Below are positions 1 through 41,000 of a stretch of DNA of 41,000 bases, piece by piece. Where the stretch lies: the IMG/VR virus record IMGVR_UViG_3300023116_000005, positions 1-41,000 of that record; one strand, given 5' to 3'. The stretch comes from a virus. The notes beneath the pieces were generated by a model. That model had not been told where the DNA came from. It worked only from the letters and a program-made list of their open reading frames with translations, and searched no databases. The first letter of the stretch is position 1. Every line of letters begins with the position of its first letter. The position numbers and the translations under genes are program-made.

Positions 1-127
1 TTGACGCACGAGCTGCGGACGCTGCCAGCTTTGACTGGATCCCCATTGACGAAGACAACACCTACAAGTGGATTTGCCTGGAATGGAGCAAAACAATCCC
101 GTATGTGAACCGCGCCACGATTACAGC
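1..127. repeat. Left copy of exact 127-bp terminal direct repeat
   Basis: The 127 bases are identical to 40874-41000. The repeat falls inside the coding sequence of the minor tail gene M and preserves its reading frame when the ends are joined. This is what a circular assembly cut open with a k-mer-length overlap looks like. A natural short terminal repeat inside a structural gene is much less likely. The non-redundant length is 40873 bp. Confidence 0.95.
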
Positions 128-155
128 TACTTTCCAGCAGGTCTTTGAGCCCTAA
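1..155 (+). CDS. Minor tail protein M, C-terminal part (continues from the right end)
   Basis: Reading in the frame GAC at 3-5 gives the end of a lambda gpM-like minor tail protein, ending ...VFEP at the TAA of 153-155. The N-terminal part begins at 40687. Joined across the repeat, the gene is 342 bp and encodes 113 residues, close to lambda gpM at about 109. gpM-type proteins sit near the tail tip and are needed to complete it. The order tape measure-M-L-K-I-J matches lambda. Identification rests on the TQFGDGYQQR-type N-terminus seen at the other end and on gene order. Confidence 0.9.
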   Translation, partial: DARAADAASFDWIPIDEDNTYKWICLEWSKTIPYVNRATITATFQQVFEP

Positions 156-178
156 ACTGCTGTTATAGGAGACTGTCC

Positions 179-601
179 ATGAGCACCATCGTCACGCGAG
201 CTGGGAAAGGCACACCGCTCACGCACACCGAGCTGGATGCCAATTTCACCAACCTGAACTCGGACAAAGCTGGCTACATCACTGGCGAGGGTGGTGCCGT
301 CACTCAAGCCACTAGCAAAAGCACGGCGGTCACGCTGAACACCAAATGCGGTCAGGTCACAATGAATGCTGCGGCACTCGCAGCTGACACGACCGTCAGT
401 TTTACGCTGACCAACAGCACAATCGCAGCAACCGACGTGCTGGTGCTGAACCACGTCAGTGGTGGCACGGCTGGTTCTTACCTGCTGAATGCTCAAGCTG
501 CTGCAGGTTCCGCAAGCATCAACGTCCGCAACGTCACTGGCGGTTCTTTGTCCGAGGCGATCGTGATCGGTTTTGCCGTCATCAAAGCAGTGATCGCTTA
601 A
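179..601 (+). CDS. Small virion-associated protein with tail-fibre-type N-terminus
   Basis: The 140-residue protein starts with the segment LTHTELDANFTNL (about residues 14-26), a pattern common at the start of phage tail-fibre and baseplate-associated proteins. The remainder is rich in Ala, Thr, Ser and Val and is predicted by eye to be beta-structured, with no membrane segment or catalytic motif. It is inserted between M and L, where lambda has no gene, and is spaced 23 bp after M and 3 bp before L, so it is surely in the tail operon. A structural role at the tail tip is inferred from position and the N-terminal motif. Confidence 0.75.
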   Translation: MSTIVTRAGKGTPLTHTELDANFTNLNSDKAGYITGEGGAVTQATSKSTAVTLNTKCGQVTMNAAALAADTTVSFTLTNSTIAATDVLVLNHVSGGTAGSYLLNAQAAAGSASINVRNVTGGSLSEAIVIGFAVIKAVIA

Positions 602-604
602 CGC

Positions 605-1438
605 ATGGCTTACGTCGTAACTGGCTACTGGGACGCTGGTTACACGATCAGCGACAGCGAGGCGGACCTTACATCCCACCTACAGGAGATTGCCCCCGGT
701 GCGATTGTTGAGCTGTTCCAGCTGGAGCTAAACGCTGCCCAGCACGGCGTCGATCAGACGTATTACTTCCACTCTGGAGTGGATCAATCCCTGACCGACA
801 TCACTTGGGCGGGGCAAGATTATCAAGCTATTCCGATTGAAGCGGAAGGGTTTGAGTGGAACGGTCAGGGCAGTTTGCCGCGCCCAACGCTCCGGGCATC
901 GAATGTCTTGGGCACGTTGACGGCGTTGATTTTGACGCTGCCCGACGGTTTGGAAGGTGCCAAGGTCACGCGAATCCGCACCTTGGGTCGCTACCTCGAC
1001 AACATCAACTTTCTCGGCGGCGATTTATTCCTGGAGGAAGATGGTTTTACTTTATTGCTAGAAGACGGCGACGAGTTTAGGCAAGAAGGCGGTAGCGCAG
1101 AACCAGACCCTTATGCCGAATTTCCACGCGAAATTTACTACGTTGACCGCAAATCAGCCGAAACCCGAGACATTATCGAGTTCGAGCTTGCCAGCATATT
1201 TGACCTCGCTGGTGTACGAGCACCCAAGCGTCAGTGCGTGACTCGCTGCCAGTGGGTGTATCGCTCTGCGGAATGCAGCTACACCGGCTCGAACTACTTT
1301 GACGTGAACAACAATCCTGTTGGCAACGCGAGCGAAGACGTTTGCGGCAAACAGGTTGACAGCTGTAAAGCACGTTTTGGCGAAAACGCTAGGTTGCCCC
1401 ATGGCGGCTTCCCAGGCATCGGAACGTTCTTTGCATGA
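605..1438 (+). CDS. Minor tail protein L (iron-sulfur type)
   Basis: The 277-residue protein matches the lambda gpL family by order (before K) and by its C-terminal cysteine domain. Cys215, Cys224, Cys247 and Cys254 have spacings of 9, 23 and 7 residues, the arrangement I recall for the [4Fe-4S]-binding cysteines of gpL; Cys211 is an extra one. The N-terminal domain contains [11 protein letters not shown] and a [12 protein letters not shown] segment typical of the family. An acidic stretch at residues 140-170 looks like an insertion. The stop codon overlaps the start of the K homologue (ATGA at 1435-1438), implying coupled translation. The protein assembles into the tail tip complex. Confidence 0.9.
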
Positions 1439-2136
1439 CGTGGCGCGATGACGCGCTGACTTACGCGCAACAGCACGACCCAAAGGAAATTTGCGGAGTG
1501 CTGGTTGTAGTCAAGGGACGCGAAAAGTTTTGGGCGTGCGCCAACCTTGCAACGCATCCCGAGCAGATGTTTGTCCTATCGCCTGAGGACTACGCAAACG
1601 CGGAGGATGCTGGCGAGATTACTGCCATCGTTCACAGCCATCCGATCACACCAGCAATAGCAAGCGAAGCCGACAAAAGCGCCGCTGAAAAACTCGGTTT
1701 GCCCTGGTACATCGTCAACCCCAAAACCCAAGCCTGGGGTGAGTACATCCCGTGCGGTTACAAGGCACCGTTAATTGGTCGCCAATGGGTGTGGGCAGTG
1801 CAGGATTGCTGGACCTTGGCGCGTGACTGGTACGCCGAAAACGGTATCCAACTGCGGGATTGGGACCGCCCTGCAAATCCTGAGCAGTTTTTAGCCGCGC
1901 CAATGTTTGAAGGTTGCTGGGCAGCGACTGGCTTCCGCTGTTTATCGGAAGATGAGCCTTTGGAACGTGGCGACCTGCTGCTGATGTCGATTGGATCGCC
2001 TGGATTGAATCACTGTGCGGTCTATCTGGGCGATGGGATGATTTTGCACCACCTACAAAGTCGCCTGTCTAGCCGTGACTTATATGGCGGGCAGTATCTA
2101 AAATGCACGGGAAGGAGGTTGCGCCATGCTCCGTAA
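1435..2136 (+). CDS. Tail tip protein K: JAMM domain plus NlpC/P60 peptidase
   Basis: This 233-residue protein has two domains. The N-terminal JAMM/MPN domain carries Glu18, then His67-Ser-His69, Ser77 and Asp80, the full zinc-metallopeptidase signature. The C-terminal NlpC/P60 domain (about 115-233) has the nucleophile Cys125 in QDCWTL and His193 in [11 protein letters not shown]. Lambda gpK has the same architecture. It is thought to act at the tail tip, possibly degrading peptidoglycan during DNA entry. All catalytic residues that I can check are present, so it is probably active. It overlaps L by 4 bp and I by 11 bp. Confidence 0.93.
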
Positions 2137-2761
2137 GATCAAGCTCTACGGACCCTTGGCGGAGTTTATCGGCAGGCGCGTTCTGCAGGCAGATATTGCA
2201 ACGGCTGCTGAAGCGGTGCGTTTTCTGGTCGCCAATTTCCCTGGCGTAGAACAGCACATGGCGGACCAGCACTACCGCGTGAGCACGGGCAATTTTGACT
2301 TGTCGTTGGATGAGCTGCATTACCCGGCAGGTCAGGAAGAAATCAGGATTATGCCGGTTGTTGTTGGTGCGGGCGGTGCGACGGGAAAGATTTTGCTTGG
2401 GGTTGCACTGATCGCGGGCGCGATCTTGTTGGCACCAGCAGGGGCTGCAGTTCTTGGGATCCAAGGAGCTGGTGGTGGGGCGTTGACTGCAGCTGGATTT
2501 ACTCTTGGGGCAGGGGCTGCAAGTGCTATCGCCTCTGTCGGCGCAGTTCTTGTCTTAGGCGGCGTCGCGCAACTGCTTAGCCCCGTCCCAAAAGTTGCTC
2601 AAGGAATAGACACCCAAAACGATCCACGCAAGTCATACAGCTTCAGCGGCATCCAGCAAACCAGCCGCCAAGGCGTACCTGTTCCAGTGGTCTACGGTAA
2701 AACTCTGACTGGCAGCGTCGTCATCTCTGCCGGTGTTGACACGGTGCAGGTGAAAGCATGA
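2126..2761 (+). CDS. Tail assembly protein I
   Basis: The 211-residue protein follows K and precedes J, the lambda gpI position. The N-terminal 75 residues look like the ubiquitin-like domain of the family ([13 protein letters not shown]). A Gly/Ala-rich hydrophobic middle follows (about 80-155), with GAGGATGK and [15 protein letters not shown]. The C-terminus contains [13 protein letters not shown] and PVPVVYGK, a motif typical of gpI proteins. gpI is required for tail tip assembly but is not clearly part of the finished particle. The gene overlaps both neighbours (11 bp with K, 4 bp with J). Confidence 0.88.
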
Positions 2762-5700
2762 CCGCAATTACTGGTGCAGGTGGTGGCGGCGGCAAAGGCG
2801 GCGGTGGCGGTAGCTCGCGCACACCTCAAACAACACCCGACAGTCTTGACTCAAGGCAGTATGCCAACGTCATTGACCTGATTTCCGAAGGCGAGATCGA
2901 GGGATTAGCTGATGGCTTGAAGTCCATCTACCTCAATAACACGCCGCTGCAAAACGCAAACGGCACATACAACTTTGAAGACGTTGAGATTTATACCCGC
3001 ACTGGAACGCAGAACCAAGAGCACATCCCATTTACGCCCGGCGTTGAGGATGAAAAGCCTGTTGGCGTAACGGTTGTTAAGGACGTTCCAGTTACTCGAA
3101 GCGTTACTGATGTTGATGTTGATGCTGTCCGCGTCACCATTGCAATCCCGTCGCTGCAGGTCATTGATGCTGGAACCGGGGACACGCTTGGCACCAGCGT
3201 TGAGCTAGAGATTGCAATTCAATATGCGTCTGGCGGTTTTACGACCGTTGTTTCGGACACGATCACCGGGCGCACTGCAGACGAGTACCGCAAGGATTAT
3301 CTGATTGAGCTGGCACGTCCTAATCCCAGCGATTCCGTTGATATAAGAGTCACCCGGATTACGGATGACAGCACGTCAGGGCTGGTAGCGAATGCCTTCT
3401 CGTGGTCCAGCTACACGGAAATCATCTGGGCAAAACTGGCTTATCCCAACAGCGCCCTAGTTGGTCTGCGGATTGACGCCGAACAGTTCAGCAGCATCCC
3501 CTCGCGCAGTTATCTCGTCAAAGGCGTCAAGGTTCAAATCCCATCTGGCGTCACCGTTGATTCCAATACTGGGCGGATTATTTACCCCACCAATTTTGTT
3601 TGGGATGGGACGTTCCAGGCTGCTGCTTGGACATCGTGCCCAGCGTGGATTTTGTATGACCTGCTCACCAGCTCCCGCTTTGGCTTAGGCGATCACATCA
3701 ACACAGCGCAACTTGATAAGTGGGCATTCTTTGCCGCATCGAAGTACGCCAACACGCTTGTCGATGATGGCTTTGGTGGTACGGAGGCGCGATTCTCCTG
3801 CAACACCACAATCCAAACTGCCGAGGAAGCGTACAAGCTGATTAACGATCTGCTGTCCGTAATGCGCTGCCAAGGCTTTTGGAGCAGCGGCAGCATGACC
3901 ATTGCCCAGGATCGCCCAGAAGACCCAGCGTTCCTGTTCACCAACGCCAACGTCACACCAGAAGGGTTTAGCTATACCGGCGGCAGCCTCAAAACTCGCC
4001 CCAATGTTGCAGTCGTCAGCTACTTAGATCTGACCTTACGGGACACTGCTTTTGAGGTGGTGGAAGACGTTGAGGCGATTGATAAGTACGGCGTTGTCCG
4101 TACAGAGATCAGCGCCTTTGCTTGTACCAGTCGCGGGCAGGCGAATCGAATCGGTCGCTGGTTGCTGTATGCCGAACGCTACGAAAAAGAGATCGTCAGC
4201 TTTGCATCGAGCTTGGAAGCGGGTCAGCAAGTCCGCCCCGGTCAAATCATTCTGATTGCCGATCCAGTCAAGGCTGGTTCCCGTCGTGCAGGTCGCATCA
4301 ACGCAGCAACTGCCACCACCGTGACGGTTGACGACACGGCAAACACCGACCTCAGCTTTGCTGGCGGTTCAGTTTTGAGCGTGCTTCTGCCTGATGGCAC
4401 GGTGGAGCAGCGCGAAGTTTCCACTGTTGTTGACGGTGTAATCACGGTGCAATCGGCGTACAGCGCAGCACCTGCTGCCAACAGCATTTGGATGCTGGAA
4501 AGCCCAACGCTCCAGGCGTCAACGTGGCGCGTGTTGAGTGTTTCCGAGCAAGACGGCATCAACTACGCGATTACTGCTCTGGCGCATAACGAGGGCAAGT
4601 ACGCCTACATCGAAAGCGGCGAACAGCTTCAAGTCCGCGACATCAGTGACCTCAATGTCATCCCAGATCCCCCGACAGACCTAGAGGTTTTGACTGTCAC
4701 CACGTTTGGCGGTCTGCAAACCAAAGAGTTGCAGTACGTCCTTAACGGTCGCATCGCAATCAAGGTCACCTTCCACTGGCGCGGACCACAGGGCATCAAA
4801 AAGTTTCGCGTCCGCTACCGGCATGAGGATGACAATTTCACCACGGTGCGAGTCCAAGGCACAACTTTTGACATTGAGGATGCCAAGGTCGGCAATTACC
4901 AAATTCAGGTCAGCAGCATCAGCGCCACTGAGATTTTGTATAGCGAGCCAGCACTGGCGAACTACACCGTCCAAGGTCTTGGTGCGCCGCCGACTGACAT
5001 CACTGGTTTGAGTGTGACGCCAATCAGCGACACTCAGGCAATTCTCACTTGGCAGCAAGTACCAGACCTAGACGTACAGCTTGGCGGTCGCATCATCGTG
5101 CGGCATGATCCACGCGCCTTAGCTTCTGCGGAATGGAACAGCAGCAACCGGATTGTTGACGGTGTTTCTGGTACGTCAACGCAAAAGCAGGTGCCACTGC
5201 TTGCTGGAACGTACTTCGTCAAGGCGGAGGATTATCTGGGCAACCGCTCAGAAAATGCGGTGGGCGTTGAGGTCACACTGCCCGAAGCTGATGCCCGCTT
5301 GAATGTCAAAACCTGGGCAGAACAATCACTCGGTACACCGTTCAATGGCACCAAGGTCAACTGTGCCTATAGCGTTTCCGAAACGGCGTTGCTGCTGGAA
5401 CCTGACCTGTATGTATCGCTGAACTACGTTGACAACCTCTACTTTGAGGTGGATGGTGCGGCTGAATATACGTTCCAGGATACGTTTGACCTTGCGAAAA
5501 CGTATGACGCGGTTCTGCGTCGCAGGATCCTGAGTCGTCCCAGCTCTGGCACGGGCACCCTGTTTGACTCTTACGCCGGAAATTTTGATGACGCCGAGGG
5601 TTTGTTTGACCAGACCACATCCGACTCGGTGAATGTCGTGACCTATGTACGGACAACGGATGATGACCCAGCTGGCACACCGACGTGGGGTCCGTGGACT

Positions 5701-6036
5701 GAATTTGTTGCTGCTGTGGTGCGTGGACGCGGAATCCAGATTAAGTCTGAGATGACGACCACCAGTGCTGGAATCAATGTTGCGGTGGATGAGCTTGGTG
5801 CAACGCTTGACTTGACTCGCCGCACGGAGACTGGTTCTGGTACGTCAGGCAGTGGAGTAACCTTTGCCAATGCGTTTTACCAGACGCCTGAAATCATCAT
5901 CACGCCGACAGAACTTGGTGTGGATGGGTATGTCACGCTAAGTGGCACCAGCGCAACGGGCTTCACCGCTACATTGACAGGTGCGACGAGCAGTGGGTTC
6001 ACTTACACTGCAACTGGATTCGGGCGTGCCTTGTAA
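2758..6036 (+). CDS. Tip attachment / host specificity protein J
   Basis: The 1092-residue protein begins with a Gly-rich leader followed by SRQYANVIDLISEGEIEGL, the hallmark N-terminus of lambda gpJ-type central fibre proteins. The middle contains the phage-tail hub region (YIESGEQLQVRDISDLNVIP, about 617-640). A fibronectin type III-like segment starts near residue 741 (PPTDITGLSVTPISDTQAIL). The last 65 residues (VTFANAFYQTPEIIITP onward, ending TATGFGRAL) resemble the small H-type lectin-like beta domain found at the ends of cyanophage tail proteins and may contact the host surface. Length is close to lambda gpJ (1132). The end overlaps the next ATG (TAATG). Confidence 0.93.
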   Translation: MTAITGAGGGGGKGGGGGSSRTPQTTPDSLDSRQYANVIDLISEGEIEGLADGLKSIYLNNTPLQNANGTYNFEDVEIYTRTGTQNQEHIPFTPGVEDEKPVGVTVVKDVPVTRSVTDVDVDAVRVTIAIPSLQVIDAGTGDTLGTSVELEIAIQYASGGFTTVVSDTITGRTADEYRKDYLIELARPNPSDSVDIRVTRITDDSTSGLVANAFSWSSYTEIIWAKLAYPNSALVGLRIDAEQFSSIPSRSYLVKGVKVQIPSGVTVDSNTGRIIYPTNFVWDGTFQAAAWTSCPAWILYDLLTSSRFGLGDHINTAQLDKWAFFAASKYANTLVDDGFGGTEARFSCNTTIQTAEEAYKLINDLLSVMRCQGFWSSGSMTIAQDRPEDPAFLFTNANVTPEGFSYTGGSLKTRPNVAVVSYLDLTLRDTAFEVVEDVEAIDKYGVVRTEISAFACTSRGQANRIGRWLLYAERYEKEIVSFASSLEAGQQVRPGQIILIADPVKAGSRRAGRINAATATTVTVDDTANTDLSFAGGSVLSVLLPDGTVEQREVSTVVDGVITVQSAYSAAPAANSIWMLESPTLQASTWRVLSVSEQDGINYAITALAHNEGKYAYIESGEQLQVRDISDLNVIPDPPTDLEVLTVTTFGGLQTKELQYVLNGRIAIKVTFHWRGPQGIKKFRVRYRHEDDNFTTVRVQGTTFDIEDAKVGNYQIQVSSISATEILYSEPALANYTVQGLGAPPTDITGLSVTPISDTQAILTWQQVPDLDVQLGGRIIVRHDPRALASAEWNSSNRIVDGVSGTSTQKQVPLLAGTYFVKAEDYLGNRSENAVGVEVTLPEADARLNVKTWAEQSLGTPFNGTKVNCAYSVSETALLLEPDLYVSLNYVDNLYFEVDGAAEYTFQDTFDLAKTYDAVLRRRILSRPSSGTGTLFDSYAGNFDDAEGLFDQTTSDSVNVVTYVRTTDDDPAGTPTWGPWTEFVAAVVRGRGIQIKSEMTTTSAGINVAVDELGATLDLTRRTETGSGTSGSGVTFANAFYQTPEIIITPTELGVDGYVTLSGTSATGFTATLTGATSSGFTYTATGFGRAL

Positions 6037-6998
6037 TGGCTCAAAGCGACCAGACAGTACAGAACGCAACGTTTCCGGCAGTTCGTGCGGACATTAACGA
6101 TAATCTTGCCGCGCTTTATAGCCAAAGCAGTGGTGCAAGCGCACCGACGGTAACGGTTCCATTCCAACCTTGGGTTGACACGAGCGTTTCGCCTCCGATC
6201 TGGAAGGTCCGTAATGCAAGTGATACTGGCTGGATCACGGTTGGGGTTTTAGATGTCAACTTTGAGGTTGGCGGTATTACCCCGATTGCCAATGGCGGCA
6301 CGGGTCAAGTCACTGCATCGGCTGCAATCAATGCGTTACTTCCCAGTCAAACCGGCAACAGCACAAAAGCCTTAACGACTGACGGAACAAATGTCAGTTG
6401 GGGCATTGCTGGTGGCGGCTTAATCCGCGTTCCGCAGATTTTGACCTCTGGAACGTCTTATACAACGCCTGCAGGTTGCACCAAGATTTACGTTGAAGCC
6501 GTTGGCGGCGGACAGGGTGGAGGCGGTCCTTTTGGAATCGGTGGATCATTTACGGCAGGAAATGGTGGCGCTTCTGGAGGATTCTGCGCAAAATTTTTTG
6601 CCGTCACAGCTAGCACTTCTTACGCGATGGCAATCGGTGCTGGCGGGACTGGCGGTATCCAAACTAGTTTTGAAATTCCTGGCGGCAACGGAGGCAACAC
6701 GACCTTTACTGTCGGGGGGACAACAATCACGGCGTATGGCGGTGCTTCGACCCCTACTGCACCAACCAACGGTGACATCACTCGGTATGGATTGTCCGGC
6801 AAGGAAAGGAGTGGAAGTGATGGAGGCATTGGTGCCGACTCTTACTTCCAAGTTGGCGGTCTCGGCGCTGTTGCAGGCCTTGGCGGGAATGGAGATGATG
6901 GCTTGTATGGCTCAGGCGGCGGCGGCGCTTATGCAGGAGCTGGTTACACCGGAGGAGACGGTGGTTCCGGCATGATTCGTGTTTGGGAGTACAGCTGA
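6036..6998 (+). CDS. Tail fibre protein with glycine-rich C-terminal domain
   Basis: The 320-residue protein starts directly on the J stop codon (TAATG). The N-terminus (NATFPAVRADINDNLAALYS) is the helical attachment segment common to phage tail fibres. A linker with GGITPIANGGTGQVTASAA follows. From about residue 135 the protein is extremely Gly-rich (GGGQGGGGPFGIGG, GGNGGNTTF, GSGGGGAYAGAGYTGGDGG), matching the glycine-rich fibre-tip domains that form sheets of polyglycine helices in some phage adhesins. It ends GMIRVWEYS. It is probably a receptor-binding or side-fibre protein. The Gly-rich region makes other reading frames look open, but they are shadows. Confidence 0.85.
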   Translation: MAQSDQTVQNATFPAVRADINDNLAALYSQSSGASAPTVTVPFQPWVDTSVSPPIWKVRNASDTGWITVGVLDVNFEVGGITPIANGGTGQVTASAAINALLPSQTGNSTKALTTDGTNVSWGIAGGGLIRVPQILTSGTSYTTPAGCTKIYVEAVGGGQGGGGPFGIGGSFTAGNGGASGGFCAKFFAVTASTSYAMAIGAGGTGGIQTSFEIPGGNGGNTTFTVGGTTITAYGGASTPTAPTNGDITRYGLSGKERSGSDGGIGADSYFQVGGLGAVAGLGGNGDDGLYGSGGGGAYAGAGYTGGDGGSGMIRVWEYS

Positions 6999-7064
6999 CG
7001 CGGAGTGTGTTCCGTTGCTGGAACCTTTCGTAGAATCAGGCGAAGATCCCTGAACGTCTAGAAA

Positions 7065-10001
7065 GTGGCTAACCGGAAGATTTCGCAGCTGACGGCACTT
7101 ACCACGCCTGCAGCGGGCGATTACTTGCCGATTGTCGATATTTCGGAAGCAGCGGACGCGGATAAGAACAAGCGGATCACGATTGAGGAATTGCTGCGTG
7201 GTGCGCCTGATGGTACGGCTGCTGCACCGAGCATTGCATTTGAATCGGACCCTGACAGCGGTCTTTACAGCACTGGAGCGAATGGACTGGCGCTAGCCAC
7301 TGGTGGCACGGGGAGGTTGTTTATTGATAGCAGTGGGCGGGTTGGGGTTGGCGCAAGTCCTGGTGTATTTTTTGATATTGATGACCCTGGAACGGGACTT
7401 CGTTTCAAAAATGCAGGAAGCGGCAACTTCAATATTGGTTTGCTGGGTGGCATTTCATCCAGTAACTCCTACATCTTTAATCGTGCAAATAGCCCACTAA
7501 TCTTAGGTACTAACAACATTGAACGCCTCCACATCACGTCCAGTGGGCAGCTAAGTCACATCGGCGGCGGCAGTGTCGGTTCTCCTGCTGTTGCTTTTAA
7601 CGGCAGCGCACCGTCTAACAGCCTTGTTATTGACTCGACAGGCAAGGTGGGCGTGGGGACCTCGAGTCCTGAGTCATTGTTGCATCTTCAGGGATCTAGT
7701 CCTGTATTGACAATAAAAGATTCGGATACTGCTGGCGAAAACCTTACTGGGTATGTTCTCATTGAGGACAGTGCCGGAACCAACAAGGCATACATTGGTA
7801 GAGCCGGAAGTTCCGATCTGCGGATATTTGGCACCGGAGATACAGTCTTTGCAACAGGTGGCCTCGCTACTACCAATGAACGCGCCCGCATCGCGTCCGA
7901 TGGCAAGTTGGGCGTGGGGACCAGCTCGCCCCAAGATATTCAACACTTATACAACAGCTCTGGTGACGCAGTTTTGCGGCTGCAGAGCGATGGCACCAAT
8001 GGCAACAAAACTGGTATTAGATTCCAAAACAGTCTCGATAATTCCAACCACGCTGGCGGTATTTATTGCGTTAGAAACAGCGGTACTGATCATGACTTGT
8101 TTTTCCAGACTTATGGAGCTGGTGGTGTTGGGTCTGACCGCATGGTCATCAAGAACAATGGCCGCGTCGGGATTGGCACTACTTCGCCTGGCGAGCGGTT
8201 GCACGTAAGCGGCGGAAATCAAAACATTAGGCTGTCTGGATCTTATGCTGCCAGTCAATCAAACAAAATTGAGATTAACAACGGGCAAACCGGAGCATCT
8301 CGATATGCTGTTGGGCTTGAGTTATCTTCAAGCGGTACAGGTGGCTACACGTCAGCTGTTTACACCTCTGCAGGTAGCGACACAAGATACGCATTTATTG
8401 CTGGAGCTCCAACAACAACTCGTTTTCTAACCAGTAACATAGAACGCGCTCGCATCGACAGCTCAGGCACCTTCCGTGTCAAAGGCGCTGGTACTGCTGG
8501 TACAACTGATGCTGTTCAACTGAATGGTTCTGCCCCTGCAAATAGCTTGCTGCTAGATGCCTCCGGCAGGCTGGGTGTGGGGACTAGTAGTCCTGCACAA
8601 CTATTACATCTTAAAAGCGGTGGCGATACGAAACTCTTGCTCAACAGCACGAATAACGCCAGTGATCGTGGTATTTATTTTGCTACTTCAACAGACAGCG
8701 AGGTACTTGGTTACATCAAGCAAGAGTATTCTACCGGCAAATTTGAAATCAGCTCTGGTAGTGGTTCTTATGCCTCTTCTATTTCTTTCCGAACTGGTGG
8801 CATAGCAGACAGAGTTGTTATCGACTCCTCAGGTCGCGTCGGGATTGGCACTACGAACCCTGGGTATAACCTACAAGTTGCAGGTGCTAATTCGACTGTT
8901 GCGATTAACGCAACCAATGCTTCCTTATCTTCGGTAGGAACTTTGCTCTATCGAAACACCGATGGAAACGGCCAACCTAGGGAAGTGGCATCTATTGAGG
9001 GTGAGACCGCCGGAAATGGCGGCTATGGTGCGTTGGCATTCCAAACAGCATTTAATAATTCACTGTTTGAACGCGCCCGCATCGACCGCAATGGACGCTT
9101 TTTGGTTGGTACGGTTAGTAGTTCTGCAAACACAAGAGTAATTATTGCGGGTAATAGTGGAACGCCAACTGCTGCTGCGGATCTTAGGCTTCAGCGCGGC
9201 AGCGCTAATCCAGCTTCCGGTGTAGGTCTTGGCGCTTTATATTTCACAGACAGCAATGAAGTAATAGGTGCTGGTGTATCAGCAGTCGCAGATGGTGCCT
9301 GGGCTTCAAATGATTACCCAACTCGCCTAGTGTTCTCGACTACTGCCGACGGATCGAGTTCTCCGACGGAGAGGATGAGGATTACAAGTGGTGGCTTTTT
9401 GTGCGCTACAGAAAGTGGCTCGCTTAAATCGACGAGTCTTCACAATATAAAAGCTACCTCAGCACAGACAACATTTGCCTTTTACAACACAAATGCTTCT
9501 TCTCCTGCTGGCGTCCTCATCAATTTCGATTCCGCTTCTCCCAATGCAACAGGCAATCACTTCCTGTATTGTTCCGACTTGACAGCTCAGCGAGCCTCAA
9601 TTAGGTCTAATGGGGGCTTGGCTAACTATCAATCAAATAATGTTGATCTATCCGATGAACGCTCTAAACGCAACATTGCTCCTGCTTCTAGTACATGGAA
9701 CTATGTACAGGCTTGGGAAGTTGTCAACTATAATTATTTAGAAGACGCAGTTGAAGACGCGCCCCGTGTCGGCGTTATTGCACAACAAGTCCAACAACAT
9801 TGTCCAGATGTTGTTATTCCTTTTCAGGAAGCAGAAAACGCTATTCTTGACGATGATGGGAACGTTGTAACTCCTGCCAAAGAAGAGCGCCTTGGCGTTC
9901 GTGAACAGCAGATGATGTGGATGGCAATCAAGGCGCTTCAGGAGGCGCAACTCCGCATCGAAGCCCTTGAAGCCAAAGTTGCTGCCCTTGAGGCGCAGTA
10001 G
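7065..10001 (+). CDS. Tail fibre with pseudo-repeats and C-terminal S74 self-cleaving chaperone
   Basis: The 978-residue protein starts at a GTG (ANRKISQLTALTTPAAGDYLPIV, a common fibre N-terminus). From about residue 85 to 600 it carries spaced copies of a motif like SGRVGIGTTSP, typical of long marine phage fibres. The C-terminal 116 residues are a peptidase S74 intramolecular chaperone: Ser863-Asp-Glu-Arg-Ser-Lys868 keeps the Ser/Lys dyad, followed by GVIAQQVQQHCPDVV and a closing coiled coil (ALQEAQLRIEALEAKVAALEAQ region). By family knowledge the domain trimerises the fibre and then cuts itself off just before the Ser. No good ribosome binding site is visible. Confidence 0.9.
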   Translation: MANRKISQLTALTTPAAGDYLPIVDISEAADADKNKRITIEELLRGAPDGTAAAPSIAFESDPDSGLYSTGANGLALATGGTGRLFIDSSGRVGVGASPGVFFDIDDPGTGLRFKNAGSGNFNIGLLGGISSSNSYIFNRANSPLILGTNNIERLHITSSGQLSHIGGGSVGSPAVAFNGSAPSNSLVIDSTGKVGVGTSSPESLLHLQGSSPVLTIKDSDTAGENLTGYVLIEDSAGTNKAYIGRAGSSDLRIFGTGDTVFATGGLATTNERARIASDGKLGVGTSSPQDIQHLYNSSGDAVLRLQSDGTNGNKTGIRFQNSLDNSNHAGGIYCVRNSGTDHDLFFQTYGAGGVGSDRMVIKNNGRVGIGTTSPGERLHVSGGNQNIRLSGSYAASQSNKIEINNGQTGASRYAVGLELSSSGTGGYTSAVYTSAGSDTRYAFIAGAPTTTRFLTSNIERARIDSSGTFRVKGAGTAGTTDAVQLNGSAPANSLLLDASGRLGVGTSSPAQLLHLKSGGDTKLLLNSTNNASDRGIYFATSTDSEVLGYIKQEYSTGKFEISSGSGSYASSISFRTGGIADRVVIDSSGRVGIGTTNPGYNLQVAGANSTVAINATNASLSSVGTLLYRNTDGNGQPREVASIEGETAGNGGYGALAFQTAFNNSLFERARIDRNGRFLVGTVSSSANTRVIIAGNSGTPTAAADLRLQRGSANPASGVGLGALYFTDSNEVIGAGVSAVADGAWASNDYPTRLVFSTTADGSSSPTERMRITSGGFLCATESGSLKSTSLHNIKATSAQTTFAFYNTNASSPAGVLINFDSASPNATGNHFLYCSDLTAQRASIRSNGGLANYQSNNVDLSDERSKRNIAPASSTWNYVQAWEVVNYNYLEDAVEDAPRVGVIAQQVQQHCPDVVIPFQEAENAILDDDGNVVTPAKEERLGVREQQMMWMAIKALQEAQLRIEALEAKVAALEAQ
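7300..8880 (+). repeat. Repeated fibre motif, encoded repeats
   Basis: Inside the S74 fibre gene a motif of the form (D/N)(S)xG(R/K)(V/L)G(V/I)GT(S/T)(S/N)P recurs near 7335, 7645, 7900, 8160, 8570 and 8835, with weaker copies elsewhere. Some copies are close at DNA level: GTCGGGATTGGCACTAC occurs near 8167 and again near 8839. Such repeats are substrates for recombination that can change fibre length or swap segments. Confidence 0.75.
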
Positions 10002-10010
10002 CCCTACTCA

Positions 10011-10520
10011 CTAATCAAGCCGAGCAAACTCACCATGGAGCCTGCGTGCAGCCTCGCAATAGGCGGCGTAGGCTTCTTCTTTTGTATTGAAACGACCCAA
10101 GCCAATCCGCTTGCCGTTTACTTGTATGCCTGTTTGCCATTTTTGGCGCTCTTCAGACCAAGAAACGCCTTTTAAGCCAGAAGTATTGTCACATCTCCTG
10201 CGCTGATTACATTGATTTTGCCTAGGTGTGGCTAGTCGTAAGTTTGCAAATTTATTGTTGTACGGATTGCCATCTATGTGATCAATAAGGCTATCCCCTG
10301 GATCCAAAGCAGTTTCCATTAGCCAGATTATTCGGTGCGCTCTATAGGATTCCTTGTCGATAGTCACGTCAAAAGCGTGTTTGCTGCGTGTGCCAGCCTC
10401 ATCTCCAGGTTTTATCCAGCGAGCTACAGATTGCTTCCAGTAGAGCTTCCCTGTCTTTGGATCGTATGACAGTAGCTCTTGAACGCGCTGCAACGATGGC
10501 AGCGGTTTAAACTTTGGCAT
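10011..10520 (-). CDS. HNH endonuclease with AP2 DNA-binding domain (homing type)
   Basis: The 169-residue protein has an HNH core (AHRIIWLMETALDPGD, then LIDHIDGNPYNNKFANLRLA, about residues 65-100), then an AP2/ERF-type DNA-binding domain (GVSWSEERQKWQTGI and GRFNTKEEAYAAY, about 117-160). This HNH_3 plus AP2 arrangement is typical of free-standing phage homing endonucleases. It sits opposite to the surrounding genes, 9 bp after the tail fibre stop, and interrupts no recognisable gene. That fits a mobile gene settled in an intergenic site. It is the only obvious selfish element in the window. Confidence 0.9.
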   Translation of the reverse strand: MPKFKPLPSLQRVQELLSYDPKTGKLYWKQSVARWIKPGDEAGTRSKHAFDVTIDKESYRAHRIIWLMETALDPGDSLIDHIDGNPYNNKFANLRLATPRQNQCNQRRRCDNTSGLKGVSWSEERQKWQTGIQVNGKRIGLGRFNTKEEAYAAYCEAARRLHGEFARLD

Positions 10521-10603
10521 CGGCCTATGCAGGTAGGGCGGTCATCCCCCGGGTGCGCTAACACGCCGGGGACACTATTGTACGAGAGAACCGGACTTAT
10601 CCA

Positions 10604-10912
10604 ATGGCTACCGTATTCATTTGGGGCGTGGCGAATCTGGAAAGGGAAACCGAAGACGGGTATGTTTTTTGCTGCCATTACACCGTCGCCGCTAACGACG
10701 GTACCTATTCCAGCTCTGCCTACGGCTCTGTTGGTTTTGAACGCCCCGACACGCTCATCCCGTTTGCTGACCTGACTGAAGATCAGGTTGTTGGCTGGGT
10801 CAAGGACGCACTTGGCGGCGACGAAAAAGTTGCTGAGATCGAAGCAGCGCTCCAAGCTCAAATTGATGAGCAGCGTGCGCCTAGCAAAGCCAATGGTGTG
10901 CCCTGGGCATAG
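10604..10912 (+). CDS. Conserved phage protein of 102 residues, function unknown
   Basis: The sequence (FIWGVANLERETEDGYVF, then an acidic end EIEAALQAQIDEQRAP) looks like a small protein family I recall from cyanophages located after tail fibre genes. A beta-rich first half of about 55 residues is followed by FADLTEDQVVGWVKDALG and a helix. There is no signal peptide or membrane segment. It is followed by an inverted repeat at 10922-10947. A role in fibres or host interaction is only suggested by position. Confidence 0.75.
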   Translation: MATVFIWGVANLERETEDGYVFCCHYTVAANDGTYSSSAYGSVGFERPDTLIPFADLTEDQVVGWVKDALGGDEKVAEIEAALQAQIDEQRAPSKANGVPWA

Positions 10913-10921
10913 GCAAAACAA

Positions 10922-10947
10922 AAGGGGTGCCGCAGGAGACACCCCTT
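10922..10947 (+). terminator. Hairpin after the fibre region
   Basis: An 8-bp perfect stem (AAGGGGTG pairing with CACCCCTT) has a 10-base loop. It lies 10 bp after the stop of the 102-residue ORF. The downstream T tract is weak (TTCTG), so termination efficiency is uncertain. It separates the tail region from the small-gene cluster that starts at 11086. Confidence 0.55.
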
Positions 10948-11085
10948 CTGAAACTGATTGCAGCGACGCTTTCAGTTTTGCCCTCTAGGGCCCCAAGCGG
11001 CATAGAGGTGATCTGCTGGCGCAGACCAATCCAAATCACCCAGCTGCGAACTGTATGAAAAGGACCCGCGAACTGTACCACGGTC

Positions 11086-11217
11086 ATGCCTAAGCGATCA
11101 AAGTCTCCTACTGGAGCGGAACACAAAGCACCAGTCAAGAAACGGACGCGACAGGGAGCTGGTCAACATTCAAAGCCTCGCCACAATAAGAAGAGGTATC
11201 GCGGGCAGGGTCGGTAG
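11086..11217 (+). CDS. Very basic 43-residue protein ending KKRYRGQGR
   Basis: The ORF starts at ATG 11086 and reads MPKRSKSPTGAEHKAPV and on to NKKRYRGQGR before TAG at 11215-11217. Nearly half the residues are Lys, Arg or His, so nucleic acid binding is likely. I recall similar short basic proteins with a K(K/R)YRGQG ending in cyanophage genomes. The stop codon overlaps the GTG start of the next small gene (TAGTG), which supports real, coupled translation. No RBS stronger than AAAGGA well upstream is visible. Confidence 0.65.
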   Translation: MPKRSKSPTGAEHKAPVKKRTRQGAGQHSKPRHNKKRYRGQGR

Positions 11218-11372
11218 TGGACGAAAGAACCCGCGAGAACTGGCGCAAGGTGAAGCAAGCGTTAGAGGCAGCGGGTAAAACGGATTGCCACTTCTACAAG
11301 CGAGCAGTTTTTATTTGCCAAGGGAAGAAGGATCCGTTTGACGAGACTTCATCAGGCGTACCAGATTTATGA
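11217..11372 (+). CDS. 51-residue conserved small protein
   Basis: It starts at GTG 11217, sharing one base with the previous stop, and encodes MDERTRENWRKVKQALEAAG followed by a HFYKRAVFICQGKKDP segment, ending DL. It looks like one helical unit followed by a short second helix. It resembles small proteins of unknown function seen in cyanobacteria and their phages, from memory. Its stop overlaps the next start (ATGA at 11369-11372), making a three-gene coupled set. Confidence 0.65.
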   Translation: MDERTRENWRKVKQALEAAGKTDCHFYKRAVFICQGKKDPFDETSSGVPDL

Positions 11373-11788
11373 CCGCCCACTTGGCAGCAACCAGTAAACT
11401 CTTGGGACGGTCACTTAATCTCATGCTCAAAACCGCAACTGCTGTTTTCGCCTGTGCCGCCATGGGCGTTGCACTTGCTCCTGCTGAAGCTCAAGCTGAC
11501 ACCAAGTTCTATGTGAACCCTGAGTACAACCAGGGCTTCTCTGGTGCTACCAGCCTTGGCGGCACCCTGAACATTGACCTGGGCGTTGAGTCCGGCCCTT
11601 TCTACATCCAGGCTGGTCCTGCTTTGGCTACCGGCACTGGCACTGCTGATTGGGGCGTGGCTGGTAAGACCGGCGTGAGCGGCAAGGTCTCTGACCACAT
11701 GAACCTGTACGCAGAGGTTTCGGCTTCCAAGTTCGAGGGCTCTGATGTTTCGTATGGTCTGAAGGTGGGTTCCAAGTACACCTTTTGA
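11369..11788 (+). CDS. Exported porin-like beta protein
   Basis: A Sec-type signal peptide is clear: LKTATAVFACAAMGVALAP followed by AEAQA before DTKFYVNPEYNQG, with cleavage near residue 43 if the start is 11369. An alternative start is ATG 11423 (MLKTATAV), which would give a normal-length signal peptide. The mature part of about 97 residues alternates polar and hydrophobic residues and ends in Phe (KVGSKYTF), the C-terminal signature of outer-membrane beta-barrel proteins. It could alter the host outer membrane during infection or be packaged. A terminator follows immediately. Confidence 0.75.
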   Translation: MTAHLAATSKLLGRSLNLMLKTATAVFACAAMGVALAPAEAQADTKFYVNPEYNQGFSGATSLGGTLNIDLGVESGPFYIQAGPALATGTGTADWGVAGKTGVSGKVSDHMNLYAEVSASKFEGSDVSYGLKVGSKYTF

Positions 11789-11816
11789 CGCCATACTGGT
11801 CTCACACCAACCCCAG

Positions 11817-11840
11817 GGGTCGCTACGGCGGCCCTTTTTT
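11817..11840 (+). terminator. Rho-independent terminator
   Basis: The stem GGGTCGC pairs with GCGGCCC (one G-T wobble) around a TACG tetraloop, directly followed by six Ts at 11835-11840. It closes the basic protein / 51-residue / exported protein set. The next possible start codon (GTG 11841) abuts the T run. Confidence 0.85.
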
Positions 11841-12050
11841 GTGAGTTGGTGGCAGCAGTATTTGTTGGTGCGTAATTACGCGGGAGCGTTGTGGCGCACG
11901 GTAGTGCTGAGCTGTTTACGACCCATCAACTGGGAGAGCTGTTTCCCATTGGAGCGGTGGGTTGTGCCGTACTTTTACGATCTACAGGAATTTTATGGAA
12001 AGCCTCCCTACGCTGCGGAGCGTGAGATCCTTGACGCAAGAGGCGGTTGA
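11841..12050 (+). CDS. Possible 69-residue Trp/Tyr-rich protein
   Basis: The ORF starts at a GTG directly behind the terminator T run and overlaps the DUF3310 gene by 56 bp in another frame. An alternative GTG lies at 11868. The product (WWQQYLLVRNYAG ... VVPYFYDLQEFYGKPPYAAE) is unusually rich in Trp, Tyr and Phe, and its composition looks protein-like. There is no Shine-Dalgarno sequence, and expression would require read-through of the terminator or a promoter I do not see. It is included as a possibility only. Confidence 0.4.
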   Translation: MSWWQQYLLVRNYAGALWRTVVLSCLRPINWESCFPLERWVVPYFYDLQEFYGKPPYAAEREILDARGG

Positions 12051-12246
12051 TCACCCTTCGCATTACACGCAAGGGGCAGTCGAGTGCATCGACGCGATTG
12101 AAGCTGCATTGGGGCGTGAGGGGTTTCGGGCGTTTTGCAGGGGGTCAGCCATCAAGTATTTATGGCGGACTGACCTAAAAAACGGTAAGGAGGATTTGTT
12201 GAAGGCTCAGTGGTACATCAAGCGGTTGATGACTGATGAAGATTGA
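11995..12246 (+). CDS. DUF3310 protein
   Basis: The 83-residue product contains VDHPSHYTQGAVECIDAIEA and then IKYLWRTDLKNGKEDLLKAQWYIKRL, the complete DUF3310 signature (often labelled nucleotide kinase-like in phages). The start is placed at ATG 11995 because AGGAA lies 5-9 bp upstream; a GTG at 11962 would add 11 residues. DUF3310 proteins are small phage proteins of unproven function, usually near nucleotide metabolism genes. The gene overlaps the next one by 11 bp. Confidence 0.85.
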   Translation: MESLPTLRSVRSLTQEAVDHPSHYTQGAVECIDAIEAALGREGFRAFCRGSAIKYLWRTDLKNGKEDLLKAQWYIKRLMTDED

Positions 12247-12562
12247 GCAGTTCGAAGCGCCTGGTTTGAGGGTGACGCGGACGTTTGATCCGTGGAACGG
12301 GGCGTATTACATCTGCTGGAAGCCTGATGTGAGCATGTGGTTTCAGGATCGCAAGGCGATGCTGAAATTCATTGCGTGGCCACCGAAGACACCTACTGGT
12401 GATCGTTTGCGTGAGTGGCTGAAGAGTTTTGAGTCAGACGCTCCAACGAAGGCGGCGACCAAGCTTGAGGTGTTGAGTCCTGAGTTAAAGGCAACAGGAT
12501 TTGGTCCTGAGTGCCATTTGGACGAAAGTGATCCAAACTATCAAACGAGGATGGTTACCTAA
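12236..12562 (+). CDS. Hypothetical protein of 108 residues
   Basis: The product (FEAPGLRVTRTFDPWNGAYY, then WFQDRKAMLKFIAWP and a Pro/Ser-containing acidic tail) has no domain that I recognise. The first 65 residues look like a compact alpha/beta fold; the tail looks disordered. The gene overlaps the DUF3310 gene and is followed by the 81-residue membrane protein with no gap, so it is part of the same operon. Confidence 0.75.
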   Translation: MKIEQFEAPGLRVTRTFDPWNGAYYICWKPDVSMWFQDRKAMLKFIAWPPKTPTGDRLREWLKSFESDAPTKAATKLEVLSPELKATGFGPECHLDESDPNYQTRMVT

Positions 12563-12808
12563 ATGCGAAAGGTTATTGACGCACTGGCTCTGACTGGATT
12601 TGCGCTATCAGCGTCTTTGACTGCTGCGCTGGTGATTTCGTATTTGCAGTTTGCGAATCTGAAGAAGCAAACGATTGACAATTTGACGGATCAGATCACT
12701 GGTGCGTTGACGGAGCAGCTGAGCGAGGAGATTGAGGGGAAGGTTGGTGGTGTGACGGAGATGATTCCGACGCAGACTGGCCCTGCTGTTCCTTTTATGA
12801 AGCCATGA
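12563..12808 (+). CDS. Small membrane protein, one N-terminal transmembrane helix
   Basis: The 81-residue protein has one hydrophobic segment (ALALTGFALSASLTAALVIS, about residues 6-25), an amphipathic helical middle and a C-terminal Pro-containing tail (TQTGPAVPFMKP). Proteins with the start M-R-x-V-I-D and this layout are, from memory, conserved in cyanophages with unknown role. It probably anchors in a membrane. A holin-like or virion membrane role cannot be distinguished. It starts directly after the preceding stop and overlaps the next ORF by 4 bp (ATGA). Confidence 0.75.
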   Translation: MRKVIDALALTGFALSASLTAALVISYLQFANLKKQTIDNLTDQITGALTEQLSEEIEGKVGGVTEMIPTQTGPAVPFMKP

Positions 12809-13008
12809 CCAAGGAAGGATTGTGGTATGACCCTATTAACGGGTTGTACGGGTATGACGCGGACTACCTGCCTGACGTTATTTGTGAGTTATTGGAAGGA
12901 TGCCTGAAATCCGGCCAATCACCATCAAACCTGTATCACTTCCAGAGATCGGACGCATACCGGAAGTTAGAGCTTTGCCGGACGCGCCCCCTGTCACCCT
13001 CCAGCTAG
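12805..13008 (+). CDS. Hypothetical protein of 67 residues
   Basis: It starts at an ATGA overlap with the membrane protein and reads TKEGLWYDPINGLYGYDADY with a hydrophobic-acidic helix LPDVICELLEGCL. The second half (from about residue 33) overlaps the next gene by 109 bp in another frame and looks less constrained. The coupling overlap and the good first half suggest that it is translated. No function can be assigned. Confidence 0.55.
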   Translation: MTKEGLWYDPINGLYGYDADYLPDVICELLEGCLKSGQSPSNLYHFQRSDAYRKLELCRTRPLSPSS

Positions 13009-13583
13009 GGATGCCAGTGGTGGAGATGGTTGGCTGTATAGCTGTCCATCCCGATGCAAATTTAAATCCGTCTTTATTGGAGGATGATCCTGCTCGCACT
13101 GGGACGTATTGTCCGCATGGGGAGATTCCATCGTTTAGGCCGATGGAGTATACGCCTCACGAGATGGTCATCATGGAGTCCGAAGAGCCCGTATCTGACG
13201 ATGAGGGTCAAGAGAAGCAACCCGAGGCCCCTAACGTACCAACAATCCCGCGACTACCTGAATCAAATGAGAAGACAGCTGAGAGCAAGGCGGAGTTGGA
13301 ACCAACGCCCCTTATCGAGAAGGTCGTCGATGGTCTCCCTAGTATCGAGGCTGTGGTCTCAACGACCGCGATTGCCTTGGTGGCTACGACCTCTGCTTTG
13401 GTGGCAAAACCATTCGCAGACATAATTTTGAAGACAATTAAACCAACCGTCAAAAGGGCGGCGAAGGTTATTGCGAAGTTGAGGGGCGAGGAGATTCCTT
13501 TGGAGTCGGTGTGGGAACGGAGGGTTTCACAACGGCAGAGGAATTTAGCGGTGAGGACGTTGCGACAGGCTTTGAAGCCTTGA
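12900..13583 (+). CDS. Conserved cyanophage-type protein of 227 residues, possibly structural
   Basis: GGAAGG lies directly before the ATG. The N-terminal 110 residues are rich in Pro and Val, with PPVTLQLGMPVVEMVGC followed by a HPDANLNPSLLEDDP segment that I recall from virion-associated proteins of T4-like cyanophages. A disordered acidic Pro/Glu region spans about 100-150. A hydrophobic segment follows (AVVSTTAIALVATTSALVA, about 157-176), then a basic C-terminus (KRAAKVIAKLRG, RQRNLAVRTLRQALKP). It may be membrane-anchored. The 3' end overlaps the leftward gene at 13468-14193 tail to tail by 116 bp. Confidence 0.7.
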   Translation: MPEIRPITIKPVSLPEIGRIPEVRALPDAPPVTLQLGMPVVEMVGCIAVHPDANLNPSLLEDDPARTGTYCPHGEIPSFRPMEYTPHEMVIMESEEPVSDDEGQEKQPEAPNVPTIPRLPESNEKTAESKAELEPTPLIEKVVDGLPSIEAVVSTTAIALVATTSALVAKPFADIILKTIKPTVKRAAKVIAKLRGEEIPLESVWERRVSQRQRNLAVRTLRQALKP

Positions 13584-14193
13584 GTTTATGGATATGAGGC
13601 AGGACCTGTCCTGGTTTTGGGGTAAGGATTACGTCTGAGCAGATGACGTGGAATTTTGAATCAGGATGAAAGCGGATGCCATCTTGAGCCAACGTTCCAC
13701 AGTGTCGGAGTCGGCTTAGTTCAAAGTCAAGGCGTTTATTGGCGAGGATTTGTCTTTGGAGCGCGTTATGGGTATCGGCTGAAGCTTTACAGCGAGCTTG
13801 TAGTCCGCCGTCTAGGGGAATGGATATGGTGGCAGTAATACCGAGGTTTAGTGCGTGGTTGTTTTTTTGACCGCTCGGGACCTCGTTGTAGTAGAGGATA
13901 TTTCCTGGGTTGTCCGGTACGCCGTTTTCGTCATTATCAGTGGGGTCGTAATAAGGGGTGCGAACTGTCTCTTGGAACGGCAGCGCATGAGACTTGCTTT
14001 TGGTCAGGAATGGGGAGATGTTGAGGCTGGGACCCATGCACTGGATAGCGGGACCGTATGAGTTGCTTGGATATGGTCCAGTGAGCATCTGGATCGCCTG
14101 GTTGGTAACCGATCCAGTGCTGTTAGCGACAGGGTTAGCGGTAGCGTTTGCTTGAGCGAAAGCGGTTGTAGGGCAAAGGGTTAGGGCCCAAAT
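13468..14193 (-). CDS. Exported protein 3, apparently starting at ATT
   Basis: The frame carries an intact signal peptide (WALTLCPTTAFAQA) directly behind an ATT codon at 14191-14193, which overlaps the stop of the upstream gene by 13 bp. There is no ATG, GTG, TTG or CTG between the signal peptide and codon positions deep inside the upstream gene (ATG 14319 or 14352), which would add an odd 40-53 residue basic leader. The mature protein has paired Cys segments (QARCKASADTHNAL, LRHCGTLAQDGIRFHP, FHVICSDVI). I recall similar proteins in cyanophages as the third of a trio. The last 38 codons overlap the convergent gene. Confidence 0.7.
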   Translation of the reverse strand: MWALTLCPTTAFAQANATANPVANSTGSVTNQAIQMLTGPYPSNSYGPAIQCMGPSLNISPFLTKSKSHALPFQETVRTPYYDPTDNDENGVPDNPGNILYYNEVPSGQKNNHALNLGITATISIPLDGGLQARCKASADTHNALQRQILANKRLDFELSRLRHCGTLAQDGIRFHPDSKFHVICSDVILTPKPGQVLPHIHKLKASKPVATSSPLNSSAVVKPSVPTPTPKESPRPSTSQ

Positions 14194-14606
14194 ACAGAGG
14201 TGGTATCGGTGACGGATTCGACGACTGTGGTGCGTTGAATTTCGGTGACTGTTTGAAGTCCAGGTCCGCTGTAGGACTCGACGAATTGAAAGCTTGCTCC
14301 TGGATTGGTCATTGACCATGTTGGTTTTTGTTCTAGAGCGAGTCCAGTCCACGAGGAGGTTACGCCGTCAACAGTTTGGGATTGAACGGTGCCAGCAGAG
14401 GGGAGCATTGAAGTTCCCGAATGTTGGACGTTAGTGCCGCTAGCTGAATAGGTGTAACCAGTAGCGAAGTCAACCGAGCGGATATTTTCGGTGACTTGAG
14501 TGGTTGATTCGGTACGAGAAGTCATCGTGCCAGTCCGAAAGTTTGGCACGACAGGCATCGCTTGCACTGGTGCGGAGAGCACCAGGAGCGCCAATAACCA
14601 ACGCAT
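14181..14606 (-). CDS. Exported protein 2 of the trio
   Basis: The 141-residue protein has a short signal peptide (RWLLALLVLSAPVQA, cleavage near residue 16) followed by MPVVPNFRTGTMTSRTESTT. The mature part is Thr/Ser-rich and beta-like, with WTGLALEQKPTWSMT and a YSGPGLQTVTEIQRTTVVES region that recurs in cyanophage homologues as I remember them. The start overlaps the upstream stop (TGATG at 14605-14608). It is probably exported to the periplasm or carried on the particle. No enzymatic motif is visible. Confidence 0.78.
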   Translation of the reverse strand: MRWLLALLVLSAPVQAMPVVPNFRTGTMTSRTESTTQVTENIRSVDFATGYTYSASGTNVQHSGTSMLPSAGTVQSQTVDGVTSSWTGLALEQKPTWSMTNPGASFQFVESYSGPGLQTVTEIQRTTVVESVTDTTSVFGP

Positions 14607-15112
14607 CAGTCGATGGTGATTTCGGTGACCATCTGGCCGGTGGCTGACGTACCAGCGCCACCAGCGGTCAGGGAGAGGGAGTGTTTGTTGTCGATGGTTC
14701 CAGCGAGGCTGCCAGCGACGCCACCGGAGGTCGTTGTAGTGGAGCCAAAGAGAGGGAGCGTACCAGTGACACCAGAGGTCACAGTTGTGGAAGTCGTTGA
14801 GTTTGAATCGCCTTCAAGGTATGACTGAGAGAAGGAGAAAGCGTTGCCGCTGGTCGCCTGACTTGCGGTGATGGTAGTAACGCTAGGGACACCGTTAGTA
14901 ACGTTGCCGAGGCCACCAATAGCGCCAGAGTTTGTGCCGTCAGTCGTAGAAACGCCACTTCCTGAGACGGAGTAGGAAGTGCCGATTCGTGTTGCTGCGC
15001 TTGCTGCGGCGTCAACGGTCAGTTGAACAGAGGATTGAATTTTATGAGTGATGTCGGCTTTTGCTGGGGCGGCCAGCAGTGCGAACGCCAACAGGAGCAG
15101 AGCTTTCATCAA
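14606..15112 (-). CDS. Exported protein 1 of the trio
   Basis: The 168-residue protein has a signal peptide (KALLLLAFALLAAPAKA, cleavage near residue 19) then DITHKIQSSVQLTVDAAAS. The mature part is almost entirely Ser, Thr, Gly, Ala and Val, with the segment SFSQSYLEGDSNST and a repetitive Thr/Ser stretch, suggesting an extended beta structure. It overlaps the upstream membrane protein by 4 bp. Conserved in cyanophages by my recollection, often next to genes 2 and 3 of this trio. Function unknown. Confidence 0.78.
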   Translation of the reverse strand: MMKALLLLAFALLAAPAKADITHKIQSSVQLTVDAAASAATRIGTSYSVSGSGVSTTDGTNSGAIGGLGNVTNGVPSVTTITASQATSGNAFSFSQSYLEGDSNSTTSTTVTSGVTGTLPLFGSTTTTSGGVAGSLAGTIDNKHSLSLTAGGAGTSATGQMVTEITID

Positions 15113-15375
15113 ACCTTGGGTTTGTCGGAAGTTTGTTTAATGGTAGGCGGCTCTTTCTTTTGATTGCCACCCTTGCGTTCAATTCCGAAGCCTGCCATCG
15201 CACCAGTAAGCAAGGATGCTACGAAGGTGCTGTCCATTTTCATGCCAGGGATGACGTTGAGATAGGAGACGGTCAGGAGGGTTGCTGACCAGCCAAGGAC
15301 CATGACACGAACGATGTCAGCGATGCTGATTCCGTGGTGCTCTTGTTGGTCCTGGGTTTCCTTAGGCTCAGCCAT
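15109..15375 (-). CDS. Small membrane protein with two transmembrane helices, holin candidate
   Basis: The 88-residue protein has a polar N-terminus, a first hydrophobic segment (VRVMVLGWSATLLTVSYL, about 22-39), a short turn with PGMK, a second segment (FVASLLTGAMAGFGI, about 51-65) and a charged Lys-rich tail. Small size, two helices and a basic tail fit class II holins. It heads the leftward cassette of exported proteins and lies near the C39-like peptidase. The holin role is inferred from topology and context only. Confidence 0.7.
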   Translation of the reverse strand: MAEPKETQDQQEHHGISIADIVRVMVLGWSATLLTVSYLNVIPGMKMDSTFVASLLTGAMAGFGIERKGGNQKKEPPTIKQTSDKPKV

Positions 15376-15398
15376 GATGGGTAGAGTTTTGGCGTGAA

Positions 15399-15650
15399 AT
15401 GGTTGAGGTAGCGGCGGCTATCGCTGGGGCGGCGATCTCTGCGACTTTCCTTGGAGTCAACTCGCATAACAGACGAACGTCTGAAGGGAGGGACTGTCTG
15501 ATCAGGCTAAGTACGAGTGTGGATAATGTTGCGAGCAGGTTGGAGGAGCTGCATAATGACCTGCGATCAGAGCGTGTAGAGATATTTGCGAGGTTAAGTG
15601 CGGCTGAGCAAAAAATTGCCCGTCTTGAAGGTCAGGCAAATCATCCCTAA
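15399..15650 (+). CDS. Small protein with hydrophobic N-terminus and coiled coil (spanin/anti-holin-like layout)
   Basis: The 83-residue product begins with a short Ala-rich hydrophobic helix (VAAAIAGAAISATFLGV, about 4-20) and continues as a charged helix with heptad-like spacing (LSTSVDNVASRLEELHNDL, RLSAAEQKIARLEG). It diverges from the leftward holin candidate with only 23 bp between starts. A membrane-anchored coiled coil next to lysis genes could be an i-spanin or a holin regulator, but no Cys-lipobox partner is seen. Confidence 0.7.
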   Translation: MVEVAAAIAGAAISATFLGVNSHNRRTSEGRDCLIRLSTSVDNVASRLEELHNDLRSERVEIFARLSAAEQKIARLEGQANHP

Positions 15651-15677
15651 GCTGGCTGCAAGTTTTAGGGCCGAACC

Positions 15678-15842
15678 GTGATTGCACTGGTACGTCCAAT
15701 TTTGTTTGCTTTTTTGCAGTCCAATGCTGTGAAGAAGCTGATTGTGGACCTGTTGAAGGCGTTAGCCAAGACGACTGATAACACGATTGACGATCAGGCG
15801 GTTGTGTTTATTGAGCGCAACCTGTTTCCTGGGAAGCCGTGA
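15678..15842 (+). CDS. Conserved 54-residue small protein
   Basis: GTG at 15678 opens a frame encoding MIALVRPILFAFLQSNAVKK then LIVDLLKALAKTTDNTIDDQ and on to FPGKP. The N-terminus is hydrophobic (about residues 2-14) and the rest is an amphipathic helix. I recall very similar 50-residue proteins throughout cyanophage genomes, of unknown role, often near lysis genes. It sits 3 bp before the C39-like peptidase gene, so the two are likely co-translated. Confidence 0.75.
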   Translation: MIALVRPILFAFLQSNAVKKLIVDLLKALAKTTDNTIDDQAVVFIERNLFPGKP

Positions 15843-15845
15843 ATA

Positions 15846-16571
15846 ATGCTGTTTGACTGGTTAATTCCGACGGTCATGCGCCTGGAGTCATTTTTCGCGC
15901 ACTTCAACGGCAACCCGCACCAGAGAGCAGCAATCCAGCAGTTACAGGAGGACATGCCGCCTGAGCTGTTGGATTCAAACGCTGAGTGGTTTCAGATTTG
16001 GAAAGCTGGCGGGAAGATTGTGCCGTTTGGGGTGCCGTACCTGCACCAGCTGGATCTGGAAGGTGGTGAGTACAAGTGCTTTACGACTGCGATGGCAATG
16101 GTCGCCAAGCACTACGGGGTTGTGGAGACGCAGAAGCAATATGACGACCTGAGGAGTCGGTATGGGGATACGACTGAGGTGATGGCTCAGGTCAAGGCGC
16201 TCCAAAGTTTGGAGTTGAGACCTGAGTTTGTGCAGAACGGGACGGTGGATTTGATTGAATCAGAGATTGACGCTGGCAGACCGATTGCTGTTGGTTGGCT
16301 GCACAGGGGTGACTTAAGCCGTGGTGAGCCGTTGACAGGTATTGGTCATTGGTCAGTGATTATTGGATATACAGAAAACTTTTTCATTGTGCACGACCCA
16401 ATGGGTGAGCACGATCTGGTGCGTGGATTATTGAGGGATGAGAATGGTGGGAACGCAGTCCACTACTCAAAAGAGGACTTCCTGTTTAGATGGGAAGTTG
16501 AAGGACCAGGCAGTGGGTGGGCGATGTTAGTTGACCCATTTCCGCCACCGATCACATTTGACAAGTTATGA
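15846..16571 (+). CDS. C39-like papain-fold cysteine peptidase, endolysin candidate
   Basis: The 241-residue protein has a peptidase C39-like (C39_2) domain at about 60-225: nucleophile Cys78 in EYKCFTTAMAM, His168 in GHWSVIIGY and Asp184 in VHDPMG. The first 60 residues form a separate helical region with no signal peptide or membrane segment. No peptidoglycan-binding repeat is seen. Such proteins occur in cyanophages and are sometimes proposed as cell-wall hydrolases. Its place beside small membrane proteins, and the absence of any other lysozyme or amidase in the genome, make it the best endolysin candidate. K also carries a wall peptidase but is a tail part. Confidence 0.82.
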   Translation: MLFDWLIPTVMRLESFFAHFNGNPHQRAAIQQLQEDMPPELLDSNAEWFQIWKAGGKIVPFGVPYLHQLDLEGGEYKCFTTAMAMVAKHYGVVETQKQYDDLRSRYGDTTEVMAQVKALQSLELRPEFVQNGTVDLIESEIDAGRPIAVGWLHRGDLSRGEPLTGIGHWSVIIGYTENFFIVHDPMGEHDLVRGLLRDENGGNAVHYSKEDFLFRWEVEGPGSGWAMLVDPFPPPITFDKL

Positions 16572-16605
16572 GTGATTTGTATTTTGAAGTCTCTGCCAGT
16601 TAGTC

Positions 16606-16821
16606 ATGGCTTGGGGCGCATGGATGGTGGTTGAGCAGTCTTTAGAGACGCAGTTGTCGCTCGAAAAGGCTGTTCGTGAGATTGAGCGAGCAGAGGACGT
16701 GGAGCAGATCAAGAGGTTATGTGCGTCATTGACGCGCCAGAACTGGCATTACCGGCAGATGATGAAGCAAGCAGTGATGCACGTTGCCGAGCTTGAGACC
16801 TCAGCTGCTCTCCTCGACTGA
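16606..16821 (+). CDS. Conserved 71-residue helical protein
   Basis: The product (AWGAWMVVEQSLETQLSLEK, IERAEDVEQIKRLCASLTRQ, NWHYRQMMKQAVMHVAELE) is fully helical by eye with no recognised domain. I recall similar short proteins from cyanophage genomes at the end of gene clusters. The 3' end overlaps the convergent RHH-like gene by 21 bp, so it marks the junction with the leftward 17-20 kb block. Confidence 0.7.
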   Translation: MAWGAWMVVEQSLETQLSLEKAVREIERAEDVEQIKRLCASLTRQNWHYRQMMKQAVMHVAELETSAALLD

Positions 16822-17058
16822 GGGCTTTTTACGGCGAGTGGAATAGCTGTCGCTCCAGAGCTTGCTGTCAGCTTGTTTTGCTTCCTCGTAGAGGTTGCTG
16901 AAGTCGCAGTCAGACGATGCGATATGACGGCATACCAGTTCTCGTATCCAAGCAGCAGGCTTGCTGTTGTTGACGTAAGCGTCTTTTACCAGAAGAGCAG
17001 CAAGGTTCGGGTCAAGCGCGACATGGAACATGACCTTGCCCTTTTGCTGGTACGGCAT
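16801..17058 (-). CDS. Putative ribbon-helix-helix-like DNA-binding protein
   Basis: The 85-residue product has a beta strand (VMFHVALDP, about 9-17) followed by two helices (NLAALLVKDAYV and KPAAWIRELVCRHI), the layout of an RHH domain, and a charged tail. The family call rests on pattern only. It ends the leftward block and overlaps the convergent 71-residue gene by 21 bp. It might be a repressor of one of the promoters in the genome. Confidence 0.6.
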   Translation of the reverse strand: MPYQQKGKVMFHVALDPNLAALLVKDAYVNNSKPAAWIRELVCRHIASSDCDFSNLYEEAKQADSKLWSDSYSTRRKKPSVEESS

Positions 17059-17087
17059 GACCTGTAGCGGGTAACGTCAATGGGATG

Positions 17088-17297
17088 CTACCACGTGATT
17101 GACTGGTCATCATATTTCCGCCAAGCATTGCGCTGAGAGCGTCTGGAAGCGGAGCGTTGTTTTGTGCAGCCTCGCCTAACGGATCTAGCGAACTCGAGGA
17201 AGTTAGCAGCTCTTTGGAGATCAGCTGTGGTCGCGTGCCTTATCTCTTGGCGGAGTTGTTCCAGGATGATTTCCCTGCCAGATCTTGGTGTAGGCAT
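17088..17297 (-). CDS. Hypothetical protein of 69 residues
   Basis: The product has an amphipathic N-terminal helix pair (REIILEQLRQEIRHATTADL, QRAANFLEFARSV) and a basic Arg/Ser-rich tail. Its 5' end overlaps the gene upstream by 77 bp in another frame, which lowers confidence in the start. No family is recognised. Confidence 0.5.
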   Translation of the reverse strand: MPTPRSGREIILEQLRQEIRHATTADLQRAANFLEFARSVRRGCTKQRSASRRSQRNAWRKYDDQSITW

Positions 17298-17394
17298 GAT
17301 CCATCACATCTGCGAACGTTTTGTGGAACGTTAACTCACAAGTTTCAGTCGCAAAAAACCAGCCACCACCGCCTGAAAAGATCGAGACCTTCAT
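17221..17394 (-). CDS. Hypothetical protein of 57 residues
   Basis: Starting at ATG 17394 it reads MKVSIFSGGGGWFFATETCE and then LTFHKTFADVMDHAYTKIW. The first 35 residues look well constrained; the tail (PGTTPPRDKARDHS) looks disordered and overlaps the next gene. An upstream ATG at 17409 would add five residues. Function unknown. Confidence 0.55.
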   Translation of the reverse strand: MKVSIFSGGGGWFFATETCELTFHKTFADVMDHAYTKIWQGNHPGTTPPRDKARDHS

Positions 17395-17461
17395 GCCGCA
17401 CCAATGCACCGAATACTGTATAGATCGCTGGTGAGGGCCTTGCGGGAGGTCTCAGAACTCT

Positions 17462-17719
17462 TTAATGATCAAGTGCTGCGCAGAGTTCAGTGAACTCCTC
17501 CATGGGGTAGCCAGTGAGGACGGAAACGTCGATCCCGCACTGAAGCGCAGCTGCTACCTGCATTTGGAACTGCATCTTCTCGTAGCGGTTTTCTTGGTAC
17601 GACACCTGCTCGACGTTGGAAACCCTGTGGTTTTCGTCGTAAGCGGTGAATCGCACCAGTGCTAGGGGGAGAGCTTGTTCAGGCTCTTGAACTTGGCAGT
17701 AGTGGAAGTTGACCGGCAC
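17462..17719 (-). CDS. Hypothetical protein of 85 residues
   Basis: The start is placed at GTG 17719, five bases past the stop of the RHH gene (17724), because the longer open frame to 17857 reads low-complexity sequence antiparallel to no motif and overlaps the RHH gene by 134 bp. The product (PVNFHYCQVQEPEQALPLAL, NRYEKMQFQMQVAAALQCGI, YPMEEFTELCAALDH) is a mixed alpha/beta protein without a recognised domain. It is likely translated together with the RHH protein. Confidence 0.65.
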   Translation of the reverse strand: MPVNFHYCQVQEPEQALPLALVRFTAYDENHRVSNVEQVSYQENRYEKMQFQMQVAAALQCGIDVSVLTGYPMEEFTELCAALDH

Positions 17720-17723
17720 AACA

Positions 17724-17975
17724 TCAACGGTTGTTGGTGGCAAACTCGACGTAGGTGGCGGCGATGATGCTTTCCATTTGCCGAGGGTCGAGATTCGAAC
17801 CCACGCGCCTTCTAATGCGAGCAACAGCTTTATGGAAGTCGTGAGGAGAAACAGCATTGCTGGTCAGCCGTTCGATAACCAATTCTGTCCGCGTTACTCC
17901 ACGCTGCTGTGCTTCAGCATCTAAACGCTCCACCAACTCGGCGGGCATGTTGACTTCAATTCGTTTTTTTGCCAT
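17724..17975 (-). CDS. Ribbon-helix-helix (CopG/Arc-type) regulator
   Basis: The 83-residue protein begins with KKRIEVNMPAELVERLDAEA and then QQRGVTRTELVIERLTS, a textbook RHH domain (strand, helix, turn with GVTRTELV, helix) in the first 40 residues. The C-terminal half is a basic helix region (FHKAVARIRRRVG). RHH dimers bind short inverted or direct repeats in the major groove. The gene lies 200 bp downstream of the symmetric TGGGAC array, so it is the first candidate to bind it; this is inference. It overlaps the upstream 61-residue gene by 20 bp. Confidence 0.85.
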   Translation of the reverse strand: MAKKRIEVNMPAELVERLDAEAQQRGVTRTELVIERLTSNAVSPHDFHKAVARIRRRVGSNLDPRQMESIIAATYVEFATNNR

Positions 17976-18141
17976 TGCGGGAGTTTACGCGAGGCTTTCT
18001 GGATCGCTTGCTGGTCTTCTTCGCTTGTTGCTTAGCGGCCTGCCGTTCCTTGTAGGGGTTTTGGCGTAGGCGCTCCAGGGTCTCGAGGTAGCCAGGCGGT
18101 TCAGGGATTCCACCTGCCTTGAGGATTTCAGTCCAGTTCAT
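17956..18141 (-). CDS. Small basic protein of 61 residues
   Basis: The product starts NWTEILKAGGIPEPPGYLET, then LERLRQNPYKERQAAKQQAK and a strongly Lys/Arg-rich tail. The PEPPGY segment suggests a defined N-terminal motif; the tail likely binds nucleic acid. AGGA directly precedes the ATG. It is the first gene after the TGGGAC array in the leftward direction and overlaps the RHH gene start, so the two are probably one operon. Confidence 0.65.
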   Translation of the reverse strand: MNWTEILKAGGIPEPPGYLETLERLRQNPYKERQAAKQQAKKTSKRSRKPRVNSRNGKKTN

Positions 18142-18173
18142 TCCTCGCGCACGCGGGGGGATACGTCCAAAGC

Positions 18174-18355
18174 GTCCCAGCTAGGTCACTTTCCAGTGCT
18201 GGACTGGTGTTTTTGCTGGGACAAGCAGGTGAGACACGCGATAGGTGTCCCACCCTTCTTGGAATGCCAGCAAAGCTGGGACACTAGGTGCTTGTCCTAG
18301 CCTTGCGTCCCACCTTTGATCCCGCTCCAGGACGGGGATTTGGTGGAGTTGGGAC
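18174..18355. repeat. Symmetric six-copy TGGGAC array (candidate origin or operator)
   Basis: Perfect copies of GTCCCA / TGGGAC start at 18174, 18217, 18247, 18277, 18307 and 18350. Orientations alternate strictly and the spacings are 43, 30, 30, 30 and 43 bp, so the whole array has dyad symmetry about 18264/18265, where a small TGGAATGCCA palindrome sits. Read in the TGGGAC direction the wider consensus is about AAAGSTGGGACRC. Four copies lie in the 142-bp gap between the primase-helicase and the 61-residue gene, two in the primase 3' end where they fall in different codon phases. Function unproven: origin iterons, partition site or RHH operator. Confidence 0.8.
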
Positions 18356-20563
18356 ACGTTCCAGACCCTCTCCGCACGCGAGGACTGCTCTATACGACTG
18401 GAGCGTCTGACCGTTTCGTGATTGGTGCGTTTCATCGGTGACCTCGATAAGGCCCCGCTTGTGGAGTCTCTGGAGCGACTTACGGATGGCGGCTGCTTTG
18501 CCGATTAGTGGGTCGTTCGCCAGGTCTTCTGTGGTGCGAGACGCTGGGTGAACAGTCCGAAGCTTGTGAAGCACCCTGTCGCTCACAGACGCGGGGCTTG
18601 TGTTCGTTTTATCAAGCTCAGGGGTGTGGTCGCAAATGCTGAAGCTGAGGTCTTCCTGCATTTGCATGATCAGCTGAGTACCTGACCGTCCACTACGGGA
18701 CTTCTCGATGGTGATGAGACGGCTGTGCTTACCGACTCGAGCGGCCTCCTCATCTGACGGTTTGGAAAGGCTCCAGGTCTCGTCCACGGCGTCACGGATA
18801 GCGGAGGTGCCACGGAAGCCGCCGTTTTTGTTGGCGTGGTGAATGATGAGGATGGTGGACTCGAAGAGCTTGTCTTCGATGGGCTGACCGTTTTCGTCCA
18901 GGACAGGGTTGCCCTTTTCATCAAGGCGTTTTTTGCCGTTGCCGTTGTTGCGGGTCAGCCAGTAGAGGGGGCTGGCGAACTCAGACTTGTTTTCATCGAA
19001 AGCTTTGCCACCAGAGCAACCGATGAGGGAGTCGATGATCACGAGCTTGGGGAAGCAGCCGTGCTTCTTCTTCAGCTCCTGCATCAGGTTTTGGAACTGT
19101 GCGTAAGCCTGCAGTTGGAAGCCGGTTTGGATGTGGGTCTGGTCGTTGACGGGGAAGTCGACCTCTTGCAGCTGTTCCTTGATCTGCATGAGGGGCTGGT
19201 CACCGTTGAGGATCAGGACAGGTCCTTGCGTTACTGGAACGGGCTGACCGCGAACGATGAAGGGCTTGCCAACAGCGATGTGTTTTGCGAGCGCCCAAGC
19301 GGACATGGATTTGCCGTCACCACCAGCGCCGTAGATCAGGACAACAGAGGGGTGGGGGAGGACATCGGGGATGAGGTAGTCACGACTGAGGTCGCGCTCC
19401 ATCAACTCCTCTACGGACATGAGTTTTTCGGTGGAGTGGAAGCCCTGGTTATCGACGAGGAGTTTTTCGAGAGCAGCTTGATCCCGATAACCCGCCTGTA
19501 GAGCAAGAGCGTTGAGGCGGTAATTAACTTCAGCTGGATTGTCGAGCTGGAGGATTGCCTCACCACGCTTAATGACTTCATCGAAGGAGAGGAGAGCGAC
19601 TCTGGATTCAATGACTTGGCGCTTTTCAGCGGCCTCTACGATCTCGAGCGTTTCTTTGGAGAAGCGCCGACGGTCCTTGTCTTCTCGGTCAGCAAGCCAG
19701 ATGAGGGTGCCGAAGCCGATACCACCGCTTTTGAAGGAGTACCAGGGCTCCTCACAGGGGTTGATGTCTTCAGACCAGTCAGCGGCGTAGTCAGCGTCTT
19801 CAGCGGACCAAGCGGACCAGAGCATGAGACCCCGTTCGTTTGGCATGGCGGAGTTGATTGCCATACCGATGCGGATCCAGTGCTCACGACTGCCTGACCC
19901 TTGGGGCGTAATGACGCTGAGGCAGTCAGAGATGATTTCAGCGATCTCGTCTTCGGTGCGATCGGAGAAGTCGAGGTCTTTTTTGGTGACGTGAGGGGTT
20001 GGCTCCCGCATTTCAGCGATCAGCCAGTCAGGAGCGACGGGGATGTTGTTGAGGTCGCCTTTGAACTTGTATTGACCTGGAGCGCAGATGCCTTCCTTGC
20101 CGGGATAGGCACCGAAGATGACGCCCTGACGCCCCCAGAGGATCTCGTAGTCGCCATTGGAGCGTCCGTCGTCCTTCCGTAAGCCATGACCCTTTACTTC
20201 GCCCCACAGCGCCTCTGGGATGCGGAAGAGGTATTTGGCTGCGTTGGGACGTGTGCTGGTGATGCAGGGAGCGCCGTTTAGGGATTCACCCCATTCACGG
20301 ACCCAACGTTTGTGGTTGGCGTCAACGTCGAGGATGACGATGCCGTTACCGCGAATGCCAGACCAGACACCGACAGCTTGAAGGTCGGTGTTGCGTTGCA
20401 TAGCGAGAGCAACGTCAGCCGGACCAAATTTGCGATCCCAGGAGTCCTCGAGAGGATTTTTGCCTGTGGCGTGTTTGCCGGAGACCATTACCGCGCCTTT
20501 GCGGTAGATGGGTCCATATACCAGTCCTTCGGGGAGGGCCTTGACGAACTCTTGAATGTTCAT
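18284..20563 (-). CDS. Primase-helicase: PrimPol, PriCT-2 and RepA/DnaB-type ATPase
   Basis: This 759-residue replication protein has three parts. The N-terminal PrimPol domain (about 1-190) has VILDVDANHK with Asp79 and Asp81 and the GDYEILWGRQGVIFGAYPG segment. A PriCT-2 domain follows (about 205-290, HWIRIGMAINSAMPNERG ... FGTLIWLAD). The AAA_25/RecA-like ATPase has Walker A GAGGDGKS (412-419) and Walker B KLVIIDSLIG (506-515). A winged-helix-like C-terminus (about 675-740) may bind DNA. It should prime and unwind DNA at the phage origin. The usual His of the PrimPol TPSGGxHxYF motif is not evident (TRPNAAKYLF). No phage polymerase is present, so elongation is likely by host enzymes. Confidence 0.9.
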   Translation of the reverse strand: MNIQEFVKALPEGLVYGPIYRKGAVMVSGKHATGKNPLEDSWDRKFGPADVALAMQRNTDLQAVGVWSGIRGNGIVILDVDANHKRWVREWGESLNGAPCITSTRPNAAKYLFRIPEALWGEVKGHGLRKDDGRSNGDYEILWGRQGVIFGAYPGKEGICAPGQYKFKGDLNNIPVAPDWLIAEMREPTPHVTKKDLDFSDRTEDEIAEIISDCLSVITPQGSGSREHWIRIGMAINSAMPNERGLMLWSAWSAEDADYAADWSEDINPCEEPWYSFKSGGIGFGTLIWLADREDKDRRRFSKETLEIVEAAEKRQVIESRVALLSFDEVIKRGEAILQLDNPAEVNYRLNALALQAGYRDQAALEKLLVDNQGFHSTEKLMSVEELMERDLSRDYLIPDVLPHPSVVLIYGAGGDGKSMSAWALAKHIAVGKPFIVRGQPVPVTQGPVLILNGDQPLMQIKEQLQEVDFPVNDQTHIQTGFQLQAYAQFQNLMQELKKKHGCFPKLVIIDSLIGCSGGKAFDENKSEFASPLYWLTRNNGNGKKRLDEKGNPVLDENGQPIEDKLFESTILIIHHANKNGGFRGTSAIRDAVDETWSLSKPSDEEAARVGKHSRLITIEKSRSGRSGTQLIMQMQEDLSFSICDHTPELDKTNTSPASVSDRVLHKLRTVHPASRTTEDLANDPLIGKAAAIRKSLQRLHKRGLIEVTDETHQSRNGQTLQSYRAVLACGEGLERVPTPPNPRPGAGSKVGRKARTST

Positions 20564-20592
20564 TTACTTTGAAGATGGTGTGCAGCCACTGG

Positions 20593-20627
20593 AAGCCCTT
20601 AGGGAAGTAGCCAATCCCTGAGGGCTT
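20593..20627. other. Strong 13-bp hairpin between divergent replication genes
   Basis: AAGCCCTTAGGGA (20593-20605) pairs with TCCCTGAGGGCTT (20615-20627) over 13 bp with one G-T wobble and a 9-base loop. No T run follows on either strand, so it is not a standard terminator. It lies in the 153-bp gap between the leftward primase-helicase and the rightward SSB-like gene, upstream of the rightward -35. It would be in the primase mRNA leader only if leftward transcription starts beyond it. Confidence 0.7.
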
Positions 20628-20644
20628 TCCCAATGTATGGGAAC

Positions 20645-20673
20645 TTGACAGGGTGGCATCCCAGACGTAGCCT
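20645..20673 (+). promoter_or_regulatory. Rightward early promoter
   Basis: A perfect -35 TTGACA (20645-20650) is followed after 17 bp by TAGCCT (20668-20673). The block TTGACAGGGTGGCA is identical to that of the leftward promoter at 26253-26281. An inverted repeat TGGGA (20638-20642) / TCCCA (20659-20663) brackets the -35. The leader to ATG 20717 would be about 37 bases. Confidence 0.7.
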
Positions 20674-20716
20674 GTTGAAGCGCCGTCACTGGCGTGCAAC
20701 AACGATAGGCCCATCC

Positions 20717-21331
20717 ATGACGATGAAACTGCCCCAGGCGTTCCTTGATCGCTTGGAAGAGGCGGACCAACCCCAGACGAATCCGTATCTGCGATATACG
20801 GCACTGGAGTCAGGCACCTCAGCTAATTTTTCCCTCCTCGAAAAGGACCCTTTCTGCTATTACCTCGTGTGGGCAGTAGCAAAAGATGGCGGCAAGAAGA
20901 AGCCTTTCCGTTTCTTGGACGAGCCCAGCGATAAGGACATTGAGCTTGAACTGGGACGTGAGTACGCCCGCGATCTGAACTACGAGAAGACCGGAGTTCG
21001 CAAGCCTGACCTGTGCTTCACCTGGCCTGTTTACAACTGGGATCTGAAGGAAGTTCAGATTTTGGAAGTGAGCCACGCATCTTTGCGTAACCAGTTCGCC
21101 AAGTTTGGTCTGAACAAGAAGTACAAGAACCTGCTGAGCTGGGACTTTGAGCTGACCAAGGTGGTCACCGACCGTACCCGTTACGACCTGATGATCGTTC
21201 CTCGCGATGACGAGGAGCACGATGAGGACGCAATGGAGAAGGCTTGGGACGAAGTTCAGCAAGCTGGTTTTGAGCTGAAGGAACTGCTTCGTAACGAGGC
21301 AGGTGCAGATCCCTTCAAGCCTGAAAGTTAG
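20717..21331 (+). CDS. Putative single-stranded DNA-binding protein
   Basis: The start is ATG 20717 (MTMKLPQAFLDRL), behind the promoter at 20645; an in-frame ATG at 20633 would lie upstream of it. The 204-residue product is acidic at its C-terminus (PRDDEEHDEDAMEK and further Glu/Asp), as in many SSBs. The middle part, with ILEVSHASLRNQFAKFG and then WDFELTKVVTDRTRYDLMIV, resembles an OB-fold ssDNA-binding family I recall from other marine phages. It is the first gene of the rightward replication operon, alone before a strong terminator, as expected for a protein needed in quantity. The SSB role is inferred. Confidence 0.75.
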   Translation: MTMKLPQAFLDRLEEADQPQTNPYLRYTALESGTSANFSLLEKDPFCYYLVWAVAKDGGKKKPFRFLDEPSDKDIELELGREYARDLNYEKTGVRKPDLCFTWPVYNWDLKEVQILEVSHASLRNQFAKFGLNKKYKNLLSWDFELTKVVTDRTRYDLMIVPRDDEEHDEDAMEKAWDEVQQAGFELKELLRNEAGADPFKPES

Positions 21332-21354
21332 GCTAAATTTTGGGTGGAACGGTG

Positions 21355-21383
21355 GAGGGCGTTGCAGGACGCCCTCTTTTTTT
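21355..21383 (+). terminator. Rho-independent terminator after the SSB-like gene
   Basis: GAGGGCGT (21355-21362) pairs perfectly with ACGCCCTC (21369-21376), followed by seven Ts. It isolates the SSB-like gene from the downstream exonuclease operon, which has its own possible promoter at 21476. Confidence 0.92.
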
Positions 21384-21475
21384 GTCCATTTACTTTTGCC
21401 ATTGAGTGACATTGACTGCCAAGTAATGACACCACTAATTGATGCTTGTGTTACAAATCCGCTGGCTTTCTTTTG

Positions 21476-21484
21476 TGGTATAAA
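21476..21484 (+). promoter_or_regulatory. Possible extended -10 promoter
   Basis: TGGTATAAA gives an extended -10 (TGn plus TATAAA) 48 bp before the ATG of the 207-residue gene and 92 bp after a strong terminator. No good -35 is visible at 17 bp, which extended -10 promoters can tolerate. Support comes from the need for a new promoter after the terminator. Confidence 0.5.
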
Positions 21485-21531
21485 TGGCAGGTCATCCCAG
21501 ATGACCCCATTTCACATGCAAACGCCCATTC

Positions 21532-22155
21532 ATGGCACAAGAGCAAACGCCTAAGCGTTGGAGAGGTCTCGCCAAGATCGTCAAGATCATCAAAAAGACC
21601 GACAACTATTATTTTTGGGTGCGAGTCACCGACGATCCCCACGGCGACAGTGAGCTTTTAGAGGGAGCTTGTTTTTTCAGGGAGGCCATGTCGCATGGCT
21701 GGATGAAGAAAGTGTTGAAGCAAGGCGACGTGATTGCCGTTCAGCTTCCACCAAGGCTTGGCGATTCATCTTGGATGATGTATTGCGCTCCGAATCACGA
21801 ACAGCCAGAGCTGTATAAGCCGATGATTCGTCAGTTTTTAGAGGAAGCTGAGCGTCGCGACAAGGAGTGGTCGATAGAGCATCAACGTCGTCAGCAAGCT
21901 GCGGAAGCGAAAGCTGATGAGATAGAGGAGCGCCGTCGGTTAGCGCAGGAGGAGTCCATTCAGAAGACTTTGGACATTCATCCGATGCGAATTTCGAAGC
22001 AAGGTGTGAGGGTGCAATGCACGCTTACGCATGAGGAGATCAAGTTGCTTGAGCAGCAAGCAGCGGCCAACAACATCAACGTGAGTGATCACAGGTGGCG
22101 TGGCCAGTACATCCGGCACTTGATTATGAGATCCCTCAAAAGGCAGGCAGTTTGA
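21532..22155 (+). CDS. Hypothetical DNA-binding protein with coiled coil and RHH-like C-terminus
   Basis: The 207-residue protein has an N-terminal beta-rich domain (WRGLAKIVKIIKKTDNYYFW, GDVIAVQLPPRLGD, about 9-85). A long charged helix rich in Glu, Arg and Gln follows (about 98-150). The C-terminal segment VQCTLTHEEIKLLEQQAAAN ... YIRHLIMRSLKRQ (about 158-205) looks like a ribbon-helix-helix domain. The combination suggests a DNA-binding protein of replication or regulation. It lies between the SSB-like and exonuclease genes. Confidence 0.72.
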   Translation: MAQEQTPKRWRGLAKIVKIIKKTDNYYFWVRVTDDPHGDSELLEGACFFREAMSHGWMKKVLKQGDVIAVQLPPRLGDSSWMMYCAPNHEQPELYKPMIRQFLEEAERRDKEWSIEHQRRQQAAEAKADEIEERRRLAQEESIQKTLDIHPMRISKQGVRVQCTLTHEEIKLLEQQAAANNINVSDHRWRGQYIRHLIMRSLKRQAV

Positions 22156-22194
22156 TTACTCCTAATTAGGCTGCTCTTGGAGCGCTGACTGCTA

Positions 22195-22368
22195 ATGGCA
22201 CCTGAGATTCCCGAGACGATCACTCAGACCCTGGAGGACGGGTGTGTTTGTGTGATTGTTGGTGACGTTACGGGTGTTGTTAGCAGCTTTCATCTGGTAG
22301 AACCCAAGGCCAATCAACTAAGGAAGGTGTGGCTTGACCGTTACAGCGAGTACGACGATGACGAGTGA
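22195..22368 (+). CDS. Small protein of 57 residues
   Basis: ATG 22195 opens a frame reading MAPEIPETITQTLEDGCVCV, VGDVTGVVSSFHLVEPKANQ and a tail with YSEYDDDE. The beginning forms a beta-rich small domain and the end is acidic. It overlaps the exonuclease start by 11 bp, fixing the exonuclease start at 22358 and supporting coupled translation. Unknown function; it may bind or regulate the exonuclease. Confidence 0.7.
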   Translation: MAPEIPETITQTLEDGCVCVIVGDVTGVVSSFHLVEPKANQLRKVWLDRYSEYDDDE

Positions 22369-23173
22369 CAAGCAGGACGCGTTGGCGTCGTTGTATAGCT
22401 GGACCCTGGAGCGAGATGACAGCGGACCGTTTAGGGTGTATAAAGATGATGAGGGACAGGAGTACCACTCGGTCACTCATATCCTGAAGAACACTGCGCC
22501 TGAGGAACAGAAAGCTTCCTTAGCTAGGTGGTCTGCGCGTCCAGGTAGTGAGATTGAGCGTCAGTTGGCGTGCGATCGAGGGACGGTCGTGCATGAGAAC
22601 TGCGAGTATGTACTCAAGACTGCATCCAAGCTTGTCCGTCACAGCGCCAATGCTCGTAATACCTGGCGTGTGTATGGGGATGGCTTGGCTCGGGCACCGA
22701 AGTCAGTTGTTAGCTGGGCGCTCAAGAAAGCTATTAAGGGAGCCCCTGAAGTTCCGTGGGCAGCCCGTGAGCACGCCCGAGGTTTATCAGGATGGCTTGG
22801 ATCTGGAGCGGTAACGGCCATTCATGCGTCGGAATTCAGCGTGTTCCACAGTGACGGGTGGGCAGGCACTGCTGACGCTTTGATCGATACGGAGTATGGC
22901 TTGACGATCTGCGACTTCAAGACGACAGGGAAGTCAAAGGACAAGCCTGAGAAGTTCATGAGAGACCACCAGGACCAGCTTGCTGCGTATTCGTTAGCGA
23001 TGAAGCAGCGGAGTGGGATTGTGGTTGATGCTGGAGCGGTGGTGATCGCGAAGGGGAATGGCGAGGTGCAGGTGAGGATGTTGAGTGAGCTAGAGATGAG
23101 GGGAGCGGAGTGTCGATGGCTGGAGCGCCACGACAAGTACAAGGCGATGTTGGAGCTGGGTGAGGTTGCATAA
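22358..23173 (+). CDS. RecB-like PD-(D/E)XK exonuclease
   Basis: The 271-residue protein carries the nuclease motifs in order: RGTVVHE with His79 (motif I), GTADALID with Asp173, the D-x-K pair Asp186-Phe-Lys188 in CDFKTT, and Gln207...Tyr211 in HQDQLAAYSLAM. This is the RecB/Cas4/lambda-exo type fold seen in phage recombination exonucleases (PDDEXK_1). It probably processes double-strand ends for recombination-dependent replication, with the SSB-like protein as partner. No separate annealase is recognised. The start is ATG 22358; an in-frame TTG at 22334 is less likely. Confidence 0.9.
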   Translation: MTSDKQDALASLYSWTLERDDSGPFRVYKDDEGQEYHSVTHILKNTAPEEQKASLARWSARPGSEIERQLACDRGTVVHENCEYVLKTASKLVRHSANARNTWRVYGDGLARAPKSVVSWALKKAIKGAPEVPWAAREHARGLSGWLGSGAVTAIHASEFSVFHSDGWAGTADALIDTEYGLTICDFKTTGKSKDKPEKFMRDHQDQLAAYSLAMKQRSGIVVDAGAVVIAKGNGEVQVRMLSELEMRGAECRWLERHDKYKAMLELGEVA

Positions 23174-23177
23174 AAAA

Positions 23178-23218
23178 GGGGCTGCCCAGGCCCCCTAGAT
23201 CTCCTCCGATCTAGTTTT
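23178..23218. terminator. Double hairpin at convergence of the two early operons
   Basis: GGGGC (23178-23182) pairs with GCCCC (23190-23194). Directly behind it CTAGATC (23195-23201) pairs with GATCTAG (23208-23214) followed by TTTT. On the other strand the run of As at 23172-23177 gives a T tract after the first hairpin. The site can therefore stop transcripts from both sides. The stop codon of the leftward 50-residue gene is part of the second stem. Confidence 0.85.
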
Positions 23219-23347
23219 ACCGTCCTGAAGTTGCTTTAACCATTTGCATGGTTTGGCTTTAGCTTTCCAGTTAGGTGGCGGTTCGGGGAGGGCCAGCTGA
23301 TCAAAGAACTGTTGGATGCGTTCTTGTTCAGTGCCGTGAAAGCGCAT
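23195..23347 (-). CDS. Last gene of left operon, 50 residues
   Basis: Reads MRFHGTEQERIQQFFDQLAL, then PEPPPNWKAKAKPCKWLKQL and QDGKTRSEEI. A Pro-rich linker joins two short helices. The ATG overlaps the upstream stop (TGATG). It is helical and basic in the second half. No family recognised. Confidence 0.68.
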   Translation of the reverse strand: MRFHGTEQERIQQFFDQLALPEPPPNWKAKAKPCKWLKQLQDGKTRSEEI

Positions 23348-23505
23348 CAGTCGTAGTCAGTGTTACCTCTACGGGCTTCAAGGTAACGCTGTCTGGCGTA
23401 TTCACGCATGTTGCGTCGATCTTGTTCGCGGTTGCGATGGATGGGAGGCGGTCCTGGGATGAGGGGTTTGAAGTTATCTGGAGCGTAGGTTTTAGGAGTA
23501 GCCAT
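23347..23505 (-). CDS. 52-residue small protein of left operon
   Basis: Reads MATPKTYAPDNFKPLIPGPP, then a strongly charged Arg-rich helix with HRNREQDRRNMREYARQRYL and an acidic end. The gene abuts its upstream neighbour (23506) and overlaps the downstream start. The Pro-rich start and basic helix suggest an interaction or nucleic-acid-binding peptide. No family recognised. Confidence 0.68.
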   Translation of the reverse strand: MATPKTYAPDNFKPLIPGPPPIHRNREQDRRNMREYARQRYLEARRGNTDYD

Positions 23506-23724
23506 TTACGAGGCATCGGAGTGATGGACGTAGTTTTGGCGGTAGGCGAGTGACTCTCGCGTGAAGGTATTGCGAGGGTGACTGAGCACAGCTTCAAACG
23601 CCTTTTCAACTTCCTGCCATGACACGCATTCGAGGAGAGCTAGTCGAGTGAGGCGGTCAAGCTCTTGGATTTCTGGAGCGTTGGGGAGAGGTTTAGCGAG
23701 TTTGCGAAGGGTGTGAATGTTCAC
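23506..23724 (-). CDS. 72-residue helical protein of left operon
   Basis: It starts at GTG 23724, overlapping the upstream stop by 4 bp (GTGA). The product (NIHTLRKLAKPLPNAPEIQE, LDRLTRLALLECVSWQEVEK) is almost entirely helical, with a tail FTRESLAYRQNYVHHSDAS. No known domain. Confidence 0.7.
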   Translation of the reverse strand: MNIHTLRKLAKPLPNAPEIQELDRLTRLALLECVSWQEVEKAFEAVLSHPRNTFTRESLAYRQNYVHHSDAS

Positions 23725-23945
23725 TGAAGGTGAGGGGAGTATTGAGGCGTGGGATCGTAGTCAACGATGCCTAGGAGGAGTTCTTTGGCTTCATGGAGGT
23801 TTTCCTCAAAGCCAAGGAACATTTGGTCCATGATGTGGCGCTTTTCTTCGCGCTGAATGATTTCGTCAAGCTCTTTAGCGATCTCCTCAACGCGTGACCA
23901 ATCTTGGATGCGTTGAGAGATTGCTGGAGCGTTTTGGTTAATCAT
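23721..23945 (-). CDS. 74-residue acidic helical protein of left operon
   Basis: The product (RIQDWSRVEEIAKELDEIIQ, REEKRHIMDQMFLGFEENLH) is a charged helical protein with probable coiled-coil character and a Pro-containing tail. It overlaps the upstream gene by 8 bp and the downstream gene by 4 bp. No known domain. Confidence 0.7.
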   Translation of the reverse strand: MINQNAPAISQRIQDWSRVEEIAKELDEIIQREEKRHIMDQMFLGFEENLHEAKELLLGIVDYDPTPQYSPHLQ

Positions 23946-24096
23946 CGAGTTGATCTAGTAGGTGGTCACCTGGGAAGAAGTCTTTTGAGGGGTTTGAGAT
24001 GCGAAGGGGGACCCACCTGCCGTTGGTGAGGCGATGTAGGACCCCATCTTCAGCCAACCAGTAGTCACCTTCATGTGCATTGGTTGGCATTCCCAT
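23938..24096 (-). CDS. 52-residue small protein of left operon
   Basis: Reads MGMPTNAHEGDYWLAEDGVL, HRLTNGRWVPLRISNPSKDF and ends HLLDQLDD. It looks like a small beta domain with WLxxDG and GRWVPL strands. The first ATG (24096) is 2 bp past the upstream stop at 24099; ATG 24090 is an alternative. Confidence 0.7.
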   Translation of the reverse strand: MGMPTNAHEGDYWLAEDGVLHRLTNGRWVPLRISNPSKDFFPGDHLLDQLDD

Positions 24097-24098
24097 CG

Positions 24099-24350
24099 CT
24101 ATGGACACTCGTCTGGCGACAGGGTAATCCAGTCGTGATGATCGTCTAGGATGCCTTCTACAGCTTCCCAGGTGGGGGGTTCTGCTTCATCCCAGATGAC
24201 ACTGGAGCGGCAGTAGCCAGGCCCCCACTCCTCAGGTTCTTCCCTAGTAGCTGGGAGAGTCATGATGGCGTCCTCAACGATGGCAATGATGTTGAGGTAG
24301 TTCGAGGAGGAATCGAAGGAGTAGGAGTGAAGTTGTGGGTAGGTGTTCAT
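24099..24350 (-). CDS. 83-residue acidic protein of left operon
   Basis: The product is acidic (EEPEEWGPGYCRS, WDEAEPPTWEAVEGILDDHH) with a Ser/Asn-rich start. Small acidic phage proteins sometimes mimic DNA or bind host enzymes; this is only a possibility here. ATGA overlap with the upstream gene at 24347-24350. Confidence 0.7.
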   Translation of the reverse strand: MNTYPQLHSYSFDSSSNYLNIIAIVEDAIMTLPATREEPEEWGPGYCRSSVIWDEAEPPTWEAVEGILDDHHDWITLSPDECP

Positions 24351-24670
24351 CGGAGTTTGAGGAGTTTTTGACTGATGTTGGTGATTTCGCGAGAGAGTTC
24401 GATCACGACCTTGCGATCACCGTCGGCTTCTGCTTCTGCTTGGAGGTGTTTGAGCTTTTCCTTTTGCTCCTTTAGCTCTGTTTGGTACTCATCAACGGAG
24501 TAGAGCTGGAACGGAGCGGGTTGTTCGCGTTCGACCTCTTTGACGTAGCGGTAGCCAGTGGAGGGAGGGACATCGTGGCAATCCTTGAGGTAGTCAACGA
24601 TCTCCCTTTTTTCCATGCCATCGGTTTGGAGGTCAGTGATGACAGCACGGATCTCTTCAGTTAACGCCAC
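24347..24670 (-). CDS. Helix-turn-helix protein with coiled coil
   Basis: It starts at GTG 24670. Residues 17-45 (DGMEKREIVDYLKDC, VPPSTGYRYVKEVE) look like a helix-turn-helix of the kind used to sort through DNA in resolvases and small terminases. The C-terminal half is a charged coiled coil (ELKEQKEKLKHLQAEAEADG). At 107 residues it could be a transcription regulator. It resembles small terminase DNA-binding halves, but a better terminase small subunit exists at 27943-28356. Confidence 0.7.
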   Translation of the reverse strand: MALTEEIRAVITDLQTDGMEKREIVDYLKDCHDVPPSTGYRYVKEVEREQPAPFQLYSVDEYQTELKEQKEKLKHLQAEAEADGDRKVVIELSREITNISQKLLKLR

Positions 24671-25152
24671 TCACCGTCTCCCTTTGCTTTACGGAGCATG
24701 TCTCGCTCTTGAGGGAGGACGATGCCTACACCAGGATCTTTGATCCTCAGGCAGAGGTAGGAGTTGAGGTTGATCTCCTTGGTCATGAGGAAGATGCGGA
24801 AGGACTCAAACACCTCGTAGGGGAGGTCTAGAGCTTGGCTGTACTGGGACGCCTCCACGTCACCCCACCACCAGACGGAGCGACCACCTGAGGAGTCAAC
24901 CCAGTGGAATTTGAAGCTATCGAGGGTGGAGTTGAACGCTTCCACCTCTTTATCGAGGGAGCGATCGATCACTAGGACCTGAGGCCATCTGGTGCGTGGA
25001 TACCACCAAGACTGTGAGTAGCCCCAAGGTTCCCCACGAAGTTTGCAAGCGTCAATGGCGCGTTGAGCGCGAAGCATGACGACTTCTTTGGTTTCACCGT
25101 GAAATTCTGCTCGACCTGCGTAGACGGTCCAGCGCATAACGGGTTGAGTCAT
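24661..25152 (-). CDS. Hypothetical protein of 163 residues
   Basis: The start is ATG 25152, an ATGA overlap with the upstream stop. The product is rich in Trp (WGYSQSWWYPRTRWPQVLVI, SGGRSVWWWGDVEASQY) with alternating strands and helices and no membrane segment. It is the largest protein of the left operon. No family recognised. Confidence 0.72.
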   Translation of the reverse strand: MTQPVMRWTVYAGRAEFHGETKEVVMLRAQRAIDACKLRGEPWGYSQSWWYPRTRWPQVLVIDRSLDKEVEAFNSTLDSFKFHWVDSSGGRSVWWWGDVEASQYSQALDLPYEVFESFRIFLMTKEINLNSYLCLRIKDPGVGIVLPQERDMLRKAKGDGEWR

Positions 25153-25334
25153 AGGGCCCAAGAGTTGCGGAGATTGTTTCGGGTTGACTGGTACGCCTGA
25201 CGGAGTGCAGTTTCGCGGTCGTTCATCCGTTTAAGGATGGTGTCGACCATGGCGCGATGGCGTTTGTACTCTTCATCGGTTTTGGCATGGATAGCGAGAT
25301 CCATAGCCCGCTCGAGGAGTTCTTGGTTCGTCAT
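25149..25334 (-). CDS. 61-residue helical protein of left operon
   Basis: Starting at ATG 25334 (ATGA overlap with the upstream gene) it reads MTNQELLERAMDLAIHAKTD, then KRHRAMVDTILKRMNDRETA and a basic end. The longer open frame upstream to 25373 is inside the previous gene. All-helical, no domain recognised. Confidence 0.7.
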   Translation of the reverse strand: MTNQELLERAMDLAIHAKTDEEYKRHRAMVDTILKRMNDRETALRQAYQSTRNNLRNSWAL

Positions 25335-25591
25335 GGCTGAGGGTTTTCGTTGATGAACTCTTTGATTTGGCAAAGGGTGATGAGTTCATCGAGGAGCTTG
25401 TCGATGTGATCGTCTTCTTTGAAGCGAATGGGGTGGCCTTGGTCATCTTTGCGATACCACTGCTGTTCACGATCAGTGAAGTAGAAACGCAAACCTTCTA
25501 TGAGGAGGAGGGAGAGCATTTCCTGGGGCGACCTGAGTTCAACGAGGGAAGCTTCAGAGAGTGCTGCCTGCTGTGCGGTAGTGAGTTTCAT
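25331..25591 (-). CDS. 86-residue hypothetical protein of left operon
   Basis: The product (LTTAQQAALSEASLVELRSP, LSLLLIEGLRFYFTDREQQW, IDKLLDELITLCQIKEFINE) is mostly helical with a short aromatic strand. No domain recognised. It is spaced 8 bp from the DNA-binding gene upstream. Confidence 0.7.
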   Translation of the reverse strand: MKLTTAQQAALSEASLVELRSPQEMLSLLLIEGLRFYFTDREQQWYRKDDQGHPIRFKEDDHIDKLLDELITLCQIKEFINENPQP

Positions 25592-25599
25592 GTCGTTTC

Positions 25600-26022
25600 T
25601 CAGTGAGAATTCTCAGAACGGAAGTAGGCGCGGAGTGCTTCGAGGTTCCAGTAGAAGCGGTCTCCCACTTTTTTGAAGTGGATGCCCTTGGTGAGCTTGC
25701 CGGTGTCCTTGCGGTTGTAGAAGCGCTTTGAATCGATGTTTAGCGCCCTTGCGACCTTGCGGATCTCATAGAAGCCATCGTCTTCCTGGGGCGCGTTAAC
25801 GGTCTTCTGGGGCGGTTGACGCTTGATGACCTTGGGAGTTTGGCAGTCCTCAAATTCGCGAAGGATGCCAGTGATGACGGCATAACGATCATTCACCACG
25901 TCGGAGGTGGTTTCAGACCATTCAGCACCAGTGTTCATGTCAGAGGCCAGATCATCCCTGAGTTTTTGGAGCGTGCCTTTAATGATCGCCAGCTGGTCGT
26001 TGTTGAGGGTGATGACATTCAT
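25600..26022 (-). CDS. Excisionase/MerR-like DNA-binding protein
   Basis: The 140-residue product has an N-terminal helical part (QLAIIKGTLQKLRDDLASDM) and a basic linker (KVIKRQPPQKTV). The C-terminal 60 residues, with FYEIRKVARALNIDSKRFYN, RKDTGKLTKGIHFKKVGDR and FYWNLEALRAYFRSE, have the winged-helix layout of excisionase or phage HTH proteins. It is the second gene behind the left promoter and palindrome, a usual place for an early regulator. No integrase is present, so a regulator is more likely than an excisionase. Confidence 0.75.
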   Translation of the reverse strand: MNVITLNNDQLAIIKGTLQKLRDDLASDMNTGAEWSETTSDVVNDRYAVITGILREFEDCQTPKVIKRQPPQKTVNAPQEDDGFYEIRKVARALNIDSKRFYNRKDTGKLTKGIHFKKVGDRFYWNLEALRAYFRSENSH

Positions 26023-26025
26023 GAC

Positions 26026-26202
26026 TCAGTTGGCCTCGATGTAGGAGTGATCAGCGGTGGTGATGGCGCAGTGGTATTTGGTCCACATGCGAGCAGTGAT
26101 CCATTCACCGTCAAAGCGGGGGAAGTCCATCACGCTTTGATTGGCGCGATCCATGGCACATCTGGCCAGGTTGATGCGATCGAAGAGAAGAAGCTGTTTC
26201 AT
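26026..26202 (-). CDS. First gene of left operon, 58 residues
   Basis: Reads MKQLLLFDRINLARCAMDRA, then NQSVMDFPRFDGEWITARMW and TKYHCAITTADHSYIEAN. It starts about 45 bases behind the predicted transcription start. It is a compact small protein with two Cys and several aromatics. No family recognised. The downstream gene follows after 3 bp. Confidence 0.72.
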   Translation of the reverse strand: MKQLLLFDRINLARCAMDRANQSVMDFPRFDGEWITARMWTKYHCAITTADHSYIEAN

Positions 26203-26227
26203 TGGAGCGTGTGCAGCGCTTTCATGA

Positions 26228-26247
26228 GTAGCAGTGTGGACTGCTAC
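26228..26247. promoter_or_regulatory. Perfect 8+8 palindrome at the left promoter start site
   Basis: GTAGCAGT (26228-26235) and ACTGCTAC (26240-26247) are perfect inverted copies separated by GTGG. The palindrome overlaps the expected +1 of the leftward promoter (about 26246), the classical place for a repressor site. A hairpin in the 5' end of the mRNA is the alternative. Confidence 0.75.
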
Positions 26248-26252
26248 CCGCT

Positions 26253-26281
26253 AGGATATCGATGAACTGCCACCCTGTCAA
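26253..26281 (-). promoter_or_regulatory. Leftward early promoter
   Basis: On the minus strand TTGACA (26276-26281) is separated by 17 bp from TATCCT (26253-26258). It shares the 14-base block TTGACAGGGTGGCA with the rightward promoter at 20645. It drives the twelve-gene left operon from 26202 to 23195. Confidence 0.8.
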
Positions 26282-26482
26282 ATGTCGTTGATCAAGTCCG
26301 CCATTCAGGATGCTGCCTTTCAAGACCAACCCCGGCCTGCTTTCACTGATCAACAGTGGAATCACCTTCTAACCACCCTCCAGAACGCGATTCATGATCC
26401 CTCGAGCCATTCAAGGACTGACCTACAGCATCTCCACGCCTGGCTGACAAGGATTAGATCCACTGGTACGGCTGACATCTGA
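26282..26482 (+). CDS. 66-residue protein, divergent from the left operon
   Basis: The ATG directly abuts the -35 of the opposite promoter. The product (AIQDAAFQDQPRPAFTDQQW, NHLLTTLQNAIHD, LQHLHAWLTRI) is helical and rich in Gln and His. A strong terminator follows 11 bp after the stop, which supports a single-gene transcript. No obvious promoter of its own is seen; it may be controlled by the same palindrome. Function unknown. Confidence 0.68.
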   Translation: MSLIKSAIQDAAFQDQPRPAFTDQQWNHLLTTLQNAIHDPSSHSRTDLQHLHAWLTRIRSTGTADI

Positions 26483-26493
26483 CCAAAAAAAAG

Positions 26494-26516
26494 GCCGCCA
26501 GTTGGCGGCTTCTTTT
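26494..26516. terminator. Bidirectional terminator
   Basis: GCCGCC (26494-26499) pairs with GGCGGC (26504-26509) with an AGTT loop, followed by TTCTTTT. Eight As at 26485-26492 give a T tract for leftward transcripts. It separates the 66-residue gene from the convergent genes at 26515-27180. Confidence 0.9.
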
Positions 26517-26724
26517 ATGGGTTCATCCAGTCATGCAGAATCATTGATGCAATGATTCCAACGCTGTTGCGCTCGCTTAATCGGTTCAGATTTTCAATCT
26601 GAGCATCTGAAAAGCTGTTGATGGCCTCCGATAGCTTGAACGCTTCCTGGGAGCTGTAGGAAAGTTCTGCAGCGTTCACCGCTTGAGCAAACGCTTTGCA
26701 GATCCTTGTGTTTGGGACTGTCAT
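26515..26724 (-). CDS. 69-residue helical protein
   Basis: The start is ATG 26724, ATGA overlap with the upstream gene. The product (TVPNTRICKAFAQAVNAAEL, KLSEAINSFSDAQIENLNRL) is helical; the end HDWMNP lies at the terminator. No known domain. Confidence 0.65.
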   Translation of the reverse strand: MTVPNTRICKAFAQAVNAAELSYSSQEAFKLSEAINSFSDAQIENLNRLSERNSVGIIASMILHDWMNP

Positions 26725-26903
26725 TCGAACAATGCACGCCAAAGCGCGTTAACGATGTGGTCTCTTACTGGTTCGTTCTCCGTGTCCCTCACCGTTAACC
26801 GGCAAGTTTCGGAAAACTGCGGTGAGCGATGCGCCAGAACAATTTGCTCTGGCGTCATGCGCATCACCGTCCGTTCAAAGGAAAGACGGAGCCTGTCAGG
26901 CAT
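26721..26903 (-). CDS. 60-residue basic-acidic small protein
   Basis: Reads MPDRLRLSFERTVMRMTPEQ, VLAHRSPQFSETCRL and a tail HIVNALWRALFE. The layout is two strands and helices with mixed charge. It overlaps the upstream gene by 8 bp and the downstream gene by 4 bp. No family recognised. Confidence 0.65.
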   Translation of the reverse strand: MPDRLRLSFERTVMRMTPEQIVLAHRSPQFSETCRLTVRDTENEPVRDHIVNALWRALFE

Positions 26904-27180
26904 GGATTAACTCTCGAGATGGAATTTCGATGTGTTCGGCAAGTTCCCGCCAGTTCACATCGTCAACCGCTGACTGCAATAGGTCTGTCAACAGTCCGCA
27001 GGAAATGTCTTCCTGGGACGTTAGCTCTTCTATAAAATCCTTAAAAACGGATTCAATAGAGTGCAGGTCCCATTCCTCACAGTCAGAGTCGTTAATCCAT
27101 GCTTGGACATCGTTACCCAGCCAGAGGTTAACTAGCCAAGTGCTGTGATTAGTCCAGCCATTGTACTTGTCGCGATCCAT
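26896..27180 (-). CDS. Conserved phage protein with YNGWTNHSTW motif
   Basis: The 94-residue product begins DRDKYNGWTNHSTWLVNLWL, a motif shared by a family of small phage and host proteins of unknown function that I recall as (Y)xGWxNxxTWxVxLW. The rest is acidic and helical, ending VNWRELAEHIEIPSRE. Its charge (strongly acidic) could suit an anti-restriction or DNA-mimic role, but this is speculation. The start codon is directly behind a terminator hairpin and has no Shine-Dalgarno sequence. Confidence 0.75.
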   Translation of the reverse strand: MDRDKYNGWTNHSTWLVNLWLGNDVQAWINDSDCEEWDLHSIESVFKDFIEELTSQEDISCGLLTDLLQSAVDDVNWRELAEHIEIPSRELIHA

Positions 27181-27181
27181 A

Positions 27182-27207
27182 AGAAAAAACCCGGCTTAAT
27201 TGCCGGG
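27182..27207 (-). terminator. Leftward terminator abutting a start codon
   Basis: CCCGGC (27190-27195) pairs with GCCGGG (27202-27207), with a T tract on the minus strand (A run at 27184-27189). It terminates the leftward transcript of 27220-27521 and lies directly before the ATG at 27180, so it might act as an attenuator for that gene. Confidence 0.85.
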
Positions 27208-27219
27208 TGATTAACTGCA

Positions 27220-27372
27220 TCAGAAAAGGATTATCCAGGCTGAAAGGATAACAACAGCGAGCACTAGGACTCGCTGCTGATCCCTAAGCTTGGCAATCTC
27301 CACCGCTTGACCATCGGTCAGCTCGAGCGCTGATCCAATGATTTCATCTTTGCTGGAACGTTCAGTAATCAC
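27220..27372 (-). CDS. 50-residue tail-anchored membrane protein
   Basis: GTG 27372 overlaps the upstream stop (GTGA). It reads MITERSSKDEIIGSALELTD and ends with one hydrophobic helix (VLVLAVVILSAWIILF, about 35-50), a tail-anchored membrane protein. It could be a superinfection-exclusion, holin or inhibitor peptide; nothing distinguishes these. Confidence 0.7.
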   Translation of the reverse strand: MITERSSKDEIIGSALELTDGQAVEIAKLRDQQRVLVLAVVILSAWIILF

Positions 27373-27521
27373 CACGCTGCGACCCTCACCACGTTGCGAG
27401 ATTGTGCCCCGCTGTGCTGGTTCGGTGTCTCAGCAAGCGATTGAACGCCCATAAAAGCCAAGCATCCCACTGACGCATAAAGCGCCAGACAACTAAAAAA
27501 GGTTCTCATTGGAACTCTCAT
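27369..27521 (-). CDS. Small exported or membrane peptide of 50 residues
   Basis: ATG 27521 (or ATG 27509) gives RTFFSCLALYASVGCLAFMG followed by VQSLAETPNQ, i.e. a signal peptide or a single membrane anchor with a short polar end. Upstream codons to 27677 are probably not translated. With the next gene it forms a two-gene leftward set with its own candidate promoter at 27722-27750. Possibly an envelope-acting early peptide. Confidence 0.65.
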   Translation of the reverse strand: MRVPMRTFFSCLALYASVGCLAFMGVQSLAETPNQHSGAQSRNVVRVAAW

Positions 27522-27721
27522 AGGTTGGTTTTCGTTTGTATTGGCTGCAGCCGTTGAAAATCGCCGATTCAGGGCAGTTTGCAGACTCGAGCGGAAGGGC
27601 TGAATCTGGAAACGTTGCAGAAGCGGGAATTTGCTGCAAGCCTCTTCAGTTGTCGAGTTGCGACCCTTGCGAGTCACCTAGAAGACCAGGCGGTGTGCGG
27701 CCACTTGTTCTCCTATCCGAT

Positions 27722-27750
27722 ATTGTACCAAATTTTTGGGCAAATTGCCA
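27722..27750 (-). promoter_or_regulatory. Leftward promoter candidate for the small exported peptide
   Basis: On the minus strand the extended -10 TGGTACAAT (TACAAT at 27722-27727) has a weak -35 TGGCAA (27745-27750) at 17 bp. It would give a leader of about 195 bases for the genes at 27521 and 27372. Confidence 0.45.
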
Positions 27751-27891
27751 GCCTGGAAAATTCAAGGCTAGGAGATCAGGCAGGATGAGTGCTCGAAGGA
27801 GCGACGGGGGGAGGGGTTGCAAATCAGTACGCCTGTATCACTTCCCGGGGAACCTGCATATATATCTGCTGATAAGCGATTGCATGAAAAA

Positions 27892-27915
27892 AGCGCCTGC
27901 TTGCGGGCAGACGCT
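27892..27915 (-). terminator. Terminator of the small terminase gene
   Basis: Read on the minus strand, AGCGTCTGC pairs with GCAGGCGCT (one G-T wobble) around CCGCAA, then TTTTTT at 27886-27891. It lies 28 bp after the stop of the terminase small subunit. Confidence 0.8.
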
Positions 27916-27942
27916 TGAGTGACGGGGGTGGGGGTTGAGTTT

Positions 27943-28356
27943 TTAGAGGCGGTCTTCGATCTGAATTTTCAAATCGGGAGCCTGAATATTGATGGTTTCG
28001 GTGGATTCACCGATGACGCGACCAATGCCATCAAGGACTTGGGCAGCAGTTTGCAGCTGACCCTTCTTCAAGGCTTGATAGAAGAGCTTGGTGCGCATGT
28101 GCTGGAGACGCGAAAGCATGTTTTCGCGATCACGCTTCCAGTCTTCATCACTCCACGCTTGAACAGCTTTCCAATCAGTCCATGCAGTCCGTTCGGAGAC
28201 GCCTTCACGTTCAGCGTGTTGGTAGACGAGTGCTCGAGCGGAGAGCCCATCAAGCTGTCTGAGGTACAGACGACGGCGACGCTGTTCGATCTCCACGTCT
28301 GAGTTCCGAGGACCACCAAAACGGCGTTTAGGCGCTTCCTGCTGCTCTTCAGACAC
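27943..28356 (-). CDS. Terminase small subunit
   Basis: The 137-residue protein starts at GTG 28356. The N-terminus is basic (KRRFGGPRNSD, EQRRRRLYLRQLDG) with a helix-turn-helix (ALVYQHAEREGVSERTAWTD, about 41-60), followed by long helices for oligomerisation (ENMLSRLQHMRTKLFYQALK) and a C-terminal strand (INIQAPDLKIQIEDRL) suited to contact the large subunit. It is divergent from the large terminase gene, which is unusual. It should recognise the packaging site and load the large subunit. Confidence 0.82.
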   Translation of the reverse strand: MSEEQQEAPKRRFGGPRNSDVEIEQRRRRLYLRQLDGLSARALVYQHAEREGVSERTAWTDWKAVQAWSDEDWKRDRENMLSRLQHMRTKLFYQALKKGQLQTAAQVLDGIGRVIGESTETINIQAPDLKIQIEDRL

Positions 28357-28360
28357 GATG

Positions 28361-28388
28361 TTTACTGCGACCTGCTACACCAGATAAT
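28361..28388 (+). promoter_or_regulatory. Possible rightward promoter for the virion module
   Basis: TTTACT (28361-28366) and GATAAT (28383-28388) are spaced 16 bp, just before the large terminase gene. A TATTAT on the opposite strand at the same place could serve the divergent small terminase. Matches are moderate. The virion operon needs a promoter near here. Confidence 0.4.
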
Positions 28389-28448
28389 ACCCTTTGGAGC
28401 GTGTTATAGGCGGGGGTGGGGGTCAAAAAGCTGTGTAAGGTGTGCGGC

Positions 28449-29702
28449 ATGGCAGTACAAACCGAACCACTGAGCTTGCGTTGGTCGCAAGGGCAAGTTT
28501 TTCAGAGCGATAAGCGATTCCGCGTGTTAGTGGCGGGTCGACGCTTCGGGAAGTCATATCTGGCTTGTATTGAGCTTCTTCGTGGAGCGATCAACCGTCC
28601 TGGCGAGACGTTTTTTTATTGTGCTCCGACGTATCGGATGGCGAAGGATATTGCTTGGCGTGCGTTGAAGAAGTTGGTGCCGAAGGTTTGGATCAAGAGT
28701 AAAAACGAGACCGATTTGAAGATCGAGTTGGTCAATGGCTCATTGATTGAGTTGAAGGGTACTGAAAACGCAATGGCGTTGAGGGGTCGCAGCTTGTCCG
28801 GTGTGGTGCTGGACGAAGCAGCGTTTATGGATTCGGAGGTCTGGTTCGAGGTTATTCGACCTGCTCTGGCGGATAAGCAGGGGTGGGCGCTATTTATTTC
28901 GACGCCTGACGGCACTGCTAGCTGGTTTTACGACCTGTGGTGTTACGTACCAGAGGATAAGACGAATGACTGGCAGCGGTGGAGCTATACGACGATCGAG
29001 GGGGGCAATGTTGCGAAGGAAGAGGTTGAAGCGGCGCGGGCGCAGCTAGACGCGAGGACTTTTAGGCAGGAATTCGAGGCGAGTTTCGAGAACTTGAGTG
29101 GTTTGGTGGCGGTCAGCTTTAGTGACGCCAATATCAGCACTGAGGCAGCCGACATCAACGTTTTACCGCTGTTGTTGGGGGTGGACTTCAACGTTGATCC
29201 GATGTCGGGCATTTGCGCGGTCAAAAAGGATGACACGCTTTACGTGTTTGACGAAATCATGTTGCGTGGTGGAGCGACCACATGGGATTTTGCGGATGAG
29301 GTGACCAGACGATATGGCGTTGACCGGAGGGTGATTGCTTGTCCTGACCCGACGGGTGGCGCTCGCAAGACGAGTGGCGTTGGGATGACGGACCACTCAA
29401 TTTTGCGAAGGACAGGTTTCACTGTGCAAACCCCACGCGCACCATGGAAGGTGCGGGATAAGATCACGGCAGTTAATACAGCACTGCTTGATGCTTCTGG
29501 TGCGCGACGGACGTTGATCCATCCGCGTTGTAAGGAGTTGATCAAGGCATTGCGTACATTAACTTACGCTTCAGGGACTGGTCTCCCGAACAAAAACCTA
29601 GGCGTGGACCACGCTTTCGACGCCTTCGGTTATCTTGTCTTGCAGCAATTTAACCTTGCGAAGCCAGAAACTCTGGGGCAAACGTCATATCGTCTCTATT
29701 GA
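28449..29702 (+). CDS. Terminase large subunit
   Basis: With ATG 28449 the protein has 417 residues; a GTG at 28416 would add an 11-residue leader. Motor domain: Walker A AGRRFGKS (29-36), Walker B VVLDEA (119-124), coupling motif FISTP (149-153). Nuclease domain: Asp246 in GVDFN, Asp300 in CPDP, Asp388/Asp391 in VDHAFDAFGY. The ATPase pumps DNA into the prohead and the nuclease cuts it. The type of genome end it makes cannot be told from the sequence. Confidence 0.95.
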   Translation: MAVQTEPLSLRWSQGQVFQSDKRFRVLVAGRRFGKSYLACIELLRGAINRPGETFFYCAPTYRMAKDIAWRALKKLVPKVWIKSKNETDLKIELVNGSLIELKGTENAMALRGRSLSGVVLDEAAFMDSEVWFEVIRPALADKQGWALFISTPDGTASWFYDLWCYVPEDKTNDWQRWSYTTIEGGNVAKEEVEAARAQLDARTFRQEFEASFENLSGLVAVSFSDANISTEAADINVLPLLLGVDFNVDPMSGICAVKKDDTLYVFDEIMLRGGATTWDFADEVTRRYGVDRRVIACPDPTGGARKTSGVGMTDHSILRRTGFTVQTPRAPWKVRDKITAVNTALLDASGARRTLIHPRCKELIKALRTLTYASGTGLPNKNLGVDHAFDAFGYLVLQQFNLAKPETLGQTSYRLY

Positions 29703-29708
29703 AATCTG

Positions 29709-29972
29709 ATGCCTTGTCAAACACTCAGGTACTCATTATGTGCCTGCCCGGAATGTTTTAGCGGGGAGATTCGTGTTTTTGGGACGTATTACACCGATGA
29801 TGGTCGTATTGTGAGACAGCGCAGGTGCCTTGAGTGTAAGGCGAAGTGGAACACAGTGCAGGAGTTGGAGACGGTGTTGCCGCCAACAGTGAAGCTGGTG
29901 ACCCCAAGTTGGCGTGACGAAGAGGGGAAAATGAAGATTGTGCAGCTGGTTGATGTCGCTGCATCTGCCTAA
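29709..29972 (+). CDS. Zinc-ribbon protein (NrdR-like fold)
   Basis: The 87-residue product has two Cys pairs, CPEC (about 13-16) and CLEC (about 40-43), separated by a strand region with GRIVRQRR. This is the zinc-ribbon layout of the NrdR N-terminus and related phage zinc ribbons. No ATP-cone follows, so it is not a full NrdR. It could be a transcription factor or DNA-binding structural helper. It lies 6 bp after the large terminase. Confidence 0.75.
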   Translation: MPCQTLRYSLCACPECFSGEIRVFGTYYTDDGRIVRQRRCLECKAKWNTVQELETVLPPTVKLVTPSWRDEEGKMKIVQLVDVAASA

Positions 29973-30001
29973 ACTGGGAGCAAGACCCCGATTTACCCGT
30001 C

Positions 30002-30193
30002 ATGCCTGGTCATTACGGCGACGAAAAGAGAAAGAAGAAGAAAAAGCCCGGTCTTTACGCCAATATCAACGCCAAACGCAAGCGCATTGAAGCCGGTAGC
30101 GGCGAAAAAATGCGCAAACCGGGCTCAAAAGGCGCTCCAACTGCAAAAGCCTTTAAGCGGGCTGCTAAAACTGCTAAAAAGAGGAAAAAGTAA
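30002..30193 (+). CDS. Very basic 63-residue protein of the head module
   Basis: The product (GHYGDEKRKKKKKPGLYANI, NAKRKRIEAGSGEKMRKPGS, KGAPTAKAFKRAAKTAKKRK) is about 40% Lys/Arg. The GLYANINAKRKRIxAGSGExMRKPGxKGAP core is a conserved small-protein pattern of head-gene clusters in marine phages, as I recall. It probably neutralises DNA or binds the capsid interior. Its last base is the first base of the next start codon (TAATG). Confidence 0.8.
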   Translation: MPGHYGDEKRKKKKKPGLYANINAKRKRIEAGSGEKMRKPGSKGAPTAKAFKRAAKTAKKRKK

Positions 30194-30534
30194 TGGCTAC
30201 CACCGTCAAGCGCTTCGCCAACACGGTCGAGCACCACGAATCCACCGCACTTACGTCTGCGGACGATGCATTCGAGGTGTCCTGCCACTCCGACAACTAC
30301 ACCTTTTTACTCAAATCCACTGGCGCGGCGTCGTTTGTTGTCGCGCTTGAAATGTCCGCTGCTGGTGCAGCGAGCGATTATTTCGCAATTGACAGCAACA
30401 AGACCATCAGCGCCGCAGGCAACTACGATTTTTCCTATACGGGCATCCCTGCAGGTAGGGTCCGCTGTCGCATCGTGTCCGTCACCTCTGGCACACCGGA
30501 TCTTGAGCCTCAAATTGTCGTCCGATACCCGTAA
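30193..30534 (+). CDS. Virion-associated 113-residue protein, paralog A
   Basis: The product shares a fold and many positions with the next gene: VEHHEST, DDAFEV, a SxxF strand, SKTI/NKTI, YTGxPAxRxRxRI and SGTP. It looks like a small beta-sandwich, possibly a head-decoration or head-fibre protein. Both copies are 113 residues. The function is inferred from position in the head module. Confidence 0.75.
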   Translation: MATTVKRFANTVEHHESTALTSADDAFEVSCHSDNYTFLLKSTGAASFVVALEMSAAGAASDYFAIDSNKTISAAGNYDFSYTGIPAGRVRCRIVSVTSGTPDLEPQIVVRYP

Positions 30535-30539
30535 AAACG

Positions 30540-30881
30540 ATGGCCGTTACTATTGCTCGCGGCACCAATCTGGTCGAGCACCACGAATCAACGCCTTTGA
30601 CGGCAGTTGATGATGCTTTTGAAGTTCACGCTGATAGCAGCGAGTTCTGCTTTGCAGCCGTAGTCACTGGTGGAGCTAACTTCACGCTGGCCTTCGAGAC
30701 TAACTTCAACGGCGGCAGCGAGTGGTTTGAGGTTGATACCAGCAAGACCATTAACACCAACGGTCAAAAGATCTGGTTTTACACCGGCAAGCCCGCTAAT
30801 CGCATCCGAATGCGGATCTCGGCCATTTCTTCTGGTACGCCCAGTGTCATACCCCACATCGGAGTCGTTTATCACGGCTAA
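30540..30881 (+). CDS. Virion-associated 113-residue protein, paralog B
   Basis: A tandem relative of the previous gene, separated by 5 bp, with the same length and motif order (VEHHEST, DDAFEV, TSKTIN, YTGKPANRIRMRI, SGTP). At DNA level GGTCGAGCACCACGAATC is shared (near 30225 and 30570). The rest has diverged, so the duplication is old or the copies are under different selection, as for two decoration proteins. Confidence 0.75.
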   Translation: MAVTIARGTNLVEHHESTPLTAVDDAFEVHADSSEFCFAAVVTGGANFTLAFETNFNGGSEWFEVDTSKTINTNGQKIWFYTGKPANRIRMRISAISSGTPSVIPHIGVVYHG

Positions 30882-30993
30882 CGACGATCCTCGTAACGAG
30901 GACGATTACGACACCTGGGAGTATGGCACTGAGCCAATCCCAGGTGATAACACTTGGTCTAAGCCTGAAAACAACGTGTTGCAACGCAACTAA
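30844..30993 (+). CDS. Possible 49-residue acidic protein
   Basis: GTG 30844 opens a frame that overlaps paralog B by 38 bp and reads MSYPTSESFITANDDPRNED, then DYDTWEYGTEPIPGDNTWSK and PENNVLQRN. The part after 30881 is strongly protein-like (acidic, Trp/Tyr). The start is uncertain. It is included because it fills the gap before the tail tube gene. Confidence 0.5.
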   Translation: MSYPTSESFITANDDPRNEDDYDTWEYGTEPIPGDNTWSKPENNVLQRN

Positions 30994-31034
30994 AGAGTTA
31001 GACTTCAGGGTATAGACCCTTCCTATGTCTAGTC

Positions 31035-31457
31035 ATGGCCATTCTTCGCGGCGAAGAAGGTTCTGTTCAGTTTGATGCCGCTGGCTCTGCCAACGCAACC
31101 ATCGTTGGCACCCGGAGCTGGACGCTGAACATTACCAAAGACACTTTGGATGTCACCGATCACGGCGACACCTTCCGTGCATTTGTTGGCAGCCTGGTGT
31201 CTGGTTCCGGCACTGTTGAGCTGGTTTACGACCCTGATGCAACCGGCCAGTCTGGTTTCATCGAAGATGTCATCACTACTGGTGACACTGCAGACGCCAC
31301 CTTTGAGTTGTTCACCACTGGTAGTACCAGCGGCTCTGACTCCATCAGCTTTGCTGGCATCATCACCAGCATGGATATTGCATCCACCGTGGGTGATCTT
31401 GTCGTTGCTACCTGCAACTTCGTGACCAGCGGTGCCATCACCAGCAACCTTGAATAA
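31035..31457 (+). CDS. Putative major tail (tube) protein
   Basis: The 140-residue product (ILRGEEGSVQFDA, GTRSWTLNITKDTLDVTDHG, GSLVSGSGTVELVYDP, ending TCNFVTSGAITS) has the strand pattern of siphophage tail tube proteins: GxxGxVxF start, a W-x-L-xI strand with DTxDVT, and a repeated SGxGTVE strand. It is placed between the terminase and portal, not next to the tail terminator as is usual. It is still the best and only tube candidate. Codon use (many GGC, ACC) looks like a highly expressed gene. Confidence 0.78.
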   Translation: MAILRGEEGSVQFDAAGSANATIVGTRSWTLNITKDTLDVTDHGDTFRAFVGSLVSGSGTVELVYDPDATGQSGFIEDVITTGDTADATFELFTTGSTSGSDSISFAGIITSMDIASTVGDLVVATCNFVTSGAITSNLE

Positions 31458-31468
31458 GGGTTAGCCCG

Positions 31469-31741
31469 ATGGTGGAATATCGCGGCGAGCGTTTTGCTGG
31501 GTACAACAAACCCAAGCGCACACCGAACCACCCCACTAAATCCCATGCCGTTCTGGTTAAGGAAGGGGACAAGATTCGGTTAATCCGATTCGGGCAGCAG
31601 GGAGTCAGTGGCTCACCAAAGCGTGAAGGTGAAAGTGCAGCAGCAAAGCGCCGCCGCGAGTCCTTCAAGGCTCGCCATGCGGCGAACATTTCGCGTGGCA
31701 AATTTTCTCCGGCTTATTGGGCCAATCGCGTGAAATGGTGA
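31469..31741 (+). CDS. Conserved 90-residue basic protein
   Basis: The product (KPKRTPNHPTKSHAVLVKEG, KIRLIRFGQQGVSGSPKREG, ESAAAKRRRESFKARHAANI, FSPAYWANRVKW) belongs to a small, well conserved family seen near phage head genes. Its QGVxGSP and KARHAxNI motifs are typical. I do not know its function; DNA binding or a capsid-interior role is possible. It lies 1 bp before the portal gene. Confidence 0.8.
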   Translation: MVEYRGERFAGYNKPKRTPNHPTKSHAVLVKEGDKIRLIRFGQQGVSGSPKREGESAAAKRRRESFKARHAANISRGKFSPAYWANRVKW

Positions 31742-31742
31742 A

Positions 31743-33194
31743 ATGACCTACTCCGTCCCTGGCCTAGTCCGCACTCACCTCGTCAGCTCTTCCTACATGG
31801 GAAGCGTTGACAGTCCGTTCGTTCGAACACGAGCGGTGGTTGACCAGATGAAGGGCTGGGAAATCATGAAGGCGGTCACGCTAGGGACTGAGTATTTACG
31901 CGAAAACTGCGAGACCTTCCTCCCCCTCGAACCCCGCGAGGACTACCCCGCGTACCTGGCACGTGTCAACCGTGCTGTCTTTTCGCCTTATACCCAGCGC
32001 CTAATCCGCGCTGCTGCAGGTCTCATCCTGCGTAAACCCATCTCTCTGACTGGCGACTCCTACTGGACGGATGTATTCGCCAGGGATGTCGATGGTTGTG
32101 GCTCTGATTTAGACGAATACGCTCGTCGGCTGCTCACTTGTGCTCTTACCTACGGCCACTGTCACACACTCGTTGATTTTCCGGCTCCTTCGGATGCCAG
32201 AAGTCTTGCGGAAGAGCGTGCTCTTAATCGTCGGCCCTATTGGATTGAAATTGATCCGTCCGACGTTTATGGATGGCGTCTCGACCGTGAATCCAACTAC
32301 GGACGACTGATCCAAGTCCGTATTGGCGAAAAAGCCGTCGTTCCAGACGGTGACTTCGGGGAGAAGGTCTATGACCAAATACGTGTTATTGAGCCTGGTC
32401 GTTATCGGATTTATCGCCAGGAGCAGCAACAGCAAGAGATGCAGGGAGGTTTTCCATACCCAACTGCGTTTGATCAGACGGATCCAAAGGCGAATTATGA
32501 GCTGATCGAACAAGGTCCGTACAGCCTGGACGAAATTCCGCTGGTCACGACCTACGCCAACAAGACCAGCACGATGACCAGCAAGCCACCGCTGCTGGAC
32601 ATTGCCTACCTCAACTTGGCTCACTTCCAACGCCAAGCTGACCTAATCCACAGCCTCCACATTGCCTCACAGCCCGTCCTGGTGCTCGAGGGCTGGGACG
32701 ATCAGACCAAAGACATGGCCATCAGCGTCAACTACGCAATGGCGATGCAACCTGGCAATAAGGCGTATTACGTCGAGCCTGCATCCAGCGCATTTGAAGC
32801 GCAAAGCAACGAGATCCGCGAACTGCAGCAGCAGATGGCAACTCTCGGTATCAGCACCTTGAGCCAGCAAAAGTTCGTTGCTGAGTCGGCTGATGCTCGC
32901 CGTCTGGATCGTGTGGACACCAACTCGATGCTGTCGATGGTGTCGCTTGACCTTGAGCAGGGCTTGCAAAAGTCATTTGACCTTGCAGCCAACTATTTGG
33001 GCATGGAGCCGCCCCAAGTCAGCATCAGCCGCGACTTTGACCTGCACCGCCTCATTGGTCAGGATGTCACTGCTCTGTCTTCGCTCTTCAGCGAGAACAT
33101 CATTGACCGCGATGAGTTCCGTCAGATGTTGGTCAACGGCGAGATCCTGCCAACTTCAACTGAATCGCAAGATCAGGCGCAACAGGTACAGTAG
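31743..33194 (+). CDS. Portal protein (DUF4055 type)
   Basis: The 483-residue protein has the portal N-terminus of the DUF4055 family (PFVRTRAVVDQMKGWEIMKA, GTEYLRENCETFLPLEPRED, YTQRLIRAAAGLILRKPISL). The wing and stem segments follow (RQADLIHSLHIASQPVLVLE, AQSNEIRELQQQMATLGIST) and it ends with a Gln/Ser-rich tail. It forms the dodecameric DNA gate of the head. Size and position (after terminase, before scaffold and capsid) agree. Confidence 0.92.
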   Translation: MTYSVPGLVRTHLVSSSYMGSVDSPFVRTRAVVDQMKGWEIMKAVTLGTEYLRENCETFLPLEPREDYPAYLARVNRAVFSPYTQRLIRAAAGLILRKPISLTGDSYWTDVFARDVDGCGSDLDEYARRLLTCALTYGHCHTLVDFPAPSDARSLAEERALNRRPYWIEIDPSDVYGWRLDRESNYGRLIQVRIGEKAVVPDGDFGEKVYDQIRVIEPGRYRIYRQEQQQQEMQGGFPYPTAFDQTDPKANYELIEQGPYSLDEIPLVTTYANKTSTMTSKPPLLDIAYLNLAHFQRQADLIHSLHIASQPVLVLEGWDDQTKDMAISVNYAMAMQPGNKAYYVEPASSAFEAQSNEIRELQQQMATLGISTLSQQKFVAESADARRLDRVDTNSMLSMVSLDLEQGLQKSFDLAANYLGMEPPQVSISRDFDLHRLIGQDVTALSSLFSENIIDRDEFRQMLVNGEILPTSTESQDQAQQVQ

Positions 33195-33215
33195 GCGTAA
33201 ATCGCCGCTGTAAAC

Positions 33216-33446
33216 ATGGCCAAGTCCATGGACAAGGTTCTTCAACCTGACGGCTCCTATAAATGGGAGCTGGTTGAGATCAACGCTGCTTATTTGAAGC
33301 AGAGAGAAGCTAACGAAGCCGCATTTGCAGCAGGTTTGCCATTCCCTGGCACTGAGGAGCCTGTAAAAGAAGAAAAGCCTAAAACTACTCGTCGCAAGAA
33401 AGCTACTAAGGTGGACGAGCCAACTGAATCGGCATCTGAAGCCTGA
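33216..33446 (+). CDS. 76-residue protein between portal and scaffold
   Basis: The first 40 residues (VLQPDGSYKWELVEINAAYL) are compact; the C-terminal 35 are Lys/Glu/Thr-rich and probably disordered (EEKPKTTRRKKATKV). No family recognised. The position suggests a head morphogenesis accessory protein. The scaffold gene starts 2 bp later. Confidence 0.72.
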   Translation: MAKSMDKVLQPDGSYKWELVEINAAYLKQREANEAAFAAGLPFPGTEEPVKEEKPKTTRRKKATKVDEPTESASEA

Positions 33447-33448
33447 TT

Positions 33449-34177
33449 ATGGAAGAACAAGTCATCCAGGAAACGCCCGTGGCGACTCCTGACCAGTCCG
33501 TGGCTGGCACTGTTGACATCAACGTTCCAGCAGTCGATAACTCCGCCGCTTTGCGTGCTGAGTACGAAGCTCAAATTGCAGCGCTCAAAAAGCAAGCCGC
33601 TGAGGCCGACGAGAAATTCCAAGGCATCAAAGGCAAGCTGGATGAGGTCTACAAAAAGCAGGACGATCAACGTCGCAAAACCCTTGAGGACCAAGGGCAG
33701 TGGAAGGACCTCTGGGAAGAGGCCAACAAAACTGCTCAGGAAAAGCAGCAGGAGATCACTGACCTTCAGCGTCAGCTAGAGGACCTGCGCGTTTCGAATG
33801 AGACGGCAGCGATGCGTACTGCTGCTCTAGCCTCGATTAGCCAAGCTGGTGCGATCAACGCTCAGCAGATGCTGCAACTTGTCCAATCCAACCTGAAAAA
33901 AGGCGATGACGGCTCCGTCAAAGTCCTTGATGGCGGGATTGAACAAGACCTTGGCGTTTACCTCGCCAAGCTGAAGAACCCTGGCTCAGGTTTCGAGCAC
34001 CATTTCAAAGCGAGCAACCAAGCCGGTATGGGCGCTAAGCCCTCCACTGGTGCGGCGGCTGCAGCGGGAATGGCGAATCCCTGGGCAGAAGGTAGTATTA
34101 ACATTACAAGGCAAATGTCCTTGGAAGTTACCGATCCCGAGCTTGCAGCTGTGCTCAAGCGAGAGGCAGGTAAATAA
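33449..34177 (+). CDS. Capsid scaffolding protein
   Basis: The 242-residue protein is a long charged coiled coil (AALRAEYEAQIAALKKQAAE, QQEITDLQRQLEDLRVSNET, about 33-125) followed by a less structured part (GVYLAKLKNPGSGF) and a Gly/Ala-rich region. This and its position directly before the major capsid gene are typical of scaffolds such as that of SPP1-type phages. No protease gene is found near it, so the scaffold is probably released, not cleaved. Confidence 0.85.
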   Translation: MEEQVIQETPVATPDQSVAGTVDINVPAVDNSAALRAEYEAQIAALKKQAAEADEKFQGIKGKLDEVYKKQDDQRRKTLEDQGQWKDLWEEANKTAQEKQQEITDLQRQLEDLRVSNETAAMRTAALASISQAGAINAQQMLQLVQSNLKKGDDGSVKVLDGGIEQDLGVYLAKLKNPGSGFEHHFKASNQAGMGAKPSTGAAAAAGMANPWAEGSINITRQMSLEVTDPELAAVLKREAGK

Positions 34178-34212
34178 GTCCCCGTGGGACACCACTCAAG
34201 TCCGTGACTTGA
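34178..34212 (+). promoter_or_regulatory. Two tandem hairpins in the capsid leader
   Basis: GTCCC-CGT-GGGAC (34178-34190) and TCAAGTC-CGT-GACTTGA (34196-34212) are two perfect stems with the same three-base loop in the 65-bp gap between scaffold and capsid. No T run follows, so they are probably mRNA processing or stability elements, or a binding site for a regulator of capsid expression. Confidence 0.6.
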
Positions 34213-34242
34213 ACCACGTAAACATCATCACTGGAGTTTGAA

Positions 34243-35322
34243 ATGGCAGCCCCATTTCAGAATTATTCCGGCGGTGTCCTTCTGGCGGACATCGTAAAAA
34301 GGAATAATCTCAGCACCTATGTGTCTGAGGCAATCAAAGAGCGCAGCGAGTTCATCAAGAGCGGCGCTGTTGTTCGTAACTCACTGCTGGATGCCCGCGA
34401 AGGCGGTACTCGCATCCAAGTGCCTGAGTTCAATCCGGTTGCACCTACCGAATCCATCATGGACGGTACGGCAACTTGGAACACCAACGGCTATCTGATT
34501 CCTCAGAAGGTCGGCACTGCCACCCAGATCGCAACCATCTGCCATCGCGGTTTCGCGTATGCCGTGGATGACGTTGCGGTTCTCGCAGCCGGTGAAGACC
34601 CCATGCTTCACATCCGCAACCAGCTGGCTGATGCCATCAACAAGCTGAACAGCGCTCGTCTGTATAACCAGCTTGCTGGTCTGTTCGGTACTGCTCTGTC
34701 CGGTCACTCTCTGGACAAAGCTGTTGGTGCAACTTCTGGTCAGGCTGAAGCCAACTTCCTGACTGCTGCCAACGTTGCTGAAGCTCGTTCCCTTCTGGGT
34801 GAGCGTGGTGACGAACTGGACATCCTGGTCGTCCACCCCTCGGTCGCTTACTACCTGTATCAGGTGGGCATGTTGACCTTCTCCACCTCTGCACTGTCTG
34901 CCGCTGGCGCAGTGACTTGGGGCGGTGGTGGCGTCGGTGTCGGCGCACGTGAAGTCGGTGAATTCGCCGGTATGCGCGTGATTGTTGACTCTCAGGTCAA
35001 CACCGTCCGTCCTGGTACTGCTACTCACGTCAGTGAGTTCCGCTGCTATCTGCTGAAGTCCGGCACCATCCTCGAGGGTGTGCAGCAGGACCTCCGCGTT
35101 GAAGCTGACCGCAACATCCTGTCCAAGCAGGACGTGATCTCGGTGGATTATCACACCGCTTATCACGTGATGGGTACCAAGTGGACTAACGCCGCTGACA
35201 ACCCGACCAACGCTCAGCTGGCTACCGCTGGCAACTGGAGTGCTACTTACGACATCGACCTGATCCCCGCAGTCGAGATGATCGTGAACACCCCGCTCGA
35301 CACCACCGCTATCCCTTCCTGA
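34243..35322 (+). CDS. Major capsid protein
   Basis: The 359-residue protein follows the scaffold and has HK97-fold landmarks: N-terminal arm (NYSGGVLLADIVKRNNLSTY), E-loop region (TRIQVPEFNPVAPTESIMDG), spine helix (HIRNQLADAINKLNSARLYN), and P-domain strand pairs (LDILVVHPSVAYYLYQVGM, FAGMRVIVDSQVN). It resembles the capsid proteins of the P22/Sf6-like coat or phage-capsid groups with DUF4055 portals. Codon use is strongly biased, as expected for the most abundant protein. A terminator follows. Confidence 0.92.
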   Translation: MAAPFQNYSGGVLLADIVKRNNLSTYVSEAIKERSEFIKSGAVVRNSLLDAREGGTRIQVPEFNPVAPTESIMDGTATWNTNGYLIPQKVGTATQIATICHRGFAYAVDDVAVLAAGEDPMLHIRNQLADAINKLNSARLYNQLAGLFGTALSGHSLDKAVGATSGQAEANFLTAANVAEARSLLGERGDELDILVVHPSVAYYLYQVGMLTFSTSALSAAGAVTWGGGGVGVGAREVGEFAGMRVIVDSQVNTVRPGTATHVSEFRCYLLKSGTILEGVQQDLRVEADRNILSKQDVISVDYHTAYHVMGTKWTNAADNPTNAQLATAGNWSATYDIDLIPAVEMIVNTPLDTTAIPS

Positions 35323-35333
35323 TAACGGTTCTG

Positions 35334-35369
35334 GGCCCTACCATTAGGTGGGGCCTTTCCTTATTTTTG
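35334..35369 (+). terminator. Terminator after the capsid gene
   Basis: GGCCCTACC (35334-35342) pairs with GGTGGGGCC (35347-35355) over 9 bp (one G-T wobble), loop ATTA, followed by TTTCCTTATTTTT. It is leaky by nature because the connector and tail genes downstream have no visible promoter, which would keep capsid mRNA in excess. Confidence 0.82.
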
Positions 35370-35371
35370 CT

Positions 35372-35902
35372 ATGGCTGCCACAATTAACGCCACACTGAA
35401 GAGTGCGACAGCCAATAGCTACGTGACCTTGGCTGAGGCCAATAGTTACTTTGAGACCGTCCCAAACAGCAGCACTTGGGACGACAAGACCGACGACCAG
35501 AAAAACCGTTCGCTGATCTCAGCAACCCGCTGGATCGACAGCTTGAATTTTTACGGTGAGCGTTGCGACGAGGAGCAAGCCCTGAAGTGGCCTCGTAACG
35601 ATTATCACGTTGATCGAGTGGAGCTGACCTGTAGTGCCATTCCGACTGCGATTAAATACGCTACTTATGAGCTGGCACGTGCGTTAGCCAATGACACGGA
35701 CTCGATTACAGGGACTACCGGCGATACGGGACTGTACGAAGCCGTCAAGCTCGGGGATATGGAGGTCAAGTACAACACCTCTAGTCAGGCTGTTGGAACT
35801 GTCAATAACGTATTCGACGTTTACCCTTGGCTTCAGTCTTATCTTGGCGCTTATTGCCTTGGAGGTAGCGGTAGCTATCAAGTACGTGTTGTGAGGGGCT
35901 GA
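35372..35902 (+). CDS. Head-tail connector (DnaT-like ssDNA-binding family fold)
   Basis: ATG 35372 gives 176 residues starting AATINATLKSATANSYVTLA, then EANSYFETV and QALKWPRNDY, a pattern of the phage DnaT_2/gp6-like family placed after capsid genes. The longer frame from 35348 runs into the terminator. It forms the ring below the portal (gp15/gp6 of SPP1/HK97 type) by position. The DNA-binding label of the family is probably historical. Confidence 0.8.
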   Translation: MAATINATLKSATANSYVTLAEANSYFETVPNSSTWDDKTDDQKNRSLISATRWIDSLNFYGERCDEEQALKWPRNDYHVDRVELTCSAIPTAIKYATYELARALANDTDSITGTTGDTGLYEAVKLGDMEVKYNTSSQAVGTVNNVFDVYPWLQSYLGAYCLGGSGSYQVRVVRG

Positions 35903-35904
35903 TC

Positions 35905-36291
35905 ATGGCAGGCGCACTTGACTCACTGTTTAAGAACGCCGCCAAGGCGATCGTTGCTGACCTAGGCAAATCGCTTGATACGACGATCACCTACACCAGG
36001 AAAACAGCCCCGTCATATGACGTGGGCACTGGTGCGCTGACGACGACCGACACCAGTTACTCGAACATCAACGTTCCAGTTGAGTACGTCGTTTCTGACG
36101 AAGAGTCGGGCTATCAGGAAAACATTGCAAGGTTGTACGTTACGCCAGATTTAATTGGCGGTAATCAGCCGACTTTGCAGGACGAAATTTCTCTGACTTA
36201 TCAAGGTGCTGCACGTGCTGCCAAGATTCAAGACATTAGAACTTACCGTGGGGGGCAGGAGTACCTGTTTGTCATCAGGGTGGTGTTCTAA
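35905..36291 (+). CDS. Head closure (stopper-type) protein
   Basis: The 128-residue product (LDTTITYTRKTAPSYDVG, VPVEYVVSDEESGYQENIAR, LQDEISLTYQGAARAAKIQD) is beta-rich with the ITYTR start typical of head closure proteins of siphophages. It is located between the connector and tail terminator genes, in the order adaptor, stopper, terminator. It plugs the portal channel until a tail is attached. Confidence 0.75.
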   Translation: MAGALDSLFKNAAKAIVADLGKSLDTTITYTRKTAPSYDVGTGALTTTDTSYSNINVPVEYVVSDEESGYQENIARLYVTPDLIGGNQPTLQDEISLTYQGAARAAKIQDIRTYRGGQEYLFVIRVVF

Positions 36292-36719
36292 TGACTCTTG
36301 TTAATGCGCGTGCGGCATTCGAGGCAGCGATTAACACTGCGGTCACCGATGCGGACGAAGATGTTTCGGTGATTTTTGACAACGTTCCTTTTACGACGCC
36401 GGGCAAAACCAAGTCGTACGTGTTGGTTTCGATCACGTTTGACCAGGCGACGATCCAGAACCATGGCGCGGCAGTTGATTTTTATAGCGGCACGATCCAG
36501 TGCGGCATTTTTACGCCTAAAAACCGAGGCACTGCTGCTTCCGCTGCGATTGCTGAGTCTGTGATTGATGGTTTGACCTCTGTCAATGCTGCTGGGTACA
36601 CCGATACCTACAGTGCATCTCCTCGCGTGCTTCAGATTGGTGGTCCGATTACGTTGAACCCTGAGGAGCAAAGCCATTTTGTGAGCACGGTGAATTGTCG
36701 TTTTACTGCTAGGGCGTAA
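36291..36719 (+). CDS. Tail terminator protein (lambda U-like)
   Basis: The 142-residue product (TLVNARAAFEAAINTAVTDA, VIFDNVPFTTPGKTKSYVLV, SGTIQCGIFTPKNRGTAASA, TVNCRFTARA) fits the DUF4128/gpU-like fold of tail terminators. It shares its first base with the last base of the stopper stop (TAATG) and the next gene begins at its stop, so the set is tightly coupled. It caps the tail tube and binds the head. Confidence 0.78.
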   Translation: MTLVNARAAFEAAINTAVTDADEDVSVIFDNVPFTTPGKTKSYVLVSITFDQATIQNHGAAVDFYSGTIQCGIFTPKNRGTAASAAIAESVIDGLTSVNAAGYTDTYSASPRVLQIGGPITLNPEEQSHFVSTVNCRFTARA

Positions 36720-37249
36720 TGGCAAACCGTCCGATTTCACAGCTTGTCGACGATATTTCGGACTTCATCGAGAAGGGAAGAGCTGCTGCTGGTCCGAAGG
36801 TTGTAGTGAAGTTGCAGCAACAGGGACCTTGGTGGACTGGTGATTTTGGACGCCGCTGGAAAGTAAGTGCTGCCCCAGTTAAGCCAGTTGAGCTGCCTGA
36901 AAGCATGGTTCGCGACCCAATTCCGGCACCTCAGCAGCGTCCAAGTTCGTTTAACGAGCCAGCGGCTCTAACTGTTCCCATCAACAGCCCGCTGTACATC
37001 GGCAACTCAGTGTCGTATGCAGGATTTGCTGTGGGACGACCCGGATCAAGGCTTTATCGTCCGCCAAGTCAACGTGGAAAAACTCGCAAAGAGATGGTCA
37101 ATTACAAGGAGCATCAAAAAGATGGCCGCAGGCTTACGTCGCTAAATCAGCGCCCTGACTGGTACGACGTTTACACAAGAAGCGAAAACGGCGGCTTATT
37201 GGATACCTTGGACGAAGCTTTTCAGCAGGCTCTACAACGGGTGCTATAG
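36719..37249 (+). CDS. Tail completion / neck protein (HK97 gp10-like)
   Basis: The 176-residue product has a helical N-terminus (PISQLVDDISDFIEKGRAAA), WWTGDFGRRWKVS, and a middle with INSPLYIGNSVSYAGFAVG, a segment found in gp10-like neck proteins (N-x-x-x-YA). A basic region with RPPSQRGKTRKE follows. It is found between the tail terminator and the tail chaperone, the usual neck protein place. Confidence 0.7.
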   Translation: MANRPISQLVDDISDFIEKGRAAAGPKVVVKLQQQGPWWTGDFGRRWKVSAAPVKPVELPESMVRDPIPAPQQRPSSFNEPAALTVPINSPLYIGNSVSYAGFAVGRPGSRLYRPPSQRGKTRKEMVNYKEHQKDGRRLTSLNQRPDWYDVYTRSENGGLLDTLDEAFQQALQRVL

Positions 37250-37275
37250 TCTGGTAGCTCAGGGATAAGGTTTCT

Positions 37276-37635
37276 GTGGAACGCGCAATCGACAAGCTGT
37301 GTAAGGCGTTTAGCGTTGAGCAACGCAGCAGCTATACGATTAAAAGCGGCGATGAAGTCATCCTGAAGCTGTTTTGGACTCCGCTGACCATCGCTGATCG
37401 CGATGCCATCAACAACACGCTTCAAGCGATGAAGCTAGGCGACACCGAAAACAGTCTGGATTTTGCGATCCAGATGATGATCGAAAAAGCTCAGGACGAA
37501 GCAGGTAAAAAGCTGTTTGCCGACGGTGATCGCGCAAAGATTCGTCGTCAGCTGCCGATGAGCATTGTTTTGGACATCATGTCCAAGATGCAGGACCTTG
37601 GCGAGGTGGAAGAACCGGAAGAGGTCAAAAGCTAG
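37276..37635 (+). CDS. Tail assembly chaperone, short form (lambda G-like)
   Basis: The 119-residue product starts at GTG 37276, with AAGG 6-9 bp upstream. It has an N-terminal beta part (YTIKSGDEVILKLFWTPL) and a helical acidic C-terminus (DIMSKMQDLGEVEEPEEVKS). It comes directly before the tape measure gene, with a second overlapping frame behind it, the genetic signature of tail assembly chaperones, which wrap the tape measure protein during tail assembly and are not in the virion. Confidence 0.85.
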   Translation: MERAIDKLCKAFSVEQRSSYTIKSGDEVILKLFWTPLTIADRDAINNTLQAMKLGDTENSLDFAIQMMIEKAQDEAGKKLFADGDRAKIRRQLPMSIVLDIMSKMQDLGEVEEPEEVKS

Positions 37636-37831
37636 GCTCAAAAAGGATAACTACCTGCTTCTCCAGTTTTTTATTGCAGAAAAGCTGGGCATGACACTTG
37701 CTCAGCTTCGCTCAACAATGAGTACGGAGGAGCTGTACGCCTGGAGCGCGTACTGCGAAGTCAAGGCGGAACAAGAGGAAAAAGCGATGGAGAGATCTCG
37801 TCGCGAAGCTCAAATGCGTGGTGTGCGCTAG
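37276..37831 (+). CDS. Tail assembly chaperone, frameshifted long form (G-T type)
   Basis: The second frame (37625-37831) continues with KARLKKDNYLLLQFFIAEKL, GMTLAQLRSTMSTEELYAWS and a helical end, which is the typical T domain (LGMTxxxLRxxMSxxEL). It has no good start. The zero-frame end GTC-AAA-AGC-TAG (37624-37635) meets the second frame at TCA-AAA-GCT: a +1 slip on the AAAA run (37627-37630), with a stop codon close behind, gives a 184-residue fusion. A -2 slip is the alternative. The frame relation rules out a -1 slip. Confidence 0.75.
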
Positions 37832-37858
37832 CCTGTAACCACTGCACGTAGGTCGGAA

Positions 37859-40687
37859 GTGGCTGGCGCTAAGTACGAAGTAAATATCGTTCTTAATGCT
37901 AAGGAGGCAGAAGCTCAGCTTCGGACCCTAGAGAAAAACATAAATACTTTTAGACAAAATGTCCTGAAAAAAACTTCGGGCGCGATTGATGCGTCTGTAA
38001 ATAAAACAAAAGCGCAGGGCATTGCGTTGCGGCGTTTGGCGACGCAGATGAATGGTGTTGTCAATAAAACAGTAAAAACAATTGAACGAGTAAATAGACA
38101 GCAGTTAAAGCTTTTGCCTGATTCAAAAGCGTTAAATGCTGCTGCTAGAGGTATTCAGCGGCTAGAAAAAACTCAAACCAGCTTTGCTGAGCGTCAGGCC
38201 AAGGCGCAAGCAAGATCATTACGGAATGGCGAGCGAGAGCTTCAGCTTTCAGACCGACGCAATGCCGCTCTTAGAAGGCGCCAACAGCTTTTAACTAAGG
38301 CAGGCGCCACTGGAACGACAGCTCTCCCAACAAGTGGAGTTTTAGGTCCATCAGAAAAAATCGGTGTTCGCGAACAAGCAATCGAGCAACGATTCAGGAT
38401 TGCTCGTCAAATTGACGCACTTGAAGCAAAGGGTGTAAATACTGCAAAATTGCGTGCCAGCCTTGGCAAGCTGACCACAGCAAACGCTCAACGTCAATTT
38501 GGCACTTTTAGACAGCTTTTAGCTCCGCTTTCACGTGCAGTGAAGCTCGAGCAAACCAAATTAAAACTACAAAAAGATCAAACTACTGAACTTAAAAAGC
38601 AGCAAGCAGGTGGGATCCGGCTGCGTCAAATTGCGGAGCGGTTTGGCCGTTTAAACCGGCGAATTAGTCGAATAGATCAACCTGCTGGACAGCTTGCGCT
38701 GCCTAGCTCAAGGATGCTGGGCGGAGACGCTCGAGGTCTTCAGCGTTTACAAGCAGTAGAGACCTCAGAGCAGCGTACTGCTCGATTTGCTGAGCGAACA
38801 GCAGCAGCAAAGAAACGTTCCGAAAAGAACGGCAAGGAAATCCTTAAGTCGTCGAAAGCCGAGGCACGAGTAGGTGAACGTAGGGCAAAAGCTGCTGAAC
38901 GCGAAGCGGATGCAAAGCTTCGAACCAAGAGACGGCGTGGAAGACGAATTGCCGGTGACGTTGCGCTTGGCGCAGGCTTCCCGTTGTTATTTGGCGGTGG
39001 ACCTGGAGCGGTCCTTGGTGGCGCATTAGGTGGTCTAACTGGTGGCGGTCTTGCTGCTCAGATCGGGTTCAGCGCACTTGGTCAACTTCTCGACAAGCTT
39101 GGCGCGAGTGCGATCAACCTTGGCAAAGCACTTAGCGATGTCAATCCTGACGTTGGACGCCTTGCTGAAGCAGCAGGTTTTGCTGGTACGGAAACTGCCA
39201 TGCTGCTCGACAAGATCGAACAGTATGGAGACAAAGCACAAGCTGCTCAGTTGGCGGCAAAACTGCTTGCAACTCAAGTTGGAGAGCAAGGGGTCAAAGC
39301 ACTTAAGGACTTTGGCGATAGTGCGGTCAAGTTGGGCAATGCACTGGGAGTCATTTTCAGCCAAGTGCTTGCAAACATTGCCAAGGTTGCCGGTCCGCTA
39401 CTTAAAAAGCTGGCAGATTTTGCAGGCAGAGAGGCTGCAATTGGAGCGTTTAAGGCAGGAGAGGGTGGTACTGCGAAGGAGGTTTTAGCGCGAGACATTC
39501 TCCAGTCACGCAACTTGTTTAGCGGAGCTTCTCCATCAGCCACTCCTGCGGCGCGTGCTGAGCTTTCAGGTTTTGAACAAAGAGCAAGGAAGCTAGGTGT
39601 AGATGCCATTGGTCCACAAGAGCTGTCGAACTTTGCTCGTCAAACAGCTCTTGCAAAGCAAAGTGAACTTACGTTGCCAGTTATCGAGGAAATCAAGCTT
39701 GCTGCTGGAAACGTTGAAGATCCAAAAGGGAAAAGTGCTCGTCGTCGTTTGCAAGCAAGTGAGCGGCGCATTGCGCTTTTAGGCGTTGAAACTGAAAAGC
39801 AAAAGCAGATCACTGGCTTTAAAGATCGAATTGCTCAGCTTGAGCTTGATGGCGACAAGATGAGCATTGCCAGGCTGCAAGGAGAGCAGCGACTGCTTGA
39901 TATTGCTGCTCAAAAGGAACGTGCGATCCTTCGTGTTTCACAAGAGTTGCCGCTCCAGCAACAGCTAGCTGAGCGGGCTGCGATTAACGAGAAGTTTGCT
40001 GCGCAGGAAGCTGAAGCACGTGCTCAAACGGAGCGTGAGCTGAACGTTTTACAACGTGAGCGCGATCAAGAGCACATGAATGCGTTGAAGCAGCACATTG
40101 AAATGCAGTATCAGCTGAATACTGCGATTCAACAGCAGCTTCAGCTGGCGGATTCGATTTCACAGGTCATGGGTCAGGGCATGACCCAAGCGTTTGACCT
40201 GTTGATTGTTGGAGCGGAAAACTGGAGTATGGCGCTTCGTGATATTGCGGCAAACGTGCTTCGTGATATTGCTCGCCAGCTGATCCAGATCTACGTGATC
40301 GAACAAGCGATTGGCTTCATGAAGGCACTCATGCAGCCGTTTGTATATGGGGAAACGCCATTAGGGGCCGGTGGAGGCAAGGTTGGCGGCAAAGGAACCT
40401 TTGGTCCTAACTATGGATTCCCAAGACGAGCGAATGGCGGTCCAGTTTCTTCTGGGATGCCCTACCTCGTTGGCGAACGTGGTCCTGAGCTGTTTATCCC
40501 TGGAGCGCAGGGCAATGTTGTTCCTAACAACGCAATGAGCGGTGCCAACATCGTCGTCAACGTTGACGCCAAAGGAACTCAAGCTCAAGGCAACCAACCA
40601 AACTCTGCTGCACTGGGACGTGCCATTGGCGCTGCGGTGCAGGCAGAATTGATTAAGCAGAAGCGTCCGGGAGGCTTACTTGCCTAA
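37859..40687 (+). CDS. Tape measure protein
   Basis: GTG 37859 opens the 942-residue tape measure. Long charged helices (EAQLRTLEKNINTFRQNVLK and on to about 360) are followed by a Gly-rich hydrophobic segment (residues 366-412, LGAGFPLLFGGGPGAVLGGA), then coiled coil with many Gln, and a C-terminal part (DSISQVMGQGMTQAFDLLIV, NGGPVSSGMPYLVGERGPEL, FIPGAQGNVVPN) found in lambda-tail tape measure families. At about 0.15 nm per residue the tail would be near 140 nm, an estimate only. The last base of the stop is the first base of M (TAATG). Confidence 0.95.
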   Translation: MAGAKYEVNIVLNAKEAEAQLRTLEKNINTFRQNVLKKTSGAIDASVNKTKAQGIALRRLATQMNGVVNKTVKTIERVNRQQLKLLPDSKALNAAARGIQRLEKTQTSFAERQAKAQARSLRNGERELQLSDRRNAALRRRQQLLTKAGATGTTALPTSGVLGPSEKIGVREQAIEQRFRIARQIDALEAKGVNTAKLRASLGKLTTANAQRQFGTFRQLLAPLSRAVKLEQTKLKLQKDQTTELKKQQAGGIRLRQIAERFGRLNRRISRIDQPAGQLALPSSRMLGGDARGLQRLQAVETSEQRTARFAERTAAAKKRSEKNGKEILKSSKAEARVGERRAKAAEREADAKLRTKRRRGRRIAGDVALGAGFPLLFGGGPGAVLGGALGGLTGGGLAAQIGFSALGQLLDKLGASAINLGKALSDVNPDVGRLAEAAGFAGTETAMLLDKIEQYGDKAQAAQLAAKLLATQVGEQGVKALKDFGDSAVKLGNALGVIFSQVLANIAKVAGPLLKKLADFAGREAAIGAFKAGEGGTAKEVLARDILQSRNLFSGASPSATPAARAELSGFEQRARKLGVDAIGPQELSNFARQTALAKQSELTLPVIEEIKLAAGNVEDPKGKSARRRLQASERRIALLGVETEKQKQITGFKDRIAQLELDGDKMSIARLQGEQRLLDIAAQKERAILRVSQELPLQQQLAERAAINEKFAAQEAEARAQTERELNVLQRERDQEHMNALKQHIEMQYQLNTAIQQQLQLADSISQVMGQGMTQAFDLLIVGAENWSMALRDIAANVLRDIARQLIQIYVIEQAIGFMKALMQPFVYGETPLGAGGGKVGGKGTFGPNYGFPRRANGGPVSSGMPYLVGERGPELFIPGAQGNVVPNNAMSGANIVVNVDAKGTQAQGNQPNSAALGRAIGAAVQAELIKQKRPGGLLA

Positions 40688-41000
40688 TGGCTACCTTTCC
40701 GTCAATCACGCCAACCTACGGCGCACAAAAAAGCAGTCAGCCCACCATCCGCGCCACGCAGTTCGGTGATGGCTATCAGCAACGTGTCACTTTCGGACTT
40801 AATCAAAACCCGAAGCAGTGGTCACTGACCTGGAACGTATCCGAGACTGACGCGGACACGATCGAAGCGTTCCTTGACGCACGAGCTGCGGACGCTGCCA
40901 GCTTTGACTGGATCCCCATTGACGAAGACAACACCTACAAGTGGATTTGCCTGGAATGGAGCAAAACAATCCCGTATGTGAACCGCGCCACGATTACAGC
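40687..41000 (+). CDS. Minor tail protein M, N-terminal part (continues at base 1)
   Basis: ATG 40687 reads ATFPSITPTYGAQKSSQPTI, then RATQFGDGYQQRVTFGLNQN and QWSLTWNVSETDADTIEAFL, with the TxFGDGYxQR motif that marks lambda gpM-type minor tail proteins (PF05939). The frame runs open to the window end and, by the 127-bp repeat, continues to 155. It overlaps the tape measure stop by one base. Confidence 0.93.
   Translation, partial: MATFPSITPTYGAQKSSQPTIRATQFGDGYQQRVTFGLNQNPKQWSLTWNVSETDADTIEAFLDARAADAASFDWIPIDEDNTYKWICLEWSKTIPYVNRATIT
40874..41000. repeat. Right copy of exact 127-bp terminal direct repeat
   Basis: Identical to 1-127. The length 127 is a common maximal k-mer in short-read assemblers, which supports an assembly overlap of a circular or circularly permuted genome rather than a biological terminal repeat. 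Confidence 0.95.

Follow-up and report, generated by a model that had tools for sequence, protein, structure and literature searches.

A predicted divergent promoter hub and a probable small antisense RNA between the replication genes of an uncultured phage lineage

The closest analogue of the locus analyzed here appears to be the CopG/RNAII control of plasmid pMV158, where CopG and the 48-nt RNAII, which consists of a 5' tail and a terminator hairpin, jointly control repB (PMC4485353). In control of this type, a ribbon-helix-helix (RHH) repressor binds the -35 of the rep promoter and the RNA inhibits translation. The known bacterial bidirectional promoters are built differently, with a symmetrical shared -10 element and starts 7-25 bp apart, most commonly 18 bp (PMC10268837, PMC12825309). 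In the lambda pO/oop system, a promoter that opposes the transcription of the replication region gives a short antisense transcript (PMC3985674). A literature search turned up no description of the phage group examined here, nor of such an arrangement in a phage. The statements on transcription, RNA and regulation made below are predictions from sequence.

Gene layout and the predicted divergent promoter hub

The window, that is, the whole 41,000-nt stretch of viral DNA that was analyzed, encodes TerL, portal, capsid and tail proteins and thus comes from a tailed phage. Positions 1-127 are repeated exactly at 40874-41000, and this 127-bp direct terminal repeat suggests that the genome is complete, circularly closed and 40,873 bp long. 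Another, imperfect direct repeat of 68 nt (71%) is located at 30211-30278 and 30558-30625, 347 bp apart, within adjacent small genes that precede the portal gene. Named phages show no DNA-level similarity to the window, and Rfam gave no match in the window or in four relatives.

The rightward operon next to the primase-helicase gene begins with the gene of a 204-aa protein, followed by those of a 207-aa protein, of a small protein and of a PD-(D/E)XK exonuclease (Table 1). It faces a leftward operon of small genes, and the two meet at a double hairpin (-20 kcal/mol, z -2.8); in this respect, the preliminary description was accurate, the gene order being convergent and the hairpins real. Sequence searches on the identity of the 204-aa protein gave no match, and no similarity to it was found in named phages; for the primase, only three records matched, at about 26%. 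The predicted structure of the 204-aa protein (pLDDT 87) aligns with 1gpc (and 2a1k), the T4/RB69 gp32 cores, with Z of 9.5 over 155 residues, above the rows for unrelated structures; Foldseek alone gave no significant match. Because of this alignment with gp32 cores, the protein is tentatively denoted SSB. A 61-aa gene of unknown family (17956-18141, minus strand) lies between the RHH gene and the primase gene and is present in 58 relatives.

Table 1. Genes and predicted control elements of the replication region and the facing operon, in window coordinates
Feature	Position	Strand	Details
RHH gene (CopG family) near primase, candidate regulator	17724..17975	-	PF01402 above cut-off; in 51 loci
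Primase-helicase gene	18284..20563	-	domain matches PriCT_2 and AAA_25
P_A, predicted antisense promoter	20541..20570	+	-35 TTGACG in first primase codons, 18 bp, -10 TACTTT abutting primase ATG
15-bp hairpin ending predicted antisense RNA	20591..20629	+	-29.1 kcal/mol, z -3.3
P_pri, predicted divergent primase promoter	20632..20659	-	-10 TACATT 20637-20632, -35 ATGCCA 20659-20654, 16-bp spacer
P_SSB, predicted promoter	20645..20673	+	-35 TTGACA 20645-20650, 17-bp spacer, -10 TAGCCT 20668-20673, predicted start ~20680
Hairpin at predicted 5' end of P_SSB transcript	20680..20697	+	covariation, folding
204-aa gene, first of rightward operon (tentatively SSB)	20717..21331	+	gp32-like fold in predicted structure
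207-aa protein without known family	21532..22155	+
PD-(D/E)XK exonuclease	22358..23173	+
Double hairpin	23178..23213	.	hairpin 1, leftward-operon terminator; hairpin 2 with TTTTA, rightward operon
Leftward small-gene operon	23195..26202	-	includes HTH-like protein 25600-26022
Hairpin at predicted 5' end of leftward transcript	26226..26249	-	10-bp stem, -18.2 kcal/mol, z -3.4
P_left, predicted promoter	26253..26281	-	-35 TTGACA 26281-26276, 17 bp, -10 TATCCT 26258-26253; kept in L122 and L204

Searches with the 204-aa protein yielded 76 viral loci and one genome contig, and 62 distinct upstream sequences, anchored on TTGAC, were compared. These relatives are not independent samples, so that the counts overstate the evidence. 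Of the 73 loci examined, counting the window, 71 have P_SSB; among the distinct sequences, 50 have the 17-bp spacer and 12 a spacer of 18 bp. SSB itself is mostly only about 45-60% identical across the relatives that share the hub layout.

The -35 box of the predicted primase promoter, P_pri, is positioned face to face with that of P_SSB, 3 bp away. The P_pri -10 occurs as TANNNT at a fixed offset in 62 of 62 distinct sequences, with variable middle bases (TAGGAT in 35, TAAGAT in 9, TAGAAT in 5, and others), and its -35, at 16-bp spacing, has at least 4/6 matches in 40 of the 62, compared with about 8 expected. The versions found in relatives include TTGACG, TTGACC and TTGCCT, whereas the ATGCCA of the window matches at only 4/6 positions; the facing boxes give TTGAC-N5-GNCAA. 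Thus, a divergent pair of predicted promoters with facing -35 boxes at fixed spacing is found across the lineage, with predicted starts about 55 bp apart, and the site at 20645 appears to be the rightward half of a hub from which the primase gene would be read leftward and the SSB-exonuclease operon rightward. With only 3 bp between the facing -35 boxes, RNA polymerases at the two promoters should be mutually exclusive, which would couple or balance the synthesis of primase with that of SSB and exonuclease.

The 14-bp block shared with the leftward promoter

The preliminary description drew attention to a 14-bp block, TTGACAGGGTGGCA, common to P_SSB and P_left. This block indeed occurs in exactly two copies in the window, at 20645-20658 (plus strand) and 26281-26268 (minus strand), both with a -10 at 17 bp (TAGCCT and TATCCT, respectively). 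Among the 28 TTGACA hexamers in the genome, these are the only ones with TANNNT at that distance; a third, at 16558, has TANNNT at 16 bp. Repeats of 14 nt or more are frequent in the window (nine inverted pairs and 15 families of direct repeats), so that an exact 14-nt inverted pair alone is not unusual and is at chance level, but its placement at both promoters is not. The probability that the same eight bases follow the only two promoters of the TTGACA-17-TANNNT form is about 1.5e-5 under equal base frequencies and, by a post hoc estimate, about 1e-4 after allowing for three promoters. There is no similarity between the two promoters beyond the 14 bp. A collection-wide search for the 14-mer matched more than 118 stretches, about the number expected by chance at that scale, and is uninformative.

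Among the 62 distinct upstream sequences, the exact block is confined to the nearest relative, L122 (86% identity), in which it is exact at both promoters, and to near-identical contigs. Elsewhere, the bases after TTGAC at P_SSB vary widely and, where conserved, spell the -35 of the divergent primase promoter; in none of the more distant relatives was the locus's own extension found repeated at another promoter. The leftward promoter could be followed in one further relative, L204, which was found through a leftward-operon gene and was the only new locus in the search for relatives of that operon. There, TTGACA, TATCCT and a palindrome at +1 are kept, with a spacer of 18 bp, and TCCCATCT stands where the window has GGGTGGCA. 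Because P_left of L204 lacks the extension, the exact extension is not required, even among close relatives.

At 20645, the 14-bp identity partly overlaps the predicted primase -35. This overlap accounts for that copy only, because at 26281 there is no divergent -10 in register; a P_pri-like divergent promoter at this site was considered and rejected, the in-register TGATCA not being a -10. The identity at 26281 may reflect an operator common to both sites or a local copying event in the lineage. The ATG of a 66-aa gene (26282-26482, plus strand) abuts the -35 of P_left; this gene keeps its position in L122 and is retained at a distance of 3 bp in L204.

One explanation, with somewhat less than an even chance of being correct, is that the eight shared bases arose by chance or because one promoter was locally copied onto the other, and that the host sigma factor simply reads both promoters, no shared regulator being involved. 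The abundance of 14-nt repeats in the window, the abrupt end of the similarity at 14 bp and the loss of the extension in L204 are all consistent with this explanation, but the low estimated chance of identity at these particular positions and the retention of both copies in L122 are harder to accommodate.

The single factor envisaged in the preliminary description, binding the block at both promoters and switching both operons together, is rather unlikely. The agreement of the only two sites of this form in all eight following bases, exact in L122 as well, is compatible with such a factor, and so is the conserved gene of a CopG-family RHH protein. Furthermore, an operator-like 13-bp palindrome, GGGWTGNCAWCCC, is present without mismatch in P_SSB of L123 and in P_left of L204, each of which has a further, weaker copy near +1; however, these very sites were the source of the pattern, and the window copies match it poorly, with two (20650) or more mismatches, so that it is a weak lead only. 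Against the factor is also the fact that the extension is kept neither in other relatives nor at P_left of L204. The two proteins put forward as binders fit poorly. The 207-aa protein was rejected as the common factor: it has no Pfam match, and no counterpart of it was found in L122, which has kept both blocks. The HTH protein has only 45% identity in L122, where both 14-mers are identical. The CopG-family RHH protein would be a better candidate than either. Of the proposed coordinated switch, what stands is the pair of strong sigma-70-type promoters, the convergent operons and a shared block that is beyond chance within the lineage and exact at both sites in L122, whereas the 8-bp extension is not supported as a deep common-factor site, given the variation after TTGAC. 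Taken together, the comparisons indicate that the shared block is a minor, lineage-specific detail, and that the promoter at 20645 belongs to a predicted compact control hub between the replication genes.

The predicted antisense RNA and the leader hairpins

A third predicted promoter, P_A, is located in the primase start region and would run rightward. Its -10, TANNNT, is found beside the primase start codon in 59 of 59 sequences, and its -35, TTGACG or TTGACA, at 18 bp in 51 of the 59. This -35 falls within codons, so that selection on the protein could account for part of its conservation; the valine codon at this position is GTC in 54 of 60 sequences, compared with 41% in the rest of the primase gene. 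Downstream of P_A is a 15-bp hairpin in which 9 of 10 pairs show double changes; it is more stable on the plus strand in 46 of 51 cases (G-U pairs, 121 vs 30) and is followed by a T-tract in 56 of 62 sequences. The window, L122 and L123 retain the hairpin but have lost the T-tract, so only the other relatives provide evidence for termination of the RNA. In relatives, the predicted RNA is 48-67 nt long (roughly 50-65 nt) and would be complementary to most of the primase leader. These features point to a probable small antisense RNA between the replication genes. In most relatives, this RNA, ending in hairpin and T-tract, should damp translation of the primase in the manner of plasmid antisense RNAs; in the window, which lacks the T-tract, termination may be inefficient and transcription may continue into the SSB operon. 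The alternative without an antisense RNA gene, under which the hairpin and T-tract would only give the primase mRNA a 5' hairpin or stop antisense transcription from reading through, would fit a primase start at the hairpin base that makes this mRNA hairpin-led like the two others, but is improbable, considering the stability bias toward the antisense strand, the T-tract in terminator position and the promoter aimed at the hairpin in all 59 sequences.

Covariation supports the hairpin with which the P_SSB transcript would begin: 92.3% of the cells are paired, there are 26 double-change cells compared with 8.6 in shuffled alignments, and the covariation score is 0.379 compared with 0.229 (0 of 500 shuffles; slid controls at most 0.088). 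The window's own hairpin, taken alone, is not unusually stable (z -0.8). The variable length of the loop is more in keeping with an RNA hairpin than with a fixed operator. The hairpin of the leftward transcript is kept in L122, where a T-A pair of the stem is changed to C-G. A strict scan for promoters followed by hairpins gave 81 sites, compared with 16.7 expected, 49 of these being P_SSB itself. Minus-strand TTGACA promoters followed by hairpins of 7-10 bp are also found about 2.6 kb upstream of P_SSB in two relatives (L169:3300 and L174:3472). In the SSB leaders of six relatives (L177, L179, L189, L192, L193 and L196), repeated units, CGACAACC / CGAGAACC / CGAGACAC, separate the +1 hairpin from the start codon and possibly provide an unstructured leader for autoregulation. 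The +1 hairpins of the rightward and leftward mRNAs themselves probably serve 5'-end protection or autoregulation.

Altogether, we favor, with a probability of roughly 0.7, a model with a divergent primase/SSB hub, an antisense promoter and 5' hairpins, in which the leftward operon would have its own separate promoter, P_left, of similar build.

Comparison with known systems

A more specific and quite speculative extension of this model is plasmid-like replication control in an uncultured phage lineage, in which interlocked -35 boxes would set primase against SSB and exonuclease, the antisense RNA of about 50-65 nt would damp primase translation, and a CopG-like RHH protein would act on the -35 palindrome. 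If this is the case, a widespread family of uncultured phages possesses a compact replication-control module best known from plasmids, and provides a case in which the setting of phage replication by antisense RNA and promoter interference can be tested, with the shared 14-mer as a small part of the module.

As in pMV158, a short RNA is predicted that would be antisense to the leader immediately before a replication gene and consist of an unpaired 5' tail and a single terminator hairpin, and a CopG-family RHH gene is located nearby. This antisense anatomy, predicted from sequence, is seen in most relatives but lacks the T-tract in the window. Unlike the plasmid, the phage would target a primase-helicase, its RHH gene is located downstream rather than upstream of the primase gene, and both inhibition and binding are predictions here. 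The hub shares with bacterial bidirectional promoters divergent starts from one locus and the expected competition between polymerases, but has separate -10 elements, facing -35 boxes and predicted starts farther apart. Lambda pO/oop is a looser parallel, likewise with a short antisense transcript in the replication region; however, oop is antisense to cII, in another gene arrangement and without facing -35 boxes. T4 gp32 autoregulates via a leader with 5' structure; the putative SSB has a gp32-like predicted fold and a leader with predicted 5' structure but no detected sequence similarity to gp32, and its autoregulation is suggested by analogy only. By comparison with these systems, the hub would be a variation on known kinds of control, namely a divergent promoter and antisense regulation.
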